DNA of 64,000 bases from Sphingobacteriaceae bacterium (lineage in GTDB: Bacteria; Bacteroidota; Bacteroidia; B-17B0; Aurantibacillaceae), in NCBI GenBank assembly GCA_002319075.1, contig NVQB01000001.1, forward strand, positions 4,526,001-4,590,000, written 5' to 3'. Positions 1 to 64,000 of this stretch are shown here, piece by piece. Below the pieces are notes generated by a model. That model saw only the letters and a list, made by a program, of their open reading frames with translations, ran no database searches and had not been told where the DNA came from. The translations under genes and the position numbers were made by a program. Positions within the stretch are counted from its first letter, which is position 1, and each line of letters begins with the position of its first letter.

Positions 1-88
1 TGACAACATACTAATCGCCTTTCTATTTTATTATAAGAATAGAATAAAAGACACTGGATCTAAGGGCTTGAGAATTATTAATATTTAA

Positions 89-2641
89 TCAATTAATTTG
101 CAATTTCGCAAACACGAACGGAATGTAAGAATTCCCGGAGCTCCTCAATGCGTCCTCAAAAACAACAAATTCTTGGACAAAATCGAGCTCCTTGTATTTC
201 GATTTTTTTAGTTCTAAAACAAATTTTTCAATACTTCCAAAAACAGTATCCACGATACCACTGACACTATATTGTTTATCATCGGATCTTCGGTCTATAT
301 TGGTAATAGATTGTAAATAACCTTTTAATATTTTCGAGTTCTTAAACACGAACTCAATTTGAATTTTTCTCGCGCCATCTAATATTTTATTTTCTAGAGA
401 CCCAGATGGTCCAGTAACTTTTTCAATGCAGTTGTGAAACAGGGCCCAAAAAAGTTGTTCAAATTCTTGTCTTTCGTTACAGTATTTTTGAAAATAGTAT
501 AAAAGGTACTTTTCTACTTCTGTTTGACCAAGAATGAAATCGCTACTAAATGTCCCGGACAAAAAACTTAGGAACTCTGATTCATTGTAATAGGGAAACT
601 TTGCTGAATCAAGAGTACGCAACAAAAAATTCTTGTAATCTACAATCTGTCCATCGTAAAATTTATTAGCGATTGATTTCTGGTAGTACAATTTATTGAA
701 TAGTTCCCTTGAAGGAAATTCATGATACTCTTTTTTTGAACCGCTTGGAATATTGCCCAAGTAAAACATACTTGTGATGACCTTTTCAAAATCTTCCTTT
801 GAATTACAGTCTTCAGTAGTATTAAAGTGAGTAAATTTTTCAACTAATGCCCGTCTCTTCCCTCCGTTGACTAGCTCGGTCATTTCTGTATTAACTTCGG
901 ATAGACTTTTATTCAATAGTATTCTAAAATCTCTATAACTCAAATCTATTTCTGAGTCTGTTTCTCTGAAATAAGCATTAATATTATTTATACGTTTTAT
1001 AGACTTAATAGGAACTTTAGAGTGCACAGGCGAAACAACGAACAATGTCCTAAGTAACTCAAATAACTTTTGCTTATCAGCCAGATCTATTTGCAGGGTG
1101 CTCGAATTTTCTTCGATGTAATTAAATAGAATCAATTGTTCAGGCTTTCCATTTACTGCGGTCAAGGTACTAACACCGTTATCTGTTTCAATGAAGAATG
1201 ATTCTCGACTAAAATATAGTCGCCTTAACAATGTTGGATAGCGAAGTTGTAAGATCGAGTAGTTAATATAATCAGTAAGATCAATTTCTTCGTGTCTTTT
1301 GTTGTAAGTTGATAAAAAATTGTTTGCGAATCTCTTAACGTCTCTAAGATTCACTAAAAAATGCTTCACATGCGTGGTTCTAGAAAAAACCGGTTTAATT
1401 TTATCAATTGTTGGAAGAGCGGAAGGTATTATGTTTTCACTTAAAATTTTTAAGATGGCTGCTTCGATTGCCGTTGAACCTACGGGAGACAGCGAATGTT
1501 CATATAGAATTATTTTTTCAAGATAAGCGGTGAAATTGTATTCATTGATAGTCTTAAGTGCACTTAACAAATAGCCACGATCATATGCAAGAACGAATTT
1601 AAGATTGTAAAAATCTGCCGTATTCCTAACAAGTTTTACAATATCGGCAATTTCATTTGATGCAAGTCGATCCAAATCGTCAATGAAAACTATAAAACTT
1701 CGATCGATTTTTCTTAGCGCGCGGTTGATTTCTTCGTGTTGCTCTTCAAGAGAATCTGGGATGAAGAGATTAGTACCTACACTTACGATAGACTCCAAAA
1801 AGTTATCTTTAGAACTCGCCAAAGTGTCGCTATACTTCTTAAGATCTACACGCAATAAATCACTTTGCTTTCCTACTGCTTCACTTAAACAAATAAAGAA
1901 ATCGTTGTATAACGCACTTTGCCTGTACCCTCTCCAAGGATTAAAGTCGAGAATTACTGCTCGGCGATCATTATTCAACTTATCCTTCATCATTTGTGTA
2001 AAGGAACTTTTTCCAGAACCCCACTCTCCGTTTATTCCGATCACGATTGAACGGTCGCTATTTGTAACTAACATCCGGTTAACTAATTCTTCCGCATCAG
2101 AACGACGATTTAAAAGGTCATCTTCATGTGCTTTCAAAGCTTCATCCAAAATGAAAGGTGTAAAGTGTTTTGACCCCTTTTTATTCGACAACTTTCGACT
2201 AAGGAATGCCACAAACTTATGTATAGAGCAAATGTTAACTAAAAATAATGTTACTCCTACAAGAAAAGGAAAAAAAAGCGCGTCAAGATAATAAATGTCC
2301 AAAGAGTAAAAACGATGAAAGCTCCACGGAAATTTAAGTGCCCGGTAATAAACAAAACTTGAAAGAAGTGCGAGATAAACTGCGAAGTTGAATGAACCGA
2401 CAAGATAACCTCTGCGCAATCTGTTTAGTCCAATAACAAGCGTACAAATAATTATTGAAAGGAACAAAATATCGTGAATAATATTTGAGCGAATGTGTGA
2501 AAGATACGGTGTTACAATTTTTAGCGACACCCAACTTTCTAGTTTAGGTCTAAAAAGTATAGCTGCAAAAAGAATCGAACTTAAAATTATCCATTTGGTT
2601 TTGTAAACTTTAAACTCAATAAAATCAAAAACTTTTTTCAT
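89..2641 (-). CDS. KAP-family P-loop NTPase, membrane-anchored
   Basis: 850-residue protein. The first ~145 residues contain about four hydrophobic membrane segments. A P-loop NTPase follows, with Walker A GINGEWGSGKSSF near residues 200-212 and Walker B FIVFIDDLDRL near 315-325. This membrane insertion next to a P-loop with an acidic Walker B is typical of KAP NTPases (Kidins220/ARMS, PifA), some of which act in phage exclusion. The start lies 9 nt after the stop of the methyltransferase gene, on the same strand, so the two are probably co-transcribed. The ~500-residue C-terminal half is not recognised. A defence role is inferred from the neighbours; the NTPase family call is firm. Confidence 0.85.
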   Translation of the reverse strand: MKKVFDFIEFKVYKTKWIILSSILFAAILFRPKLESWVSLKIVTPYLSHIRSNIIHDILFLSIIICTLVIGLNRLRRGYLVGSFNFAVYLALLSSFVYYRALKFPWSFHRFYSLDIYYLDALFFPFLVGVTLFLVNICSIHKFVAFLSRKLSNKKGSKHFTPFILDEALKAHEDDLLNRRSDAEELVNRMLVTNSDRSIVIGINGEWGSGKSSFTQMMKDKLNNDRRAVILDFNPWRGYRQSALYNDFFICLSEAVGKQSDLLRVDLKKYSDTLASSKDNFLESIVSVGTNLFIPDSLEEQHEEINRALRKIDRSFIVFIDDLDRLASNEIADIVKLVRNTADFYNLKFVLAYDRGYLLSALKTINEYNFTAYLEKIILYEHSLSPVGSTAIEAAILKILSENIIPSALPTIDKIKPVFSRTTHVKHFLVNLRDVKRFANNFLSTYNKRHEEIDLTDYINYSILQLRYPTLLRRLYFSRESFFIETDNGVSTLTAVNGKPEQLILFNYIEENSSTLQIDLADKQKLFELLRTLFVVSPVHSKVPIKSIKRINNINAYFRETDSEIDLSYRDFRILLNKSLSEVNTEMTELVNGGKRRALVEKFTHFNTTEDCNSKEDFEKVITSMFYLGNIPSGSKKEYHEFPSRELFNKLYYQKSIANKFYDGQIVDYKNFLLRTLDSAKFPYYNESEFLSFLSGTFSSDFILGQTEVEKYLLYYFQKYCNERQEFEQLFWALFHNCIEKVTGPSGSLENKILDGARKIQIEFVFKNSKILKGYLQSITNIDRRSDDKQYSVSGIVDTVFGSIEKFVLELKKSKYKELDFVQEFVVFEDALRSSGNSYIPFVFAKLQIN

Positions 2642-2650
2642 TTATAGGGT

Positions 2651-3823
2651 TTATTTAAAACTGTCATCAGTCCACATCTTTAGTTGTTTTCTTTTGAGTT
2701 TTATCTCTGTCGGAAAAAGTTTGTTGTAATTTGAGCGATACTTGTCGAGCAACTGTTTTTCTTCTACTAACATATCAAACCTTTCAACAATTGCGTCTAT
2801 GGGGCCTAGTTCAGCACCAATCCATTTCCTACCTTTCAACTCAGCAGTAACGTAGGTGGTTCCTGATCCGCCGAAAGGATCAAAAACAATGTCGCCAGGC
2901 TTCGTAGACATTTCGATAATTCTATCTAAAAGTTTAATTGAAAGTTCATTTGCCTCCAATCTTCTTTTGTACTTTTTATGTCTTACGGGCGGAATGTCGT
3001 ACCAAACATCTGTTAAGTTTATGCCGTCGGGATTCATCTTATTTTTATAACCACCATAATCTTTAAGATCAACGTAACAGGAGGGGCAGAGCTCCATTTG
3101 CATTCGGTCTGGTGTAAAAGTATTCGGCCTTTCTCCTTTGACATAATAAAGAAGTGAGTAATGAGAAGGATAAAGGCGACCAGAGATTGGAAGACTAAAT
3201 TTTATATCTGTCGCAATCCAGTGGCGAAATGTCAATCTGCTGTTTAAGTAATTTGAAAAATATGTGTTCCATTTAGGAATATTCCAGATAAAAAGACTTC
3301 CGCCAGGCTTCAACACTCTTATGCAGTCATTTAGCCATTCCTCTGTCCATCTAATATATTCATTCTGTGGTAAATCATCATCGATACTTGATAAGTAGAA
3401 TTTCTTTAAGTTAAAAGGTGGATCAGCAAAAACCATATCAACGGAATCTGTCTCAAGTGATTGTAGTAGGCTTATGCAGTCGCCCTTATACATTTTTCCC
3501 AATCTTGTTTTGAATGCTGGTTTTTGCAGGTCTAGTTTATGCTTTTTTTGCGCTTTATCGGCTTCCGTATTTACCGCTCCATGCTTAGAAGCCAAAAACT
3601 CCCTGACCGTGTAATCGAAAATACCCATTCTGATTTTAAACGTCGTCTCATCTATTTTTAAATGAGCCAGAATACGATTCAAATCATTGTCGAATGGCAG
3701 GATTCCATTTGAGTCGTAATATTTCAAACTCGCTGCGCTCACCTCAGTTTTATTGATAAAATCCTGCAAAGACTTTTTATCGCCGATCGGTATGCCGCAA
3801 GCACTTAAGAGAGGATGTTTCAT
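2651..3823 (-). CDS. DNA methyltransferase of a BamHI-like type II R-M system
   Basis: 390 residues. Catalytic motif IV (ADPPFNL, ~residue 133) comes before the SAM-binding motif DPFGGSGTT (~318), which is the beta-class order of amino-methyltransferases. About 110 N-terminal residues precede the catalytic region and may be a recognition or HTH-like extension; a CPSC motif lies near residue 240. The enzyme should methylate the site cut by the adjacent BamHI homologue. Because BamHI is protected by N4-cytosine methylation, m4C within GGATCC is the first guess, but DPPF also fits m6A, so the base is not decided by the sequence. It is divergent from the controller gene, with 86 bp between the starts. 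Confidence 0.9.
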   Translation of the reverse strand: MKHPLLSACGIPIGDKKSLQDFINKTEVSAASLKYYDSNGILPFDNDLNRILAHLKIDETTFKIRMGIFDYTVREFLASKHGAVNTEADKAQKKHKLDLQKPAFKTRLGKMYKGDCISLLQSLETDSVDMVFADPPFNLKKFYLSSIDDDLPQNEYIRWTEEWLNDCIRVLKPGGSLFIWNIPKWNTYFSNYLNSRLTFRHWIATDIKFSLPISGRLYPSHYSLLYYVKGERPNTFTPDRMQMELCPSCYVDLKDYGGYKNKMNPDGINLTDVWYDIPPVRHKKYKRRLEANELSIKLLDRIIEMSTKPGDIVFDPFGGSGTTYVTAELKGRKWIGAELGPIDAIVERFDMLVEEKQLLDKYRSNYNKLFPTEIKLKRKQLKMWTDDSFK

Positions 3824-3845
3824 GACTGATAAAGATAAACATTTT

Positions 3846-3861
3846 GTAGACTATAGTCTGT
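3846..3861. promoter_or_regulatory. C-box-like operator, methyltransferase-proximal
   Basis: Contains the perfect 12-bp palindrome AGACTATAGTCT (3848-3859), centred about 30 bp upstream of the methyltransferase start. The GACT-AGTC half-sites resemble the C-boxes bound by R-M controller proteins. It probably represses the methyltransferase promoter. This is an inference from sequence and position. Confidence 0.55.
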
Positions 3862-3890
3862 GGCGCAGCAGTTTTTTTATTAACAAATTT

Positions 3891-3906
3891 GTAGACAATA
3901 GTCCGC
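3891..3906. promoter_or_regulatory. C-box-like operator, controller-proximal
   Basis: GTAGACAATAGTCCGC is a second copy of the palindrome at 3846-3861, with two changes in the core (AGACAATAGTCC). It ends 3-4 bp before the controller ATG at 3910, so the controller transcript would be nearly leaderless, as is common for C genes. It is a likely site of autoregulation. Confidence 0.55.
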
Positions 3907-3909
3907 AAA

Positions 3910-4137
3910 ATGACAGAGGAAGTATTTGGTGATATATTACGTGAGCTTAGAACAGAAAAAGGGTTTAGTCAAGAACACTTAGCTGAACTTTCTGGGCTTG
4001 ACAGAACCTATGTTTCGCTTTTAGAAAGGGGTTTACGACAACCCACTTTATCGACTTTGTTTAGTCTGGCAAATGCTCTTGAAGTAGCGCCGAGTAAAAT
4101 CGTTCAACTTATCGAGAAGCAAAATGCAAGCAAATAA
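3910..4137 (+). CDS. R-M controller (C) protein, XRE-type HTH
   Basis: A 75-residue, single-domain XRE/Cro-type helix-turn-helix protein. The HTH core (FSQEHLAELSGLDRTYVSLLER) spans roughly residues 19-40, and the length is typical of C proteins. Such proteins bind C-boxes to delay and then boost endonuclease expression while limiting the methyltransferase. Its last 14 nt overlap the start of the restriction gene, implying translational coupling. The two palindromes upstream are its probable binding sites. Confidence 0.9.
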   Translation: MTEEVFGDILRELRTEKGFSQEHLAELSGLDRTYVSLLERGLRQPTLSTLFSLANALEVAPSKIVQLIEKQNASK

Positions 4138-4726
4138 GAAGATAATATTTGCTCGTGGCTGTAAGTTCTTTGAAGAACCGGAGTTTAAAGTTATACTGGA
4201 AGAACTAGATGCAGCAATAATGGCTGTAACGTGGGGACATGAATCAAGATTTCACATAAAACCAGTACGTAGAGGTAACGGTGTTGTTCCAATTAAATCG
4301 AATTTTGTAAAGTACCTAGTTAGCAAAGGCTGGCTTCCAGAACAAAGAATGGCGTTTACAAGTGGGATAAACCCAGGGCCGGTAGACGTGCTAAAAAAAA
4401 CCTCCGCTGGAATTTTTGTTGTAGAGTGGGAAACCGGAAATATATCATCTTCTCACCGCGCACTTAATAAGATCGCTATTGGCATTCAACAGAAGAGTAT
4501 CATTGGAGGTATTCTTATTTTGCCTGATCGTGTTTTGGCAAATTACTTAACAGATAGAATTGGAAATTTCGAAGAGATTGAACCATATTTTTCCCTTTAC
4601 GAGAGTGTTGTACAAGAAGGGATTATGGGAGTATATTCGGTGACATTCGATTCGGATGAATTTGATATTCTTGCCGCAGATCCACCTTTGATTCCAAAAG
4701 GCAAAGATGGTAATGCAAAAAAATAA
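4124..4726 (+). CDS. BamHI-like type II restriction endonuclease
   Basis: 200 residues, close to BamHI in length (213). Collinear blocks recalled from BamHI are visible: NGVVPIK near 51, GPVDV near 86, EWETGNISSSHRALNK from 101, YLTDRIGNFEEIEPYF near 146, and PLIPKGKDG near the C-terminus. The metal-binding catalytic set of BamHI (D94, E111, E113) corresponds to D88, E101 and E103, so the enzyme looks intact. The expected reaction is double-strand cleavage at GGATCC or a closely related site; specificity is inferred, not shown. The start overlaps the controller gene. The 15 bp before the Septu ATPase suggest continued transcription into that pair. Confidence 0.93.
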   Translation: MQANKKIIFARGCKFFEEPEFKVILEELDAAIMAVTWGHESRFHIKPVRRGNGVVPIKSNFVKYLVSKGWLPEQRMAFTSGINPGPVDVLKKTSAGIFVVEWETGNISSSHRALNKIAIGIQQKSIIGGILILPDRVLANYLTDRIGNFEEIEPYFSLYESVVQEGIMGVYSVTFDSDEFDILAADPPLIPKGKDGNAKK

Positions 4727-4741
4727 AAAATAATTTAGTTA

Positions 4742-6403
4742 ATGCTGATCCAGGTAATAGAAGAAAAGGGTACCCCTCGAGAGTCCCAAGATAATAGAGT
4801 ATACTTTTATCTTGTTCACGATAACTGGGACGATTTTCATTTTAAAACTAGTTATCAACTCTACGTGTCTGGAAGATTCACCAAAGATCGGACTCCCGGT
4901 TTGATTGGTTTGGTGAAGATTTTAAAGAGAAATCAGAAAGAGGGTGATCAACTTCAACTCCGTGGTGGATTGTTGGAAGCTCTCCCGGCAAACTATTGCT
5001 CTTTAGGTCAATCACTCGACTATTACCAACGTATTGCGGAACTAGAAGTTAATATCAGAAATCAATTGATTGAGTCTCTGAGAGACATCGCTTTAAATTT
5101 AGAAATTCGGGAAGATTTTAGTGCTGAAAAGGGTCTACGTGCCAGTCTTATGCGAGATTTTGCTGCTAATGATGATATTTTTGCCTTAGCTCCGATGTTA
5201 ATTTCGCGGGAATTTCACAAATTACCTAGTTTAGATTTACATTTTACATTCAAGACTAGCGGAATGGAGCAGCCAATAACCTTTGATTTTGACTCTCCTG
5301 AATATGGATTTTCAGAAAGCTTGCCAAATCGCATTGCCGTCCTAATTGGTCGCAATGGCTCCGGTAAAAGTTCATTTCTAGCAAAAATGTCTCGAATTGT
5401 CTTCGCCTCTACAACAGACCGGAAAACTAGCGGTTTAAAACAAGTTGGAGAATTGACACCTGTGGGCTTGGGGTTCCCAAGAATTATTAATCTGGCTTAC
5501 AACGCATTTGACAGTTTTCATGTGCCCGGTATTCATATTCAAGAAAAAGAACAAATCGCCAAAGATGTAAAAATGGGCGAGGGACGGTATATTTTTTGTG
5601 GTGTCCGGGATATTGCAGCAGAATTAAAGTCTCAATTGCCCTTTTTTCATCCGGACCCGGATGGCCGACTATCCGTCGCAGATATACTTAAGGACAGGCA
5701 GATGGATACAGTCCTGAAATCTAGTCATCAATTGGGCGTCGAGTTTTTTACTTGTCTTGAAGGAATTAAAAACTCTAATCGCCGTGAAAATCTGGAAAGA
5801 GTATTTAATATTTTAATTGAGGAATCTTCAATGAACTCTGCCATACCTTTAGATATTTTTGATTTGGGTAAGAAAGCGATTGATTTTTTTAATGAATTAA
5901 GCACAGGGCACAAATTTGTGCTTCATTCCTTGATTAGTGTGGTGTGGTATATTCAGCCACGAAGCCTTTTGCTGTTTGATGAACCCGAGAATCATTTACA
6001 TCCACCCCTTCTTGCAGTATTAATGAAAGCACTCAGGAATGTGATAGTGGAAATGAACGGTTTCATGATTGTCGCTACTCATTCACCAGTGGTAGTTCAG
6101 GAGACACTATCTAAACATGTTTTTATAATAAGGAGAGAAGGAGATTTTCTTAAAATCAATAAACCGAGCATTCAAACTTTCGGTGAGAATATTGGAATAA
6201 TAACATCGCATGTTTTCGGTTTATCGACAGACATTACCGATTACCATGAGGTTTTAGAAAATATTGTTGCAACTTACACTTATCGAGAAAAGAATTTTAA
6301 CAAGGAAAAAATACTTGCTGAAATAGAATCACTTTTCGATGGAAATCTGAGTATGCAAGCGAGAGCTTTCGTTTTAAGTAAACTATCCGAACGCCAAAAC
6401 TAA
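4742..6403 (+). CDS. ptuA: Septu-like ATPase (PtuA), AAA/SMC-type
   Basis: 553 residues. Walker A (IGRNGSGKSSF) lies at ~202-212, a signature-like segment (ELSTGHKFVLHSL) near 387, Walker B LLLFDEPENHLH at ~408-419 and the switch-histidine motif ATHSPVV near 443. This is the AAA_15/AAA_21 architecture of OLD- and PtuA-like ATPases without a Toprim nuclease domain. The nuclease comes instead from the next gene, an HNH protein starting 3 nt downstream. That pairing is the hallmark of the Septu anti-phage system, and PtuA would form an ATP-sensing complex with PtuB. No reverse transcriptase lies nearby, so a PtuAB-effector retron is not supported. Confidence 0.82.
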   Translation: MLIQVIEEKGTPRESQDNRVYFYLVHDNWDDFHFKTSYQLYVSGRFTKDRTPGLIGLVKILKRNQKEGDQLQLRGGLLEALPANYCSLGQSLDYYQRIAELEVNIRNQLIESLRDIALNLEIREDFSAEKGLRASLMRDFAANDDIFALAPMLISREFHKLPSLDLHFTFKTSGMEQPITFDFDSPEYGFSESLPNRIAVLIGRNGSGKSSFLAKMSRIVFASTTDRKTSGLKQVGELTPVGLGFPRIINLAYNAFDSFHVPGIHIQEKEQIAKDVKMGEGRYIFCGVRDIAAELKSQLPFFHPDPDGRLSVADILKDRQMDTVLKSSHQLGVEFFTCLEGIKNSNRRENLERVFNILIEESSMNSAIPLDIFDLGKKAIDFFNELSTGHKFVLHSLISVVWYIQPRSLLLFDEPENHLHPPLLAVLMKALRNVIVEMNGFMIVATHSPVVVQETLSKHVFIIRREGDFLKINKPSIQTFGENIGIITSHVFGLSTDITDYHEVLENIVATYTYREKNFNKEKILAEIESLFDGNLSMQARAFVLSKLSERQN

Positions 6404-6406
6404 AAT

Positions 6407-7273
6407 ATGTGGAAAGTTCAGTTGCCAGATAATACAGATGCCATACCTGAACTTTTTGTAGGGCTAACTTATGTAGGGGGTGAACCAAAACATAGTCTTA
6501 CGGCTGCCGAATGGAGAACAGTCGAAATTACGTTCGAAAGATATGATAATTTAAGAGGTGTTGCGCATGATGACTTGTTAGCGAATTCATTATTACCCGG
6601 ATCGAAAGATGCAATTCATGACGCCTACGATGAAATTCAGGAGAAACGCCGACTTTCTGATCTTCGGTCCAGACTGTTACTTTCATCTGACAGGTGCCCG
6701 TGTTGCGGTATCTCAGCTGCTGACGAACTTGATCACCATCTTCCTAGATCTGTCTATCACGCTTTAGCTACCTACAGCCGCAACCTTGTCCCCATTTGCC
6801 ATAAATGCAATAACAAGAAACGCACTGTTACGGGAGAAAATCCGCTAGAGAGATTTATTCATGTTTATTATGACGATGTTCCGCAAGCAGAACAGTTCCT
6901 TAATGTAATAGTTACGATTTCCGGTAATACACTTCAAACTACCTTCTCAATTATACAATCTGCATCAATGCTCGACGAAGTTTTTCATAAACTTAGTTTT
7001 CAGATCCGCCGGGTGAACTTAGACCAGAGACTAAAGCGAGAAGTAAATACATTTTTATTTTCAGCTTGCGAAAGTTTAAACGAGGCTTATGCTGCACATA
7101 ACAATGCGGATAATATTCGAATATTATTGTCCAGAACAGCAAGGCAACACCAAAACAGATTCGGTCTCAATGACTGGCGAACAGTATTACTAAGTGCCTT
7201 AGCAAATAATGCAGCATTTTGTGATGGTGGTTTCGTTGGTATTCTCAATTATCAACCTGTGATTATTGATTAA
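6407..7273 (+). CDS. ptuB: Septu-like HNH endonuclease (PtuB)
   Basis: 288 residues. An HNH nuclease core begins at C97 with CPCCG, followed by ELDHHLPRS with its catalytic His-His, and then VPICHKCNNKKR near residue 130. The two CxxC pairs probably bind structural zinc. The gene starts 3 nt after the stop of the ATPase gene. By analogy with Septu it would be the toxic nuclease released or activated by the ATPase on phage infection. The ~150-residue C-terminal part is not recognised and is longer than in the shortest PtuB proteins I know. Confidence 0.82.
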   Translation: MWKVQLPDNTDAIPELFVGLTYVGGEPKHSLTAAEWRTVEITFERYDNLRGVAHDDLLANSLLPGSKDAIHDAYDEIQEKRRLSDLRSRLLLSSDRCPCCGISAADELDHHLPRSVYHALATYSRNLVPICHKCNNKKRTVTGENPLERFIHVYYDDVPQAEQFLNVIVTISGNTLQTTFSIIQSASMLDEVFHKLSFQIRRVNLDQRLKREVNTFLFSACESLNEAYAAHNNADNIRILLSRTARQHQNRFGLNDWRTVLLSALANNAAFCDGGFVGILNYQPVIID

Positions 7274-7397
7274 TCTAATTTACTTACAGAAATTATATAG
7301 AATTAATTGAACCACTTTTTAGAAGTCATTTTTAAAAAAAAACTAAGTGTAGACTTTATAATTTGCAGCACTTTACGTATTATGTAGGGTGAGTAAA

Positions 7398-7642
7398 ATG
7401 GTAGACTCGGAATTTAATAAATCTTTTTTAATGATACTCGAAGAGACAATTAAACAGAATCAAGTTAGTTTATCACTTACATTCGGCACAGCCGAAAATG
7501 GTCGATAAAAACTAAGTAACCCAAACGAATAGTAGCTTTACTTGAAAACAACCTTCGAAAAGTTGTTAAAATAGGCTTTAAGCTAGTTGGGGTAACAGAG
7601 AAAAAACTGGAAAAACATTTTAAGCCATTTTATGTAGTATAA
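7398..7642 (+). pseudogene. possible frameshifted small ORF between Septu and the TA pair
   Basis: A 36-codon ORF (7398-7508, starting MVDSEF) is followed, in another frame, by an open stretch ending at 7642 that reads VALLENNLRKVVKIGFKLVG and continues with Lys-rich sequence. Together they look like one ~80-residue protein broken by a frameshift. Nothing else is seen in the 376-bp gap 7274-7649. I do not recognise a family, and it could be chance. Confidence 0.25.
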
Positions 7643-7649
7643 AAATGGT

Positions 7650-8000
7650 TCACAACTCTAGGGTGTCAGAAAGCACCGCTTTAATTTTAAGAAAATCTTT
7701 TGTTCCTAATTTCCCAATAGACTTTTGGATTCTATCAAAAGAAACGGTGCGAATTTGATGGCAAAGCACAAATGAATCTTTTGTTAAACCAGCTTCACCT
7801 GCTGGAACAAGCACATATGTATATAAGTGTGAGGGTGGACTTGACCCTGTAACAGGTAGTACGACCGCTAATTGCATACTCGAAAAACTTTTGATAACCA
7901 CGCAGGGCCGAAGTTTCGCCTGTTCGTGTCCTTTAATCGAAGTGGGCGGAAGACCCAGGTCTACATTAACTATTTCCCCCTTTAAAAAGTCCTTTCTCAT
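7650..8000 (-). CDS. MazF/PemK-type toxin
   Basis: 116 residues. The MazF-fold sequence opens with KGEIVNVDLG and contains KLRPCVVIKS, VVLPVTGSS and the terminal FVLCHQIRTVSFDRI. These are the conserved beta-strand motifs of MazF/PemK endoribonucleases, which cleave mRNA. I chose the ATG at 8000, which forms an ATGA overlap with the stop of the upstream gene; a TTG at 8012 is less likely. The coupled upstream gene takes the place of the usual antitoxin but is three times too long for one. Confidence 0.85.
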   Translation of the reverse strand: MRKDFLKGEIVNVDLGLPPTSIKGHEQAKLRPCVVIKSFSSMQLAVVLPVTGSSPPSHLYTYVLVPAGEAGLTKDSFVLCHQIRTVSFDRIQKSIGKLGTKDFLKIKAVLSDTLEL

Positions 8001-8764
8001 GCAGCTGGCCAATCTTGAGCATTGAACCCCTCATCAGCTATGGCTTTTTGCTGTAAAACAAAAGTACTGTCAAAATTTAATTGAGAACGGGAATTTGGAG
8101 TGGATTCAGTTTTTAATAAACCTAGTTCTGTGGCAAGTGCAATATATTCCTGCGCAGCATCAGAAATGAGAAATGCGAGTTCGTTTATGTTTTCTGGTGA
8201 AGCCTGAACATTTTCTTCATCAATGATCACGGCTGCAGTTGCAACAAATTCAATGAAGAGTGAGCTATTAATCCAGTCAAGAAACTTCTGAGTTGCCTCC
8301 GCATCAGGTATACTAAGGGCAATTCCAGTAACAAATTGCTCATATGTTATTGAGGATAACTGCGACACGCTTTTACCTACTGATTCTTCAGAGAAACCTT
8401 CAATAGTACTGAGTTTTTCCACTACTTTTTTATTACACCGCAGAGCAAATAGAATATTTTCCGCCAGTATTTCAAGACGAGGATTATTTTTCAATTTTTC
8501 AATTTGCGGATATACTTCGTCAATTATATTGGAAAAATCTAATTCACCTTCTTCAATCAGCCAAATCATACCCTTAATTCTAAGGTTAAAAATTTGCGGT
8601 AAAGCGCTGATGACATGCTTTTTTATAGGGCTGCTTGAACCAACTATTCTTTTTATTGAATCTAATAAGCCAGACACTTCTTTTTGCAAAGGATGATCAA
8701 GCTCTTCAAAATGGTTTTTCATTTGAAGACAGAACACATCAATGTTTTTGGCAGTGGCTAACAT
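7997..8764 (-). CDS. unknown 255-aa partner of the MazF-type toxin
   Basis: 255 residues, mainly predicted helical and acidic, with no signal peptide or membrane segment. I do not recognise a domain. It lies immediately upstream of the MazF-type gene and shares an ATGA stop-start overlap with it, the usual antitoxin-toxin layout. Known MazE/PemI antitoxins are about 70-90 residues with a small DNA-binding domain, which is not evident here. The short C-terminal tail (FNAQDWPAA) could be the toxin-binding part. The antitoxin role is inferred from position only. Confidence 0.6.
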   Translation of the reverse strand: MLATAKNIDVFCLQMKNHFEELDHPLQKEVSGLLDSIKRIVGSSSPIKKHVISALPQIFNLRIKGMIWLIEEGELDFSNIIDEVYPQIEKLKNNPRLEILAENILFALRCNKKVVEKLSTIEGFSEESVGKSVSQLSSITYEQFVTGIALSIPDAEATQKFLDWINSSLFIEFVATAAVIIDEENVQASPENINELAFLISDAAQEYIALATELGLLKTESTPNSRSQLNFDSTFVLQQKAIADEGFNAQDWPAA

Positions 8765-8917
8765 ATTACAAAGATACTAATTTCCAATTAGTTGTGCTAA
8801 TTTGATGCCAGAGGCGACTGATATCCAATAATTTATATACTTTGATAACCTAAGAAAAAACGAGTATTAAACGAAACAGAAGTATAATTTTCATTTAAAA
8901 ACCCTATTGATTTAAAA

Positions 8918-10015
8918 ATGATAACAAGAAAAGAATTTTACGCCCTTCTTTGGTCAACACCACTGACATCCATTCTTAAACACTATAATCTCACATATAC
9001 ACAGGTTCGGAAAATTTGTAAGGACATGGACATTCCAACTCCAAGGGTCGGTCACTGGGAGAAACTGAAAGCCCATAAAGGAGTAATTTTAGTAAAGCTA
9101 CCAGAATTTAATGGCCCGGAAGAAATTGAACTTAATGTTAGAGAAAACGGAAGGGAAAACTGTATGAGCTTACTAGCTCCGGAAAAGAAGATAATTCTGG
9201 AAATTGAAAAAGATTCAACAATATATCTCAATGTGCCGGAAAAACTCTCTAAGCCGCATAAACTAATATCAGGAGCGCAGCAGAACATACGTCATAACTC
9301 CGGGTACCAAAGGGGTAATATGTCAAGGACTTCGGGCGAAAGCTTGCGGATCATAGCGAGTAAAAGTAACATGCCGAGAGCCTTTAGAATTATGGATACC
9401 TTAATCAAAGCGTTCATCCAACGGGGGCATCAGGTAGTATTGAAAAACAATCTGACTTTTATTGTTGTTTTTGGTGAGGAATTTGAAGTTAATCTGAGAG
9501 AAAAAATAAAAAGAGTTCCGAAGCCGAGCAATTACAGTTGGCAAGAGTATGATTATGTTCCCACCGGGAAACTGGCTTTTATCGCGAAGATCAGTTGGCG
9601 AAATGTTGAATGGAAGGACGGAACTGTGCTTTTAGAAAATCAGATTGCCAGAATTATTGCCAAGCTAGAAATCAAAGGCGAAGAAGAAAGGCATGCGACT
9701 GAGCGGAGAAGAGCGCAGCAATCTATTGACGAAGAAAAACGAAAAATCGAGCAGGAATTGATGCATAGAAAGGAAAAAGAGTTAGTTGAGTTTAAAACAT
9801 TGCTGAAAAATGCAAGACGTTGGCACGAAGCTATGTTTATTCGGAACTATCTATCGGATCTGAAGAGCATAAGTAAAAGCGGCGATAACCAAAAATATCT
9901 CGAATGGGCGGAGAAAAAAGTAAACTGGTATGATCCGCTTATTGAAAGCGATGATGAATTGTTGCAAGAGGTTGACAGAGATAGCCTGATTTTAGGGAAT
10001 AAATATTTCAATTAA
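8918..10015 (+). CDS. accessory-region protein with N-terminal HTH-like segment
   Basis: 365 residues. The N-terminal ~50 residues (YALLWSTPLTSILKHYNLT, then PTPRVGHWEKLKAHK) resemble a recurrent but functionally uncharacterised bacterial family that opens with a WSKPMT-like HTH and a PRGYW-type motif. A basic middle region is followed by a long charged, probably coiled-coil stretch (~250-300). It stands alone between the toxin pair and the repeat-rich gap, next to the defence island. A DNA-associated or defence role is possible but not supported beyond the HTH-like start. Confidence 0.7.
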   Translation: MITRKEFYALLWSTPLTSILKHYNLTYTQVRKICKDMDIPTPRVGHWEKLKAHKGVILVKLPEFNGPEEIELNVRENGRENCMSLLAPEKKIILEIEKDSTIYLNVPEKLSKPHKLISGAQQNIRHNSGYQRGNMSRTSGESLRIIASKSNMPRAFRIMDTLIKAFIQRGHQVVLKNNLTFIVVFGEEFEVNLREKIKRVPKPSNYSWQEYDYVPTGKLAFIAKISWRNVEWKDGTVLLENQIARIIAKLEIKGEEERHATERRRAQQSIDEEKRKIEQELMHRKEKELVEFKTLLKNARRWHEAMFIRNYLSDLKSISKSGDNQKYLEWAEKKVNWYDPLIESDDELLQEVDRDSLILGNKYFN

Positions 10016-10122
10016 AACAACTGCGTTATCCATCCCCCTGTAAGTGTATCCAATTTTTCTCGACAAGGAAATTAATAATGTTCATGGCTAAGCTTGACTT
10101 ATCAAAATATTGCCATACACAT

Positions 10123-10190
10123 CCCATAATTGAGCAAGAAACCGCGTATCTTCTAGCAACTCGTTCGAAATTTGTATCGGAGGGGCTACC
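10123..10190 (+). repeat. dispersed intergenic repeat, copy A
   Basis: 68-bp copy of a repeat family whose core reads GAGCAAGAA...CTTCTAGCAA...GTTCGAAATTTGTATCGG...AGGGGCTACC. Other copies start at 12371, 19936, 23482, 34250 and, partially, 47548. All lie between genes. In this copy a perfect hairpin follows at once. Confidence 0.85.
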
Positions 10191-10229
10191 AAATGAAACC
10201 TTTCAGCTTCGCTGAAAGGTTTCATTTGG
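10189..10229 (+). terminator. 19-bp perfect hairpin following repeat A
   Basis: CCAAATGAAACCTTTCAGC, loop TTC, then the exact complement. There is no T-run afterwards, so it may be a processing or stabilising hairpin rather than a terminator. Part of the same stem recurs after repeat copy E (34324). Confidence 0.6.
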
Positions 10230-10286
10230 TAAAGCCCTTCCCTAAGGATCAGCGAAGCTAATCCATCTCCCGCTACCAAAGCAAGA

Positions 10287-10322
10287 AAAACCCTTGATAA
10301 GTAATATTATCAAGGGTTTTTT
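10287..10322 (+). terminator. Rho-independent terminator-like hairpin
   Basis: AAACCCTTGATA...TATCAAGGGTTTTTT forms an ~11-bp stem followed by six T. It lies 270 bp downstream of the 8918-10015 gene and closes the repeat segment. Confidence 0.7.
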
Positions 10323-10359
10323 CGTTCGAAACGCTTGCATTAAGTTTTGTTTTAATTAA

Positions 10360-10430
10360 TCTTATTTATTCTGAGGTACTTACTGTTCTATTCTAGAAGG
10401 GTATTTATTTCATTAAGAAAAAGGAGAAAG
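10360..10430 (+). repeat. second dispersed repeat, copy 1
   Basis: Roughly 70 bp beginning TCTTATTTATTCTGAGGTAC and ending AAGAAAAAGGAGAAA. It recurs at 16551-16620 with about eight changes. Here it is followed, at about 10441-10482, by the tail motif CTTTGGCAGTGAGGGTTTCG, which also ends the long repeats at 19936 and 23482. The 630-bp gap 10016-10646 is therefore made largely of repeat modules. Confidence 0.7.
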
Positions 10431-10646
10431 GTCAAATTTTGGCCTTTGGCAGTGAGGGTTTCGGACTTAGTGTCCGAGAAACGCTGCGAACCAACCAAAT
10501 AGTAACTTACTGTATCGTTACTTCGGGTTATGATGGCCCCGTATTCGCTTTAAATCCAGAAAAAAAGTTATTTTTAAGAATTTAGTGTTAGACGGTAAAT
10601 CCATGTATTATCAAGAAGCCTATTTTTATCGGACAATATCCCAAGC

Positions 10647-11855
10647 ATGAAGAGATTTTTCCAGATTTCCGGTTTAATTTATTTATTTCTGTACATGTTC
10701 CCGTTCCCGCTGGAGAATTTTTTCGGTGGAATTTTCGACCCAGTAATATTTTTTGTAGGAGAAGCATTGTTCGGTTTAACCTTACTTGCAAAAAAATCGA
10801 GCCATAGCGGAGATACAACTTTTGATTATGTGAGAATTGGCACTCTATTACTTTTGTCTATTTTCTCAGGTCTAATCTATTTGCTGACATTAAAAAACAA
10901 ATTTCCGATTCAACGGCTAAGAAACGTTACGTTTTTATATGCTAAATATTACGTTGGACTTTTCATGATTAATTATGGAATAGCCAAACTTTGCGAGGGG
11001 CAATTTAGCATGCCATCCTATGGAAAACTTGAACAGACATTTGGTAACTCATCTCCGATGGGTCTACTATGGACTTTTATGGGAGTTTCAAAGCCATATA
11101 CTATTTTTATTGGTTGCTCACAAATTTTTTCGGGTTATCTAATTTTATTTAAGCGAACACAAACAGTTGGTTTGCTTTTAACTACTGTTATCATGATCAA
11201 TGTTGTCTTAATCAACTTTTGTTATGATGTTCCGGTTAAATTATTTTCCTCGCATCTTGTCCTTATAACGGTATTTCTAGCCATTCCAGATTTAAAATCT
11301 CTATACGCATTCTTTATTTTACGTCTGCCTGCACAATTGCCTGTCATCGTGAGTTTGGAAACCAAACACAAAACTGCCAGGTTTATTTTGAAGGCACTAG
11401 TAATTGTAGGTTATACAGTTTTTTGCTTCACTATTTTTTTAAATTATTCCTTTACCTCAGGGCCTTACGCTGCTCAAAGTAGAATTAATGGAGCGTACTA
11501 TACCGATAAGTTTGTAATTGAAAATGATACTGTGCCGCCACTTACTTCCGATTCAATTCGATGGAAAAGTATAATAATTTCTCAGAGTTTCTCAAAAGTA
11601 ACAAAGATGACGGATAGCGTAGAGAGGTTTAATATCGCGGTGGATAGCATTGCCAGGACTATCACATTTTCGCCATTAGACAAAGCTGAAATAAAATACA
11701 GACTCAACTATGCTGAAAATGACGGAAGGTTTCAGCTCACAGGTATATGGAAAGGAAAAAGGGTAACGGCTTTTTTTAGTAAAAAAACCTATGGTGACTA
11801 CCCTTTAATAAACAGAGGGTTTCATTGGATCAATGAGACAATTTATAACACGTAA
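10647..11855 (+). CDS. DoxX-like multi-spanning membrane protein
   Basis: 402 residues. Some 7-9 hydrophobic helices fill residues 1-275, and the segment FMINYGIAKLCEGQF is typical of DoxX-like proteins. The C-terminal ~125 residues are hydrophilic and beta-rich and would lie outside the membrane. DoxX relatives are often tied to redox or oxidative-stress functions, but nothing here defines a reaction. It has no operon partner; decayed genes follow it. Confidence 0.65.
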   Translation: MKRFFQISGLIYLFLYMFPFPLENFFGGIFDPVIFFVGEALFGLTLLAKKSSHSGDTTFDYVRIGTLLLLSIFSGLIYLLTLKNKFPIQRLRNVTFLYAKYYVGLFMINYGIAKLCEGQFSMPSYGKLEQTFGNSSPMGLLWTFMGVSKPYTIFIGCSQIFSGYLILFKRTQTVGLLLTTVIMINVVLINFCYDVPVKLFSSHLVLITVFLAIPDLKSLYAFFILRLPAQLPVIVSLETKHKTARFILKALVIVGYTVFCFTIFLNYSFTSGPYAAQSRINGAYYTDKFVIENDTVPPLTSDSIRWKSIIISQSFSKVTKMTDSVERFNIAVDSIARTITFSPLDKAEIKYRLNYAENDGRFQLTGIWKGKRVTAFFSKKTYGDYPLINRGFHWINETIYNT

Positions 11856-11862
11856 ACATTAA

Positions 11863-11982
11863 TATGAAAATTAAACTAACAATCGTCATAGTTTTATTAA
11901 GTTACTTTCAGCCGATGCTTGTACTGTATATAAGATAACAATGTTTGGTGAAAATTTTGTGGGTAATAACGAAAACTCATAG
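11863..11982 (+). pseudogene. remnant of a signal-peptide Ntn-hydrolase-like gene
   Basis: A start with a signal-peptide-like run (MKIKLTIVIVLLSYF) runs into a stop. In another frame the DNA reads DACTVYKITMFGENFVGNNE and then stops. CTV(Y/F)KIT...FVGNNE resembles the catalytic N-terminus of choloylglycine-hydrolase-like Ntn proteins. The rest, to about 12360, shows only short broken frames. It is a decayed gene; the family is tentative. Confidence 0.4.
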
Positions 11983-12370
11983 GTCGGCTTCATCCTTTCA
12001 AATAAATCAGAATATGATGTGGGACACATAATATCTCAATTACCCATAAAGGAAATTAGGGCACTGCCAAATATGTTTTAATTAAAAGAGTTATTTCAAA
12101 GACAAAGACTTACTTAAAATAAATCATTAGATAAGGTTAGTAAAACAGAAATTAGCCTTGCTGGACAAAGCATCCAATAAAAACTTATGGATCAGTGACG
12201 ATTCGTAATTTTACTGTTTATGCCCGTTTATACCGGTTACTCTTTTAACGGATTCACGTTTACACTTTTCGGCATTTTGAGGGCTAACGAAGTTTCGAAC
12301 TGGGTAACTTTCTTTCCGCAAAGAGGAACTTACATATTCCTAGTTATTTGTTCGATGTTACTGTAGTGAT

Positions 12371-12438
12371 CCCAAATTTGAGCAAGAACCCGCGTGTCTT
12401 CTAGCAAGTCGTTCGAAATTTGTATCGGAGGGGCTACC
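12371..12438 (+). repeat. dispersed intergenic repeat, copy B
   Basis: The most consensus-like 68-bp copy of the family seen at 10123, with CCCAAATTTGAGCAAGAACC at its 5' end and GGAGGGGCTACC at its 3' end. A terminator hairpin follows 6 bp later. Confidence 0.85.
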
Positions 12439-12444
12439 GGAAGG

Positions 12445-12472
12445 AAAGCCGCTGATTATCAGTGGCTTTTTT
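12445..12472 (+). terminator. terminator hairpin after repeat B
   Basis: AAAGCCGCTGATTATCAGTGGCTTTTTT forms a stem with one internal mismatch and a terminal T-run. Confidence 0.7.
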
Positions 12473-12626
12473 AATATCGCCTATCTGTAACGTAAATCCA
12501 GCGTTGATTTTCAGTGACTTGTATGTTCGAGTCCCGTATTGTTGTTTTGTAGTTTAGTTGTTTTCTTATTCACTAAGTATACTTTTCGCGTTTTTGTATT
12601 ATAGGAACAAAACCCAATTCAACCTT

Positions 12627-12843
12627 ATGAGAAGATTAATACTAGCCCTGATTACAATTCTTACTGTATTATCATCTCAATCACAAGTAAGTTGGAGAAT
12701 AGATAACACACACGGTTACTTCGGTTTTTCGCTAAAATATATGGAACTGGGCGATTATCAAGGTCAATTCAAAATGTATGACGGGAAAATATAATCTAAA
12801 TCTGAAATTTATTTTACAGACGCGGTATTTAATATTCTAATGT
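12627..12843 (+). pseudogene. YceI-family pseudogene (N-terminal part)
   Basis: Begins with a signal peptide (MRRLILALITILTVLSSQSQ) and continues VSWRIDNTHGYFGFSLKYM and MYDGKI. This is the N-terminal pattern of YceI-like lipid-binding secreted proteins. A TAA at 12792-12794 interrupts the frame, after which the same frame continues SKSEIYFTDAVFNI before a second stop at 12841-12843. The C-terminal two thirds are missing. It is decayed rather than functional. Confidence 0.6.
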
Positions 12844-12899
12844 AACCGACCGGTAACTTACTAATTGGTTAGTTTTTAAATGTAGTCCTTTTATTGAGT

Positions 12900-15788
12900 T
12901 TAAGAATGTAGGATCACATGAAAAGTAGTTCCTGCTCCTGGTTCCGATTCAGTAAATAAGTGCCCTCCATGATTGATCACAATACGCCTGCATAAAGCAA
13001 GCCCTATTCCTGAACCTGGATAAGCATCTTTGCCATGTAGACGTTTAAACACTTCAAATATTTGATCAGAGTGTTTTGTTTCAAAACCAATTCCGTTATC
13101 CTTAACAGTAATGTGATAGTAGGTTTTACCAGGAATTACTTTTTGAATATAAGTAGCGAGATTATCTTTAGTGAGTTCTGAATAACTGATCTGGATTATA
13201 GGAGGCACATCGGGCTGCGTAAATTTGAGAGAGTTACTGATGAGATTATAAAACAATTGATTCATTTGCAAAGCCACACCTTCAACTTTTGGTAACGCGC
13301 CAATATTAATGACCGCATGTTTTTCAGAAATCAACAATTCAAAATCCTTAATGATTTCTTTGAGCGTTGCATTCAGATTCACAGTTATAGTTGTATCTTC
13401 TTTTTTGGCGAGGCTTGAAAAATTTAAAAGGTCTTTAATTAATAAAGTCATTCGTTCTGCTGACTGCGCTATCTTATTGACAAGAGGTTTATTCTCTTCT
13501 GAAATAGTTTTTTGTTTTATCAGCATATTTGAAAAAACCTGTATTTTACGAAGAGGTTCCTGAAGGTCATGACTAGCAACATAAGCATATTGAGAAAGAT
13601 CTTCATTAGATGCTGTTAGCCTGTCATTTAACTTGAACAGTTCTTCATTAGTAGCGCTTACTTCTTCATTAGTTGCTTCTAACTCTTCGGTCCGAAGTTG
13701 CACCTCGTTTTCCAAAGCCATTTGAAGCTCGTGCTGAATGGTTATATCCTGTGCTGTTCCATTCATGCGAATGACTTTTCCTGTATTGTCCTTAATAGCT
13801 TTACCCTGTGCATGAAGAATTCTTTTCTTGCCCGTCTTAGGATGAATAACGGTATAGATCTCATCATAAACGCCATCCGAGTCAGGATCTAAAGCTTTGG
13901 CAACAGCTTTGGCAACGCGTTCCTGGTCTGCATCACTTAATATGGGGATCACTTGGTTGTATTCCTGTGCTGCAGGATCATACCCAAACCATTCAATAAG
14001 TCTGTCCGAATAGGTTAAGCCATTGGTGGCAGCGTCAATACTCCATGTGCCCAGTTGCGCAAGTTCTACTGCGCCCCGCATGCTTAATTCCGCTTCTTCT
14101 AATTGATGCTGTGTTTTTATTTGTGCAGTCACATCTATAGCAATATCTAAAATAGCATAGACCTTGCCATCACTATCAAAAACCGGTGTATAAGAAATAT
14201 TGTAGTAGTTATTGTTAAGAACGCCATTCTGAACGATCTTCACAAGTGCAGCAGGAGCGAGAAATGGTTTGCCTGTTTCAAAAATATCGTCTAAGATCTT
14301 AAGAAAAGGTTGTCCCTCTGCAAGAAGCTCTGGCATGGCTTCTCTAAGCGGTAAGCCCTCAATAGTTGGTCCTTTGCCAACAATATCTATAAATGTTTGA
14401 TTGGCATTTTGAATAATAAGATCGCGCCCTACAAACAAGCCTATACCGGCAGGGGCGGCTGCAATAATGCTTTTTAGTTTTGCTTCACTTTCTTCAACTT
14501 TCTGCCTGCTCGTTACTTGCAGAGTAACATCGGTGGCAACAACGAGAATTCCTGAAACCGCTCCGGAACTTTCTATTCTAGGTTGGTAAGTGAGATTAAC
14601 ATAGATCGTCTCAAGTTTGTTATTGCGAAATAGCTGTGCAGCGACTTCTTCATTAATAAAAGGTTTAGCCGTAGTGATGACACCCTTCAACAAATCATCA
14701 AAGCCCTGCCCTTTAAGTTCCGGAAGCGCGTCTAATAAAGGCTTTCCAATAATGTCCTTTGGTTTTCTTCCCACAAGAACGCCGTAAAACGCATTGGCTG
14801 ATTCAAATACCAGATCATCAGTTGCACTTAGTGTAGCAATGCCAACAGGGGACTCTTCAAAGAGAGATAATAATTGACGTTGACTTTCTTCCGTACGTTC
14901 TTTTGCGAGGTAACTTTCCGTTATATCCTGGATAGTACCGTTAAATCGAAGCGGCTGTTTTTGCTCATCAAAAATGGTACGTCCAATTGCTCTTACATAT
15001 CGTACTTCTCCAGTTTTATTATTGACGATGCTATGTTCCACTAAATAGTCACCGCCAGACTCCCAGGTTAACGCTTTTGCGATGCCATCAGAAACTTTTT
15101 TCCTGTCCTTTTCAGGAATTGCGTTTACGGCGTCGGTGTATGCAAAATCACCTTCAAGAGGTAAGCCGAACCATTCTTTTAAACGCCTGCTCGCAACGAA
15201 TTTATGGGTTGTAGGGTTAAGTTCCCAGGTAGCGAGCTGCGAAGCTTCAATAGCGGCATTCAATTGGGTATTGGATTCAGTAAGCCTGTTATGCGCGAGA
15301 ACTTTTTCTGTAGTTTCAGTACAGGTAACAAGTACACCTTTATTATTGCCCTCGTCATCCAATACCAGACTATAGCTAAATGTCCAGTACACATCTTCAA
15401 GTCTTCCATTTCTGTAAATAGGAATTAATTGATCTTCACTCCAGGTGGATTCTCCGGTTGCCAGCACGCTGTCTATAAGAGGCATGATGACAGGCCAGAT
15501 TTCCTGCCAGGTATCCACACCTTTGCTACCCAATGCTGAGGGATGTTTACCCCCATTGCCAAGGCTTGGTCGGTAGGCATCATTATAAAATTGCACAAGA
15601 TCAGAACCCCACCATAAAAACATTGGAAATTTAGAACGGAGAATAGTGCTCACCATCGTGCGCAGGCTCTGAGGCCATGTTTCGGGACTTCCAACCGATG
15701 TTTGTGACCAATCAAACGTGCGAGTCAATTCGCCCATTTCTTCCCCGCCAGCTAGAAAGGGGAGCGTTTTATTAGAAATCTTATTCAT
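12900..15788 (-). CDS. multi-PAS sensor histidine kinase
   Basis: 962 residues with no obvious membrane segments, so probably cytoplasmic. About five PAS/PAC units occupy residues ~40-690, several ending in the PAC pattern GTIQDIT or GTAQDIT. A Glu-rich coiled coil (ELEATNEEVSATNEELFKLN) precedes the HisKA domain, whose phosphorylatable His lies in VASHDLQEPLRK near 738. The HATPase domain has an N-box (FYNLISNSLKFT), G1 DNGIGF and G2 GSGIGLALCRR. There is no receiver domain. The single-domain response regulator starting 136 bp away on the opposite strand is a plausible partner. Confidence 0.92.
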   Translation of the reverse strand: MNKISNKTLPFLAGGEEMGELTRTFDWSQTSVGSPETWPQSLRTMVSTILRSKFPMFLWWGSDLVQFYNDAYRPSLGNGGKHPSALGSKGVDTWQEIWPVIMPLIDSVLATGESTWSEDQLIPIYRNGRLEDVYWTFSYSLVLDDEGNNKGVLVTCTETTEKVLAHNRLTESNTQLNAAIEASQLATWELNPTTHKFVASRRLKEWFGLPLEGDFAYTDAVNAIPEKDRKKVSDGIAKALTWESGGDYLVEHSIVNNKTGEVRYVRAIGRTIFDEQKQPLRFNGTIQDITESYLAKERTEESQRQLLSLFEESPVGIATLSATDDLVFESANAFYGVLVGRKPKDIIGKPLLDALPELKGQGFDDLLKGVITTAKPFINEEVAAQLFRNNKLETIYVNLTYQPRIESSGAVSGILVVATDVTLQVTSRQKVEESEAKLKSIIAAAPAGIGLFVGRDLIIQNANQTFIDIVGKGPTIEGLPLREAMPELLAEGQPFLKILDDIFETGKPFLAPAALVKIVQNGVLNNNYYNISYTPVFDSDGKVYAILDIAIDVTAQIKTQHQLEEAELSMRGAVELAQLGTWSIDAATNGLTYSDRLIEWFGYDPAAQEYNQVIPILSDADQERVAKAVAKALDPDSDGVYDEIYTVIHPKTGKKRILHAQGKAIKDNTGKVIRMNGTAQDITIQHELQMALENEVQLRTEELEATNEEVSATNEELFKLNDRLTASNEDLSQYAYVASHDLQEPLRKIQVFSNMLIKQKTISEENKPLVNKIAQSAERMTLLIKDLLNFSSLAKKEDTTITVNLNATLKEIIKDFELLISEKHAVINIGALPKVEGVALQMNQLFYNLISNSLKFTQPDVPPIIQISYSELTKDNLATYIQKVIPGKTYYHITVKDNGIGFETKHSDQIFEVFKRLHGKDAYPGSGIGLALCRRIVINHGGHLFTESEPGAGTTFHVILHS

Positions 15789-15923
15789 TTTCTCAATAGT
15801 AACTTGTAAATCAAATATAATTAATAATTAAATAAAGGGCTTTTTAGCCCCTCACATTGTACTTTCTAATTTCGCGCCAGTGTGGTTATATCTTGTTTTT
15901 TCTGGCTATCTTTAACTCCCTAC

Positions 15924-16301
15924 ATGAAAAAGATCTTTCTTATTGACGATGATTCTGACGACAGAGATGTTTTTCAGGCTGCGTTAAATTCCATAGAACT
16001 TCAAAGCGATTTTGTACAAGCTGAAAATGGCGAGCAAGCATTAGCAATGGTTTCGAATAAAGAGTTCAAAGCTCCTGATATAATTTTCCTGGACTTGAAC
16101 ATGCCAAAGATGGGAGGATTGGAATTTCTTCAAAAAATCAGGCTTATTCCAGAATATAAACAAGTTCAGATTTTAATCTACACAACTTCATCACTTCAAA
16201 AAGATAAAGACTCTGTTTTAGCAGCGGGAGCAAATGGTGTTATCACGAAACATTATAGTTTTGACGCACTCTGTGATGAGTTGACATTTTTATTTAAATA
16301 G
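15924..16301 (+). CDS. single-domain response regulator (CheY-like)
   Basis: 125 residues from ATG 15924; an upstream in-frame start at 15882 would add unlike sequence. It is a receiver domain only: acidic pair in FLIDDDSDDRD, phospho-acceptor Asp in IFLDLNMPKMGG, conserved Thr in IYTTSS and the terminal Lys in GVITKHYS. It has no output domain, so it must act by protein contact or as a phosphorelay intermediate. It is divergent from the multi-PAS kinase. Confidence 0.9.
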   Translation: MKKIFLIDDDSDDRDVFQAALNSIELQSDFVQAENGEQALAMVSNKEFKAPDIIFLDLNMPKMGGLEFLQKIRLIPEYKQVQILIYTTSSLQKDKDSVLAAGANGVITKHYSFDALCDELTFLFK

Positions 16302-16550
16302 CGATTGGTGCTTTTAATCAAAGCGGTTTCAACTTCTGGTTCTCTATATTACAAGTTCGTTGGGGTCGTGGCAAGTTGTTGGCTGGAAAGAAAAATGGGA
16401 AAATATATTATGGGAAAGGGTGGAGACTCCATTGTTAACGTTTATACTAGAGCTTCAGAAAAAGCTGAACTCGAGAAACAACCGATACATCAACCAAATG
16501 TGTACAAAGACGAGGGTAAATTTATAATGTAAGCAATCACAAACCAATCA

Positions 16551-16620
16551 TCTTATTTTTTCTGAAGTACTTACTGTTCGATTCTCGAACGGTATTTGTT
16601 TCATTAAGAAAAAGGAGAAA
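16551..16620 (+). repeat. second dispersed repeat, copy 2
   Basis: Second copy of the ~70-bp repeat at 10360-10430, ending in TTTCATTAAGAAAAAGGAGA. It fills the end of the 344-bp gap 16302-16645. The rest of that gap holds only a weak reading frame (16305-16532, TTG start), which I do not call a gene. Confidence 0.7.
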
Positions 16621-16645
16621 AGGACGAATTACTCAGTGGATGAGC

Positions 16646-17911
16646 TTACTCAGGTATGCGTGTTTTAATTATTTGGTTGACCCGATAAATAAAAAATACT
16701 CCAACGAGTGATAATAATGCTGCCACAATACCCAAGGTATTGTAATGTTCTAACGGACTGAATCTGTCTTGTTGATATACAATCGATCCTCCCATGGTAG
16801 CGGCAACGCCACCAGCTATTTGATGTAAAGATGAGTTAATACTCATAAAAGCTCCTCGATCCTGGATTTGAGGCAAACTGGTCACGAGCGCCATTGAAGG
16901 TACCATGCGACTCATAATACCAATCATCATTAATACATAACAGACCATAGCCATGTAAAAAGGAACAGGGGTTAGATTTGTGTAAATTAAAACAGTTACA
17001 ATCATCCAAAGTGACGCGACGCCAAATAATTTGAGCTTATCTATTTTATCGCTAAGTTTCCCTACCAAGGGCATAATAAATAAGGCGCTCACACCGCCAA
17101 CCATAAATAAGATCGGCAGACGATCTTGCGAAACGTGTAAGTTGTTGATCGCAAAAGTGCTTCCCCATGGAAGTATCATGAAACTCCCTACAGAGAGCAA
17201 AGAAGTCGCTAAAAATCCAATGCGGTAGCGACGTTGTTTAATTGTGAGCCATAGATGAGTTAAGGCATTGCGATTACTTTTAATTTCAAGATGTTTTGTA
17301 ATAGGCTGAATACGAATCAAAATAACTAACCAAATAAGAGTGGCTAAACAAACAATCATGAGGAAAGGGGTCTTCCAGCCCCATGTATTGGCGAGGAACA
17401 AGCTAATTGGAATTCCTAGAATCTGACTGGCACCGAAACCCATCTGTACGAAACCTACAACAGTACCGCGTTTATCTAATGAAAAGATATCTGTTATTAT
17501 AGTCATGGAAATAGAACCGATTACACCTCCAAATAGACCGGTGAAGATCCTTGCGGTAATCAATGTTTCGTAATTTGTTGCAAGCGCGCAAAATAAAGTC
17601 CCAATAATAAATCCAATATAAAAAAACAGCAGTAATCTTTTACGATCAAATTTATCTGCGAAGCCGGCCGTCAAAAGTCCCGAAACACCGGCACTAAAAG
17701 CATATCCTGATACAACAAAGCCAAATTGGCCAGTAGTCAATCCCATTGATTTTGTGAGCATATCGCCCAGCGGCGCCATTACCATAAAATCCAGGACAAC
17801 TGTAAATTGTGTAAGCGCTAGTAAAAGGATTATAGAAACCTCGTAGCGTGTAAATTTTAGTTTTGATTGATTTGTCTGCGGTTGGTCTTCAAGAGAGAAT
17901 GTTTCTTCCAT
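16646..17911 (-). CDS. MFS transporter, DHA1-like drug efflux
   Basis: 421 residues with 12 hydrophobic segments. Major-facilitator motif A lies in the loop after helix 2 (GFADKFDRKRLLLF), with a related loop in the second half (GKLSDKIDKLKL). The helix 1 region LDFMVMAPLGDML is typical of DHA1 multidrug exporters. The gene is divergent from the quinone-oxidoreductase/AraC pair, with 127 bp between the starts, so AraC may control both. The substrate is not predictable. Confidence 0.88.
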   Translation of the reverse strand: MEETFSLEDQPQTNQSKLKFTRYEVSIILLLALTQFTVVLDFMVMAPLGDMLTKSMGLTTGQFGFVVSGYAFSAGVSGLLTAGFADKFDRKRLLLFFYIGFIIGTLFCALATNYETLITARIFTGLFGGVIGSISMTIITDIFSLDKRGTVVGFVQMGFGASQILGIPISLFLANTWGWKTPFLMIVCLATLIWLVILIRIQPITKHLEIKSNRNALTHLWLTIKQRRYRIGFLATSLLSVGSFMILPWGSTFAINNLHVSQDRLPILFMVGGVSALFIMPLVGKLSDKIDKLKLFGVASLWMIVTVLIYTNLTPVPFYMAMVCYVLMMIGIMSRMVPSMALVTSLPQIQDRGAFMSINSSLHQIAGGVAATMGGSIVYQQDRFSPLEHYNTLGIVAALLSLVGVFFIYRVNQIIKTRIPE

Positions 17912-18038
17912 TTTTAGTTCGGCAAAAGTATTTTTTATTTTATTTTCATTTTAATTAAATTTGCCTCAACTCCATTTTGGCTAAACAATAATTCGGTTAG
18001 GCTAAATCACTATTATGATTTGTCCCGACCTTTGAGAT

Positions 18039-18974
18039 ATGAAAGCATTCTTATTATATGAAGCCGGAGGAGCCGATAAGCTGGTTCTAGGCGAAGCGCA
18101 AAGACCAACTTTAAAAAGTGGCGAGGTCTTAGTCAAAGTAAAAGCAATAGGTATAAATCCTGCTGATACAATTTATCGCAACAACACGGCCTTTATTTCC
18201 GCAATATTCGGGCAAGAGCGACCAGTCGTAATGGGCTGGGACATTTCCGGCGAGGTTGTTGAAAAGGCTGAGAATACAGAGGGGTTTGAGATAGGCGATG
18301 CGGTTTTCGCGTTGTTACAAAATGCGCGCGGTTACGCCGAATTTGTAGCTGTCAATGTTGAGTTGTTAGCGCGTAAACCGGATAGTATTAGTTATGAAGA
18401 AGCTGCAGCATCACCAATGGCTGGCTTGTTAGCATGGCAGTCATTGATTCTTGGAATGAATATCAAAAAAGGCGACAAGGTTCTCATTCATGGAGCCGCA
18501 GGTGGTGTAGGCCACTTTGCCGTGCAAATAGCTAAACAGCTGGGTGCGGAAGTAATTGCCACATCTTCTGCTAAAAACCGCGATTTTATTTTGTCTCTTG
18601 GAGCAGATAACCATATTGATTACCAAACAGAAAATTTCTGGCAAATAGTTAAAGAGGTGGATTTTGTTTTTGATACTGTAAGCGGTGAGACTTTAGAACA
18701 TTCTATCAATATAACTAAGCCGGGAGGAACAATTATTTCAATTTTGGCTCTTACTAAAGATGGCCTTATGGAAAAAGCGAAGGAAAAAAATGTAAATTTG
18801 TCTTTAAGGGCACTGCAATTTAGTGGTGAAAATCTTAGAGCGTTCGCAGACCTTTTGTCCAAAGGAGTGGTGAAATCACACATAGCTAAAACGTATCCTT
18901 TCGATTCAATGGCAGAAGCACATCAACAGGTTGAAACCCGTCGCACCGCCGGAAAAGTCGTGCTTACAATGTGA
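18039..18974 (+). CDS. NADP-dependent quinone oxidoreductase, zinc-free MDR family
   Basis: 311 residues. GroES-like N-terminal domain (GINPADTIYRN, GWDISGEVV) followed by a Rossmann domain with VLIHGAAGGVGHFAVQIAKQ near 145-165. The Cys/His zinc ligands of classical alcohol dehydrogenases are absent, as in QOR-type reductases that reduce quinones or enals with NADPH. The AraC gene follows 4 nt downstream, and an MFS pump is divergent. Together they suggest an inducible detoxification module. Confidence 0.88.
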   Translation: MKAFLLYEAGGADKLVLGEAQRPTLKSGEVLVKVKAIGINPADTIYRNNTAFISAIFGQERPVVMGWDISGEVVEKAENTEGFEIGDAVFALLQNARGYAEFVAVNVELLARKPDSISYEEAAASPMAGLLAWQSLILGMNIKKGDKVLIHGAAGGVGHFAVQIAKQLGAEVIATSSAKNRDFILSLGADNHIDYQTENFWQIVKEVDFVFDTVSGETLEHSINITKPGGTIISILALTKDGLMEKAKEKNVNLSLRALQFSGENLRAFADLLSKGVVKSHIAKTYPFDSMAEAHQQVETRRTAGKVVLTM

Positions 18975-18978
18975 TTCA

Positions 18979-19887
18979 ATGATCCATCAAATAAAAACAA
19001 TTGAGCAATTTTACAAGTTAAGAAATTTACCTGCGCCTGCGAATCCGCTGATTGGTCTTATAGATGTTGCCAAAGTTCCAAAATACAGGCAAATTGAATC
19101 AGGAAATGTAGTATTCGGCTTTTATGTTATATCGTTTAAAAGAGGCCATGCAACTAAGCCTAAACGTGGTCAACGAATTAAATATTTTGCAAAGGGAGTA
19201 CTGGGTTTCCGCGCACCTGGACAAGTTGTGAAGGTTGAACCTGATAAAACAGCAATATCTTCTATGTCAGGTTGGATGCTTTGTATTCATCCGGATTTCT
19301 TACTGCATACTCCACTAGCAAAGAAAATCAGGAGTTACGATTTCTTTTACAATGATCTTAAGGAACCGTTATTTCTATCTGAAGAAGAACAATTCCTAAT
19401 CCATACCCTCGTACTAAATATTTCTCGTGAGTTTCAAAAGATATCTGATAAGCTTAGTAAAAAAATTTCTATTGCTTTAATAGATGCGCTGCTGGCGTAC
19501 ATCGAGCGATTTTATCAAACGCAATTTAATACTGACAGCGTGGCAAGTCACACATTGCTTGATAAATTATACAACCAGCTAAACAAACATTTTGATAGTG
19601 AAAAACTGTATAAATCGGGCTTGCCAACCGTGTCTATGTTCGCTGACAAGCTAAATGTTTCTCCACATTATTTGAGCGCGGCGTTGAGGGCTATAACTGG
19701 AAAGAATGCTCAGCAGCATATTCACGAAAAACTTATTTCCAAAGCGAAAGAACTTTTGTCCACGACTGAATTATCGGTAAGTGAAATTGCTTATGCCTTG
19801 GGCTTCGAACATTTGCAATCGTTCAGCAAACTATTTAAGGCAAAAACAAAACTAACACCACTGCAATTCAAACGATCTTTTAATTAA
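18979..19887 (+). CDS. AraC-family transcriptional regulator
   Basis: 302 residues from ATG 18979; the longer in-frame start at 18931 would overlap the oxidoreductase gene. The C-terminal double-HTH AraC domain includes LSVSEIAYALGFEHLQSFSK followed by KLTPLQFKRS. The N-terminal ~190 residues would form the effector-sensing domain. It follows the quinone oxidoreductase gene after 4 nt, so both are in one operon. The likely target is the 17912-18038 divergent promoter region. Confidence 0.9.
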   Translation: MIHQIKTIEQFYKLRNLPAPANPLIGLIDVAKVPKYRQIESGNVVFGFYVISFKRGHATKPKRGQRIKYFAKGVLGFRAPGQVVKVEPDKTAISSMSGWMLCIHPDFLLHTPLAKKIRSYDFFYNDLKEPLFLSEEEQFLIHTLVLNISREFQKISDKLSKKISIALIDALLAYIERFYQTQFNTDSVASHTLLDKLYNQLNKHFDSEKLYKSGLPTVSMFADKLNVSPHYLSAALRAITGKNAQQHIHEKLISKAKELLSTTELSVSEIAYALGFEHLQSFSKLFKAKTKLTPLQFKRSFN

Positions 19888-19935
19888 TAGGAGTAAGATT
19901 CTTGTACAAGTAAGATTTAGCATGTCTGTACAGTT

Positions 19936-20218
19936 CCCAATTTTGAGCAGGAACCCGCGTGTTTTCTAGCAAACGTTTGAAATTTGTATCGGAGGGGCTA
20001 CCTGAAGGAAAGCCTTGTCTGAGGTTAATTCCTGCTTTTTACCCTGTTCGTTCTCTACAAGCGCTTAAGTTTTTTGTTGCTGTTTTCGTTTTTATGGTTT
20101 TAAAATTTCGTGTACGGTGTGTATCATACGTTGTGTCACGAATGTATTATCAGAGAGGGATTTCAGGGCAAATGGCTTCTTTTGGCTTTTGGCAGTGAGG
20201 TTTTCGGACTTAGTGTTC
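19936..20218 (+). repeat. long dispersed repeat, copy C (core plus ~215-bp extension)
   Basis: The 67-bp core (19936-20002) continues into sequence highly similar to 23549-23765: GTCTGAGGTTAATTCCTGCT, a middle A/T-rich block, and the tail CAAATGGCTTCTTTTGGCTT. An apparent 79-codon frame inside it is not a gene. It lies 66 bp upstream of a Crp/Fnr gene, exactly as the other long copy does. Confidence 0.85.
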
Positions 20219-20284
20219 TGAATAATCCTTTAATTAGGAGTTAAGCTCTATGGTAATTATTTTAATCTTTTTGTATATTTGACT

Positions 20285-20854
20285 ATGGCTGACTCAAAAT
20301 TGATAGAGCTTCTTACGCTCCTTATTCCTGAATATCCAGAGGCCATACATCAATTAGAAAATAACTTTGAAAAGAAGAGTCTCAATAGCGGCGATGTGAT
20401 TCTAAACGCAGGTGAAATTTGTAATGCCTTTTATGTTGTTGAAAAAGGACATCTCTATACTTGTTATCTTAAAGATGGGATTAATCTCGCTACACATTTT
20501 CATTTTGAAGGCAACATAATTTCTGATCATAGGAATGCAAAAGCCGGAATTCCTTCTTCATTCTCGCTAAAAGCAGGTGAAAAAAGTGAAGTTTGGATAT
20601 TGAACAGAAAACAATTAGAAGCGTTATGTTATTCCAACGATGAGATGATGACTTTCGGAAGACGTTTGGTAGCCAGAATGGCGCTGGATTTGCAGGATGA
20701 CAGTACGTTATTGAAAATATACTCACCCACAGAACGCTACGCATACATAAAAGAACATGCTCCCAATCTTTTACAACGTGTGTCGGTTTCAAACCTTGCT
20801 TCCTATCTTGGTATGAACCGAAGAACGATAACCCGTATTAGGGCAAAAAAATAA
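20285..20854 (+). CDS. Crp/Fnr-family regulator
   Basis: 189 residues from ATG 20285. An N-terminal cyclic-nucleotide-binding-type beta-roll (GDVILNAGEICNAFYVVEKG) is followed by a helix and a short C-terminal HTH (VSNLASYLGMNRRTITRIRA). Conserved cAMP-phosphate-binding residues are not obvious, and there are no N-terminal Fe-S cysteines, so the ligand is unknown. This short-HTH subfamily is abundant in Bacteroidota. It precedes a small membrane protein gene and follows long repeat C. Confidence 0.85.
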   Translation: MADSKLIELLTLLIPEYPEAIHQLENNFEKKSLNSGDVILNAGEICNAFYVVEKGHLYTCYLKDGINLATHFHFEGNIISDHRNAKAGIPSSFSLKAGEKSEVWILNRKQLEALCYSNDEMMTFGRRLVARMALDLQDDSTLLKIYSPTERYAYIKEHAPNLLQRVSVSNLASYLGMNRRTITRIRAKK

Positions 20855-20953
20855 TTTTGAGACTTTTGTCTCACATCCGAACGATCCTTAATCTGTAATT
20901 TTGAATCCCATTGGGCAATAGTGCCCGGGTTAACTATAAACAGCATAAGAGCA

Positions 20954-21292
20954 ATGGAGAATGCACAAAGCAATAATACTTTACAAACCAAATGGTATCA
21001 CTATCTTTTAATTTTTTTGGCAGGTGTTTTTCTGACCAATATTCTGCCTCATTTTATTAATGGAATTACCGGTAAATCTTTTCCAACGCCGTTTGCTAAC
21101 CCTCCCGGCAAGGGACTTTCCTCTCCAACTCTAAATGTTTTGTGGGCCAGTATTAACTTTCTTGTTGGATTTTCTATATTGTTTTTTGTAAAAATCAGGG
21201 AACGCAATAAGTTAATCTGGATCGCACTGTTTTTCGGCATTATTTTTATGTCTTTCTATCTCGCGAGTTATTTTGGCTCATTAGCGGTATAA
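20954..21292 (+). CDS. small integral membrane protein
   Basis: 112 residues from ATG 20954, with three hydrophobic segments (about 15-35, 60-80 and 85-108). The loop between the first two is rich in Gly and Pro (GKSFPTPFANPPGKGLSSPT). I do not recognise the family. It lies 99 bp after the Crp/Fnr gene on the same strand and may share its transcript or be its target. Confidence 0.6.
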   Translation: MENAQSNNTLQTKWYHYLLIFLAGVFLTNILPHFINGITGKSFPTPFANPPGKGLSSPTLNVLWASINFLVGFSILFFVKIRERNKLIWIALFFGIIFMSFYLASYFGSLAV

Positions 21293-21363
21293 GAATTCAA
21301 GCTTTTGTCCATCTGGCATTGCCTGTTAACAGCTTGAGTTTCGAATTGGGTAACGTTCCGCGC

Positions 21364-21404
21364 AAAAAAAACAAAACCTCTGGTGAGTGAATCATCAGAG
21401 GTTT
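21364..21404 (-). terminator. Rho-independent terminator for the HxlR gene
   Basis: The stem AAACCTCTG...CAGAGGTTT (21374-21404) has an A-run before it on the plus strand, which becomes a T-run on the minus strand. It lies about 105 bp beyond the HxlR stop. Confidence 0.65.
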
Positions 21405-21509
21405 GTATGGTTCGTAATTTCTTATATGTTCTTCGGCTGGTTACTAAATTGTATGATTCAGAGTCAATGTAGGTTCGAACACTGGTTTGGACTTCCAAAG
21501 CATAACTTA

Positions 21510-21884
21510 TCAGGCCATTTTTAATCTTTTGAAACTTTTACTGTCTTTCACAGCCCAATCAGCCATCGCCATGAGAACGGGTCCCAATTTTTTACCTGAA
21601 GGAGTTAAAGAATAAATTGTGATCGGAGGCATAATCTGCTCTACTTTTTTTACGATCAAATTATCTTCCTGCAATTGCTTTAAGTGTTGCACTAACATCT
21701 TCTCGGTAATAGCTGGAATTGTTCTTTTCAGCTCACTATAGCGCTTAGGACTATCTATGAGATAATACAAAATGATTGTTTTCCAGTGTCCACCAATCTT
21801 ATTCATAACGTAGGTTATAGGGCAAAGTGTTGCAGAAATTCCTTTGTTGTAATTTAGGGTTGAACTCTCTTTTATTTTTGTCAT
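21510..21884 (-). CDS. HxlR-family transcriptional regulator
   Basis: 124-residue winged-helix protein with the HxlR signature: LCPITYVMNKIGGHWKTIIL, then SPKRYSELKRTIPAITEKML and LVQHLKQLQEDNLI. The Cys near residue 18 is the usual redox-sensing position in this family. It is divergent from an NmrA-like oxidoreductase gene with 81 bp between the starts and probably represses it in response to reactive electrophiles or quinones. The effector is inferred from family behaviour. Confidence 0.9.
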   Translation of the reverse strand: MTKIKESSTLNYNKGISATLCPITYVMNKIGGHWKTIILYYLIDSPKRYSELKRTIPAITEKMLVQHLKQLQEDNLIVKKVEQIMPPITIYSLTPSGKKLGPVLMAMADWAVKDSKSFKRLKMA

Positions 21885-21965
21885 GGTTACTTACTTTGGG
21901 GTATGTACTTGTAATTAAGTATGTGCAAATATACCTTTGACGAAACAAATAAACAATTCTTAAAA

Positions 21966-22871
21966 ATGAAAATTACCATTACAGGATCACTAGGGAATAT
22001 CAGTAAGCCGCTTGCTGAAAAATTAATTAAAAACGGTCACGAGGTTACGATAATAAGTAATGACGAGAAGAAGATAGGTGCTATTGAAGCCTTAGGAGCA
22101 AAAGCGGCAATAGGTTCTGTTTCAGATGTTCAGTTTCTAACAAAAAGTTTTACAGGCGCCGATGCCGTTTACACGATGGTACCGCCAAACTGGGGAGTAG
22201 CAAATTACCGAGAATATATTAATCAAACAGGTAAAAATTATTTTGAAGCGATTAAACACTCTCACATAAAACGGGTCGTAAACTTAAGCAGCATTGGGGC
22301 GCATTTAAGTGAAGGTACAGGCCCGATAGCCGGACTGTATGACGTGGAACAAACGTTTAGTAAATTGGAACACGTCTCTGTAAAACATTTACGAGCGGGG
22401 ATCTTCTACATTAATTTCTTTTTTGATATACCGCTTATTAAACACATGGGGATTATGGGAAATAACTATGATCAAGGAACAAAGGTAGTGATGGTGCATC
22501 CAAGAGACATAGCAGTGGTAGCAGCGGAAGAACTGCAAAATTCATTTAATGGTAATAGTCACCGTTACGTTACGAGTGACGAACGTAAGGTATCAGAAAT
22601 TGTAAAGGAACTTGGCGTCTCTATTGGAAAACCTGAATTACCCTGGGTGCAATTTTCGGATGAAGAGACACTTGCAGGAATGACCAGCGCAGGAATGTCA
22701 CCGGCTATTGCTGCTACGTATGTAGAAATGGGTAATGCGATAAACAGCGGAAAATTATTTGAAGATTTCAATAAGAATAAACCTGCGGTTTGGGGCGCAA
22801 CAAAATTTGCCGACTTTTTGAATGAGTTTGCTCACGTTTATAATTCACAAAATTCATCATCATTGGTATAA
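21966..22871 (+). CDS. NmrA-like NAD(P)-binding oxidoreductase
   Basis: 301 residues from ATG 21966. A Rossmann motif (MKITITGSLGNISKPLAEKL) is followed by VNLSSIGAHLSEGTGPIAG, the pattern of NmrA-like/atypical SDR proteins such as NAD(P)H:quinone reductases of the QorB or azoreductase-like type. HxlR-regulated neighbours of this kind commonly handle quinones. The gene is divergent from the HxlR regulator and followed 34 nt later by a VOC protein. Confidence 0.85.
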   Translation: MKITITGSLGNISKPLAEKLIKNGHEVTIISNDEKKIGAIEALGAKAAIGSVSDVQFLTKSFTGADAVYTMVPPNWGVANYREYINQTGKNYFEAIKHSHIKRVVNLSSIGAHLSEGTGPIAGLYDVEQTFSKLEHVSVKHLRAGIFYINFFFDIPLIKHMGIMGNNYDQGTKVVMVHPRDIAVVAAEELQNSFNGNSHRYVTSDERKVSEIVKELGVSIGKPELPWVQFSDEETLAGMTSAGMSPAIAATYVEMGNAINSGKLFEDFNKNKPAVWGATKFADFLNEFAHVYNSQNSSSLV

Positions 22872-22905
22872 AGTTAAACTTGTATCGAACCTAAAAATAA
22901 AAAAC

Positions 22906-23283
22906 ATGTTAGATCACGTTATTATTACAGTAAGCAATTTCAAAATTTCAACAACCTTTTACACGCTTGCGTTTAAGGCGCTAGGGCTAAAACTAAGTAT
23001 GGAGTACAAAGGAGAAGGTCAACACCCTGATCTCAATGGTTTCGGGAATGCATCAAGTGCCTTTTTTTGGTTGAAAGAAGGAAAGGCCGATTCCAACTCC
23101 GTACACATTGGACTGGTGGCAAAAAACCATGCAGAGGTTGATGCTTTTTACAAGGCGGCTATAGCGGCAGGAGCAAAAGTTATACATGCTCCAAGAATTT
23201 TCCCGGAATACTATCCTGGTTATTACGCAACGTGGGTACTTGATCCGGACGGTTATGAAATCGAAGTTGTAAATAAAAGCTAA
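22906..23283 (+). CDS. VOC-family (glyoxalase/dioxygenase-like) protein
   Basis: 125 residues from ATG 22906. The vicinal-oxygen-chelate fold pattern is MLDHVIITVSNFKISTTFYT at the start and YYATWVLDPDGYEIEVV at the end. The usual metal ligands (His near the N-terminus, Glu near the C-terminus) are present in position. It could be a glyoxalase-type, dioxygenase-type or binding protein. It probably shares a transcript with the NmrA-like gene. Confidence 0.85.
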   Translation: MLDHVIITVSNFKISTTFYTLAFKALGLKLSMEYKGEGQHPDLNGFGNASSAFFWLKEGKADSNSVHIGLVAKNHAEVDAFYKAAIAAGAKVIHAPRIFPEYYPGYYATWVLDPDGYEIEVVNKS

Positions 23284-23481
23284 CCAATTTTCCTTTTGAA
23301 ACGAACTTTCGGCATCTAGATATTTTGATAGCTTCTTGAATTTTGCCTTTATGGCAGTAAAGAAAAACTAAAAATGGCTTGTAAATCCCTTGGTAAAAGA
23401 TTCGGAATGTTGCCCCTCTTTTGCAGTAAAGAGAGACGGAACATTTTCTTTTTTATACATTAGATACTTTAACGTACAAGT

Positions 23482-23765
23482 CCCAAATCCAGGCAAGAAG
23501 CCTCGCGTCTTCTAGCAAACGTTCGAAATTTGTATCGGAGGGGCTACCAAAGGAAACCCTGTCTGAGGTTAATTCCTGCTTTTTACCCTGTTCGTTCTCT
23601 TCAAGCGCTTAATTTTTTTTTGCTGTGTTCATCTTTATGGTTTTAAAATTTTGTGTACGCTGTGTATCATTCGTTGTGCCACGAATGTATTGTCAGAGAG
23701 GAATTTCAGGGCAAATGGCTTCTTTTGGCTTTTGGCAATGAGGGTTTCGGACTTTGTGTCCGTTA
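23482..23765 (+). repeat. long dispersed repeat, copy D
   Basis: Second long copy (about 284 bp) of the repeat at 19936-20218. It is near-identical over most of its length, with scattered substitutions and small indels. It lies 45 bp upstream of another Crp/Fnr gene. The remaining part of the 527-bp gap 23284-23810 (23284-23481) shows nothing recognisable. Confidence 0.85.
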
Positions 23766-23775
23766 AGTCACAGAT

Positions 23776-23805
23776 TTTGCGTTGGCTTATAAATCGTTAA
23801 CTTTG
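23776..23805 (+). promoter_or_regulatory. Bacteroidota-type promoter for Crp/Fnr gene
   Basis: TTTG (23776-23779), 18 bp, then TAACTTTG (23798-23805). This fits the Bacteroidota -33/-7 consensus TTTG and TAnnTTTG. The ATG at 23811 is so close that the transcript would be leaderless or nearly so. Confidence 0.6.
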
Positions 23806-23810
23806 CCGGG

Positions 23811-24401
23811 ATGAGTATAGTAAGCAGCTTTCAGGTATTTCTTAATGAAGTTGTTCCGTTGTCAGACGTGGAGCTTTCTCAAACTATGAAATACTTTAAG
23901 AGTGTGACTCTTCAAAAAGGAGAGTTCTTCGTGCAGGCGGGATCGACCTGTTCGCGGGCGGCATTTATAGGTACAGGGATTTTGCGCACCTTTTATATGA
24001 ATGAAAAAGGAGAAGATACAAGCTACTGCTTTTGTACTGAAAATAAGTTAACTACCTCTTTTAAAAGTTTTGTATCTCAAACCGAGTCATCCCTTTCAAT
24101 ACAGGCTTTAGAAAAATCTGAGCTCCTTGAGATTAACTATAGCGACCTTCAGGAGCTATACGCTACTATACCAGCATGGCAAGCTATTGGTCGTATTCTT
24201 GTTGAAAAAGAATTCCTTGTCATGGAAAAGTATGCATCTACCCTGAACAGAGAAACTGCAAAGGAGAAATACCTTCGCTTGCTAAGTGATCAACCGTCTA
24301 TCATTCGTCGCGCATCTCTCCAGCACATTGCATCTTACCTTGGCGTATCCCGTGAAACACTTAGCAGGATCAGAAATCAGGCAGCTACTTCTATTTTGTG
24401 A
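23811..24401 (+). CDS. Crp/Fnr-family regulator
   Basis: 196 residues. A cNMP-binding-type beta-roll (LQKGEFFVQAGSTCSRAAFI, GILRTFYMNEKGED) is followed by a helical linker and a short HTH (LQHIASYLGVSRETLSRIRN). It belongs to the same subfamily as the other three Crp/Fnr proteins in this window. The membrane protein gene 55 bp downstream may be co-transcribed. The ligand is unknown. Confidence 0.87.
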   Translation: MSIVSSFQVFLNEVVPLSDVELSQTMKYFKSVTLQKGEFFVQAGSTCSRAAFIGTGILRTFYMNEKGEDTSYCFCTENKLTTSFKSFVSQTESSLSIQALEKSELLEINYSDLQELYATIPAWQAIGRILVEKEFLVMEKYASTLNRETAKEKYLRLLSDQPSIIRRASLQHIASYLGVSRETLSRIRNQAATSIL

Positions 24402-24456
24402 CATTTGTCAAATAGCTTTCATTTGATGCATTCTAATTTTACGGGTAAAAACTACT

Positions 24457-25029
24457 ATGGAATTCGCATTTATTATTTCAATCGTTTTACTGATCCTTTT
24501 TGCCTTATTAGGTTTATATGATGGATTTTACCTGCACATATTTAAATACCGTCTGTATGAAAATCCTGCAAGTCGAAAAGAACATTTAACGCATACCATC
24601 AGGGGAGCATTATTTCCTGGTATTCTTTATTTTCTTTATTTAAGACAAGACTGCGCTGCTTGTTTTTATATTGGGATGGCTTTTGTACTGGCCGATATTA
24701 TCACATTGGTTTTTGATGCTTACCTTGAAAAAGATAGCCGCGATTTTATGGGTGGCCTGCCAAGATGGGAGTACATAATTCATTTATTCGTGAATGGATT
24801 TCATTTTGCTTCCATAGCAGTTTTGCTGATCATTAAGTTAAACGTGACGGAGCACAGCATAGAGCTCCGTTCTGATTTTTCTTCAGTTGGTAATTATCCT
24901 GCTTTTGTGTGGTTGGTTAAAAACCTCATTCCTGGAGGCATTTTAATGAGCTTATTGCATCTCATGGTTCTTTTTCCTTCAACAGCCCACTACTGGAATA
25001 GGTTTCGTTCGAAAATTATATGCTGCTGA
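24457..25029 (+). CDS. integral membrane protein of unknown function
   Basis: 190 residues with about five hydrophobic segments, starting with a strongly hydrophobic N-terminal helix (FAFIISIVLLILFALLGLYD lies at residues ~3-22). Loops carry HIFKYRLYENPASRKEHLTH, and the C-terminal helix ends near FPSTAHYWNRF. I do not recognise the family. It follows the Crp/Fnr gene on the same strand and may be its regulon member. Confidence 0.7.
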   Translation: MEFAFIISIVLLILFALLGLYDGFYLHIFKYRLYENPASRKEHLTHTIRGALFPGILYFLYLRQDCAACFYIGMAFVLADIITLVFDAYLEKDSRDFMGGLPRWEYIIHLFVNGFHFASIAVLLIIKLNVTEHSIELRSDFSSVGNYPAFVWLVKNLIPGGILMSLLHLMVLFPSTAHYWNRFRSKIICC

Positions 25030-25246
25030 TCTAAGCTACTTTTTCAATTTAATCAAATTGTAAACTTGCCTTTACATTTCCATTAACTAGAGTACTTTGC
25101 AAAAATTCAGCGTAACAAAACGATTAAATGCGCTGTACCTTTACTTTTGGAAAATCTTATGTGTTAAGATTTTTTTTCATAGAGAGGCGCTCTTCATAGG
25201 AACTGAAGGGCGCTTTTCAATTTTATACAAACGGCTGCAAATAAAA

Positions 25247-25275
25247 AAAGCCGGATAAATGCATATCCGGCCTTT
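25247..25275 (-). terminator. terminator hairpin of the T9SS cargo gene
   Basis: AAAGCCGGATA...TATCCGGCCTTT has a ~10-bp stem, with an A-run on the plus-strand left side giving a U-tract on the minus-strand transcript. It lies 17 bp past the stop of the PhoX-like gene. Confidence 0.75.
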
Positions 25276-25291
25276 AGATTATTAAGAATGA

Positions 25292-27751
25292 TTAGTGATT
25301 GATAATCATTTTAATTGTGTTGGCTTTAGAACCAGTGTTTATTTTAACGAAGTAATTTCCGTTCTTCAGATGAGTGGTATTCAGGATGATTTCTCTTTCG
25401 CCTTTTTCTAAGTCCTTAGTTTGCGAAGCTAATACTTCCTTACCTTGTATGTCAGTCACAGTAATAACAACGTGAGCGTTATTTTCCAACGTGAATTTCA
25501 AAGTAGCATCATCTTTAGCAGGATTAGGGAATAGTGTTACAAAGCTATTTGTTCTTTCAATGTTGTTTATACCAACATCCATTGCGCCTTGACCTGAAAT
25601 TTTGTAATCGTATAAGGTTTCGTCAGCATCGTTACTCATAATGCTAACATTCGCTGTGTGATTAGCAACAACCATTGGCTGATATTGTACTTCAAAAGTT
25701 TGAGAGGCGCTCGCAGCAATGTTTAGAGGAAAAGCAGGAGCATTAAGCAGTGTGAAGAAGCTGCTGCCAGAACCCGAAATATTAATCCCTGAAACAGATA
25801 GTGTACCTGTACCAGTATTTTTAATTTCAAAAGTTTTGGTAACCATCATATTGTAAATTACTGTTCCGAAATCAGTATTATTTGTTTGGCTGGTGCTTGT
25901 ACTACCATCTGTAATTACGGCACTATTTCCTTCCAAATTAATTTCCGGAGCTACACCATTACCTTGAATTGCAAACGTATACAGGTGCTCATCGTAATCA
26001 CTGCTCGTAACATTGATGATTCCGTTACGCACTCCCAATAGGGCAGGGTTAAATTGTACCGTAATACTATAAGAGCCATTTGGTGCGATGCTGTATGGGA
26101 ATGAAGGTGCATTCGTTATTACAAAGTCCCCTGCATTTGTTCCGCTCATGCTTAACGCAGAAACAATTAAAGTACCTGAGTTTGTATTTTGAATAACAAA
26201 GGTTTTTGTAATGGGCGTATTAAGATTTGAAGATCCAAAATTTGTATTGTCTCCTGCGCTAATGGCTGTATTTCCACTAGGTATGCTTGTAGCGTTTCCT
26301 TGCAAGTTAATTTCCGGATTAGCTGCAGCAGTTGCAGGGTTATAGAATGCCAATAACTGACCACCATCTACCGCAGGTCCAGGAATAGAATAATGCGCCT
26401 GATCAAAAAGAATAAACCAACCGGCACCTAAAATACCTTGCATATCTATTATTCCTGACGATTCTTCATCAATGGTTAATGAGTTGGTACCAGTTGTTGT
26501 AAAACGGTTAGGGTCTTGATCCGCAACTAAAGTTAAAGCGTCTGTAGAAATTTTGTACTGCCAGATTTTTGCAGTATGGGTTTGTCCACCTGGATCTTCC
26601 TGGATCATAATATGTCCGTGATTGTCCATTACCATGTTATCTGCCATTTTTTGCCCTTCTGTTCCATCTAATACAGCAGTAATAGTTCCACCAAGCTCAG
26701 GATTGTTAATATCATTAAAACGAAGTCTCCACATACGGCTTGGAGCTGCAAAAGAGTTTGTAGTAACAAAATAGAAATCTCTTGGATTGTTAGGATCCCA
26801 TGCACCATCTTCGGGACGTAAAAAATTAGTTACTCCAGCGTTGTTGCTATTTGTGTTAAGAGTTGCACCTGTAATATTGTGCACAACACCCATATCAACG
26901 AGGTTAAAAGGTGTTCCTGCTGTAGGAGTACTAGTGCTTTGTTCATTTACTAATCCTACTACAGAAACCCCGTACAATTTACCACCTGTTAAGCCGGCCT
27001 TTGCAATGTCAGTTCCTGTTGTGGCTTTACTTCCTACATAGATATAAACTTGTCCCGGAGTTGTATCGTCCATTCCGGCTACAATAGTTTTATCCTGAGC
27101 GAGCGGACTTGCCACTGAATTCTCCCAAGAGAACTTTCCTAAATGTGGAAGTTCATAGGTATTTCCTGCAGCTGGCCCGGTACTAATGTGAGCAAAAGCA
27201 CGGCCCTCGTTACCGCTTTCTTCTCCGTTCATAAAAATGCGTTCTTGTGTACCTTTTCCCGTTGCACTATTATAAAATGCAGTTACTGCTGGAAGGTCAG
27301 CGGCACAAAATCTTCCGAATTGAGTAAGCGTTGATGTGTTTGCAGAATTGTACATCGTATAAGTTGTACCGGTCCACAAATAAACGTTTTGAATTAGATC
27401 GGCACCGCTTACTACAGAAAGGTTAGATTTGTTGATCACCCATTTTGAAACAAAGGCGCCTGTCTGTCCATGAGCATGAACAGCCCCAACAGCCGTTCCC
27501 ATTTCGTGGTTCATAAGCAGCGTAAATGTACCTCCGCCATTGTCATAAGCTCCAAGGCCGTCACCAAGTCCAGCCAACATATAGCCAGAAACGGTTTCTG
27601 TCACAGTTAAAATCGAAGTCATTGTTGATCCAGGGACAACTGGAAGCATATAGGGCGTATGCGCCGTGCTAGGCCCTGTAAGCGTAGTTTGAGCCATTGA
27701 TGTGGCACCTATTCCCAGACCCACCAATAGCGTTGATAAATGTTTTTTCAT
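25292..27751 (-). CDS. secreted PhoX-like protein with choice-of-anchor repeats and T9SS sorting domain
   Basis: 819 residues. A signal peptide (residues 1-20, ending MAQ) is followed by a ~450-residue catalytic-type region resembling PhoX/DUF839 phosphatases (LLMNHEMGTAVG, MNGEESGNEGRAF, FLRPEDGAWDPNN). Two tandem choice-of-anchor D-type Ig-like domains begin with PEINLQGN and PEINLEGN. The C-terminal ~80 residues are a type A T9SS sorting domain (LFPNPAKDDATLKF, GNYFVKI). It is expected to be exported by the type IX system and attached to or released from the surface, perhaps to obtain phosphate. The phosphatase activity is inferred. Confidence 0.82.
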   Translation of the reverse strand: MKKHLSTLLVGLGIGATSMAQTTLTGPSTAHTPYMLPVVPGSTMTSILTVTETVSGYMLAGLGDGLGAYDNGGGTFTLLMNHEMGTAVGAVHAHGQTGAFVSKWVINKSNLSVVSGADLIQNVYLWTGTTYTMYNSANTSTLTQFGRFCAADLPAVTAFYNSATGKGTQERIFMNGEESGNEGRAFAHISTGPAAGNTYELPHLGKFSWENSVASPLAQDKTIVAGMDDTTPGQVYIYVGSKATTGTDIAKAGLTGGKLYGVSVVGLVNEQSTSTPTAGTPFNLVDMGVVHNITGATLNTNSNNAGVTNFLRPEDGAWDPNNPRDFYFVTTNSFAAPSRMWRLRFNDINNPELGGTITAVLDGTEGQKMADNMVMDNHGHIMIQEDPGGQTHTAKIWQYKISTDALTLVADQDPNRFTTTGTNSLTIDEESSGIIDMQGILGAGWFILFDQAHYSIPGPAVDGGQLLAFYNPATAAANPEINLQGNATSIPSGNTAISAGDNTNFGSSNLNTPITKTFVIQNTNSGTLIVSALSMSGTNAGDFVITNAPSFPYSIAPNGSYSITVQFNPALLGVRNGIINVTSSDYDEHLYTFAIQGNGVAPEINLEGNSAVITDGSTSTSQTNNTDFGTVIYNMMVTKTFEIKNTGTGTLSVSGINISGSGSSFFTLLNAPAFPLNIAASASQTFEVQYQPMVVANHTANVSIMSNDADETLYDYKISGQGAMDVGINNIERTNSFVTLFPNPAKDDATLKFTLENNAHVVITVTDIQGKEVLASQTKDLEKGEREIILNTTHLKNGNYFVKINTGSKANTIKMIINH

Positions 27752-27870
27752 AATTTTTAATTTTTATGCTACAAAGCTAGATAAGCCACAGGCAGTGGAT
27801 ATCACTGAGAATTGATGTAATCATTAAGGAAAAGAAACGCATATTAAATGTAAAGTCCAGATTTAACGTT

Positions 27871-27925
27871 CTCTTTAAAATTCGATTCCATTGAAAGCTA
27901 TCTCTTTAAATATTTGATTCCATTG
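27871..27925 (+). repeat. short tandem direct repeat upstream of the ars cluster
   Basis: CTCTTTAAA(N)nGATTCCATTG occurs twice, at 27871-27893 and 27903-27925. The 360-bp gap 27752-28111 is otherwise AT-rich with nothing recognised. Confidence 0.5.
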
Positions 27926-28111
27926 GATTGTGAAAAAATTGCTACCCTTGCGTGAAAAGATCGCTAAACAATTGTGAAACCCTTTGTTAATAAGCATTAG
28001 CAAGTAAATTCTACTTCATCTATCGCAATTTAACGATGCTTTAACACGTGAACTTGATCTTATACTGAACTTTGCATTGCAGTTTAAAAATCTTTCACTA
28101 AAAAAATCAGC

Positions 28112-28849
28112 ATGAAATTACCTAAGACAATAAAAATCTTTGTAACGCTAGTAGTATTTGTAGTAAGTGGCGCATTCACTCCAATTAACAACAAAGTAAA
28201 TTTTTACAAAGACTTAAAAAAGTATTGCAGCAGTTTGCCAAATGAGTTTAACCAGATAAATGAAGAACGGAAAAAGGAACTATTGGAAATAGCAAATTAC
28301 ATTATCGAAAAACAGATCTCGCACAGGAGTAGCCGTTTGTTATTTATCTGTACAAGCAATTCCAGGAGAAGTCATATGGCGCAGATTTGGGCGCAAAGTG
28401 CTGCTATCTATTATGGTGTTGACAGTGTAATGACTTTTTCAGGTGGCACAGAGGCTACGCGCGTTCACCCAAACACCATTGCTACGCTCAGACGTTGTGG
28501 TTACAGTATAACTACAAGCCAGGCAAATGATAATCCTTACTATTCTGTTAATGCAGGAAACAAGGTTTCTTTAGGATTTATATATTCCAAAAAATATAAC
28601 AATACAAGGAATCCTAAGAGTAATTTCCTTGCCGCAATGGTTTGTTCAGATGCTGATAAGTCATGCCCGGTGATTGATGGTGCTGATACACGTATAGCTT
28701 TACCCTATGAAGATCCGAAGTACTATGATAATACACCTTCACAAGATCAGAAATACGATGAACGTTGCCGTCAGATCGCCAGGGAAATGTTCTTTATAAT
28801 GGATTATGTAAAGCAAAAGCTGATTCTTAAGGTGGAAAGCAATCGTTAG
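28112..28849 (+). CDS. exported LMW-protein-phosphatase/arsenate-reductase-like protein
   Basis: 245 residues. A hydrophobic N-terminal segment (about 8-25, VTLVVFVVSGAF) looks like a signal peptide or anchor. The LMW-PTPase P-loop is FICTSNSRRSHMAQIW near 88-103 (CX5R-S), with the later VCSDADKSCPVIDGAD, an aspartate-containing region, and YDERCRQIAREMF near the end. It is a paralogue of the cytoplasmic protein at 31242-31853. Enzymes of this family reduce arsenate or dephosphorylate phosphotyrosine. An exported version cannot use cytoplasmic thiol donors, so its role is unclear. Confidence 0.75.
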   Translation: MKLPKTIKIFVTLVVFVVSGAFTPINNKVNFYKDLKKYCSSLPNEFNQINEERKKELLEIANYIIEKQISHRSSRLLFICTSNSRRSHMAQIWAQSAAIYYGVDSVMTFSGGTEATRVHPNTIATLRRCGYSITTSQANDNPYYSVNAGNKVSLGFIYSKKYNNTRNPKSNFLAAMVCSDADKSCPVIDGADTRIALPYEDPKYYDNTPSQDQKYDERCRQIAREMFFIMDYVKQKLILKVESNR

Positions 28850-28915
28850 GTAAGCTGTTTAAAATCAGTTATTTGTAAACAATTTATCAAGCAGTCTTTT
28901 TAGTGTAAAAATAGT

Positions 28916-28931
28916 ATCGTAATTTTACGAT
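28916..28931. promoter_or_regulatory. candidate ArsR operator
   Basis: ATCGTAATTTTACGAT is a perfect inverted repeat (ATCGTAA - TT - TTACGAT) that ends 1 bp before the first ArsR start codon. Its form and position suit autoregulation by an ArsR/SmtB repressor. Confidence 0.65.
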
Positions 28932-28932
28932 T

Positions 28933-29292
28933 ATGGAGAGAAAATTTCAAAACAACAAAGAGCAGATTATTTTTTCGAAGATGTGCAGTGCGCTGAGTAA
29001 TACAACTCGTATAGCAATATTGCAACAGGTGGCAAAAACTGACTCCTGCATTACCGGGGATTTTATGGAGATGGAAGAGATTTCAAAATTCACTGTAGGA
29101 CAGAATGTAAAACAGTTAGCCAAATTAGGGCTAATCAATGGTTCGTTCACAAAAAAGACAATGAGCTACTGTATCAACTACGAAAAACTAGAACAATGGA
29201 AACAGGGAGTGGATGAACTTTATCTGTCCTTAATAAGAAATAAGGATAAAGTAAATCCCAACAATACACCCTGTTCAAATGAAGAATGTTAA
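28933..29292 (+). CDS. ArsR-family repressor, atypical
   Basis: 119-residue winged-helix protein. The ArsR core includes SNTTRIAILQQVAKTDSCIT and VGQNVKQLAKLGLINGSF. A cysteine (C38) follows helix 3 and a C-terminal NEEC lies nearby, possible metalloid ligands. It differs clearly from the canonical ArsR that follows. Its start abuts the inverted repeat 28916-28931. It is first of two consecutive ArsR genes, with a 9-nt gap between them. Confidence 0.82.
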   Translation: MERKFQNNKEQIIFSKMCSALSNTTRIAILQQVAKTDSCITGDFMEMEEISKFTVGQNVKQLAKLGLINGSFTKKTMSYCINYEKLEQWKQGVDELYLSLIRNKDKVNPNNTPCSNEEC

Positions 29293-29301
29293 AGAATAAC
29301 T

Positions 29302-29634
29302 ATGGGAACTACAAAAACAGAAGAATTTACAATTAAAGACAATAAGATTGCCAAATATGCTAAAGCCCTTGGGCATCCTGCGCGTGTTGCCATATTGCAG
29401 GTTCTTATTAAAAAACAAGCCTGCATTTGCGGAGACATTGTAGACGAGCTCCCTTTGTCTCAAAGTACGGTATCGCAACATTTAAAAGAATTGAAAGAAG
29501 CGGGCCTTATTAAAGGTGATATTGATGGCGTGAAGGTTTGCTATTGTATTGATGAAAAGGAATGGGCAAATGCTCAAAGTTACTTAAGCACATTTTTCGA
29601 AGCTTATAAAATAAATAAAAATAAATGCTGCTAA
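29302..29634 (+). CDS. arsR: ArsR-family arsenic-responsive repressor
   Basis: 110 residues with the canonical ArsR layout: [17 protein letters not shown], then the metalloid-binding CICGD motif and the recognition helix [17 protein letters not shown] Cys pair sits at the C-terminus (KNKCC), as in many Bacteroidota ArsR proteins. It heads the resistance genes that follow on the same strand (DUF6428, ArsO, arsenate reductase, Acr3) and is expected to release DNA on As(III) binding. Confidence 0.92.
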
Positions 29635-29685
29635 AAAATAGCTGTATCGAATTAGAATGCCAACCAAATAGTAAATACAAAGAAT

Positions 29686-30159
29686 ATGAAACTCTCTGAA
29701 TTAAAAGTAAAACTAAACACTATCCAGGAAATAAATTTTGAATTGCCGAATGGCACTATTGTTCCTCAATATTTCCATGTCACAGAAATAGGTGAAGTAA
29801 CCAAGCACTTTATAGATTGCGGTGGAACGGAAAGAAAAGAAAAGGTGGTGAATTTCCAATTATGGGAAGCCGGTGATTTTGATCACCGTTTAGCGCCTAA
29901 GAAGTTAAACGACATTATCACCCTATCGGAAAGAGTATTAAAAATTGAAGATGGAGAAATTGAGGTAGAATATCAGGGAGAGACTATCGGTAAATACGGT
30001 TTAAGTTTTAACGGTAAGAACTTTGTATTGTCTAACAAGCAAACAGACTGTCTTGCTCCTGATAAATGCGGCATTCCTGTTGACAAGCAAAATATAAAAC
30101 TCGCAGATCTACAAACGGCTAGTCAAAACGCTTGCACCCCAGGCGGTAAATGTTGCTAA
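29686..30159 (+). CDS. DUF6428-family protein of the ars operon
   Basis: 157 residues, soluble, ending in a Cys-rich tail (NACTPGGKCC) with further Cys in DCLAPDKCGIP. Such proteins occur regularly between arsR and the arsenite genes in Bacteroidota; I assign it to DUF6428 from length, context and overall pattern. The cysteines suggest metalloid handling, but no activity is established from the sequence. Confidence 0.75.
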   Translation: MKLSELKVKLNTIQEINFELPNGTIVPQYFHVTEIGEVTKHFIDCGGTERKEKVVNFQLWEAGDFDHRLAPKKLNDIITLSERVLKIEDGEIEVEYQGETIGKYGLSFNGKNFVLSNKQTDCLAPDKCGIPVDKQNIKLADLQTASQNACTPGGKCC

Positions 30160-30177
30160 TTAAATAAAAAAAGTAGA

Positions 30178-31239
30178 ATGATGGATGCCGTTTGGGACGT
30201 GTTGGTAATAGGCGGCGGGCAAAGTGGCCTCGCTAGTGGTTACTACCTTAAGCGGGCCGGATTAAATTATATAATTCTTGATGATCGGGAAACAGGCAGT
30301 GGAGCATGGCTGCATGGTTGGGATAGTTTGACACTTTTTTCACCAGCTCAACACAGTTCACTACCAGGCTGGATGATGCCAAAATCTGAAACTATTTTTC
30401 CCTTAAAAAAGGAAGTCATTAACTATCTTTTAGAGTATGAAAAACGGTATTTACTACCCATTAAGCATTCTGTAAAAGTAAAACATGTAGTTAAAGAAGG
30501 TAAAAAATTTAGGATAGAAACAGATAAAGGAGATTTTTTTGCACGCACTGTTATTTCTGCTACGGGAACATGGAGCAATCCATTTATACCTAACGTAAAG
30601 GGTATTGAACTTTATACCGGTGACCAAAGCCACTCAGCCAGCTATAAAAACTCAGATTCATTTATAGGATCAAAAGTATTAATTGTAGGTGAAGGCAACT
30701 CAGGCGCACAGCTAATAGCGGAAGTATCTAAAGTAGCCAGCGTGAAATGGTCAACCAAAAGGCCGCCTGAATTTTTACCGGACAATGTGGATGGGCATGT
30801 GCTATTCAATGCAGCTTCAGCAAAGTATCATGCAGAGAAGGAAGGTAAACCATTTGATCAAACGCAATACAGTCTCGGAAATGTGGTAATGGTTCCACCA
30901 GTAAAAGAAGCCCGCGAAAGAGGCGTTCTTCATTCTGTTGGTAATTTTAATGAACTCTACGAGCGTGGGGTGATCTGGGCGGATGGGACAAAGGAGGAAT
31001 TTGATGCAATCATTTGGTGTACAGGTTTCGGTTATGTTACCCAACACTTAGCATCTCTTATTCATACAGACGAAAGAGGAAAAGCAGAAACGCAGGAAAG
31101 CAAGTCGATGGAGGTTGATGGTTTATGGCTTGTGGGCTATGGCGGCTGGACGGGCTTCGCATCGGCTACTCTTATTGGAGTTGGCAGGACAGCAAGAGAT
31201 ACAGTTAAACAAATTGAAGACTATTTAAAAATAAATTAA
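30178..31239 (+). CDS. arsO: ArsO-type flavin monooxygenase
   Basis: 353 residues. FAD-binding GGGQSGLASGYYLKRAG near residue 12, an FMO-like ATGTWSNPFIP, and NADPH-binding VGEGNSGAQLIAEV near 170. This is the family annotated ArsO, an NAD(P)H-dependent flavin monooxygenase of ars operons. Its position between DUF6428 and the arsenate reductase gene supports the assignment. The chemistry on arsenic compounds is not settled from sequence. Confidence 0.88.
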   Translation: MMDAVWDVLVIGGGQSGLASGYYLKRAGLNYIILDDRETGSGAWLHGWDSLTLFSPAQHSSLPGWMMPKSETIFPLKKEVINYLLEYEKRYLLPIKHSVKVKHVVKEGKKFRIETDKGDFFARTVISATGTWSNPFIPNVKGIELYTGDQSHSASYKNSDSFIGSKVLIVGEGNSGAQLIAEVSKVASVKWSTKRPPEFLPDNVDGHVLFNAASAKYHAEKEGKPFDQTQYSLGNVVMVPPVKEARERGVLHSVGNFNELYERGVIWADGTKEEFDAIIWCTGFGYVTQHLASLIHTDERGKAETQESKSMEVDGLWLVGYGGWTGFASATLIGVGRTARDTVKQIEDYLKIN

Positions 31240-31241
31240 GA

Positions 31242-31853
31242 ATGTTTACAGCAATAAAAAACTATTGTGATACCCTTAAAACACAGTTCGATGAAATACC
31301 AAAGGAAAGAAAAACCTTATTGGAAAAAATATCTCAATACATAGCAAAAAAAGGTTTAGGCAATGAGCCTGTTAATCTTATATACATTTGTACGCATAAT
31401 TCTCGTCGTAGTCATTTTGGACAGATTTGGGCGAAGGTAGCCAGTCAATATTATAACGTTCCAAATATTACTACTTATTCTGGTGGTACTGAAGCTACAG
31501 CGTTTAATAGCAATGCCATTAATGCATTAATCAGAGCGGGCTTTCATATTAAACCAATAAGCTTTGATAAGAATACTATTTATCATGTGCATTACGATGA
31601 TAATCAAAGTCCGCTAGAGTGTTTTTCTAAAGTTTATGATGATCCAAAAAATCCACAAAAAGATTTTGTAGCAATTATGACTTGCAGCGATGCGGAAGAA
31701 AATTGCCCGTTTATTCCAGGTGTCGATTTAAGAATTGGCACTACCTATGACGATCCCAAAGCATTTGACAATACAGAACAACAAGATGCCAAATACGATG
31801 AAAGATGCCGGCAGATTGCTTTAGAAACTCTTTACGTGTTTTCTAAAATTTAA
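31242..31853 (+). CDS. LMW-phosphatase-type arsenate reductase-like protein
   Basis: 203 residues, cytoplasmic. The P-loop is YICTHNSRRSHFGQIW near 47-62 (CX5R-S), with downstream cysteines in MTCSDAEENCPFIPGVD. It lies 2 nt after arsO. Expected to reduce As(V) to As(III) for export by Acr3, although the family also contains phosphotyrosine phosphatases. The protein at 28112-28849 is an exported paralogue. Confidence 0.85.
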   Translation: MFTAIKNYCDTLKTQFDEIPKERKTLLEKISQYIAKKGLGNEPVNLIYICTHNSRRSHFGQIWAKVASQYYNVPNITTYSGGTEATAFNSNAINALIRAGFHIKPISFDKNTIYHVHYDDNQSPLECFSKVYDDPKNPQKDFVAIMTCSDAEENCPFIPGVDLRIGTTYDDPKAFDNTEQQDAKYDERCRQIALETLYVFSKI

Positions 31854-31861
31854 AATAGTGC

Positions 31862-32268
31862 ATGCAAGGGCTTAATTTTATATTCATTTCGTTCTTCTTA
31901 TTTTGTGCGTTAATTCTTAACTCGCAAAACATTAACGATGGAGGGGTCTTTCCCACAATAGATCACTCAGGAAGTTTAATAAGTAAACTGACGGATAAAT
32001 TTTTACTAACAGGAAGTTATGTCTATCCATGAAAAATTATATTTCACTGCTTATGAGGAAGCTTTTTTCCAACACATTTATAAACCCCGGTGCTGTGTAT
32101 GGAGAAAATTGGGCGTATGCAGCATCAGGAAAAAAACTAAACAAAAGAAATAAAATTGAAATAGGTATTTTGTATATCACCTGGAACATTGGAAATAGAA
32201 ATTGGTTTAATCACTATTATTTACAAGCTACCCGGATCACCTACATAGATTTTACAAAAAACAAATAG
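31862..32268 (+). pseudogene. frameshifted DUF2490-like outer-membrane protein gene
   Basis: The first ORF (31862-32032) has a signal peptide (FIFISFFLFCALILNSQ) and continues GSLISKLTDKFLLTGSYVYP before a stop. A second ORF (32029-32268), overlapping by ATGA in another frame, continues with FINPGAVYGENWAYAASGKK and ends with aromatic beta-type strands. Together they resemble a DUF2490-type beta-barrel protein split by a frameshift. Two coupled small proteins are a less likely reading. Confidence 0.5.
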
Positions 32269-32277
32269 TAACAAGAT

Positions 32278-33348
32278 ATGACAGCAAACGATTGTGCTCC
32301 CGCAGCAGGAAGAAAAAAATTAAGCTTTCTGGACAGATACTTAACTTTATGGATATTTTTAGCAATGGCAATTGGTATTGCCATTGGTAACTTCTTTCCT
32401 TCTTCTGCAACCTTTATTAATTCGTTTTCAAGTGGCACAACAAATATCCCATTAGCTATTGGATTAATTCTGATGATGTATCCGCCATTAGCAAAAGTAC
32501 GGTATGAAAAAATGGGCGAAGTGTTTCGCAATACAAAAGTTCTAGGAGCGTCACTGTTTCTTAATTGGATCATCGGACCGATTCTAATGTTCGTGCTTGC
32601 GATTCTTTTTTTACATGATTATCCTGAATACATGATTGGTTTAATTCTTATTGGATTAGCGCGCTGTATTGCAATGGTTGTAGTGTGGAACGAATTAGCC
32701 GACGGTGACAGGGAATACGCAGCCGGATTAATCGCACTGAATAGCATCTTTCAAGTTTTGTTGTATAGTGTTTACGCCTACTTTTTTATAACAGTATTAC
32801 CACCGTTAATTGGAATGAAAGGTTTGGAAGTAAATATTACTATTGGAGAAATTGCAAAAAGTGTCGGCATTTATCTCGGCTTGCCATTTGCAGCGGGCTT
32901 AATTTCACGGTTGGTATTGGTAAAGCTAAAAGGTATTGATTGGTACGACATAAAATTTATACCTCTCATTTCACCAATAACATTGATAGCATTGCTGTTT
33001 ACAATCGTTGTTATGTTTAGCTTAAAAGGGGAGTTAATAGTGCAGATTCCCTTTGACGTGTTGCGAATCGCAGTGCCTTTAGTCATCTACTTTGCTATCA
33101 TGTTTTTTATCAGCTTCTTCATTGGGAAGAAGATGGGTGCTGATTATTCTAAAAGTACCTCTATAGCTTTTACAGCGGCGGGAAATAATTTTGAACTGGC
33201 CATTGCCGTGGCCATTGGAGTATTTGGAATCAATAGCGGGCAGGCGTTTGTTGGGGTTATAGGGCCATTGGTAGAAGTACCGGCCTTAATTCTATTGGTA
33301 AATGCCGCATTTTGGATAAGAAATAGATATTATAAAACAAACAGCTAA
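32278..33348 (+). CDS. acr3: Acr3-family arsenite efflux transporter
   Basis: 356 residues with ten hydrophobic segments. Acr3 hallmarks are visible: [37 protein letters not shown], the conserved cysteine in [14 protein letters not shown] near residue 128, and [15 protein letters not shown] near the end. It exports As(III) by proton exchange. It follows the arsenate reductase after a decayed gene and is tied to the next gene by a 3-nt gap. Confidence 0.93.
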
Positions 33349-33351
33349 TAA

Positions 33352-34197
33352 ATGGAAGGAAAAAAATCGTTTTGGACAACACTAACAGGAGGTCTTGCAT
33401 CGGCAGCTCCGATTTTGTTTTCAGTATGCAAAGGGGGCGCTTGCGTAGGTGTTTGTGTAAGTCCGGTAGCATCGTTATTTGGAATCTCATCCGCAACCGT
33501 GGCCGCATCGCCTATTGTAAATGCACTTGAACCATTGTTGATCGCTCTTAGTGCTGTTTCATTTACTATTTCTTATTATTCGTTGTACGTACTGCCAAAA
33601 CTAAACTGCACTACTCCGAACGGTTGTGCTTGCGAGCCCAGTGTAAAAGAGAAGCGTAAATTAAATATTAATAAAGCTGTTTTCTGGATCGGTCTTATTT
33701 TGAGTAGTGGGTTCTTAAGTTATTTTGAGATAACGAAATACCAAGCTAATGTTGCTGCTGCCCAGCCAACTGAATGCAGTGCGGGAGAAGAATGTACTCC
33801 CGGATCATGTTCGGAAGAAAAGGAATCGGCAGTAGTAAGTGAATGCGATTCCACGTCGAATTGTTGCACCTCAGAAGATAATAATGTAATGGGAAAACCT
33901 AAAGAAATGGCTTGTAAACTCACAAGTCCTGAACTAAGAAAACGAAAAGAGACCGTTTTGGCCGAGCTCCGAAAAGCGGTGATTGAAAGAAAAGAATTGG
34001 TAAATGGCTATGCCTTTAAATTCAATTGTTCAGACCAAATGCTTGATAAGCTGAATGAATTTATAAAATCTGAACGCCAGTGCTGCGATTTTTTCACCTT
34101 CAACGTTTTGACTTCAGGTGAAGAAGTTTGGCTGGAATTAACAGGAGAAGAAGGTGTGAAAGACTTTATTAAAACTGAACTGGAACTTGTAGAATAA
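33352..34197 (+). CDS. MerT-like membrane protein with Cys-rich linker and C-terminal domain
   Basis: 281 residues. The N-terminal part (1-135) has about three membrane helices with paired cysteines (VCKGGACVGVCV) and a membrane-proximal NGCACEP, resembling mercuric transporter MerT. A ~45-residue hydrophilic linker holds about seven cysteines, including ECTPGSCS and SNCCTS. The C-terminal ~95 residues form a soluble helical domain with ERQCCDFFTF. It is the last gene of the ars operon, 3 nt after acr3. Thiol-rich features and position suggest metalloid capture or transport; the precise role is unknown. Confidence 0.7.
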   Translation: MEGKKSFWTTLTGGLASAAPILFSVCKGGACVGVCVSPVASLFGISSATVAASPIVNALEPLLIALSAVSFTISYYSLYVLPKLNCTTPNGCACEPSVKEKRKLNINKAVFWIGLILSSGFLSYFEITKYQANVAAAQPTECSAGEECTPGSCSEEKESAVVSECDSTSNCCTSEDNNVMGKPKEMACKLTSPELRKRKETVLAELRKAVIERKELVNGYAFKFNCSDQMLDKLNEFIKSERQCCDFFTFNVLTSGEEVWLELTGEEGVKDFIKTELELVE

Positions 34198-34249
34198 TTA
34201 ATCTTACCAGTTACAAGTTTTTTCACCTATAACTGGTTTCCGTAAAAGT

Positions 34250-34318
34250 CCCAAAATTTGAGCAAGAACCCGCTTGTCTTCTAGTAAGTCGTTCGTAATT
34301 TGTATCTGAGGGGCTACT
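34250..34318 (+). repeat. dispersed intergenic repeat, copy E
   Basis: 69-bp copy of the family at 10123/12371 with a few substitutions (CTAGTAAG, TATCTGAG). It lies directly after the ars operon and ends at a terminator hairpin. Confidence 0.85.
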
Positions 34319-34323
34319 AAAGG

Positions 34324-34354
34324 AAACCTTTCAGTTGAGCTGAAAGGTTTTTTT
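34324..34354 (+). terminator. terminator of the ars operon
   Basis: AAACCTTTCAG-ttga-GCTGAAAGGTTTTTTT: an 11-bp stem plus seven T. The stem matches part of the hairpin at 10189-10229. Confidence 0.85.
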
Positions 34355-34565
34355 ATTTTATCACCGCACGCAAGCTCGCTTGCAGGCCGGGGGAAAATAA
34401 AAAAGGATCAGGCGCAAAAGTTGTGGAAGCAAATATGGATCAGGTGTTGCCCTATCGTAAAAGAAAATGTTAACTCCACTAAACATTTCAAAACGATCGT
34501 TTATTGCGAAGGAGTGTCGGTTTTAAAATGGATCGAAACTTTTCTGGCTTAGGCCTGTAAGCGAC

Positions 34566-34748
34566 AGGATATTGTCAAAGGAGTTGAAAGACCTGGAAGC
34601 AAATAAACTCATTGTTCGAAAAGTTTACGATGCATTTCCTCCTATTGTTGAGTATTCCGCTACCAAACATACAGACACATTGCCTACGGTTATTGATGCG
34701 CTTCGTAAATGGGGGCATTTTCACAGAAAGAAAATTATCGGGAAGTAG
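34566..34748 (+). pseudogene. HxlR-family regulator remnant
   Basis: The 60-codon frame reads RILSKELKDLEANKLIVRKV, then PPIVEYSATKHTDTLPTVID and RKWGHFHRK, ending in a stop. This is the C-terminal half of an HxlR winged-helix protein without its start and N-terminal half. The upstream DNA (34360-34565) has no open frame. Confidence 0.6.
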
Positions 34749-34902
34749 TTTTTTTCTTATCAAGTTTTTTTATTTTGGATCAATCGCCAAGCTTGCTTGA
34801 GGGTGAATTTGATTGCTGCGCAAGGGGTTGCTGAATGCCAGCATAGATGGATCAATAGGCATAAAATCGACTCTTACATGAATGATTAAGTTTACACCAC
34901 TA

Positions 34903-35216
34903 AAATGTTAAAATCGAAAAGGGGCCGGTTTTTCTGCCTGTTGTATCCAGGCCATATTGAGCGACGTTCGGAAGAATTTCTTTAATTCTTTTTTGAACAT
35001 CTTCCGTCATGCTATTGATGAGATGTGTTGCACCAAGTTCTTTAGCAAATAGCGACCATAATAAAATCTCTTGCCACCCTATCGGTGTGGCAAATTCCTG
35101 TCGCCATAATGCGAACCAGAATTTCGTCTGGCTTTGGATCATCGAGCAATACCTTTTTGTAATTCAAATTTGCCACCCTTTTTGCCGACTACCGCGGCTG
35201 TAATTTCTTTTTGCAT
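34903..35216 (-). pseudogene. zinc alcohol dehydrogenase remnant
   Basis: Starting at 35216 the minus strand reads MQKEITAAVVGKKGGKFELQ. It then shifts frame to DDPKPDEILVRIMATGICHT and jumps to FAKELGATHLINSMTEDVQK. These are separate segments of an NAD(P)-dependent alcohol dehydrogenase (catalytic Cys region, then the middle of the Rossmann domain). A frameshift and a large internal deletion have destroyed it. Confidence 0.6.
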
Positions 35217-35252
35217 AATAAACTATTTTAATTGGTTAGTATTTAAATAGTT

Positions 35253-35996
35253 TTAGTTGGCGTTAAACCAGCTATTTAAGTCATTCAGTTCCTGTTCTAT
35301 AATCTGATGTCCCATTGCGTATTCGTGATAGCTTAACTTTACCTTCTGCTGCTCTAAGTAGGTTTTAGCAGCTTTAGCATAGGCTACCTGTAAAGTTCCA
35401 TCCTGATTGCCATGCGCAAGAAATACATTGAGTTGCTGGAGATCTTTTGCGTTCAACACAGAAGGCTTAATTTCATCCATCAATCTTCCGCTAAGAACTG
35501 CAATGCCTTTGAGCAATTCCGGATGCGTTAGTCCAACATTAAAACTCATGATCGCACCCTGGCTAAAACCACCCAGATACACTTCATCAAGATCATACTT
35601 CTTTTTAATTTCCGTTATAAAATCAATTATGATCTTTCTGCTTGATATTTCCTGCTCATGGTTAAAAACGGGTTTGCCAGTTGAAAAGTCAACCTGATAC
35701 CAGGCATAGCTGCCTTCGCTCAGAGTAACCGGACCTCTTGCTGAGATGACTATAAGGTCTTTTGGAAGTTGAGAAGCCAGGCTAAATAGGTCCTGTTCGT
35801 TACTTCCAACTCCGTGTAACAGAATTACTGCTTTATGTTTTACCGATTTGATTTGAGGTTCATGCACCAAATATTTTAAGCCGGACTTGCTGGATATTAA
35901 TTCGTTCATTTTTATTTCTTTTCCTTTAGTTGTTTGTGCTGCGATAATGCCTGTAATAAAAAGCATTATTGAAATGTATTTTAGTTTAAGTGTCAT
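35253..35996 (-). CDS. secreted phospholipase/carboxylesterase-type alpha/beta hydrolase
   Basis: 247 residues. A signal peptide covers residues 1-20. The hydrolase begins with VILLHGVGSNEQDLFSLASQ, and the nucleophile elbow is LGGFSQGAIMSF (Ser in GFSQG). A later Asp (GNQDGTL) and His (AMGHQI) complete the catalytic triad. It resembles the YpfH/Est-type carboxylesterase family. Its ATG overlaps the stop of the upstream dioxygenase-like gene by 1 nt (TAATG), so the two are translationally coupled. The substrate is unknown. Confidence 0.85.
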   Translation of the reverse strand: MTLKLKYISIMLFITGIIAAQTTKGKEIKMNELISSKSGLKYLVHEPQIKSVKHKAVILLHGVGSNEQDLFSLASQLPKDLIVISARGPVTLSEGSYAWYQVDFSTGKPVFNHEQEISSRKIIIDFITEIKKKYDLDEVYLGGFSQGAIMSFNVGLTHPELLKGIAVLSGRLMDEIKPSVLNAKDLQQLNVFLAHGNQDGTLQVAYAKAAKTYLEQQKVKLSYHEYAMGHQIIEQELNDLNSWFNAN

Positions 35997-36877
35997 TAGC
36001 CGATTTTTACCGATGTCATTGTTAAAGAACCTCCAACTGCCTTGTCATTAAAAAATGATACCGGCTCATTTTTTCCTTGCAAGCCGAGCGAATACATTAA
36101 TGGTAAATAATGTTCGGGGGTAGGGATAGCCATCAGTGCGTCTTTTCCAAGGGAAGAATAATTGATCAAAGGTTTGTGATCTCCATTTTGGATAAAGCCT
36201 TTGAATTTATTATTGATACCGATTGCCCAATCGTATCCGTATTCGGTATCATTCAATTTATCCCAAGCCACCATGCCAAGGTTGTGAACGATATTGCCAC
36301 TACCCATAATTAAAACTCCTTTTTTGCGTAGTGCATAAAGTTCTTTTGCAAGATCGTAATGGTATTGAGGCCCTTTGTTATAATCTATGCTTAACTGTAA
36401 GACCGGGATATTAGCATCAGGATACATGTGTCTGACAATAGTCCAGGTACCGTGATCTAAACCCCAGTCGTGATCCATCTCAACTTTAGCAGAGTGAATT
36501 AATTTTACAGTTTCAGCAGCTAAAGCCGCATTGCCGGGAGCGGGATATTGTACCGCAAAGAGTTCTTTTGGGAAACCACCAAAATCATGGATGGTTTTTG
36601 GAAAATCCATTGCGGTAATCTTAGTGCCATTCGTAAACCAATGGGCTGAAATGACCAATACAGCTTTAGGAGTAGAAATTTCTTTCGCCATTTGTTTCCA
36701 GCGACGATTAAATTCTGAATCTTCAATTCCGTTCATTGGAGAGCCATGACCTACAAATAAAACCGGCATCACTTCTTCCTGTTCTTTCAATTCTTGTGTA
36801 AAGTTTTTAAAAGCCGAAAGTGTTGTGATTCCCATTGCTGCAACTGCTGCTGATTGTATGAATTTTTTCCTGTCCAT
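35996..36877 (-). CDS. 4,5-DOPA dioxygenase extradiol-like protein (YgiD/LigB family)
   Basis: 293 residues from ATG 36877; a longer start at 36916 lacks support. An N-terminal export-type sequence (DRKKFIQSAAVAAMGITT) suggests secretion. LigB-type extradiol dioxygenase features include PVLFVGHGSPMNGIE, MDHDWGLDHGTWTI and VLIMGSGNIVHNLG, with metal-binding histidines in these motifs. It would open catecholic rings such as DOPA with oxygen. It precedes the esterase gene (1-nt overlap) and follows a SnoaL lipoprotein gene. Confidence 0.87.
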   Translation of the reverse strand: MDRKKFIQSAAVAAMGITTLSAFKNFTQELKEQEEVMPVLFVGHGSPMNGIEDSEFNRRWKQMAKEISTPKAVLVISAHWFTNGTKITAMDFPKTIHDFGGFPKELFAVQYPAPGNAALAAETVKLIHSAKVEMDHDWGLDHGTWTIVRHMYPDANIPVLQLSIDYNKGPQYHYDLAKELYALRKKGVLIMGSGNIVHNLGMVAWDKLNDTEYGYDWAIGINNKFKGFIQNGDHKPLINYSSLGKDALMAIPTPEHYLPLMYSLGLQGKNEPVSFFNDKAVGGSLTMTSVKIG

Positions 36878-36935
36878 GATTTCTATGTTTTGAAAAGAAG
36901 AGGTACTTGATAGCACCTCTTCTTTTGATTAATTA

Positions 36936-37514
36936 TTATTTTAAACCTAATTGTGTGGCGTAGGTTTGATTGTCCCAGAACAAATGTTCTTCTATCATCA
37001 CACCGTTTTCCCAAAGTCCTACAGTTGCCATTGGCATTTTAAAAGCTTTGCCAGTTGGTTGAATAAATTTGCCACCACCAATTGGCATTGGTAATGTGAA
37101 TGTTCCTTCAAAAACGCCGGTTACGATGGTGTATTTTCCTGAGCCAAATTTAATTGGATGTTCTTTGATACGTGTATCAGGAGCATGTACAAATAATTTT
37201 TTCAGATCTTCAATATGCGTTTCAATACCTTGCGCAAGGTGTCCATCAGGCCAGAATACTTTAATGTTTGCTGCATGGCTTTCTTTTAATCTGTCCCATT
37301 TTTGGTTGCTGAATACATCAAAATCGAGTTCGTCAAATGTTTTTAAGTGTGCAGCGATGCTGTCGTTTTCAGAAGCAACTTTTAAAGCAAGTTGTTTCAA
37401 ACTTTCGATTTCTTCGTTAGAAACTTTAGAAGAATTGTCCGCTGGTTGTTGGCAGCTTTGAAAAAGGCCTGCTGAAAGCGCAAGAGTTAAGATTGTCAGT
37501 TTAATTGTTTTCAT
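36936..37514 (-). CDS. SnoaL/ester-cyclase-like lipoprotein
   Basis: 192 residues from ATG 37514. The lipoprotein signal peptide ends in AGLFQSC (Cys ~19 lipidated). A SnoaL-like (NTF2-fold) domain follows, with HAANIKVFWPDGHLAQGIE and EHLFWDNQTYATQLG, as in ester cyclases of the SnoaL family. It lies between an NADP-binding protein and the dioxygenase-like gene and is probably in the same transcript (gaps of 37 and 58 nt). Catalytic activity is not certain. Confidence 0.8.
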   Translation of the reverse strand: MKTIKLTILTLALSAGLFQSCQQPADNSSKVSNEEIESLKQLALKVASENDSIAAHLKTFDELDFDVFSNQKWDRLKESHAANIKVFWPDGHLAQGIETHIEDLKKLFVHAPDTRIKEHPIKFGSGKYTIVTGVFEGTFTLPMPIGGGKFIQPTGKAFKMPMATVGLWENGVMIEEHLFWDNQTYATQLGLK

Positions 37515-37551
37515 GTTGATTGGTTTTATTTTAAGGTTAATTGTATTTGAA

Positions 37552-38205
37552 TTATATTTTTGATTTTGCTTCTTCAAGTGTGACAGCTTTACCCATAGCT
37601 CCGAATTCATGCAGATCTCCGAAAACTTCCATGCGAATAGATTGATCTAATGCCCCAAGTCTTACAGGTTCAAAGCCGTTATCTTTTATAAGTTGCTCAA
37701 TGGCTGGATTGATTGTAACATCGTCTGTAGCATAAAATTCTACTGAAACTGGATTACTAAAAGCAGCAATCGAAAGAGAGGCAGCACCGAGACTTCCGAG
37801 AGCTTTTGCCAACTTTGCGTTTTCAGGTAACAAGGTTGAAAGAATTTGCCCGGACGATTCATTTTGTCCGATTATTTTTTTGAATCCGCCTTTTTCGTCC
37901 GGTGCAATTGGATTAGAAGGATCGATAATGATTTTGCCTTCTAATTCAGTAGCATATTCGATAAACAGTTCTTTAATAGAAGCAAAGTAAACGGCAAATA
38001 CAATAATATCTGCCCCTTTAATAGCATCTGCTATTTCCGCTGGTTGAGCAAGTGTACCTAAAGTTTCAGATAGTTCTTTAGCTTTTGAAAACGTTTTATC
38101 TGCCAGAATTACTTCGCGTTTGCTTTTTACAAGATTTGTAGCAAGTGCGTTTCCTATATTGCCTAGCCCAATAATGGCTACTTTTTGTTTTGTTGAATTT
38201 TCCAT
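37552..38205 (-). CDS. F420-dependent-type NADP oxidoreductase (NADPH-binding)
   Basis: 217 residues from ATG 38205. N-terminal Rossmann motif KVAIIGLGNIGNALATNLVK, then IIVFAVYFASIKELF and IIDPSNPIAPDEKGG. These match the NADP-oxidoreductase coenzyme-F420-dependent family, which in Bacteroidota uses NADP(H) without F420. It heads the four-gene minus-strand operon with the SnoaL, dioxygenase and esterase genes, 94 bp downstream of a Crp/Fnr gene. Confidence 0.82.
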   Translation of the reverse strand: MENSTKQKVAIIGLGNIGNALATNLVKSKREVILADKTFSKAKELSETLGTLAQPAEIADAIKGADIIVFAVYFASIKELFIEYATELEGKIIIDPSNPIAPDEKGGFKKIIGQNESSGQILSTLLPENAKLAKALGSLGAASLSIAAFSNPVSVEFYATDDVTINPAIEQLIKDNGFEPVRLGALDQSIRMEVFGDLHEFGAMGKAVTLEEAKSKI

Positions 38206-38299
38206 GATCGTTTGTATTAGATTAAATTTCTGATACAAAGATCGGTAGAGTGAAGACCTCGGGCCAATGACCTAGTTTAGGAAATACTCTTAAACTAGT

Positions 38300-38911
38300 T
38301 TAAGGGTGCTTCTGGGATACCCGCTCATTGCGGATTCGGCTTAGAAATTCGGGCGTAATGCCGAGAAAAGAGGCTATGTAAGTATTAGGTACACGGTTCA
38401 CAATAGTGGGGTATTGTTTCAGAAAGGACTCGTAGCGCACCCGCGCATCGGTACTGATGTTTTGTAATAGTCGCTCTTGTAAACCCACAAGATTATTTTC
38501 CATCAATACTCTAAAGATCTGGTTGAATTTTGGAGCAATTTCGTAAAGATTCAATAGGTCATCATGGCTAATCTGCAAAACTACCGTTTCTTCTATGGCC
38601 TCTATATTCAACGCAGAAGGATACCGTTTGTAGAAACTTCCAAGATCTGACACCCACCAGTTTTCAATAGCAAACTGAATAATATGTGTAGTTCCCGAAT
38701 CATCTACTTTATACATGCGTAAACAACCTTTAACCACAAAGGAGATGGTATTGCACAAATCACCTTCCTGTAGTAAAAATTGTTTTTTTCGATACAGGCG
38801 GGAATGAAATTTATTTGATACTAACTCTGTTTCCTCTGTCGTTAACGGCATAATGCGGTTAAAATAATCCACCAAAGGCGCGGCAGAACTGGGTAATGGA
38901 GTTGCTTTCAT
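38300..38911 (-). CDS. Crp/Fnr-family regulator (second of a tandem pair)
   Basis: 203 residues. The cNMP-binding-type domain (KKQFLLQEGDLCNTISFVVK, ALNIEAIEETVVLQISHDDL) precedes a short HTH (NTYIASFLGITPEFLSRIRN). It is a clear paralogue of the next upstream gene, whose stop its ATG overlaps by 1 nt. It closes the operon that contains the ergothioneine genes. The effector is unknown. Confidence 0.87.
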   Translation of the reverse strand: MKATPLPSSAAPLVDYFNRIMPLTTEETELVSNKFHSRLYRKKQFLLQEGDLCNTISFVVKGCLRMYKVDDSGTTHIIQFAIENWWVSDLGSFYKRYPSALNIEAIEETVVLQISHDDLLNLYEIAPKFNQIFRVLMENNLVGLQERLLQNISTDARVRYESFLKQYPTIVNRVPNTYIASFLGITPEFLSRIRNERVSQKHP

Positions 38912-39609
38912 TATTTAGCCGTTTTTCTTTTTACTGATTTGCGCGTGGATATTTTCTTTCTGATCTTACTCAGAAATTGTGGTGTAATACCAAGATAGGA
39001 AGCAATCTCTGTATTGGGCAGCCTGTTGATCAATTGCGGATATTGTTCCCTGAATGTAACATACCTGTCATCTGCCGTAGAGCTGATGCTTTGCAACACG
39101 CGATTTTGCAATTCGATATATTTTTGTTCAATAATGATCCGAAAATTACGATCAAACTTATGGTAATTGATATACAGGTAAAGCAGATCGTCATGCGCAA
39201 TTTGCAGAACCAGCGAGGGCTCTACAGCCTCAATATTCAGCTTGCTTGGGCTCATCTCATAAAAGCTTTGAAAGTCTGCTATCCATTCGTTTTCGGCAGC
39301 GAACTGCAAATTATGTTCAACACCTTTTAGATCAACAGCAAACATTTTAAAACATCCTGACACAACAAATGAATAGTGTTTGCAAACATCGCCCTCCTGG
39401 AGGAGATAGTTTTTACGTTTTATAGTACGTTCAGTAAACAGACGTGTGACTTCATCACGCTCTTTTTTATTCAGAGGGAAAAACTCTTTAAAATGACGAT
39501 AAACAATCTCCTGAGACTCTTTTGATATTTGATTTTGGGCTGCGATAGCGGTAGTTTTGGTTATTGGTAAAGGTATGAAAAAACCGCTTTTTAGTTGTCT
39601 TTCATACAA
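38911..39609 (-). CDS. Crp/Fnr-family regulator (first of a tandem pair)
   Basis: 232 residues starting at TTG 39609; no in-frame ATG lies near. A cNMP-binding-type domain (KNYLLQEGDVCKHYSFVVSG, LNIEAVEPSLVLQIAHDDLL) precedes an HTH (NTEIASYLGITPQFLSKIRK). The basic tail ends KSVKRKTAK. The start lies 19 nt inside the end of the ABC permease gene, so translation is probably coupled. It is paralogous to 38300-38911. Confidence 0.83.
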   Translation of the reverse strand: MYERQLKSGFFIPLPITKTTAIAAQNQISKESQEIVYRHFKEFFPLNKKERDEVTRLFTERTIKRKNYLLQEGDVCKHYSFVVSGCFKMFAVDLKGVEHNLQFAAENEWIADFQSFYEMSPSKLNIEAVEPSLVLQIAHDDLLYLYINYHKFDRNFRIIIEQKYIELQNRVLQSISSTADDRYVTFREQYPQLINRLPNTEIASYLGITPQFLSKIRKKISTRKSVKRKTAK

Positions 39610-41153
39610 CTTTTAAGGTCTGAAATAGTCTTGATTTTTAGTGTACTGGCTTGTTGCTCTCGCATCATAAGCGCATAGGTATTATTGAAGCCAAGCGGCA
39701 TTAACCATTTAAGTCTGTATTTGTTTTGAAACTCTGTACTCACATAGTTGTAGGTACTTTTGGAATCGGCAGTCGCTCTTTTCACAACTTCGGGCGAGGG
39801 ATTCAGAAGCACCAGTAGACCGGTTCCTGTATATTCCGGATAGAAGTCAATGCCATCATTCATTAAAGCGTCAAAGCATATTTTAGTGCCGCCTAAGCCT
39901 GTTTTTGTTTGTACTTTGTAATTGGTATAGCCTTCAACTATTATTCTATAGAGTTCTACCAGGATATACTGTTCTCCAAATATTTTCGAGCCAATTCGGA
40001 CAGTGCCGTCATGACCACCTCTTGGCTCCTTATAAATACCGGCGCTAATTAAGAAATCCTTAGCCACTTTTTCGGGAGTTTGATTTAAATAGTCAGTTTT
40101 ATAATTTAAATTAGTCATTACTGAATCGGTGATTCTTCCAGCCAGCAGGTTAAGTGTTTCTTCCAGATCAGGAAATTTTTGGAGCGTTGTGAACTTCATT
40201 ATCGGTGCGGCCTGATAAGGTGGAAAGATCTTTTTATCATCATCAAGCACAGTAAGATTGTAAGCCTTGATCCTTCCATCCGTTGAGTAGCCACTGATCA
40301 CATCCAGCTCTCCTTCATAAACAGCTTTATACATGATGGCATCACTAACAATGGTTGGATTCATATGCAGGCCATATACGGATCGTAATCCAAGATCGCC
40401 ATCCTGCCGGCCCATAAACTCAGGTGTGAATGCTGCCACTAATTTTGAATTTGACCTTGGTATAAAAAACCAAAGACATGGAATAACAAGTATAATAACA
40501 GTAACAAACAGAACTTTTTTAAAAGCTCTGTAACTCAGGCGCTGCAAGCCCGCAATAACAGTATCAAGCACTATTGCCATAAGCGCAGCGGGTATAGCGC
40601 CTGCCAGTATCATGTTTGTATTGTTTAGAGAAATGCCACCAAATATAAATTCACCCAGACCTCCTGCCGCAACGAAAGAGGCCAGTGTAGCAACCCCAAC
40701 ATTAATAACAGCAGCCGTACGTATCCCGGCTATTATTACAGGCAGCGCCAAGGGTAATTCAACTTTAAAAAGAATTTGCGATTTACTCATGCCCAATGCG
40801 CGGGCAGCCTCCGTGGTGTCTAAGCTGACACCAACAATGCCGGTGAACGTATTACGAATAATGGGAAGTAAGGCATAGATTAAAAGCGCAACGATGGCGG
40901 GTTTTGCGCCAATGCCTAAAGCGGGAATCATGAAGCCTAGTAATGCAATGCTTGGTATGGTTTGCAACACACCTGCAAGGCCAAGAACCGGTTTTGAAAA
41001 TCCTTTTCTGCGGACGATAAGAATACCCAATGGAACACCTATTGCAATCGCAAAGAGGAGGGAAATAAAAGTTAAGCCCAAATGTTGAAGTACTTGAGTA
41101 AACAACTTTTCGTGTTGATCGGAAATGAATTGCCAAAAACCTTGTTCTTCCAT
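39591..41153 (-). CDS. ABC importer permease fused to solute-binding domain (EgtU/OpuB type)
   Basis: 520 residues. The N-terminal ~200 residues carry a ProW/OpuBB-type permease with the EAARALGMSKSQI coupling loop. After a linker helix (~207-225) lies a betaine/ergothioneine-type solute-binding domain with GYSTDGRIKAYNL, PPYQAAPIM, GLGGTKICFDALMNDGIDFY and PEYTGTG. Compared with OpuBC/EgtU, the half normally second comes first, so the domain appears circularly permuted. The neighbouring egtB/egtD genes favour ergothioneine or hercynine-like substrates over glycine betaine. Confidence 0.85.
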   Translation of the reverse strand: MEEQGFWQFISDQHEKLFTQVLQHLGLTFISLLFAIAIGVPLGILIVRRKGFSKPVLGLAGVLQTIPSIALLGFMIPALGIGAKPAIVALLIYALLPIIRNTFTGIVGVSLDTTEAARALGMSKSQILFKVELPLALPVIIAGIRTAAVINVGVATLASFVAAGGLGEFIFGGISLNNTNMILAGAIPAALMAIVLDTVIAGLQRLSYRAFKKVLFVTVIILVIPCLWFFIPRSNSKLVAAFTPEFMGRQDGDLGLRSVYGLHMNPTIVSDAIMYKAVYEGELDVISGYSTDGRIKAYNLTVLDDDKKIFPPYQAAPIMKFTTLQKFPDLEETLNLLAGRITDSVMTNLNYKTDYLNQTPEKVAKDFLISAGIYKEPRGGHDGTVRIGSKIFGEQYILVELYRIIVEGYTNYKVQTKTGLGGTKICFDALMNDGIDFYPEYTGTGLLVLLNPSPEVVKRATADSKSTYNYVSTEFQNKYRLKWLMPLGFNNTYALMMREQQASTLKIKTISDLKSCMKDN

Positions 41154-42076
41154 CAGTGTATAACTTTTTTTCGATAGTCATGAAATGCTTTGATCAGTTC
41201 ATCATAGCTGTCGGAATATTTTTTATCGCTGCTCAGCTTTTCCATAGCAGCCCATACGCTCGCATTTAGGGGGAGAGCTGTGTCGATATATAGCTGTTGT
41301 GGATTTGCATGCAGGTGACCAAGATCTTGTAACTTTACGACCTGGTATTCCAACAAAAGCCTGTGGCTATTTAAAAACGTTTTCGCAAAATCATTTACCG
41401 GATTAAATAATAGCTCGGCAGGACTGCCTGTTTGTACGATAGCTCCTTTATCCATAAGGCAGATCTTGTCACCAAGTTTAAATGCTTCCTGCACATCGTG
41501 TGTTACCATTACAATGGTTTTGTTTTTCAGCTCTTCCAAAGCTTTAAATTCTGATTGAATGGCTGCTCTGGTAACATTATCTAAAGCACTGAAAGGTTCA
41601 TCCATTAATAACACCGGACTATTGGAAATGAGTGCACGTGCGATACCAATACGCTGCTGCTGACCACCGCTTAATTCGCGAGGATACATATCAAGGATTT
41701 CTGTAGCGAGATTCAGCATTTGTAAGAGTTCGTATGTGCGCTTAGATATTCTTTTCTCATCCCATCGAAGTAGACGCGGAACAATTGCGATGTTATCGCG
41801 GATGGAATAATGAGGGAATAAACCGCCGTGCTGCATTACATATCCAATGCCTCTTCTAAGTTCTTCAGGTTTTTGATTCCGGATATCATTACCGTTCATT
41901 AAAATAGTCCCGGTATCTGGTTCGATCAGCCTATTCAGCATTTTAAGCGTGGTTGTTTTCCCGCAGCCACTTGTGCCCAGCAATACCAAGGTTTGTGATG
42001 AAGCAGCGCGAAAGGAAATGTTGTCTGCCGCTAATGCAGTACCAAATTTTTTTGAAATTTCCTTTACTTCTATCAT
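41153..42076 (-). CDS. ABC importer ATP-binding protein (EgtV/OpuA type)
   Basis: 307 residues. Walker A LGTSGCGKTTTLKML (~32-46), Q-loop YVMQHGGLFPH, signature LSGGQQQRIGIARAL (~133), Walker B LLMDEPFSALD and the switch His in VMVTHDVQEA. The ~70 C-terminal residues are not a standard CBS pair. It overlaps the permease gene by 1 nt. Together they form a two-gene importer of the osmoprotectant/EgtUV class. Confidence 0.9.
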   Translation of the reverse strand: MIEVKEISKKFGTALAADNISFRAASSQTLVLLGTSGCGKTTTLKMLNRLIEPDTGTILMNGNDIRNQKPEELRRGIGYVMQHGGLFPHYSIRDNIAIVPRLLRWDEKRISKRTYELLQMLNLATEILDMYPRELSGGQQQRIGIARALISNSPVLLMDEPFSALDNVTRAAIQSEFKALEELKNKTIVMVTHDVQEAFKLGDKICLMDKGAIVQTGSPAELLFNPVNDFAKTFLNSHRLLLEYQVVKLQDLGHLHANPQQLYIDTALPLNASVWAAMEKLSSDKKYSDSYDELIKAFHDYRKKVIH

Positions 42077-42083
42077 CCTGTAA

Positions 42084-43268
42084 TTATTTTGCTAGTCTTA
42101 TACCTGTGAATTGCCATTTATGCCAGGGCTGAAAAAAGTTCCGGTAGGTTGGGCGGCTATGTTCTTTTGGTGTAGCAACAGATGCTCCGCGAAGTACCAT
42201 TTGATTTACCATGAACTTCCCATTGTATTCACCAATAGCGCCGGCTTCTTTTTTGTATCCCGGATAGGGCAGATAAGCGCTGCCAGTCCACTCCCAGCGC
42301 TGCCCCCAGTTCGTTTTATCAGAGGCAACTTCCCATTCAAATTCGGTAGGAAGTCGCATCCCTTTCCATGCTGCAAACGCAGAGGCTTCGTAAAAGTTGA
42401 TGTGGCAAACAGCTTCTTTCGGTGCTATTGGTTTTAACCCATTTAAGGTATAATTCATCCAGCCTCCATCCATTTGATGCCAGTATAATGGGGCTACAGC
42501 ATTATGTTCATTTACCCATTGCCAACCATCGGCGTGCCAAAAGCGAAAATCGGTATAGCCTCCGTCTTTAATAAACTCAAGATATTCTTCATTGCTCACC
42601 GGTTCTGAAGCTATTTCAAAATCATGTAAAAACACTTTGTGACGTCCTAACTCATTGTCAAAACAAAAGGCGTTTTCTTTGAAACCGATCTCGTAGATAC
42701 CTTCTGGTATTTTTATTGATTGTGCTAAGGAGATAGATTTTTCGGAAATTGACAACTCATTACCGTAGGCCGGAAATAAAGGATTGTGTCCTAAGATATA
42801 TTTAATGTCAGAGTATAATAATTCCTGATGTTGTTGTTCATGGTTGAGACCTAATTCGAGCAAATCTTGCAGTTCAGAAGAGAGCGAGTGATTTTTTAAA
42901 AAGAGAGCCATTTCCATATCAACGTGCGTGCGATATTTGTAAACGTCATCAACGGAAGGCCTGCTTAAATTTCCCCTGTCTGTTCTGATCACACGGGCCC
43001 CAATGGTTTCATAGTAGCTATTAAAAACAAAATTATAGTGCGGATTGAATTCCTTATAATCCGGAAAATTAGGCTTTAGTATAAATGTTTCAAAAAACCA
43101 GGTCGTATGACCTAAGTGCCATTTGGGAGGGCTTACGTCTGCAATAGGTTGTACCACGTAATCTTCCGTTTCTAATGGGCTGCAAATTGCTTCAGAATGT
43201 TTTCGGACTTCGGCATATTTCTTAATAAGCTCTTGTGTGCGGGTATCTATTAAGGCTTTATTTTCCAT
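42084..43268 (-). CDS. egtB: ergothioneine biosynthesis protein EgtB (hercynine oxygenase)
   Basis: 394 residues. An N-terminal DinB-like domain holds the iron-binding histidines in WHLGHTTWFFE (~51) and LNHEQQHQELL (~138-144). A C-terminal formylglycine-enzyme-type domain (~195-394) ends with SRPTYRNFFQPWHKWQFTGI. EgtB is a non-haem iron enzyme that joins hercynine to a thiol (cysteine or gamma-glutamylcysteine) with oxygen. It lies 15 nt after egtD. No EgtA, EgtC or EgtE is visible, so the thiol donor and lyase remain open. Confidence 0.95.
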   Translation of the reverse strand: MENKALIDTRTQELIKKYAEVRKHSEAICSPLETEDYVVQPIADVSPPKWHLGHTTWFFETFILKPNFPDYKEFNPHYNFVFNSYYETIGARVIRTDRGNLSRPSVDDVYKYRTHVDMEMALFLKNHSLSSELQDLLELGLNHEQQHQELLYSDIKYILGHNPLFPAYGNELSISEKSISLAQSIKIPEGIYEIGFKENAFCFDNELGRHKVFLHDFEIASEPVSNEEYLEFIKDGGYTDFRFWHADGWQWVNEHNAVAPLYWHQMDGGWMNYTLNGLKPIAPKEAVCHINFYEASAFAAWKGMRLPTEFEWEVASDKTNWGQRWEWTGSAYLPYPGYKKEAGAIGEYNGKFMVNQMVLRGASVATPKEHSRPTYRNFFQPWHKWQFTGIRLAK

Positions 43269-43283
43269 GACTGTAATATAAAT

Positions 43284-44279
43284 TTAAATTGCGAGCCAAA
43301 TTGAATCGACAAACCACTTTTTAGAATCCATTACCTCGCTAACTGGCTCAAATCCTGACTTTTCAGCCATATCACGTGTATTGGAGAGTGAGAATTTCTG
43401 AGAAATTTCCATAAAGATAGCCTCATTCTTTTCGAAACAAATAGTTGCATTGTCTATTTGGACCTCCTGTTTACTAAGGCTTATCAGGTAACTCTTGCAG
43501 GCACCGGTTTTGGGATCGTAAGTTTGATAGTGTTGAAATTGTTTAAGATCGAAATTTGCATCTAGCTCCCTGTTAATACGTGTTAGCAGGTTCAGGTTGA
43601 ATTTAGCAGTAACGCCGGACTTGTCGCTGTAAGCGTTTAAAATTGTTTGGGGATATTTTTTTAAATCAAAACCTATGAGAACCAGATCTCCGGGATGGAG
43701 TCTTTGTCTAAGTTCACTGCAAAATAAGTAGGCATCTTTTATCGGCATGTTACCAAGATTGCCACCAAGAAAAAGCACTACTTTTCTGCGCGATGATAAG
43801 GTGGATGCTTTGGAGAGCATATCGAAATATTCGCCCTCTAAACAAACAACATCTAAATCGGGAACCTCTTTACAAAGTTTTTCATCCAACACTCTGAGAA
43901 TATTTCCAGAGATGTCTATCGGCATGTAGCTGAATTTAGCATGGCGCTTAACTAGTTCCTGGAGCAGGTAAGAAGATTTTGTCGCATCCCCGGCACCCAA
44001 CTCGATAAGGTCGAATGAGTCGCCTTGTTTAGTGATCGCAGCAATGAGTTCTTCTGTTTTGTTTTTAAAAATGTCCAGTTCGCAACGTGTAAGATAATAC
44101 TCCGGCAGTTCCATGATCTGCTGAAAGAGCTTGTCACCCTCTTTGTCATAAAAATATTTTGAGTGAAGGTGCTTAGGGCTGTTTGTCAGACCGTCGAGAA
44201 TTTCTTCACGGAATTTATCAGAGGAATTAACCGGAGAGTGTTCCCGGTTTAATGTGGTTCTGTTTTTGTTTAAGATCAT
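43284..44279 (-). CDS. egtD: L-histidine N-alpha-methyltransferase EgtD
   Basis: 331 residues from ATG 44279 (a TTG lies 6 nt upstream). The EgtD signatures are KYFYDKEGDKLFQQIMELPE near the N-terminus, SAM-binding DLIELGAGDATKSSYLL near 80, and a C-terminal segment that binds histidine. It trimethylates histidine to hercynine with SAM. It sits 4 nt before the stop-to-start junction with an oxidoreductase gene, and egtB follows. Confidence 0.95.
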   Translation of the reverse strand: MILNKNRTTLNREHSPVNSSDKFREEILDGLTNSPKHLHSKYFYDKEGDKLFQQIMELPEYYLTRCELDIFKNKTEELIAAITKQGDSFDLIELGAGDATKSSYLLQELVKRHAKFSYMPIDISGNILRVLDEKLCKEVPDLDVVCLEGEYFDMLSKASTLSSRRKVVLFLGGNLGNMPIKDAYLFCSELRQRLHPGDLVLIGFDLKKYPQTILNAYSDKSGVTAKFNLNLLTRINRELDANFDLKQFQHYQTYDPKTGACKSYLISLSKQEVQIDNATICFEKNEAIFMEISQKFSLSNTRDMAEKSGFEPVSEVMDSKKWFVDSIWLAI

Positions 44280-44290
44280 GATCAATTTTT

Positions 44291-45259
44291 TTATGTTACA
44301 ATAACTATTTTACCGCCTCCCGTATTGCTTTCCATATAGCGGTGGGCTTCTGCAATATCTTTTAATTCAAACACCCTTTTAATACTTGGAATAACCGTGC
44401 CATCGGCCACAGCATCTACAAACTGCTGAAAAAACTTAGCTTCTACTCGCATTTGTCCACTATCATACACCGTGAGTCCAACAGTGGCGGGAATCACTTC
44501 CATTGGAGCGAAATCTTTAAAAGACCATTGCTCGGCCAGCATTCCCGTCATGCAGACAAGTCCGCCTTGTATAACGCAACGCAGCGAGTCTTTTAAAGTT
44601 GAAGTACCGATCAGTTCAAGCACTTTCTGCACTTTCACATGGGCATTGATCTTTATTCGTTCCGAGAGATTTCCATCATCCATAAGAACTTCATCAGCGC
44701 CGTTTTTAAGCAGCAAGTCCTTTTTCTCTACATTCCGTGTGGTGGCAATAACTCTTAATCCAGCATTTTTAGCGATTTGAGCTGCTAACAGCCCGACAGA
44801 AGATGTGCCGCCACGGATCAGCAATGTTTCTCCTGCCTGGATTTTAAGGCCGAGGTGTAATGATCCGTAGGCCGTTTGAAACATTTCGGGAAGTGCGCCC
44901 AAAGTCGACCAGGGAAGGTCACTTTTAAATGACTGTATTATTTCAATGGGAAGAAGCGTAAATTCAGCATAACTTCCATCGTAATCTCTCCCCATTCCAC
45001 CCATAAAAGCAGCAACTTTTTCCCCTTTTTTAAATGTGCCTGACGGATCAGCTTCAACCTCGCCCACACATTCTATTCCCAAAACCCGTGGAAATTTTAC
45101 ACCAGGTGAGAATCCCTTGCGAGTCATTAGTTCCGAGCGGTTAAGCCCAAAAGCTCTCACTTTGATTAGAACTTGTCCTCTACCGGGTTGTTCTATCTCT
45201 TTTTCGAGAAGCTGGAAGTTTTCTGATCCACCCGCTTGTTTTAAAACTACTGCCTTCAT
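44291..45259 (-). CDS. zinc-free medium-chain oxidoreductase (quinone oxidoreductase type)
   Basis: 322 residues. GroES-like start ([20 protein letters not shown]) and Rossmann segment [20 protein letters not shown] near 147. It lacks the zinc-ligand pattern of alcohol dehydrogenases. It lies 11 nt upstream of egtD and 4 nt after a SnoaL gene, in one operon. It may reduce quinones or other electrophiles, in line with a redox-protection operon. No direct link to ergothioneine chemistry is known to me. Confidence 0.85.
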
Positions 45260-45263
45260 AGTA

Positions 45264-45644
45264 TTATGTACTTTCTACATTATTAAAAATGTAGCGATGT
45301 ATTTTCCAGTTAGTGTCTTCGTTTTTTAATACAAAAAAATCGCGGCTGGACTTTTTTATAGTCTTTCCTGAGATTGTATCCAAGCTACTGGTATGTGCAA
45401 TTGCTTCTACAAATGCGAAAGAGCCCTCTTCTGTAACATTAACCACTGAATATTCAATTGCAAATTTGTTGCTAGATAAATTGTTTTCGCCAGCCTTTCT
45501 TAATAAACCCGGATGTAAAGTTTTTACCCCTTCAGGCATGAACCTGGCTTCTTTCGTATAAAAAGAAGGGATCAGGTCTGCTTTAGCTGAATTGAGTACT
45601 GCGGCATAATCAGATAAAGTTTTTGAGATTGAATTATTTTCCAT
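45264..45644 (-). CDS. SnoaL-like/NTF2-fold small protein
   Basis: 126 residues. NTF2-fold pattern: [34 protein letters not shown] and the terminal [15 protein letters not shown]. Resembles SgcJ/EcaC or SnoaL-like proteins of unclear activity. It is the first gene of the eight-gene minus-strand operon that ends with the two Crp/Fnr genes. It is divergent from another NTF2-fold protein (45805). Confidence 0.8.
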
Positions 45645-45804
45645 TTTGTTCTTTTTTATAAATACAAATTTCGTCAGTCTTCATCATTCCCACCCATCAA
45701 CTAGTTTCATAAATACAATGAATGTTGTTTCACAGTATTTCTTAAAATAGATCAAGTGACCAAAAGGTTTGATTGCTGCAACTTTGCACCCTAAAATTTA
45801 TAAC

Positions 45805-46290
45805 ATGAAAAAAATAATCTTAACAACAGCAATCATCGCTTCGGTATTTGCTACACAGCAAGAAGCAAAAAGTCAAACAAACAATGTAAAAACCACTGAA
45901 GTAGCTAGTAAGTCTGATAAAGGCACAATTGACAAATTAGTGCACACTTACTTTGATGCCCTAAATGCAGGAGATGCAAGCAAAGTTACTGCTCTATTCA
46001 CTAAAGACGGCGTATTATTGGCGCAAGGCGCTCCAACAGCATCTGGTAGCGATCAGGTTAACGGTACATTCAAATATGTATTCGATAACTTTAAGTATTC
46101 ATTACAAGTTACTATTGGTGACATTAATGTTATTGGTAATTACGCCATTGTGAGTTCAACTTCTAAAGGTTCATTCGTAATCACTGCAAAAGGAGAAACT
46201 GTACCGGCTGAATACCGTGAAACATTTGTTATGCAAAAAGAAAACGGCACATGGAAAATTGCCCGTTACATGTATAACCAACCAAAATAA
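45805..46290 (+). CDS. secreted SgcJ/EcaC-type NTF2-fold protein
   Basis: 161 residues from ATG 45805. Signal peptide (KKIILTTAIIASVFATQQEA) ends near 23. An NTF2-like domain follows (LVHTYFDALNAGDASKVTAL, YRETFVMQKENGTWKIARYM), typical of the SgcJ/EcaC family. Expected periplasmic. It is followed by a 15-bp-arm hairpin. Function is unknown; paralogues lie at 45264 and 47050. Confidence 0.82.
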   Translation: MKKIILTTAIIASVFATQQEAKSQTNNVKTTEVASKSDKGTIDKLVHTYFDALNAGDASKVTALFTKDGVLLAQGAPTASGSDQVNGTFKYVFDNFKYSLQVTIGDINVIGNYAIVSSTSKGSFVITAKGETVPAEYRETFVMQKENGTWKIARYMYNQPK

Positions 46291-46310
46291 TTTTTCTTAA
46301 TCAAAATGAG

Positions 46311-46344
46311 CCGGAAGTATTGATTAATCAATACTTCCGGTTTA
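46311..46344 (+). terminator. perfect 30-bp palindrome, terminator-like
   Basis: CCGGAAGTATTGATTAATCA followed by its completion gives a hairpin with 15-bp arms and no loop bases to spare, followed by TTT. It lies 20 bp after the SgcJ/EcaC gene and probably stops transcription both ways. Confidence 0.6.
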
Positions 46345-46364
46345 TCAATTAAATAAACATAACT

Positions 46365-46883
46365 ATGGATGGAATATTTGTTGTAAGATATGAAGTGGGC
46401 GCCGAAGAATTAGATGTCTTTGAGACGTGGAAGTCAAAAATGGAATTGGTAATTCGCACGTTTAGAGGGTATAAAAACATTATAGATATACACGCTTCAC
46501 CGAATAACGCCTATCACTATGTTGTAGTGAGATTTGATTCGACGGAGCATGCAAATGCATGGAAGAGTTCGGAAGAAAGGAAAACAATGCTTGAAGATTT
46601 AGGTGCCATGTGGTTAAGTTCAAAAGAAGAAGCCATTCATGAGTGGGACACATTCTGGCTCAGCAAAATGGTGAAAGCAAAAAAATGGAAACAATGGTTG
46701 GTAACACTAATGGCAGTGTATCCACTCACGATAGTTGTTCCTGTTGTAGTGAATTTTATAGAAACGCTAATCCCGCTTTCCTATTTTGCCGGGATTTTAA
46801 GAGCGATTTTTATTTCCGCTGCAATGATATTTTTCTTAATGCCGTTTATGATTGGAGTGTTTAAAAAGTGGTTGCAGAGATAG
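46365..46883 (+). CDS. antibiotic biosynthesis monooxygenase-domain membrane protein
   Basis: 172 residues. N-terminal ABM-like ferredoxin fold (FVVRYEVGAEELDVFETWKS, HYVVVRFDSTEHANAWKSSE) followed by two membrane helices at ~108-130 and ~140-163. ABM domains act on quinone-like or polyketide substrates or on haem. Here the domain would be tethered to the inner membrane. It has no clear operon partner. Confidence 0.78.
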   Translation: MDGIFVVRYEVGAEELDVFETWKSKMELVIRTFRGYKNIIDIHASPNNAYHYVVVRFDSTEHANAWKSSEERKTMLEDLGAMWLSSKEEAIHEWDTFWLSKMVKAKKWKQWLVTLMAVYPLTIVVPVVVNFIETLIPLSYFAGILRAIFISAAMIFFLMPFMIGVFKKWLQR

Positions 46884-47049
46884 GTAAACCTAGAATTTTT
46901 AATTGTTTTTATTAAGTTTGTAACTATAGTCCGGTTGAAGAGGCGATCTGTCAAGCTTTAAAATAAATTTCAGAAGTATAATTCAGATTTGAAGGAGATT
47001 CTGTTTTATTCAAAAATTAAGTACTTTTATTTTGATATAATTGCCAATA

Positions 47050-47532
47050 ATGATGGAAAATCAACTTTTTCAAATAGTAGAAAAGGCCGAAATAAGCAAT
47101 CTACTTTTTAACTATTTCAGAGCTATTGATGAAAAGCAACTCGATAAAGAAATTGTCGAAAACACCTTCACCAGTGATGCAAAGGTCATTAAACCTAATG
47201 GAGCAATATCAGTAGGGCCTCATGAAATACTTGAAGGACAACTAAAAAGCTTTTTACGATTTAAGGCTACACAACACGTGTGCACCGATTTCATTATTGA
47301 AATAGCAAATGATAGTGCATCCATCAGAACTAACCTAAGTGCTATGCATGTGTGGGGATTAATTAATGAAAATCCTTCACTGGAAGGCAAACACTTTCAT
47401 GCAGGCGGTGTCTTAACGACTAAGGCGATCAAAGTGGAGGGTCACTGGCGAATTAGCGAATGGATATTCCGAAATACATGGCGCTCAGGAGATGGGTTGA
47501 ATGAGATGGCTAAATTTGCCCGTCCTTCATAA
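47050..47532 (+). CDS. SnoaL-like NTF2-fold protein
   Basis: 160 residues from ATG 47050. SnoaL_4-type pattern: ISNLLFNYFRAIDEKQLDKE, TSDAKVIKPNGAIS, and GHWRISEWIFRNTWRSGDG near the C-terminus. No signal peptide. Function unknown; it is one of several small NTF2-fold proteins in this part of the window. Confidence 0.78.
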   Translation: MMENQLFQIVEKAEISNLLFNYFRAIDEKQLDKEIVENTFTSDAKVIKPNGAISVGPHEILEGQLKSFLRFKATQHVCTDFIIEIANDSASIRTNLSAMHVWGLINENPSLEGKHFHAGGVLTTKAIKVEGHWRISEWIFRNTWRSGDGLNEMAKFARPS

Positions 47533-47547
47533 CATTTCCATACAAGT

Positions 47548-47582
47548 CCCAAATCTGAGCAAGAACCCGCGCGTCTTCTAGC
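47548..47582 (+). repeat. dispersed intergenic repeat, partial copy F
   Basis: CCCAAATCTGAGCAAGAACC continuing to CTTCTAGC matches only the 5' half of the family at 12371. The 3' half is replaced by unrelated sequence, after which comes a terminator (47654). Confidence 0.75.
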
Positions 47583-47653
47583 TTTCCATTCAAATTGGGT
47601 CCTGTGTGGCGTACAAGAAGGATATTGGCAGTTATTGGCCGGTATTAAAAGAT

Positions 47654-47682
47654 AAGGCCACCTATTGGTGGCCTTTTTTTTG
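47654..47682 (+). terminator. Rho-independent terminator
   Basis: AAGGCCACC-tatt-GGTGGCCTT followed by six more T: a 9-bp GC-rich stem. Confidence 0.85.
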
Positions 47683-47805
47683 TTTATTATTTTACAGCCA
47701 AGGAAAATATAGACTTTGATGTCTCAAGATTTGTCCGGTTTTTTAAGGGGTTAGTCCAGCTTTATAAACTTAGCTTGTCGCACCTTTGTAGCTTATCAAA
47801 CTAAA

Positions 47806-48234
47806 ATGAAAATTGAAAATCAGAATAACTCCGCGCAAACCGTACTAATTACAGGTGGCAACGCCGGACTTGGATATGCTTGCGCGACAGAACTACTAAA
47901 GTCAAAAAAAGGAGCGCACTGGCACGTTGTTATTGCATGCAGAGATCAGCAGCGCGCGAACGAGGCGGTGGGCAAATTAAAAACTTTAGCTGGAAAAGAT
48001 GCAAGGGTTGAAGCGATGGCACTTGATTTAGCGTCATTTGCATCTATAAGAAATTTTGCGGCCGAAGTGAAGAGTAAATTAAATAACGGGTCACTACCTC
48101 CTTTACATGGCATAGTATGCAATGCAGGAGTGCAATCAGGAACTACAAAAACATATACAAAAGACGGTTTTGAAACTACTTTTGGAGTGAATCACCTGGG
48201 TCACTTCTGTGAGAACAGCGTCAACTATTGTTGA
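47806..48234 (+). pseudogene. truncated short-chain dehydrogenase
   Basis: 142 codons. It begins as an SDR (TVLITGGNAGLGYACATELL, MALDLASFASIRNFAAE, GIVCNAGVQSG) and stops right after TFGVNHLGHF. The catalytic Ser, the YxxxK motif and the C-terminal half of a ~310-residue protochlorophyllide-reductase-like SDR are missing. The remaining tail (CENSVNYC) is not SDR sequence, so a deletion joined it to other DNA. Without the active site it is probably inactive. Confidence 0.8.
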
Positions 48235-48397
48235 GGAATAAATAATTTTAAGTTAGTCTTAGAGCTCATCTGCACACTTTATGTTGGATCTGTTATATTT
48301 TTCATAGTTGGCAAAGACCCTTTAAAATTTATGTGAACGAGGAAGAATTTCAAGAAACAGTTTTGGGGATATATAAAGAAGGTTAGATTTGAATTCA

Positions 48398-48502
48398 ATG
48401 AAAAAAAATGAATATGATATGAATAATTTGGCCGCGGGAATTTATTTTATAAATGTGAAAACCGGAAGTACAGTTCGTTTTTTTAAGATGATTAAACTAT
48501 AA
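48398..48502 (+). pseudogene. C-terminal remnant of a T9SS sorting domain
   Basis: 34 codons ending NLAAGIYFINVKTGSTVRFF, KMIKL and a stop. This is the last third of a type A sorting domain, with nothing coding upstream to attach it to. The 319-bp gap 48235-48553 holds no other feature. Confidence 0.6.
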
Positions 48503-48553
48503 TTGTTGCAAGAATTTTAATTATTTTCATAAACTTTAATTACAATCAACTAA

Positions 48554-50008
48554 GTGTCAGACTATCAAAAAATAAAGAGGTTAGCATTGTTTTTTCTGCC
48601 GATTGTTCTTTTCACGATTAATCTAGTTTCTAAATTCATTTTCTTAAATTATGAAGATATTGGCCTGGATGAACCGTTTACAATTTATCATGCTCAATTC
48701 AGTTTGTCGACTATCATTGAACAATTAAAGAATTACAATAACCCCCCTCTTTACGAACTAATTTTGCATGTTTGGATAGAGGTATTTGGAATTTCGTCAG
48801 TGTCTGTTCGCATACTTCCCCTTATTTTTGCTTCTCTATGTCCAGTAATACTCTATTTTTTTGGTAAGCGTTTTTTCTCACTTCAAGTGGGAGTTGTCAG
48901 TAGCTTTTTATTATCGTTTTCTGAATTGTCATCCTATTACTCCCACGATTCGAGGGTTTACAGCCTATTCTTACTTTTAAGTTTGTCTTCTATGTATTTT
49001 TTCATGGAACTTGTTCGTCAGGAAATCCAGAAGGTATCTACGATTGCCGTTTTCATAACATTAAGCAGCCTGTTAATTTACGCTCACTATTTTGGAATTT
49101 TTATCCTTCTTTTTCAAGGTATTTACCTCCTATGTTTTTTTCGAACGAAATGGATCAAATTTCTTTTTTATTACCTTACTATAGCTGCTCTCTATCTCCC
49201 TCATCTTTACCCTCTGCTAACCCGAATGGGGGATTCGGTGAAAAACGGAACGTGGTTGCAAAAGCCAAATGGTACTGAAAGCCTGTACAACATGCTTTGG
49301 GCTTTTAGTAATTTTCCTGCTATTACGGTTGCTTTAATAACGATTTTTGTTCTATCTCTGGCTAAATTAGTTATCACAAAAGATTTCTTCCGGTTAAAAA
49401 AGGAGTCGATCTTTATAGCTGTGTGGTTTCTATTTCCGTTTTTTGGCATGTTCGTTATTTCCTATTTCGTGCCGATGTATCTAAGTCGGTATTTAATTTT
49501 TGCGCTTCCCGCTTACTACATCATTATTACTCTGAGCATAAACTACCTTGTAAGGAATGTGATCCTGAAAAACTTTATTTTTCTTGCTGTTATTGTAAGT
49601 TTCAGCTTGTCAGTAAATTTCCGAAACAATAAAAAGCAAAAGATGCAGGAAGCGACTGCCTTTATTAAGTCGAATAAGGGTCCAAACACTGCAGTTATTA
49701 TTTCACAGCACGATGCATTATTGTCATTAACTTACTATTATAACAGAGTTTATTTTGCGTCGATCTCTGACAATCGCGAATATCACATGATGGACAGCTT
49801 GATGCAGAGAGAAAATGTTTTTGTTTTATCTGAATCAGTTCGTGAAAGTATGACCGACGCGAAAAACTATACAAATATTATTTATTTTAAAGCTGGCAAC
49901 AACAACGAAGAGTTAGAACGGAAATTTATAAGTGACTTAAAGCTAACTAAAACGCTTACCAAACAGCTAAGCACCACCCATCAAATATGGATTTTTACGA
50001 AAAGATAA
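48554..50008 (+). CDS. GT39-type membrane glycosyltransferase
   Basis: 484 residues from GTG 48554, with 11-12 hydrophobic segments. The first outer loop carries IGLDEPFTIYHA (the catalytic acidic pair) and NNPPLYELILHVW, and SVSVRILPLIFASL follows: the ArnT/PMT-type GT39/GT83 pattern. The C-terminal ~110 residues are soluble. It would move a sugar from a lipid carrier to a lipid or protein acceptor. It stands alone, so the acceptor cannot be inferred. Confidence 0.82.
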   Translation: MSDYQKIKRLALFFLPIVLFTINLVSKFIFLNYEDIGLDEPFTIYHAQFSLSTIIEQLKNYNNPPLYELILHVWIEVFGISSVSVRILPLIFASLCPVILYFFGKRFFSLQVGVVSSFLLSFSELSSYYSHDSRVYSLFLLLSLSSMYFFMELVRQEIQKVSTIAVFITLSSLLIYAHYFGIFILLFQGIYLLCFFRTKWIKFLFYYLTIAALYLPHLYPLLTRMGDSVKNGTWLQKPNGTESLYNMLWAFSNFPAITVALITIFVLSLAKLVITKDFFRLKKESIFIAVWFLFPFFGMFVISYFVPMYLSRYLIFALPAYYIIITLSINYLVRNVILKNFIFLAVIVSFSLSVNFRNNKKQKMQEATAFIKSNKGPNTAVIISQHDALLSLTYYYNRVYFASISDNREYHMMDSLMQRENVFVLSESVRESMTDAKNYTNIIYFKAGNNNEELERKFISDLKLTKTLTKQLSTTHQIWIFTKR

Positions 50009-50350
50009 GGAAGCTCTGCAACTTTAAATACCGTAATCAAAATAAATGGTCGCAATAAATATCTTATTTATAAGATTAGAGAGACTAATAAAGATTTTGA
50101 ATGTCTTGAAAGTATTGATTTTATTGATGTTTTGGTGTTATTTTGTTTAGCGTATTCAACATCAAATTCCCTTTTGGTTTAGAAAATTCGGTTTACGAAT
50201 TTAAAATAGACCTTCACTCATTGAAATAAAATATATTAAAAATATTTTCTGAATATTTAATAGGTCCTAAAGTATTAATTTTACTGGTGTTTTAAGGCTT
50301 GTTTAAAATCATTCCGAATAGTCATTCGTACTTTTCATAAAAAAAAATTA

Positions 50351-50380
50351 TTGCAGAATAAAAAAAATGATTTACATTTG
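50351..50380 (+). promoter_or_regulatory. Bacteroidota-type promoter of the leader region
   Basis: TTG (50351-50353), 19 bp, then TACATTTG (50373-50380), a good match to the TAnnTTTG element. Transcription would begin near 50387, shortly before a 26-codon leader ORF. The 340 bp before it (50009-50350) are AT-rich with nothing recognised. Confidence 0.6.
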
Positions 50381-50404
50381 TGTCAGAAATTAAAAAACAG
50401 AAAA

Positions 50405-50545
50405 ATGAAACCAAGTTTAACATATCATCAAAACCTACGCCAGGAGGGGATTTCCCCGGTATGCTGGAGTATGAGGTTATGTTAAAGCTTGAAAAATAAT
50501 TATATTTTTTAAAACATAACCTCGGCTAAACACCGGGGTTTTTTA
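50405..50545 (+). promoter_or_regulatory. leader ORF with mutually exclusive hairpins (attenuator-like)
   Basis: A 26-codon ORF (50405-50485, MKPSLTYHQNLRQEGISPVC, ending WSMRLC). GAGGTTATGTT (50473-50483) pairs exactly with AACATAACCTC (50513-50523). The last four bases of that partner (CCTC) are also the left arm of a terminator, CCTCGG...CCGGGG (50520-50538), followed by TTTTTT. CCCCGG at 50454-50459 can also pair with the right arm. Such competition is the logic of an attenuator. No amino-acid gene follows, so a small RNA is an alternative. Confidence 0.5.
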
Positions 50546-50555
50546 TTGAGCAAAA

Positions 50556-50673
50556 ATGAAGCAACCCAGTTTGCAGAATATATTTTTCTATCAAAAAGGT
50601 TTTACCTGACATGGGAATCGTATGCAATAGTGTGAACTATTTCAACCCGATCCCCTAAAGGATCGGGTTTTTT
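50556..50673 (+). promoter_or_regulatory. second short leader ORF with terminator
   Basis: A 17-codon ORF (50556-50609, MKQPSLQNIFFYQKGFT) starts like the first leader (AAAAATGAA). It is followed by AACCCGATCC-cctaaa-GGATCGGGTT plus T-run (50644-50673), a strong terminator. The unit resembles a degenerate copy of the upstream leader. Confidence 0.45.
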
Positions 50674-50732
50674 TATGCCGGGTAGTCAAAAAGGCAGGAG
50701 AGTTATCGGGAGCCACCCCGACAAAAAAAGAA

Positions 50733-50805
50733 CGGGAAGTAGTTCAGTTGGCAGAACGCGGGCTTTGGGAGCTTGAGGTCGCAGGTTCGAGTCCTGTTTT
50801 CCCGA
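50733..50805 (+). tRNA. tRNA-Pro(TGG)
   Basis: Acceptor CGGGAAG/TTTCCCG, D-arm GTTC...GAAC, anticodon loop TTTGGGA with TGG at 34-36, T-arm GCAGG-TTCGAGT-CCTGT, discriminator A. It is a complete and regular cloverleaf. CCA is not encoded. It is the one normal tRNA in this cluster. Confidence 0.9.
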
Positions 50806-50810
50806 CATAT

Positions 50811-50896
50811 GTTGAGATTGGTGTAAGGGTTAACACACTGGTTTGTGGTACCGGCAATATGGATTCTCCCGATAGCTATCGGAACCTTATCTCAAC
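50811..50896 (+). tRNA. tRNA-His(GTG)-like gene with palindromic insert in the T-loop
   Basis: G at -1 (50811), acceptor TTGAGAT/ATCTCAA, C73: identity features of tRNA-His. D-arm GTGT/ACAC, anticodon arm CTGGT-TTGTGGT-ACCGG with GTG. The T-arm is abnormal: after TTC the loop holds TCCCGATAGCTATCGG (50867-50882) before A, and the stem ATGGA/ACCTT has two mismatches. Whether it makes a working tRNA is doubtful. Confidence 0.65.
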
Positions 50897-50940
50897 CGGT
50901 AAAAATTATGAAGTGAAAAATAATTTTCATTTCATAATAA

Positions 50941-51027
50941 GGACAAGTAGCAGACGTGGTGTATGCGTTGCTCTGAAAAAGCAAAGAAAGTGATTCTCCC
51001 GATAGCTATCGGGATCACTCTTGTCCA
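50941..51027 (+). tRNA. tRNA-Phe(GAA)-like gene with palindromic insert in the T-loop
   Basis: Acceptor GGACAAG/CTTGTCC perfect, D-arm GCAG/ATGC, anticodon arm TTGCT-CTGAAAA-AGCAA with GAA, T-stem AGTGA/TCACT perfect, discriminator A. The T-loop reads TTC, then TCCCGATAGCTATCGG, then GA, so it is 21 nt instead of 7. The insert sits at the same point as in the His-type gene 60 bp upstream. Confidence 0.7.
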
Positions 51028-51073
51028 CAACTAAAAGAAAACGAATTAAAAAATTTTGCTTCACAAAAAAGAA

Positions 51074-51592
51074 ATGGAAAATGAAATACATATGGAAGAA
51101 CAGATCCTTGAAGTGGATAGACTGTACGAAGATGGTGAGTATTCAGAATGCAAACGCCGTTTACTCGACATGCTTGAGCAAGAGCCTGGTTTTGGTCGCG
51201 CGCATCACCTCATTGGTTGCCTGTATTACTACATATTGGATGACCAGGACAAAGCGGAAAAACATTTACGACTGGCAGTAATGTTTGCACCGACTTATCC
51301 GGCAGCATTTGTGAATTATGCACGCGTACTCAATCATCTGAACAGACAGGAAGCTTTACTGAAACTTGTATCAGAAGCATTGAAAGTAGAAGGGATGAAC
51401 AAGTGTATTATTCTTATGGAAAAAGCAAAGTCGCATGAGATAAACGGAGATCTTAAAAAAGCTTTGAACAGTTACTATGATGCAGAACGTTTTGCAGTTT
51501 CGCGTTACGAGGTAGAAGAAGTGAAAATTGGAATTAAACGAATAAAAAGTAAAACGCTAAGACCATTCAAACGTTTGTTTTCAGTCAAGTAA
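51074..51592 (+). CDS. small TPR-repeat protein
   Basis: 172 residues from ATG 51074 (a TTG at 51056 would add six residues). Two to three TPR-like helical pairs (VDRLYEDGEYSECKRRLLDM, ARAHHLIGCLYYYILDDQDK-like, FAPTYPAAFVNYARVLNHLN) and a basic C-terminus (KTLRPFKRLFSVK) point to a protein- or RNA-binding scaffold. It lies inside the tRNA-like cluster, 46 bp after the Phe-type gene and upstream of the slipin gene. Confidence 0.75.
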   Translation: MENEIHMEEQILEVDRLYEDGEYSECKRRLLDMLEQEPGFGRAHHLIGCLYYYILDDQDKAEKHLRLAVMFAPTYPAAFVNYARVLNHLNRQEALLKLVSEALKVEGMNKCIILMEKAKSHEINGDLKKALNSYYDAERFAVSRYEVEEVKIGIKRIKSKTLRPFKRLFSVK

Positions 51593-51628
51593 ACTATGAT
51601 TTATGTACACAAATCCAACCTCTTGCTC

Positions 51629-51646
51629 TCCCTATAGCTAGCGGGA
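51629..51646. repeat. degenerate copy of the T-loop palindrome
   Basis: TCCCTATAGCTAGCGGGA, four changes from TCCCGATAGCTATCGGGA, preceded by GCTC. No clear cloverleaf surrounds it. It begins the geneless stretch 51593-52385. Confidence 0.6.
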
Positions 51647-51859
51647 TTGCCGCTTCTACCGTAATACTGAAGTGAACGAATGGGATTAGTTCTACCTCAA
51701 GGGTAGTTCTTTGAAAAAAATTGTTCCATACAATGGAACGAAGATCTTTCCTGAAAAGGAAAGCCGGTGCGTAAATGCGCGTACTGCCTTGTTGCGGGTT
51801 TCCAAAAGCCCCATAGTGTTGTCATCCCCTGACTGATAATATTCTGCAGTAGTGATTAT

Positions 51860-52060
51860 TTAGCGTGCCACCAACACGTTGTGTGTTATGGGTTCAATTC
51901 CCGTTTCGCCTGAAAAACGAATAGCTCAATTGGTTAGAGCAACAACTCAAAGCGCAGGTTCGAATCCTGCCGCGATTTCTGATCGTGTAACTCAGTGGTA
52001 GAGTGCTGGACTGTTAATCCAGAAGGGGGGAGCAGGCTCGCTTCCAAAAAACAAATGAGT
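51860..52060 (+). ncRNA. array of degenerate tRNA-like elements
   Basis: Three consecutive partial cloverleaves. Near 51885-51913: ACA-CGTTGTG-TGT followed by a T-arm, ATGGG-TTCAATT-CCCGT. Near 51918-51978: D-arm GCTC/GAGC and a perfect T-arm GCAGG-TTCGAAT-CCTGC with only 13 nt between, so no anticodon arm. Near 51982-52047: D-arm ACTC/GAGT, anticodon arm CTGGA-CTGTTAA-TCCAG (GTT, Asn) and an abnormal T-arm GGAGC/GCTTC, without a matching acceptor stem. They may be tRNA remnants or a dedicated tRNA-like RNA. Confidence 0.5.
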
Positions 52061-52385
52061 CAACCGAAAGAAGGAATAAAGCCGTTCTGCTTACACTTAG
52101 CAATAGGTAAAAAGCAATTGGCAATAAACCAAGGTATGCAGATACCGCTTATGCAAAAATGCTGCTTTCTATAAAGCAAACAAATCTTCACGAAGGTTTG
52201 CAGATGTTATAAAAACCAACATTGGAGGCTTTAGCTCAAGCAGATCCTCCGTTTAAATTTAATGAGCGATTTTGTTTCTTCTTTTAAATAAAATAAATAA
52301 ACAATGAAGCGATATTCTGCTTCATTAGAAAATAAATATCAACCCGATGAACGTTGCCGGTACGTTTATCAAAAAACAAAAACAA

Positions 52386-53486
52386 ATGAAAATAGTAAAA
52401 ATAAATGCCTGGAAAAAAGGCTTAGTGTTTAAGAACGATAACCTGGTAAGGGTATTGAACGAAGGTGTATACTGGCTAAACCTGTTCGCCGAGGTAAAGG
52501 AGTATGATATGGCAAGACCATTTAATGCACCGTTGAATTTAAATATTCTGTTGAAGAACGAAGATTTTGTAAATGCAACTATTCTTGTTGAAGTAAAAAA
52601 TAACGAGATCGCCTTGCAATATGAAAACGGTTTATTCAAAGATGTATTAACTCCAGGTAGATATGTATTCTGGAAAGGTTTGATCAACTACAAGTTTATT
52701 GTTGCTGATTTGAATGCCAGAGAAATGGATGTTGGAATTGATAAGTCACTGCTGTCAAGAAAAGAGTTGCTGGCATTTGTAAGATCGTACACTGTTGAAC
52801 CATATGAAAAAGCGGTGATGTATGTAGATGGCAAGCTCACTAAAATAATTGATCCAGGAACTTACTACTTCTGGAAAAACAGCACCTCGATTGTGATCAC
52901 CAGAGCTGACTTAAGAGCTATTCAAATGGAAATAGCCGGACAAGAAATTCTGACTAAAGACAAAGCTGCATTAAGAATTAACTTTTATGCACAGTACAAT
53001 ATCAAAGATATTGTTAAGGCAGTAGTTAATAACAAAGAATACGACAAGCAATTGTATGTATTAATGCAACTGGCTTTGAGAGAGTTTGTAGGTTCATTGA
53101 CCTTAGATGAATTGCTGGAAAAGAAAGAGAACGTATCATCTTACGTTATAGAAACTGTTTCTAAAAAAGCAGAAGCGTTAGGTGTAACCTTAAATGGATG
53201 CGGTATCAGAGACATCATATTGCCAGGCGATATGAAGGACATCATGAACCAAGTATTAGTAGCTGAGAAAAAAGCACAGGCAAATACTATCATGAGAAGA
53301 GAAGAAACCGCATCGACCAGAAGCTTGTTGAACACTGCAAAATTAATGGAAGATAACGCGATGTTATTCAAATTAAAAGAAATGGAATATGTAGAAAAGA
53401 TTGCAGAAAAGATCAACAACATTTCTTTGTCAGGTGGTTCGCAGTTAGTGGATCAATTAAAACAAATATTTGTTCCGGCTAAGTAA
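52386..53486 (+). CDS. slipin-family SPFH/Band 7 protein
   Basis: 366 residues from ATG 52386 (52347 is an alternative). Two repeated N-terminal segments (GLVFKNDNLVRVLNEGVYWL, then KAVMYVDGKLTKIIDPGTYY) precede the SPFH core, which ends with a coiled coil (LVAEKKAQANTIMRREETAS). No N-terminal membrane helix is visible, unlike membrane stomatins. Slipins of this subgroup have been reported near RNA-repair genes (RtcB, TROVE/Ro60) and tRNA-like RNAs. No such enzyme is in this window, but tRNA-like elements flank the gene on both sides. Confidence 0.85.
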   Translation: MKIVKINAWKKGLVFKNDNLVRVLNEGVYWLNLFAEVKEYDMARPFNAPLNLNILLKNEDFVNATILVEVKNNEIALQYENGLFKDVLTPGRYVFWKGLINYKFIVADLNAREMDVGIDKSLLSRKELLAFVRSYTVEPYEKAVMYVDGKLTKIIDPGTYYFWKNSTSIVITRADLRAIQMEIAGQEILTKDKAALRINFYAQYNIKDIVKAVVNNKEYDKQLYVLMQLALREFVGSLTLDELLEKKENVSSYVIETVSKKAEALGVTLNGCGIRDIILPGDMKDIMNQVLVAEKKAQANTIMRREETASTRSLLNTAKLMEDNAMLFKLKEMEYVEKIAEKINNISLSGGSQLVDQLKQIFVPAK

Positions 53487-53505
53487 TTAACCGAACAAAG
53501 ATAAG

Positions 53506-53535
53506 CCCCTCGTCTCAGTAGGGACGAGGGTTTAT
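53506..53535 (+). terminator. hairpin after the slipin gene
   Basis: CCCTCGTC...GACGAGGG, an 8-bp stem followed by TTTATT, 20 bp past the slipin stop. Confidence 0.7.
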
Positions 53536-53640
53536 TCCGGTATACCTTAGTGGTAGAGTTGCTGTTTGTAAATAGCGTGTTGCAAGTTCTCCGGATACCT
53601 ATCGGGATTGCTATCGAATCAAACCGGTTTATGGCAGAAG
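53535..53640 (+). ncRNA. tRNA-like element with variant palindrome in the T-arm
   Basis: CCGGTATACC and a D-arm-like TTAGTGGTAGAG are followed by an anticodon-like hairpin GCTGTTTGTAAATAGC, one base short of a regular arm. The T-arm is GCAA-GTTC-[TCCGGATACCTATCGG]-GA-TTGC (53582-53611). The insert is a variant of that in the His and Phe genes, again directly after TTC. The 3' ACCGG could pair with the 5' CCGGT. It is not a functional-looking tRNA. Confidence 0.5.
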
Positions 53641-53803
53641 GAGCGCTCAATAAGGTTAAAATGGCATAACTCGGTAACTTTATTGTTTTTCGGGGCGGCT
53701 GTGCCTAAATATAAATAAACTTACAAAAATTATTTTTTCTTCCCCACAACTTTTGCGCCTGATCCCTGATCCCCGATATCGGCATTTAAACCGACAACGG
53801 TCA

Positions 53804-53838
53804 AGAAAAAACCCCTGAAAATACTTGATTTTCAGGGG
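53804..53838 (-). terminator. terminator of tRNA-Asp
   Basis: CCCCTGAAAAT...ATTTTCAGGGG, an 11-bp perfect stem with an A-run on its plus-strand left side. On the minus strand this ends in a T-run, 17 bp beyond the tRNA. Confidence 0.8.
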
Positions 53839-53854
53839 TTTAATTTTATTTCTG

Positions 53855-53928
53855 CGGACTGGACGGGACTCGAACCCGCGACCTCCGCCGTGACAGGGCG
53901 GCATTCTAACCAGCTGAACTACCAATCC
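53855..53928 (-). tRNA. tRNA-Asp(GTC)
   Basis: On the minus strand: acceptor GGATTGG/CCAGTCC with one G-T pair, D-arm GTTC/GAAT, anticodon arm CCGCC-CTGTCAC-GGCGG (GTC), T-arm GCGGG-TTCGAGT-CCCGT, discriminator G. Regular 74-nt cloverleaf; CCA not encoded. Confidence 0.95.
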
Positions 53929-54042
53929 GTTTGATCATTAAACTTTATTTCTAAATCTTAATGATTTCCCGTGGTTAAATCGGGAGTGCAAATTTAGCAG
54001 ATTAATTCTAGTTTACAAAATTTATTTTCAAAAAAAATAATT

Positions 54043-54546
54043 TTAAAGAGATAAAATTTGTTGACCATGATTTTTACTTTCTACTTCTCTTATTATTTCT
54101 TTAATAAACCCCTTATAATCAATGATAAACGTTGTTCGCACGATGCCATCATAAATTTTCCCGAAAAGTTTTTTTGTACCCCATACATCATACGCTTTAA
54201 TTATTTTCATATCAACATCAGCTAAAAGCGGGAAGGGGAGTGAAAATTTCTTAGCAAATTTCGCATGCGATTTTTCGTCGTCAGCACTCACTCCAACTAC
54301 TGCGTAATTTTTTTGAGCAAGAACTTTGTACTCATCGCGTAAATTGCACGCCTGGTTAGTGCAGGTTGGAGTATTGTCTTTCGGATAAAAATAAAGGACC
54401 AGGGTTTTGCCAGAAAAGTCTGCTAAGCGAATAGTATTTCCATCCTGGTCCTTTGTTTCGAAGTCGGGAGCTTTATCTCCCGGTTTTAAAGAACTCGTAT
54501 GTGCTTTAAAAGCCGCCTCGTTATTCTTCTTCTTCGTTACGGACAT
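54043..54546 (-). CDS. bcp: thioredoxin-dependent peroxiredoxin (Bcp/PrxQ)
   Basis: 167 residues from ATG 54546. PrxQ-type motifs: GDKAPDFETKDQDGNTI, VLYFYPKDNTPTCTNQACNL with the peroxidatic Cys in PTCT and the resolving Cys five residues later, and the conserved RTTFIID. It reduces hydroperoxides using thioredoxin. Its start overlaps the end of the histone-like gene by 26 nt, in a different frame, so the two are co-transcribed. Confidence 0.93.
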   Translation of the reverse strand: MSVTKKKNNEAAFKAHTSSLKPGDKAPDFETKDQDGNTIRLADFSGKTLVLYFYPKDNTPTCTNQACNLRDEYKVLAQKNYAVVGVSADDEKSHAKFAKKFSLPFPLLADVDMKIIKAYDVWGTKKLFGKIYDGIVRTTFIIDYKGFIKEIIREVESKNHGQQILSL

Positions 54547-55162
54547 TTTTATCTCCACGTGCAATATCTTCTCCATCGTTATCATCATCATTTACTGATG
54601 AGTTCGTGTTCGCAGAGTGATCGTAATTGTTGTTTGCTTTTGTATCGTTTTCTTCGTCGTGAGAAGGTGTTATTTTTTCCATCACGTTGTGAGCTGCATT
54701 TTTTACAAAATCAGTAACAGCACCTGTTATTGCAGCAATTGTACTTATTTCTTTTTTAGGTGCCGCTTTTTTAATTGCTTTTTTTACCACTTTTTTTGCA
54801 GGAGCAATTTTTTTGGTAACAGCTTTCTTAACCGTTTTTACAGCTTTTTTCGCTGCTTTAACCACTTTTTTCGCTGCTTTTTTAGGAGCTACTTTTTTTA
54901 TAGCTTTCTTAACCGCCTTTTTTGCCGCTACTTTTTTAACCACCTTTTTTGCAGCCTTTACTACTTTTTTAGCGGTCTTTTTTGCTGCGCCTTTTTTTGG
55001 TGCTGCTTTTTTAACGGCTTTTTTTGCCGTAGCTTTTTTAGGCGCAACTTTTTTTACTGCCTTTTTTGCTTTAGCTGCAGTTTTTTTAACCGCTTTCGCT
55101 ACTTTTTTCGCTGTTTTCTTTACTGCTTTCTTCGCAGTTTTTTTAGCTATCTTCTTTGCCAT
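54521..55162 (-). CDS. histone H1-like Lys/Ala/Pro-rich protein with acidic tail
   Basis: 213 residues. Residues 1-~145 are almost only Lys, Ala, Val and Thr with Pro at intervals, in degenerate units such as KKAVKKTAKKVAK and APKKA. This is the composition of bacterial histone H1-like (Hc1/Hc2, AlgP-type) proteins. After a short hydrophobic segment (TIAAITGAVTDFVKNA) the last ~50 residues are Asp/Glu/Asn-rich, ending RNEEEE. It probably binds and compacts DNA. It is co-transcribed with nth (7-nt gap) and bcp (overlap). Confidence 0.8.
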   Translation of the reverse strand: MAKKIAKKTAKKAVKKTAKKVAKAVKKTAAKAKKAVKKVAPKKATAKKAVKKAAPKKGAAKKTAKKVVKAAKKVVKKVAAKKAVKKAIKKVAPKKAAKKVVKAAKKAVKTVKKAVTKKIAPAKKVVKKAIKKAAPKKEISTIAAITGAVTDFVKNAAHNVMEKITPSHDEENDTKANNNYDHSANTNSSVNDDDNDGEDIARGDKNVRNEEEE

Positions 55163-55169
55163 AGGGTTT

Positions 55170-55892
55170 TTATTTTTTTAAATTATTGATTTGATCAGAT
55201 TTTAATTTTTTCGTCGAAGCCTTAGTTGGCGGGGTGTTTGGCTTCTGTATGTTTATATAATTTTTTTCAAAATACTTACAATACATCGTAATCGGACAAA
55301 TTTCGCACTTTGGAGTTCGTGCCAAACAAATATACCTGCCATGTAATATCAACCAGTGATGTGCTTTCGGTACCAATTGTTCTGGTATAAATTTAATTAA
55401 TTGTTTTTCAGATTGCAAGGGATTTTTAGCATTCGTAGTTAAACCTATTCTGTTGCTTACTCTGAATACGTGTGTATCTACAGCCATAGTAGGTTTATCA
55501 TAAATAACAGAAGCTATTACATTGGCTGTTTTTCGGCCCACTCCGGGTAAAGTCATTAAAGTTTCCACATCTGATGGTACTTTACTATGATAATCTTGTG
55601 CCAATTTTTTTGCCATGCCGGCCAGATGTTTTGCTTTGTTGTTGGGATAACTAATGCTTCTGATATATGTAAACAGAGTGTCAGAACTGGCCTCTGCCAT
55701 GGCTTGCGCAGTAGGGTAATCTTTAAATAATTTTGGAGTTGTAAGATTTACCCGCTTATCTGTGCATTGTGCACTCAAAATTACGGCTACAAGTAACTCA
55801 AAGGGATTAGAATAAATGAGTTCTGTTTCAGCAGGTGCTGAGTGGGTGTCAAAATATTCCAATACTTTTTCGTAGCGCTCCTTCTTTGTCAT
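55170..55892 (-). CDS. nth: endonuclease III (DNA glycosylase/AP lyase)
   Basis: 240 residues. The helix-hairpin-helix LPGVGRKTANVIASV holds the catalytic Lys (GRKTA), and the catalytic Asp is in AVDTHVFRVSNR. The [4Fe-4S] cluster ligands are in CLARTPKCEICPITMYC (C-X6-C-X2-C-X5-C). It removes oxidised pyrimidines. The ~25 C-terminal residues after the cluster form a basic extension. It is the first gene of the three-gene nth / histone-like / bcp operon, a sensible DNA-protection set. Confidence 0.95.
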   Translation of the reverse strand: MTKKERYEKVLEYFDTHSAPAETELIYSNPFELLVAVILSAQCTDKRVNLTTPKLFKDYPTAQAMAEASSDTLFTYIRSISYPNNKAKHLAGMAKKLAQDYHSKVPSDVETLMTLPGVGRKTANVIASVIYDKPTMAVDTHVFRVSNRIGLTTNAKNPLQSEKQLIKFIPEQLVPKAHHWLILHGRYICLARTPKCEICPITMYCKYFEKNYINIQKPNTPPTKASTKKLKSDQINNLKK

Positions 55893-55974
55893 AGAAAAAG
55901 TAAATTTAGTGTAATTTGTAATCAGAGCTATAAAGGAATCCTTAATTTTGTTTAAAGATATATTTATTTATTCT

Positions 55975-56511
55975 ATGCGAGACTTCACTTTATTACTGTT
56001 TTTGTCAGCACTTATTTTTCTTCCCGCTGCATGTGAAAATCATCCTAAGGAAATTCCTCATCAACAAGATAACGCAGCAACAGACAAACAAATTCGTGAG
56101 CAATTTATCAGGGCCAATCAACAATTAGCGCAAAAAGAAAACGATGAAATGGATTACTACGCGAAGTCGCATAAAATGGCCTTTGTAAGAACTAAGTCGG
56201 GTATACGGTATTTTGTGTACAAACCGTCGGTAAAAGGAGATAGCATTAGAGATGGAATGACGGTTGGTCTCGATTTTGACATTAAACTTTTAGATGGCAC
56301 TTTGTGTTACTCTTCCAAAACAGAAGGACGAAAAACTATTGTGATCGGACACGACGATGTTGAAAGTGGCATTCATCACGGGCTTCAGTATTTAAAAAGT
56401 GGGGATAAAGCTTTATTATTAATACCCTCGCCGTTAGCTCACGGTCTTTTAGGGGACTTTAAAAAGATCCCTCCGCAGATGCCTATTTTGTGTGACGTAG
56501 CTATTTATTGA
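55975..56511 (+). CDS. GldI-like FKBP peptidyl-prolyl isomerase lipoprotein
   Basis: 178 residues from ATG 55975. The signal peptide ends in a lipobox, FLPAACEN (Cys ~17). A ~110-residue FKBP-type domain follows (VKGDSIRDGMTVGLDFDIKL, GLQYLKSGDKALLLIPSPLA). This layout matches GldI and related gliding-motility-associated foldases, which assist periplasmic proteins of the T9SS pathway. It is divergent from nth. Direct involvement in gliding is inferred. Confidence 0.78.
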   Translation: MRDFTLLLFLSALIFLPAACENHPKEIPHQQDNAATDKQIREQFIRANQQLAQKENDEMDYYAKSHKMAFVRTKSGIRYFVYKPSVKGDSIRDGMTVGLDFDIKLLDGTLCYSSKTEGRKTIVIGHDDVESGIHHGLQYLKSGDKALLLIPSPLAHGLLGDFKKIPPQMPILCDVAIY

Positions 56512-56628
56512 GTAATCGCGTTAATGATTTCGAGCCAAACAATGGCACATTAATCATAGATGCAGAATAGAGTATCGAAAGATAAGAGGTAGCCTAAACC
56601 AGGAAGACAGAAGAAGAACACGAATTCG

Positions 56629-58395
56629 TTAAACCCGAACCCCGATCACCAAAACGTCATCTACCTGCTCTAAATCACCTTTCCATTCTTCAAAGCGATC
56701 TGTGATGATTTCTTTTTGCTTGTCGATTTGCATTTCAGAGACTTCCACAAAGATTTTGCGGAGTTGTTTGTGCATGAATTTTTTGCCGTCAGGTCCGCCA
56801 AACTGGTCCCCGTATCCGTCTGTAAAGGTATAGATCATATCACCTTTTTCAAGGCTTATTTCGTTAAATGTAAAAACGCCACTATCGTCATGTGATTTAC
56901 CAACCGGCATTTTATCAGCCTTACAATTGATTATAGTTTTGTTACGAATAATGCAGAAGCTATTGTTAGCTGCCGCAAACTGTAATTTCATATTACGAAT
57001 GTCGAGCTTGCATAAGATGGCATCCATCCCGTCTTTACTTTCTTCTGAGCTCCCTTCAGGATTAAGGGCTCTGATAATTCCCGCTTTAACTTCGTTTAAA
57101 ACAAGATCGGGACGTGTAATTTTCTGATTGATGGCGTCATTCAGTTTACTAATGTTCAATAAGCTCATAAAAGCTCCAGGAACACCGTGACCTGTTGAGT
57201 CGGCCGTAATATAGATAAAACTGTCTGGTAAACGGGTAGCCCAGTAAAAGTCACCGGCAACAATATCTTTAGGTTTAAATAGTACAAAATGTTCGGTGAG
57301 ATTAGCGCTCATCAAATTACTGTTGGCCATTAAAGCCGTTTGAATTCGCTTCGCATAATTTATACTATCAAGAATTTCTTTTTGTTTCTCGTCAACCAAA
57401 TGTTTCTGAGTTTCAATTTCATTTTTTTGTTCAGATAATAATTTGTTGGCACGTCTCCTTTGATTGTTACTTCGGATAGTGAAAATTAATAACAGCACTG
57501 CAAAAAACGAAAGGATGGTAATTATGTAAATTACTGTACTCTGCTGTCCGATTTTAGCGACGTTGGCATCGATATCGGCTTGTTTTTCACGAATCTCTTT
57601 ATCCTGTTTTGCCATCAGATCTTTTTGCTCCTGGATGCGCGTACTTACCTGGTCATACTCATGCTGCTTCGCTTTCAAAACTTCCAACTTTATACGCAGG
57701 GTATCTTCCATCTGCACAAGCATGGTTTCTTTTGCTTTCTTCTCTTCCTCAAGGGTTTTATAACTGGAAACTAATTTTTTAATATCGTCCTTGTCAACGG
57801 CTATCTGCCCGTTACCCGAAGATGCTATAGCGCTGAATTTATCGAAGATGGATTTCCATTCTTGTTCTTTTACAATGGCTTTTTCGTAGAGGTAGTCTTT
57901 AACGATCAAAGGCGACTCCTCCATTTTTGATTTATTGATAATGTATTTTATCCTTCCATCTGTTTCTACAAAAGAGATCATGGATTTTTTGAAATCCTGG
58001 AGCTTTTCTGCCACCATCAATACCGCCTTACCTCTGATTTTTGCATAAATAGACCAGAAATTATCGTTGCGGGAACCGTCTATAACAAGCATCTGGCAAT
58101 TCGGACTAATGTCATTAACTGTTTTACAGTAAACAACTTTGATCGGAATTCTGCCACGAAATTTAACCAGATTTGGTATTCCTTTAAGTTGATAATGAAG
58201 AGCTTCTGAACTCATTACACAAATAACAAATTCATTCATTCTATCTTCAAATGGCCATGTAATGTAATTGGTAAACTTGTAGATATATACCGCCTTCATT
58301 TGAGCTGGGGTAATACCTTTCTTTTGAGAGAATGCGGAGAACGTGAGAATAAAGCTGAGAATAGCAAATAAGTATAACCTGATTTTTATAATCAC
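56629..58395 (-). CDS. YfiR-domain / SpoIIE-type serine phosphatase
   Basis: 588 residues from GTG 58395. A signal peptide precedes a YfiR/DUF4154-like periplasmic domain (residues ~30-170, KAVYIYKFTNYITWPF). A coiled coil (~210-285) leads to one membrane helix (~290-312) and a short coiled coil, then a PP2C/SpoIIE phosphatase (DIVAGDFYWATRLP, DSTGHGVPGAFMSLL, DGMDAILCKLD, TFTDGYGDQFGG). Metal-binding aspartates are in place. It would turn an envelope signal into dephosphorylation of an anti-sigma antagonist or similar target. No partner is adjacent. Confidence 0.85.
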   Translation of the reverse strand: MIIKIRLYLFAILSFILTFSAFSQKKGITPAQMKAVYIYKFTNYITWPFEDRMNEFVICVMSSEALHYQLKGIPNLVKFRGRIPIKVVYCKTVNDISPNCQMLVIDGSRNDNFWSIYAKIRGKAVLMVAEKLQDFKKSMISFVETDGRIKYIINKSKMEESPLIVKDYLYEKAIVKEQEWKSIFDKFSAIASSGNGQIAVDKDDIKKLVSSYKTLEEEKKAKETMLVQMEDTLRIKLEVLKAKQHEYDQVSTRIQEQKDLMAKQDKEIREKQADIDANVAKIGQQSTVIYIITILSFFAVLLLIFTIRSNNQRRRANKLLSEQKNEIETQKHLVDEKQKEILDSINYAKRIQTALMANSNLMSANLTEHFVLFKPKDIVAGDFYWATRLPDSFIYITADSTGHGVPGAFMSLLNISKLNDAINQKITRPDLVLNEVKAGIIRALNPEGSSEESKDGMDAILCKLDIRNMKLQFAAANNSFCIIRNKTIINCKADKMPVGKSHDDSGVFTFNEISLEKGDMIYTFTDGYGDQFGGPDGKKFMHKQLRKIFVEVSEMQIDKQKEIITDRFEEWKGDLEQVDDVLVIGVRV

Positions 58396-58781
58396 TGTAA
58401 ATTAAGGTTTAGAATAAAGTTAATTGTGTGTGCTCAGTTCTTTTGTGTGTGCTAATATACTTTTTCATTTTCAATTAATACAACTTTTTGAGTATTTTGA
58501 GGTCAAAAATCATTAAAAATTTAGTTTTATCGCGACTCTGTTTCTTAAAAAATGTTTATAGTCTTTTTTCGATTAATCGGTTTTAAATAACGACTAAGTT
58601 ATACAATGCGTCTATAAGATTGCGGTAAATTCAATTAACCCCCCAATCCCCCTAAAATTACCACTATCGGGGGATAAATATATTGAGAAGACCTGTTTTT
58701 TTTTCTCTATTTTTGTTTTCATAACATTTTTGCACCGTGTGTGCGGTATGTTTTCACCCAGACGTTACTTTCGAAGAGGAT

Positions 58782-59483
58782 ATGATGAGTCAGAGATTTA
58801 CTTTATTTTATGCCGGATTCACTGCTTATGCGCCTGCCCTTTATTTTAGTGAGCTTGAGTTTATAGAATTTTGTAAAAACGAGAAGGACGAAGTTTTATC
58901 AGAATACATTTCAAAATTTTCAGACACTCTGCAGGACAAGTACTACGAAAGTAATGCGCATCTTAAAACAGCTATAAGTGTTGCAGAACATCTTGATATT
59001 GACATTCAAAAACATCCACAATCTTTTGAAGAGTATTTTAATTGGGTGTCGCACTACACAGAGTGTTTTGAAAGAGAATTCCCGATGGCAAGAATTGATC
59101 ACTACTACTTTTTGTTCGCGCGAAAAATCTCAGAAATTCTAAACAATCTTGGACTCTTAAAAATATATACGGATCTTAAAATTTCACACGAATCTTCTCC
59201 CGATCTTTCTAAAAAAATGGAGAAGTGTTTAAAAGATATTGAGTATATCCTTTTTAAGCTGATGGCTGCCGCAGCACTCTTATCAAGCGAACCGAGACAA
59301 AACTATTTTAATGTGTTTTATCGCAGTATTTGCCAGGAATTTCACGCTTTTAAAGGAATTGATCTAAACGATTTGCAAGAGCCGCAGCTTAAACAATTAA
59401 AAAAAATGGTGGAAGATTACAATCTTCACGTAATGGATGGTTTTAAAAATTGCATTAGTATGCTGAAGGAGTTGGGGATTTAA
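58782..59483 (+). CDS. hypothetical helical protein
   Basis: 233 residues from ATG 58782. A GTG at 58737 would add 15 residues that start VCAVCFHP and look unlike the rest. The protein is soluble, mostly helical and acidic, with LKTAISVAEHLDIDIQKHPQ and a C-terminal EDYNLHVMDGFKNC. I recognise no domain. It lies between two SpoIIE-type signalling genes transcribed the other way. The 386-bp gap 58396-58781 is AT-rich apart from CCCCC...GGGGG near 58651-58673. Confidence 0.6.
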   Translation: MMSQRFTLFYAGFTAYAPALYFSELEFIEFCKNEKDEVLSEYISKFSDTLQDKYYESNAHLKTAISVAEHLDIDIQKHPQSFEEYFNWVSHYTECFEREFPMARIDHYYFLFARKISEILNNLGLLKIYTDLKISHESSPDLSKKMEKCLKDIEYILFKLMAAAALLSSEPRQNYFNVFYRSICQEFHAFKGIDLNDLQEPQLKQLKKMVEDYNLHVMDGFKNCISMLKELGI

Positions 59484-59669
59484 GAGAAGAGAACCTAAAA
59501 CCTTGTTGCCTTCGCGTGTGTAGATGGTATTTATTGGATGATCTTAGATTTTATGCCATTTGAAAGCTCTAAATGAACGTCTTGATACCTGGAACCCTTC
59601 ATCAATCAACGCCTTCAGTCCAATTTTACATTCCTCTGCAACTTTTAGCTAAATCAAGGGGGTTTTAAT

Positions 59670-60230
59670 ACTCAGCACCTTGTGAACCTTTGAGTAAGGT
59701 GATTTTGCCAGTTAAGGTTTTTGGTATTGCCGGAAAAATTGGTAATCGTAATTTTCCATGCATAAGCATCTGTTTTGCATAGTTTAGATTTGTAAGTTCC
59801 ATCCCAACCCATCGCAAAATCGTAGGATTAAAAGATGCTTTCTCCCCAGCGATAAAAAATTTCAATGCTGTATTTTTTTATTGCACTTCCCTGCGGTTTA
59901 AATAAGTCATTTAGTCGATCGCCATTTGGAGTAAAAGCGTTTGGTATATATAATCCAAACTCGTCATTGATCAGAACCGGTTTTATAACTGTGTCTTTGC
60001 AACCCCATTTGTTTTGGGCAAATAATACTACTGGATAGTTCCCTGCGAGAGTGAATCTGTACTTGATGTTTTTTTTAGTCATTGCCTTAGAATCTAAGGT
60101 GGTAAACCAGCTCCACGAATTAAGACCATCACCGCGGCTGGTATTATAAAAAATTACGTCATCAAGCCCGGCAATGGGGTTTACTGGCTGAAATTCAAAA
60201 TCCGCTTCTGGGTTTGGATGGGCAATTACT
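59670..60230 (-). pseudogene. decayed PKD + CHU_C (gliding-type C-terminal domain) gene
   Basis: The minus strand reads ADFEFQPVNPIAGLDDVIFY and GDGLNSWSWF (end of a PKD domain), continuing to GLYIPNAFTPNGDRLNDLFK and YRWGESIF, the CHU_C signature. Then the frame shifts and stops. A CHU_C domain is the T9SS type B sorting signal of very large adhesins; here only the last ~170 residues remain, without a start. It abuts the 1174-residue sensor gene. Confidence 0.65.
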
Positions 60231-63200
60231 CAAATCTTAAATCCAATAACAAGAATATCATCCACCTGTTCATTTTCATGTTTCCAGTCTAAATGTTCTT
60301 GTTTGATATTTTTTTCCTGTGAATCAAAATCAAATTTCGAATTTTTAACCAGCAAATCTTTAAAGCGGGATGTGCTGTATTTTTTATCTTTTAATCCTCC
60401 AAACTGATCTGCGTAACCATCTGTAAAAATATAGAAGATGTCGCCTTTATTAGTCTCTAGAGTATGCGTAGTATACACGATGGTTTCTTCCCTGTCTTTT
60501 TGCTTGGTACCAATAGGGATTTTATCTGCTTTAATTTCTGATAATACACCGTTGGAATTTACTATCCAAAGTGGGCGCATAGCACCCGCGTATTCTAAAG
60601 TGTTTTTCGAATGATTTATTTTGCAGATCGCAATATCCATTCCATCCTTTGATTCAGATTCATTTTTATGTAGAACACCTAAAACACCATTGTTTAATGC
60701 CACTAAAATATCTTTCGGGTCTGTAATTTTTTCTTCGTTAACTATCCGGTTTAAAAGATTATAGCCGATAAGACTCATAAAGGCACCCGGAACCCCATGT
60801 CCTGTGCAATCTACAGCGGCAATAATTGAACAGTCTTCAAAATGTGTAAACCAGTAAAAATCACCACTCACAATATCTTTAGTCATGTATAGCACAAAAG
60901 ATTCGGGGATATACGCTTTTATAAGATCATTTGCCGGTAAAATGGCGTGTTGGATTTTCCTGGCGTAAGAAATACTGTCGGTGATGTCTTTGTTCTTTTG
61001 AATGATGATCTGCTCTTGTTTTTTTCTTACAGAAACATCCGTATCGATAATGATAATTTTTTTAAGCTGACCCTGATCATCAAAGATCGGTGTAAGAGTG
61101 GAAGATTCCCACGTTTCAGCTCCGGATTCTATCTTCTTATTCAAAGACTCGTAATTTACAGAACGTTTGTTACGAACGGCATCCTCAATAATAGATCTAA
61201 TATCCTTGTTGTTACTTAAAGAGTAGATGGTGTCCCCATAATTTTTCTTAAGCTCATCCAGATCCATTTTATTCAGCTTCACAAAACTCTCGTTTATGTA
61301 TTCTAATTTGCCATCGGCTTCAAGAATTAAAACAACATTGTCGGTTTTACTTGCCACCAGAGAGAGTTGCTCGAGTTCAATATTTTTACTTTCGATAATT
61401 TGCGATTGTTTTTCAATTTGCGAAGTCCTTTCTTTTACGCGGCGTTCCAATAAAAGATTTTCACGTTGCAGGGCCTTTAAACGGTATTTTACGAACAAGT
61501 AAATGGATGAAGCTCCCACAGCTACAACCAGGATCCAAAACCACCAGCGCTTCCAGATAGGTGTGAGAATGATAAAAGCATGGCCGGTGGGGTCGCTCCA
61601 AACATCTTCTTCATTCTTAACCTGCACTTTAAACGTATAGGTACCCGGACTAAGGTTGTTATAATTTACGATGCCACCCTCGTCAGAATAAATCCAATCT
61701 TCGTCCTGTCCATGCAACATATACCGGAAAAGAAGTTTGCCGGGGTTTTTTAACCAGATGCCATTGTATTCGAAAGCAATATTATTTTGATTGTGTTTGA
61801 ATTCATAAATAGAATCAAGAGGGAAAGGTTTAAAATTTAAGAGGAAGGAACTAATAAAAATTTGTGGTTTTATAGAATCGCTTGTCTCGGTATTAGTTCG
61901 AAAAGTGAGAACGCCATTGTTTGTGCCGCTGTAAATTTTATCCTGTGAATAAAATACCGCGTTTAAATTCGGTTCCATATCTCCGTCGTAAAGATCGTAG
62001 TAACTCACGGAATTATCTTTGCAGTTTATTTTATCTATCCCTTTTGAATTTATAGCATAAACCGTGTTGTCTGAAGCAACCAATTGCTGAGGTTGTTCAT
62101 CTCTTAAACCATTTGACATTTTAATGCTTAACAAAGATTTGCCATCGTATTTTATTACGCCGTCGGCATTAGAAGTTGCCCAAATGTTGTTGTACTGGTC
62201 TTTGCATAGAGAAAAAACCGTATTGGAATTAAGTTTAAATTTTTTAGTCAGATCAATAAATTTTTCCTGTTCAAGTCTTTGCAGCCCACCTCCATCCGTT
62301 GCTAAATAAAGATTTCCTTTGTCATCGGTAATGGAGGCGTATACATAATTACTTCCCAAGCCTTCTGCTTCTGTAAATGTTTTTTCGATGGAGAACTTCT
62401 TTTTCATACCATCCATTTCTACTCTTGCTTTCACGAGTCCTCCGCCAAGTGTGGAAATATAAACGGTATTCTTATCGGCGAAATAAATGTTGCTAATGTT
62501 GTCATTAGCCAGTTTGTCTTCTTTAGAATTAATAATGACGGTGTTTTTTGTCTCAGAACTTAAAATAATAATTCCATTTCCATAAGTGCCGAACCAGATA
62601 TTTCCATCCGGAGCCTTGGTAGCACAGGAAATCGTATATTTATTAAGATCCTGAATTTTATTCACGATGGTTTTACCTTCCGCATCGTTCATTATCTTCG
62701 AGATTCCTTTTGTAGTACCAACCCAAACGGCGTTATCGTTATCAATCGCCAGGGCAAGTATTTTATCATCACTGAGTCCTTTGGTGGTATTAATAAAATT
62801 AAAACGGCGCTCTGTAAAATGGCTGATTCCTTTTTTTGATGCTAACCAAATTTGTTTTTCACGATCAATAAAAACCTGATTAATGCCGGAACTTTGAATG
62901 TAATCTTCGTAGTTATATACAAAGATAGAACCCTTGTCAATTTGAATCAATCCGTTTTTTTCAGTACCAACAACCATCTTAGTCGTAGTCTGACTGAAAG
63001 CATTCATTACCGGACCCAGGGCCCAGCTCGTGAAGAAGGGATTACGTTCTATCTTCTTTTTCGCAAAGTTATAATAACAGATCCCTGAATCCTGCATAGA
63101 GATGAGTAAACGGCCATTATCAAAAGTAACGTCTCTTACAATGTTATCAGGTAATCCGAGTTTGTTTGAGATAATTGTAAAACGTGGATTTGTGATTACA

Positions 63201-63754
63201 TTGTCAATTTCTGTAATCCCTGCGTCTGTGCCACACCAGATTTTATTTATAAGATCACTGCTTAATTTGTAAATAACATTATCACTAAGACCTTTTTCGC
63301 TGGTAAAATGAGTAAGTTGAGAACCAGACCAATAGAAAACACCGTTGCCATAGGTTCCAATGCAAACACCACTCTTTAACTCGCAGAAAGAAGTGATTTT
63401 TTCTTCATTAGGTTTTGTAAAGAGAAGAGAATCAATTTTATTTTTTTTGATATAATATACTTTACCCGATTTTGTTCCGATCCAAATGGTTTCTTTAGAG
63501 TCGATAAAAAGAGCACTGATTTCTTTTTTTAAAATTGCGTTTTCTTTAGCAACTTCTGTGCAGGAGCGACCATTGAACTTATAAATCCCGTCGCTAGTGC
63601 CAAGCCATAAATAGCCCGAAAAATCCTGCATTATTACGTTTACAGAAATGTCTTTTTTTCCTGTTAACGAAAAATAATTTTTAACCTGGAGTTGAGAGAA
63701 TAGGAGTGAGGAATAAGCAAATAGAACAAGTGTTATTTTAAGTTGCTTCAACAC
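60230..63754 (-). CDS. two-component-propeller / Y_Y_Y / PAS / SpoIIE phosphatase sensor
   Basis: 1174 residues from GTG 63754. A signal peptide is followed by ~600 residues of Reg_prop repeats (patterns such as GYLWLGTSDGIYKFN, IWIGTKSGKVYYI), a beta-propeller pair. A Y_Y_Y domain (~650-745) precedes one membrane helix (~750-772), a coiled coil, a PAS domain (~800-930) and a SpoIIE/PP2C phosphatase (DIVSGDFYWFTHFE, DCTGHGVPGAFMSLI, FTDGYADQFGG). This is the sensor half of a hybrid two-component system joined to a Ser/Thr phosphatase instead of a kinase. Confidence 0.87.
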   Translation of the reverse strand: MLKQLKITLVLFAYSSLLFSQLQVKNYFSLTGKKDISVNVIMQDFSGYLWLGTSDGIYKFNGRSCTEVAKENAILKKEISALFIDSKETIWIGTKSGKVYYIKKNKIDSLLFTKPNEEKITSFCELKSGVCIGTYGNGVFYWSGSQLTHFTSEKGLSDNVIYKLSSDLINKIWCGTDAGITEIDNVITNPRFTIISNKLGLPDNIVRDVTFDNGRLLISMQDSGICYYNFAKKKIERNPFFTSWALGPVMNAFSQTTTKMVVGTEKNGLIQIDKGSIFVYNYEDYIQSSGINQVFIDREKQIWLASKKGISHFTERRFNFINTTKGLSDDKILALAIDNDNAVWVGTTKGISKIMNDAEGKTIVNKIQDLNKYTISCATKAPDGNIWFGTYGNGIIILSSETKNTVIINSKEDKLANDNISNIYFADKNTVYISTLGGGLVKARVEMDGMKKKFSIEKTFTEAEGLGSNYVYASITDDKGNLYLATDGGGLQRLEQEKFIDLTKKFKLNSNTVFSLCKDQYNNIWATSNADGVIKYDGKSLLSIKMSNGLRDEQPQQLVASDNTVYAINSKGIDKINCKDNSVSYYDLYDGDMEPNLNAVFYSQDKIYSGTNNGVLTFRTNTETSDSIKPQIFISSFLLNFKPFPLDSIYEFKHNQNNIAFEYNGIWLKNPGKLLFRYMLHGQDEDWIYSDEGGIVNYNNLSPGTYTFKVQVKNEEDVWSDPTGHAFIILTPIWKRWWFWILVVAVGASSIYLFVKYRLKALQRENLLLERRVKERTSQIEKQSQIIESKNIELEQLSLVASKTDNVVLILEADGKLEYINESFVKLNKMDLDELKKNYGDTIYSLSNNKDIRSIIEDAVRNKRSVNYESLNKKIESGAETWESSTLTPIFDDQGQLKKIIIIDTDVSVRKKQEQIIIQKNKDITDSISYARKIQHAILPANDLIKAYIPESFVLYMTKDIVSGDFYWFTHFEDCSIIAAVDCTGHGVPGAFMSLIGYNLLNRIVNEEKITDPKDILVALNNGVLGVLHKNESESKDGMDIAICKINHSKNTLEYAGAMRPLWIVNSNGVLSEIKADKIPIGTKQKDREETIVYTTHTLETNKGDIFYIFTDGYADQFGGLKDKKYSTSRFKDLLVKNSKFDFDSQEKNIKQEHLDWKHENEQVDDILVIGFKI

Positions 63755-63763
63755 AAATAAGAA

Positions 63764-64000
63764 CTAGGCTTTAGGTTTTAAAGTGGCTTTTACTTCCACC
63801 ATAATTACCGAAGCTATTTTTTGGTTTACGACTTTCGGAATTTTAATATTATGATCTTCAAGTGGAACTTCAAAAGAAGTTTCAACAAACATGTCCTTAT
63901 CTTTTATAGTAACTTTTACTTTTATGATTTTTTCCTTGTCGGTACCGTGAATGGTAAAGATACCTTTTGCCCTTACAGATACCATTCCGTTTTTTGAAAA
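63764..64000 (-). CDS. YceI-like protein, C-terminal part (cut by window edge)
   Basis: The open frame continues past 64000. The visible ~78 residues include MVSVRAKGIFTIHGTDKEKI, then PLEDHNIKIPKVVNQKIASV and a final strand EVKATLKPKA, matching the end of YceI-family lipocalin-like proteins. The stop lies 9 bp before the start of the sensor gene, so the two are co-transcribed. The start and signal peptide lie outside the window. Confidence 0.7.
   Translation of the reverse strand, partial: FSKNGMVSVRAKGIFTIHGTDKEKIIKVKVTIKDKDMFVETSFEVPLEDHNIKIPKVVNQKIASVIMVEVKATLKPKA

What the first reader, a model, noticed from the sequence alone, without database searches (positions are those of the whole stretch)
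50811..51027. Two tRNA genes carry the same 16-18-bp palindrome inserted at the same point of the T-loop
The His(GTG)-type and Phe(GAA)-type genes have good acceptor, D and anticodon arms, but directly after T-loop TTC both read TCCCGATAGCTATCGG. The insert comes from the perfect palindrome TCCCGATAGCTATCGGGA. In the Phe-type gene the T-stem (AGTGA/TCACT) is intact around it. Variants occur at 51629-51646 and, inside another tRNA-like T-arm, at 53590-53607. Repeated insertion at one position implies either a tiny mobile palindrome that targets T-loops or a dedicated tRNA-like RNA class that is not for translation.
Basis: seen in the sequence. Interest (0 to 1): 0.88.

Follow-up and report, generated by a model that had tools for sequence, protein, structure and literature searches.

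The report
Dead tRNA copies with hairpin-swapped loops
Two spare tRNA genes of a Bacteroidota bacterium have part of one loop swapped for a short hairpin; the same scar turns up in dead copies of tRNA genes in other members of the phylum, often beside a small gene of a DNA-cutting enzyme family, which points to an undescribed kind of selfish element living on tRNA genes.

Summary
In the His- and Phe-type genes the T-loop after TTC is overwritten by TCCCGATAGCTATCGG(GA). Paralogues beside a Ro60/TROVE gene in the same genome, and the His and Phe genes of a relative's array, have normal T-loops, so the palindrome is derived. Ordinary His and Phe tRNA genes exist elsewhere: these are spare copies.

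The palindrome is not T-loop specific. It is a dispersed Bacteroidota repeat (27 places in this genome; 19 of 40 genomes of the genus) that recurrently replaces 3-5 nt of D-, anticodon, variable or T-loops in redundant, often partial or tandem tRNA copies beside an intact parent. In other genomes such copies often end a small unit: intact tRNA, GIY-YIG ORF, tRNA copy with a loop or arm replaced by a strong hairpin. In congener G061 all three loops of a tRNA-Leu copy are replaced; at that Gly-Leu locus two congeners have no insert and this genome has a capped 5' part.

Best reading: hairpin 'capping' of disabled tRNA copies belonging to a tRNA-nesting GIY-YIG element system; the window genes are capped relics without the ORF. 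How caps arise and what they do is inferred. My searches of an open-licence library found no description.

The parts
50733..50806 (+). tRNA-Pro(TGG), intact by ARAGORN; first gene of the array
   Evidence: counterpart in the paralogous array at L074 506-579
50811..50896 (+). His(GTG)-type tRNA copy with the 3' part of the T-loop replaced by the palindrome
   Evidence: palindrome-free paralogue L074 585-657
50867..50884 (+). palindrome copy TCCCGATAGCTATCGGAA (1 mismatch)
50941..51027 (+). Phe(GAA)-type tRNA copy with T-loop GATT replaced by the 18-bp palindrome; T-stem intact
   Evidence: palindrome-free paralogue L074 734-807
50997..51014 (+). perfect palindrome TCCCGATAGCTATCGGGA
51056..51592 (+). 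TPR-repeat protein (178 aa) inside the array
   Evidence: 40% identical relative in the G027 array
51629..51646 (+). decayed palindrome variant (2 mismatches), not in a recognisable T-arm
51880..52040 (+). tRNA-like / Y-RNA-like stretch: overlapping weak YrlA matches (33.6 and 35.2 bits; gathering 69) and two incomplete tRNA-model matches (32.5 and 35.0 bits; gathering 29)
52347..53486 (+). Band_7/SPFH (slipin-like) protein; 83% identical in the G019 array
53538..53625 (+). degenerate tRNA-like sequence with a palindrome variant (53590-53607) after GTTC of its T-arm

Best explanation
The two genes are spare, disabled copies of His and Phe tRNA genes whose T-loop was overwritten by an 18-bp hairpin. 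This 'hairpin for loop' swap is a recurrent event in Bacteroidota: 3-5 nt of a D-, anticodon, variable or T-loop of a redundant tRNA copy (whole, 5' part with leader, or 3' part with trailer) are replaced by TCCCGATAGCTATCGGGA or a relative of the form TCCCGA...TCGGGA, next to an intact parent gene. In many cases the capped copy is the tail of a small unit: intact tRNA, GIY-YIG ORF of about 80-105 aa, tRNA copy with hairpin-replaced loops or anticodon arm, sometimes in tandem. I propose that GIY-YIG nucleases of this group break and duplicate tRNA loci (as phage SegB amplifies tRNA segments) and that copies persist once a hairpin has removed the anticodon or the D/T elbow, so that they are neither cut again nor made into tRNA. 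The window genes would be capped relics without the ORF, in a spare tRNA array related to Ro60/slipin arrays. Shown: derived state, loop position, redundancy, recurrence in other families, tight GIY-YIG-tRNA-hairpin linkage. Inferred: cleavage, duplication by repair, immunity or blocked processing as the reason for the cap, and that the window genes came from this system.
For: Palindrome-free paralogues of both genes in the same genome, and no palindrome (up to 4 mismatches) in five related arrays L306-L310. Ordinary His and Phe genes at L016 and L008. 43 defective tRNA copies with a hairpin-for-loop or hairpin-for-arm swap; of the 40 with a stem of 5 bp or more, 30 lose mostly loop nucleotides (T 14, D 12, variable 3, anticodon 1) although 42% of parent positions are unpaired (p 2e-5; one row per parent 24 of 33, p 3e-4). 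G061 has intact tRNA-Leu, GIY-YIG, then a tRNA-Leu copy with D, anticodon and T loops all capped; at the same Gly-Leu locus G007 and G008 have no insert and G000 has a 5' copy with capped D-loop. The GIY-YIG group is in 62 of 148 Bacteroidota genomes. Of 30 loci taken, 18 have an intact tRNA within 400 nt upstream on the same strand (5 of the 30 were not scored); of those 18, 15 have a hairpin-replaced copy, 1 is unclear, 2 have no copy found (partly read by eye). TCCCGA(2-8 nt)TCGGGA hairpins: 32 per 89 kb around these GIY-YIG genes, 0 per 93 kb around Y1_Tnp genes, 0-1 for two permuted-stem controls; 14 of 37 lie from -20 to +150 of a GIY-YIG stop, a zone of 6% of the bases (p 1e-8; 4 of the 14 come from one tandem array). 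In this genome 4 of the 6 listed PF01541 places lie 93-347 nt downstream of a tRNA, and palindromes lie 24 and 78 nt from two other GIY-YIG matches.
Against: No GIY-YIG gene in the window (tblastn with four such proteins), nor beside the TROVE array of this genome. Many palindromes are not in hairpin loops: flanking complementarity exceeds permuted flanks in G000 (5.26 vs 3.78, sd 0.36) and the phylum set (4.54 vs 3.80, sd 0.17), but in the genus set 4.42 (null 3.88, sd 0.22, largest of 300 null means 4.44) is no higher than displaced points 60-200 nt away (4.20-4.41). The same test on 66 other TCCCGA hairpins is negative (4.14 vs 4.23, sd 0.25). tRNA-spanning flanks: 10 of 48 vs 14 of 382 control points in the genus, but 2 of 85 vs 10 of 641 in the phylum set, where the tRNA library was foreign, and 4 of 20 vs 10 of 121 in G000, where controls fell near parent tRNAs. 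GIY-YIG counts are higher in palindrome-bearing genomes (7.6 vs 3.9) but partly through genome size (partial rank correlation 0.45). Among 30 top genus GIY-YIG loci only 5 hold an ARAGORN tRNA. No cleavage, mobility or RNA data.
Confidence: 0.55

Rival explanations
1. A generic dispersed palindromic repeat (REP- or MITE-like) spreads without any link to GIY-YIG genes. It lands in many places; hits in tRNA arms survive only in dispensable copies, and pseudo-tRNA arrays such as this one collect them.
For: 27 places in the genome, most of them outside tRNA copies (8 of 27 in tRNA copies by my reading); 0-26 copies per genome in the genus; found in-frame in ORFs (G000 3916711; L224 by comparison with its repeat); wide spread in Bacteroidota.
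Against: Loop rather than random placement in tRNA copies, three caps in one copy, recurrent co-occurrence with GIY-YIG and with tandem partial tRNA copies, other hairpin sequences playing the same part in other genomes. No Y1_Tnp gene in G000.
Confidence: 0.3
2. Dedicated tRNA-like RNA class: the T-loop-extended RNAs are functional non-coding RNAs, for instance Y-RNA-like ligands of the Ro60/TROVE protein or of the slipin/TPR system.
For: Window array is paralogous to an array with TROVE and WYL genes; weak YrlA matches nearby; Phe copy keeps its cloverleaf.
Against: The palindrome is absent from five related arrays, the capped His copy folds poorly, the same caps occur in broken half-copies, and the His and Phe genes themselves give no YrlA match.
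Confidence: 0.1
3. REP/REPIN mobilised by a RAYT transposase.
For: Short palindrome in many copies; Y1_Tnp genes in 29 of 40 genomes of the genus.
Against: None in G000 (0 matches) although it has 21 full-length copies; no constant tetranucleotide at the foot of the hairpin (contexts); rank correlation given genome size only 0.21; 0 hairpins of this family in 93 kb around Y1_Tnp genes.
Confidence: 0.03
4. Assembly or library artefact.
For: Single assembly in hand for the window; no reads available.
Against: The same palindrome in 19 of 40 genomes of the genus and in isolate and metagenome assemblies of other Bacteroidota; reversed-pattern control 0.
Confidence: 0.01

Closest known systems
Free-standing GIY-YIG homing endonucleases near tRNA genes (phage T4/T6 SegB)
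   Same: Small GIY-YIG genes beside tRNA genes; SegB sits in the phage tRNA region and drives tandem amplification of a tRNA segment (PMC13096335 abstract, sections 10 and 12; PMC2988022 passages).
   Different: Cellular Bacteroidota genomes; about 80-105 aa ORFs directly behind the tRNA; every unit scored with a copy ends in, or is preceded by, a tRNA copy whose loop or arm is replaced by a hairpin (one unclear case aside). I saw nothing like the caps in the parts of those papers that I read.
Repetitive hairpin-forming elements of sponge and fungal mitochondria (RHE, double-hairpin elements)
   Same: Short dispersed hairpins of unknown mobility, found also inside RNA genes, without target duplications in the Allomyces case (PMC2800124 passages).
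   Different: Bacterial; here the hairpin replaces loop nucleotides of duplicated tRNA genes and is linked to GIY-YIG genes.
Rickettsia palindromic elements (RPE)
   Same: Short palindromic repeats in intergenic DNA and in-frame in ORFs (recalled; one search gave only a listing).
   Different: Far longer (recalled), not tied to loops of tRNA copies or to GIY-YIG genes as far as I know.
REP/REPIN with RAYT transposase
   Same: Short hairpin repeats dispersed in bacterial genomes (PMC3116915 and PMC3733652, seen as listings and abstract starts).
   Different: No Y1_Tnp gene in this genome and no constant tag at the hairpin foot.
Bacterial Y RNA (YrlA) with Ro60/TROVE
   Same: Array paralogue carries a TROVE gene and YrlA-like RNAs.
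   Different: The capped His and Phe genes are not themselves matched by the YrlA model.

Membership tests
Functional elongator tRNA | Seven-base T-loop with the conserved 54-60 bases, callable by tRNA finders | tested here: not met
   T-loop 57-60 replaced by 18 nt; ARAGORN calls neither gene
Free-standing GIY-YIG homing element (SegB-like) | GIY-YIG domain protein encoded in the unit | tested here: not met
   Met for the units in other genomes (three ORFs over the Pfam cut-off), but no GIY-YIG gene in the window, so the window genes are not filed as members
Free-standing GIY-YIG homing element (SegB-like) | Gene sits beside the tRNA that it acts on | tested here: met
   For the group, not for the window: 18 of 30 loci with intact tRNA within 400 nt upstream, 5 of the 30 not scored; 4 of 6 listed PF01541 places in G000 lie 93-347 nt behind a tRNA
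Free-standing GIY-YIG homing element (SegB-like) | Site-specific cleavage and homing into alleles lacking the element | not testable with these tools
   Only occupied and empty sites compared
REP/REPIN-RAYT | RAYT (Y1_Tnp) transposase in the genome | tested here: not met
   0 PF01797 matches in G000
REP/REPIN-RAYT | Constant GTAG-type tag at the hairpin foot | tested here: not met
   Flanks listed share no tag (read by eye; the GTAG tag is from the title of PMC3733652)
Bacterial Y RNA (YrlA, RF02553) | Match over the family's gathering score | tested here: not met
   33.6 and 35.2 bits at 51880-52004 against a gathering score of 69; none on the His and Phe genes at E up to 1
Mitochondrial RHE-type mobile hairpin | Dispersed, identical hairpins, also inside structural RNA genes | tested here: met
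   27 places; tRNA copies and an RNase P RNA. Resemblance of behaviour only; no common descent implied

The most novel reading that the evidence does not exclude
Bacteroidota carry an undescribed class of selfish tRNA-nesting elements: a tiny GIY-YIG nuclease behind an intact tRNA gene, which breaks and tandemly duplicates tRNA loci and whose duplicate tRNAs are disabled by swapping each loop, one after the other, for a standard hairpin cassette. The cap makes the copy immune to the nuclease and unreadable as tRNA. Free hairpins, such as those in the window's His and Phe genes, are the cassette spreading to other spare tRNAs and hairpins.
Probability: 0.35. Interest if true: 0.9.

Novelty: new variant of a known kind. 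Interest (0 to 1): 0.77.

Why it matters
It would explain a phylum-wide short palindrome and a large set of broken tRNA copies by one process, extend SegB-like tRNA amplification from phages to cellular genomes, and give a natural series of tRNAs whose loops were exchanged for hairpins. It also warns that tRNA finders miss or mislabel such copies: ARAGORN calls neither window gene, calls a hairpin-armed Val copy in G001 tRNA-Cys, and calls two capped Asn copies of Gillisia limnaea tRNA-Asn.

Tried and rejected
Artefact: rejected because of recurrence in many assemblies. REP/RAYT: rejected for this genome. tRNA intron: not pursued by any search; an RNA-level removal of the insert cannot be excluded here. 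A fixed target sequence at the insertion point: contexts share none outside tRNA arms. A D-loop pattern search in 395 phylum genomes found only the site in this genome, and the T-loop pattern found 8 places in 4 genomes, of which the three in G112 and one in G201 had no tRNA called nearby; exact-pattern searches were therefore a poor way to find relatives. Hairpin-in-loop as a general rule for all TCCCGA hairpins: negative. Defence-system models: the GIY-YIG, TPR, slipin and TROVE proteins give no strong PADLOC match; the WYL regulator matches WYL models. Paper searches for the palindrome itself (0 papers), for palindromes in tRNA loops, for Bacteroidetes short palindromes and for GIY-YIG at tRNA genes gave no description of capped tRNA copies; these were judged from listings, except for the passages named in the report. 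The library holds open-licence papers only.

Full report
What is in the window. Four copies of the palindrome (0-2 mismatches) lie at 50867, 50997, 51629 and 53590, with none expected by chance. Two sit directly after TTC of the T-loop of a His(GTG)-type and a Phe(GAA)-type gene. ARAGORN calls only tRNA-Pro (50733-50806) and tRNA-Asp (53854-53928, minus) in the window. The array also holds a TPR protein (51056-51592) and a Band_7/SPFH slipin-like protein (52347-53486), plus incomplete tRNA-model matches and weak YrlA matches at 51880-52040.

The palindrome is derived. A second array in the same genome (L074, around 5.363 Mb) has the same Pro-His-Phe order with ordinary T-loops. Its genes include a WYL/WCX regulator and a TROVE (Ro60) protein. 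Window blocks 50332-50699 and 50712-50996 align to it at 77%. For Phe the change is TTC-GATT-TCACT to TTC-palindrome-TCACT; for His about GAAT(C) is lost. Five related arrays (L306-L310, from G027, G010, G062, G028 and G019) hold no copy with up to 4 mismatches; the G019 array has normal His and Phe genes and an 83% identical slipin. Ordinary His and Phe genes exist elsewhere in this genome (L016, L008). The Phe copy still folds as a cloverleaf, with the hairpin stacked on the T-stem.

It is a dispersed repeat. The 16-mer occurs at 27 distinct places in this genome (25 forward, 2 reverse only), 21 of them as the full 18-mer, and in 19 of 40 genomes of the genus, this one included, with 0-26 copies. 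By my reading 8 of the 27 places in G000 are in tRNA copies: 759128, 759316, 812119, 4227492, 4576867, 4576997, 4938058 and 5363901. One locus outside the genus has it inside an otherwise complete RNase P RNA (L172, 246 bits).

Loop preference. Removing the palindrome and asking whether the flanks pair gave an excess over permuted flanks in G000 (n 20, 5.26 vs 3.78, sd 0.36), the genus (n 48, 4.42 vs 3.88, sd 0.22) and the phylum set (n 85, 4.54 vs 3.80, sd 0.17). In the genus set, however, displaced points scored the same (4.20-4.41), so the general loop preference is modest and uneven. The clear signal is in tRNA copies.

Broken tRNA copies beside an intact parent. Palindrome sites often have a palindrome-free counterpart nearby, with 3 or 4 nt at the swap point in the high-scoring cases. 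Upstream copies carry leader and 5' part with the D-loop hit; downstream copies carry 3' part and trailer with the T-loop hit. Some are tandem: three Cys units 69 bp apart in L136, two Thr units 58 bp apart in L139. A table over the loci in hand lists 43 hairpin swaps; of 40 with a stem of at least 5 bp, 30 lose mostly loop nucleotides and 10 mostly stem nucleotides, several of these being whole-arm replacements (three rows dropped for lack of a stem). Many of these loci were chosen because they hold the palindrome, so the table is not an unbiased sample; the tRNA-chosen and GIY-YIG-chosen loci in it (L001-L030, L321-L410) show the same pattern. In 30 tRNA-chosen loci of this genome the partial copies with the palindrome are those of Leu, Val (two) and Asn; those without are short 3' matches of Ala and Met and an array match of Pro.

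GIY-YIG link. In Gillisia limnaea three capped tRNA-Asn copies, an intact tRNA-Asn, a GIY-YIG ORF and a capped 3' part follow one another. In Flavobacterium soyae an intact tRNA-Val is followed by two units of GIY-YIG plus a Val copy with the anticodon arm replaced. In G001 a tRNA-Val has ten 89-bp upstream copies (the one printed carries a hairpin in place of the anticodon arm) and two GIY-YIG units downstream, each ending in a hairpin-armed copy. In G061 the copy behind the ORF has all three loops capped: AAT, ACT and AGT replaced by three versions of the palindrome. At this Gly-Leu locus G007 and G008 are empty and G000 has only a capped 5' copy. Pfam confirms GIY-YIG in the three ORFs tested.

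How general. A query with one such ORF (82 aa) found matches at E 1e-8 or better in 62 of 148 sampled Bacteroidota genomes. Of 30 loci taken, 18 have an intact tRNA within 400 nt upstream on the same strand, mostly 44-72 nt away; 5 of the 30 were not scored because my motif missed the ORF. Of the 18, ten are in the swap table, five more show a replaced anticodon arm by alignment (L381, L385, L393, L395, L403; L393 is the least clean), one is unclear (L383) and two have no detectable copy (L388, L391). Hairpins of the form TCCCGA(2-8)TCGGGA number 32 in 89 kb around these genes, 9 in 88 kb around genus GIY-YIG genes, 6 and 8 in about 90 kb around tRNAs, 0 in 93 kb around Y1_Tnp genes, and permuted-stem controls give 0-1. 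14 of 37 lie near a GIY-YIG stop codon (four from one tandem array). The TROVE array of congener G028 holds such a unit.

Limits. The window and the TROVE array of this genome have no GIY-YIG gene. Among 30 top PF01541 loci of the genus only 5 contain an ARAGORN tRNA, so many GIY-YIG genes there are not of this kind. Genome counts of GIY-YIG and palindrome go together (7.6 vs 3.9, p 5e-5), but genome size explains part (partial rank correlation 0.45).

How it may work. Phage SegB, a GIY-YIG enzyme beside tRNA genes, drives tandem amplification of a tRNA segment (PMC13096335; abstract, sections 10 and 12 read). A cellular counterpart would account for the tandem partial copies. A copy that keeps a complete tRNA sequence would be both a fresh target and a source of wrong RNA; swapping a loop or the anticodon arm for a hairpin removes both. 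That last step, the origin of the standard hairpin, and the reason why the window genes carry it without an ORF, are inference.

Known or new. Mobile hairpins inside RNA genes are known in mitochondria (PMC2800124, passages) and tRNA-associated GIY-YIG genes in phages. Capped tRNA copies tied to GIY-YIG genes in cellular genomes were not found in paper searches (open-licence library; listings and the passages named). I therefore rate this a new variant of a known kind, with a bolder reading kept open.

Noticed in passing
L311 (G000 5355000-5374000); L306-L309: Ro60-type loci: WYL regulator, TROVE protein, an array of tRNA genes and YrlA-like RNAs (38-46 bits for the best, below gathering) in 5 of 40 genomes of the genus; G027 also has slipin and TPR genes there.
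   Followed up: partly
L310 (G019:C18:70000-84000): A slipin-centred array with 19 ARAGORN tRNA calls of many isotypes within about 4.4 kb, like a second tRNA set, without a TROVE match in that genome.
   Followed up: partly
L172 4440-4846 (Cyclobacteriaceae MAG): Palindrome in a hairpin near the 3' end of an otherwise complete RNase P RNA (246 bits).
   Followed up: partly
L373 140-1105 (flipped; G001): Ten upstream 5' copies of a tRNA-Val at 89-bp spacing.
   Followed up: partly
L397 (G093): Eleven copies of TCCCGACACGTCGGGA, mostly at 68-bp spacing, interleaved with three GIY-YIG ORFs; no tRNA called in the locus.
   Followed up: no
G000 3916711 (L083); L224 3930: Palindrome apparently in-frame inside ORFs, as known for Rickettsia palindromic elements (recalled).
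   Followed up: no
L410 1758 (G152): Nested caps: a hairpin inside the loop of another hairpin, TCCCGATGTCCCGGCATCGGGACATCGGGA, replacing the anticodon arm of a tRNA-Ala copy.
   Followed up: no
window 54521-55162 (minus): Lysine-rich, alanine-rich ORF of 213 aa, perhaps a histone H1-like protein (by eye; no Pfam match).
   Followed up: no
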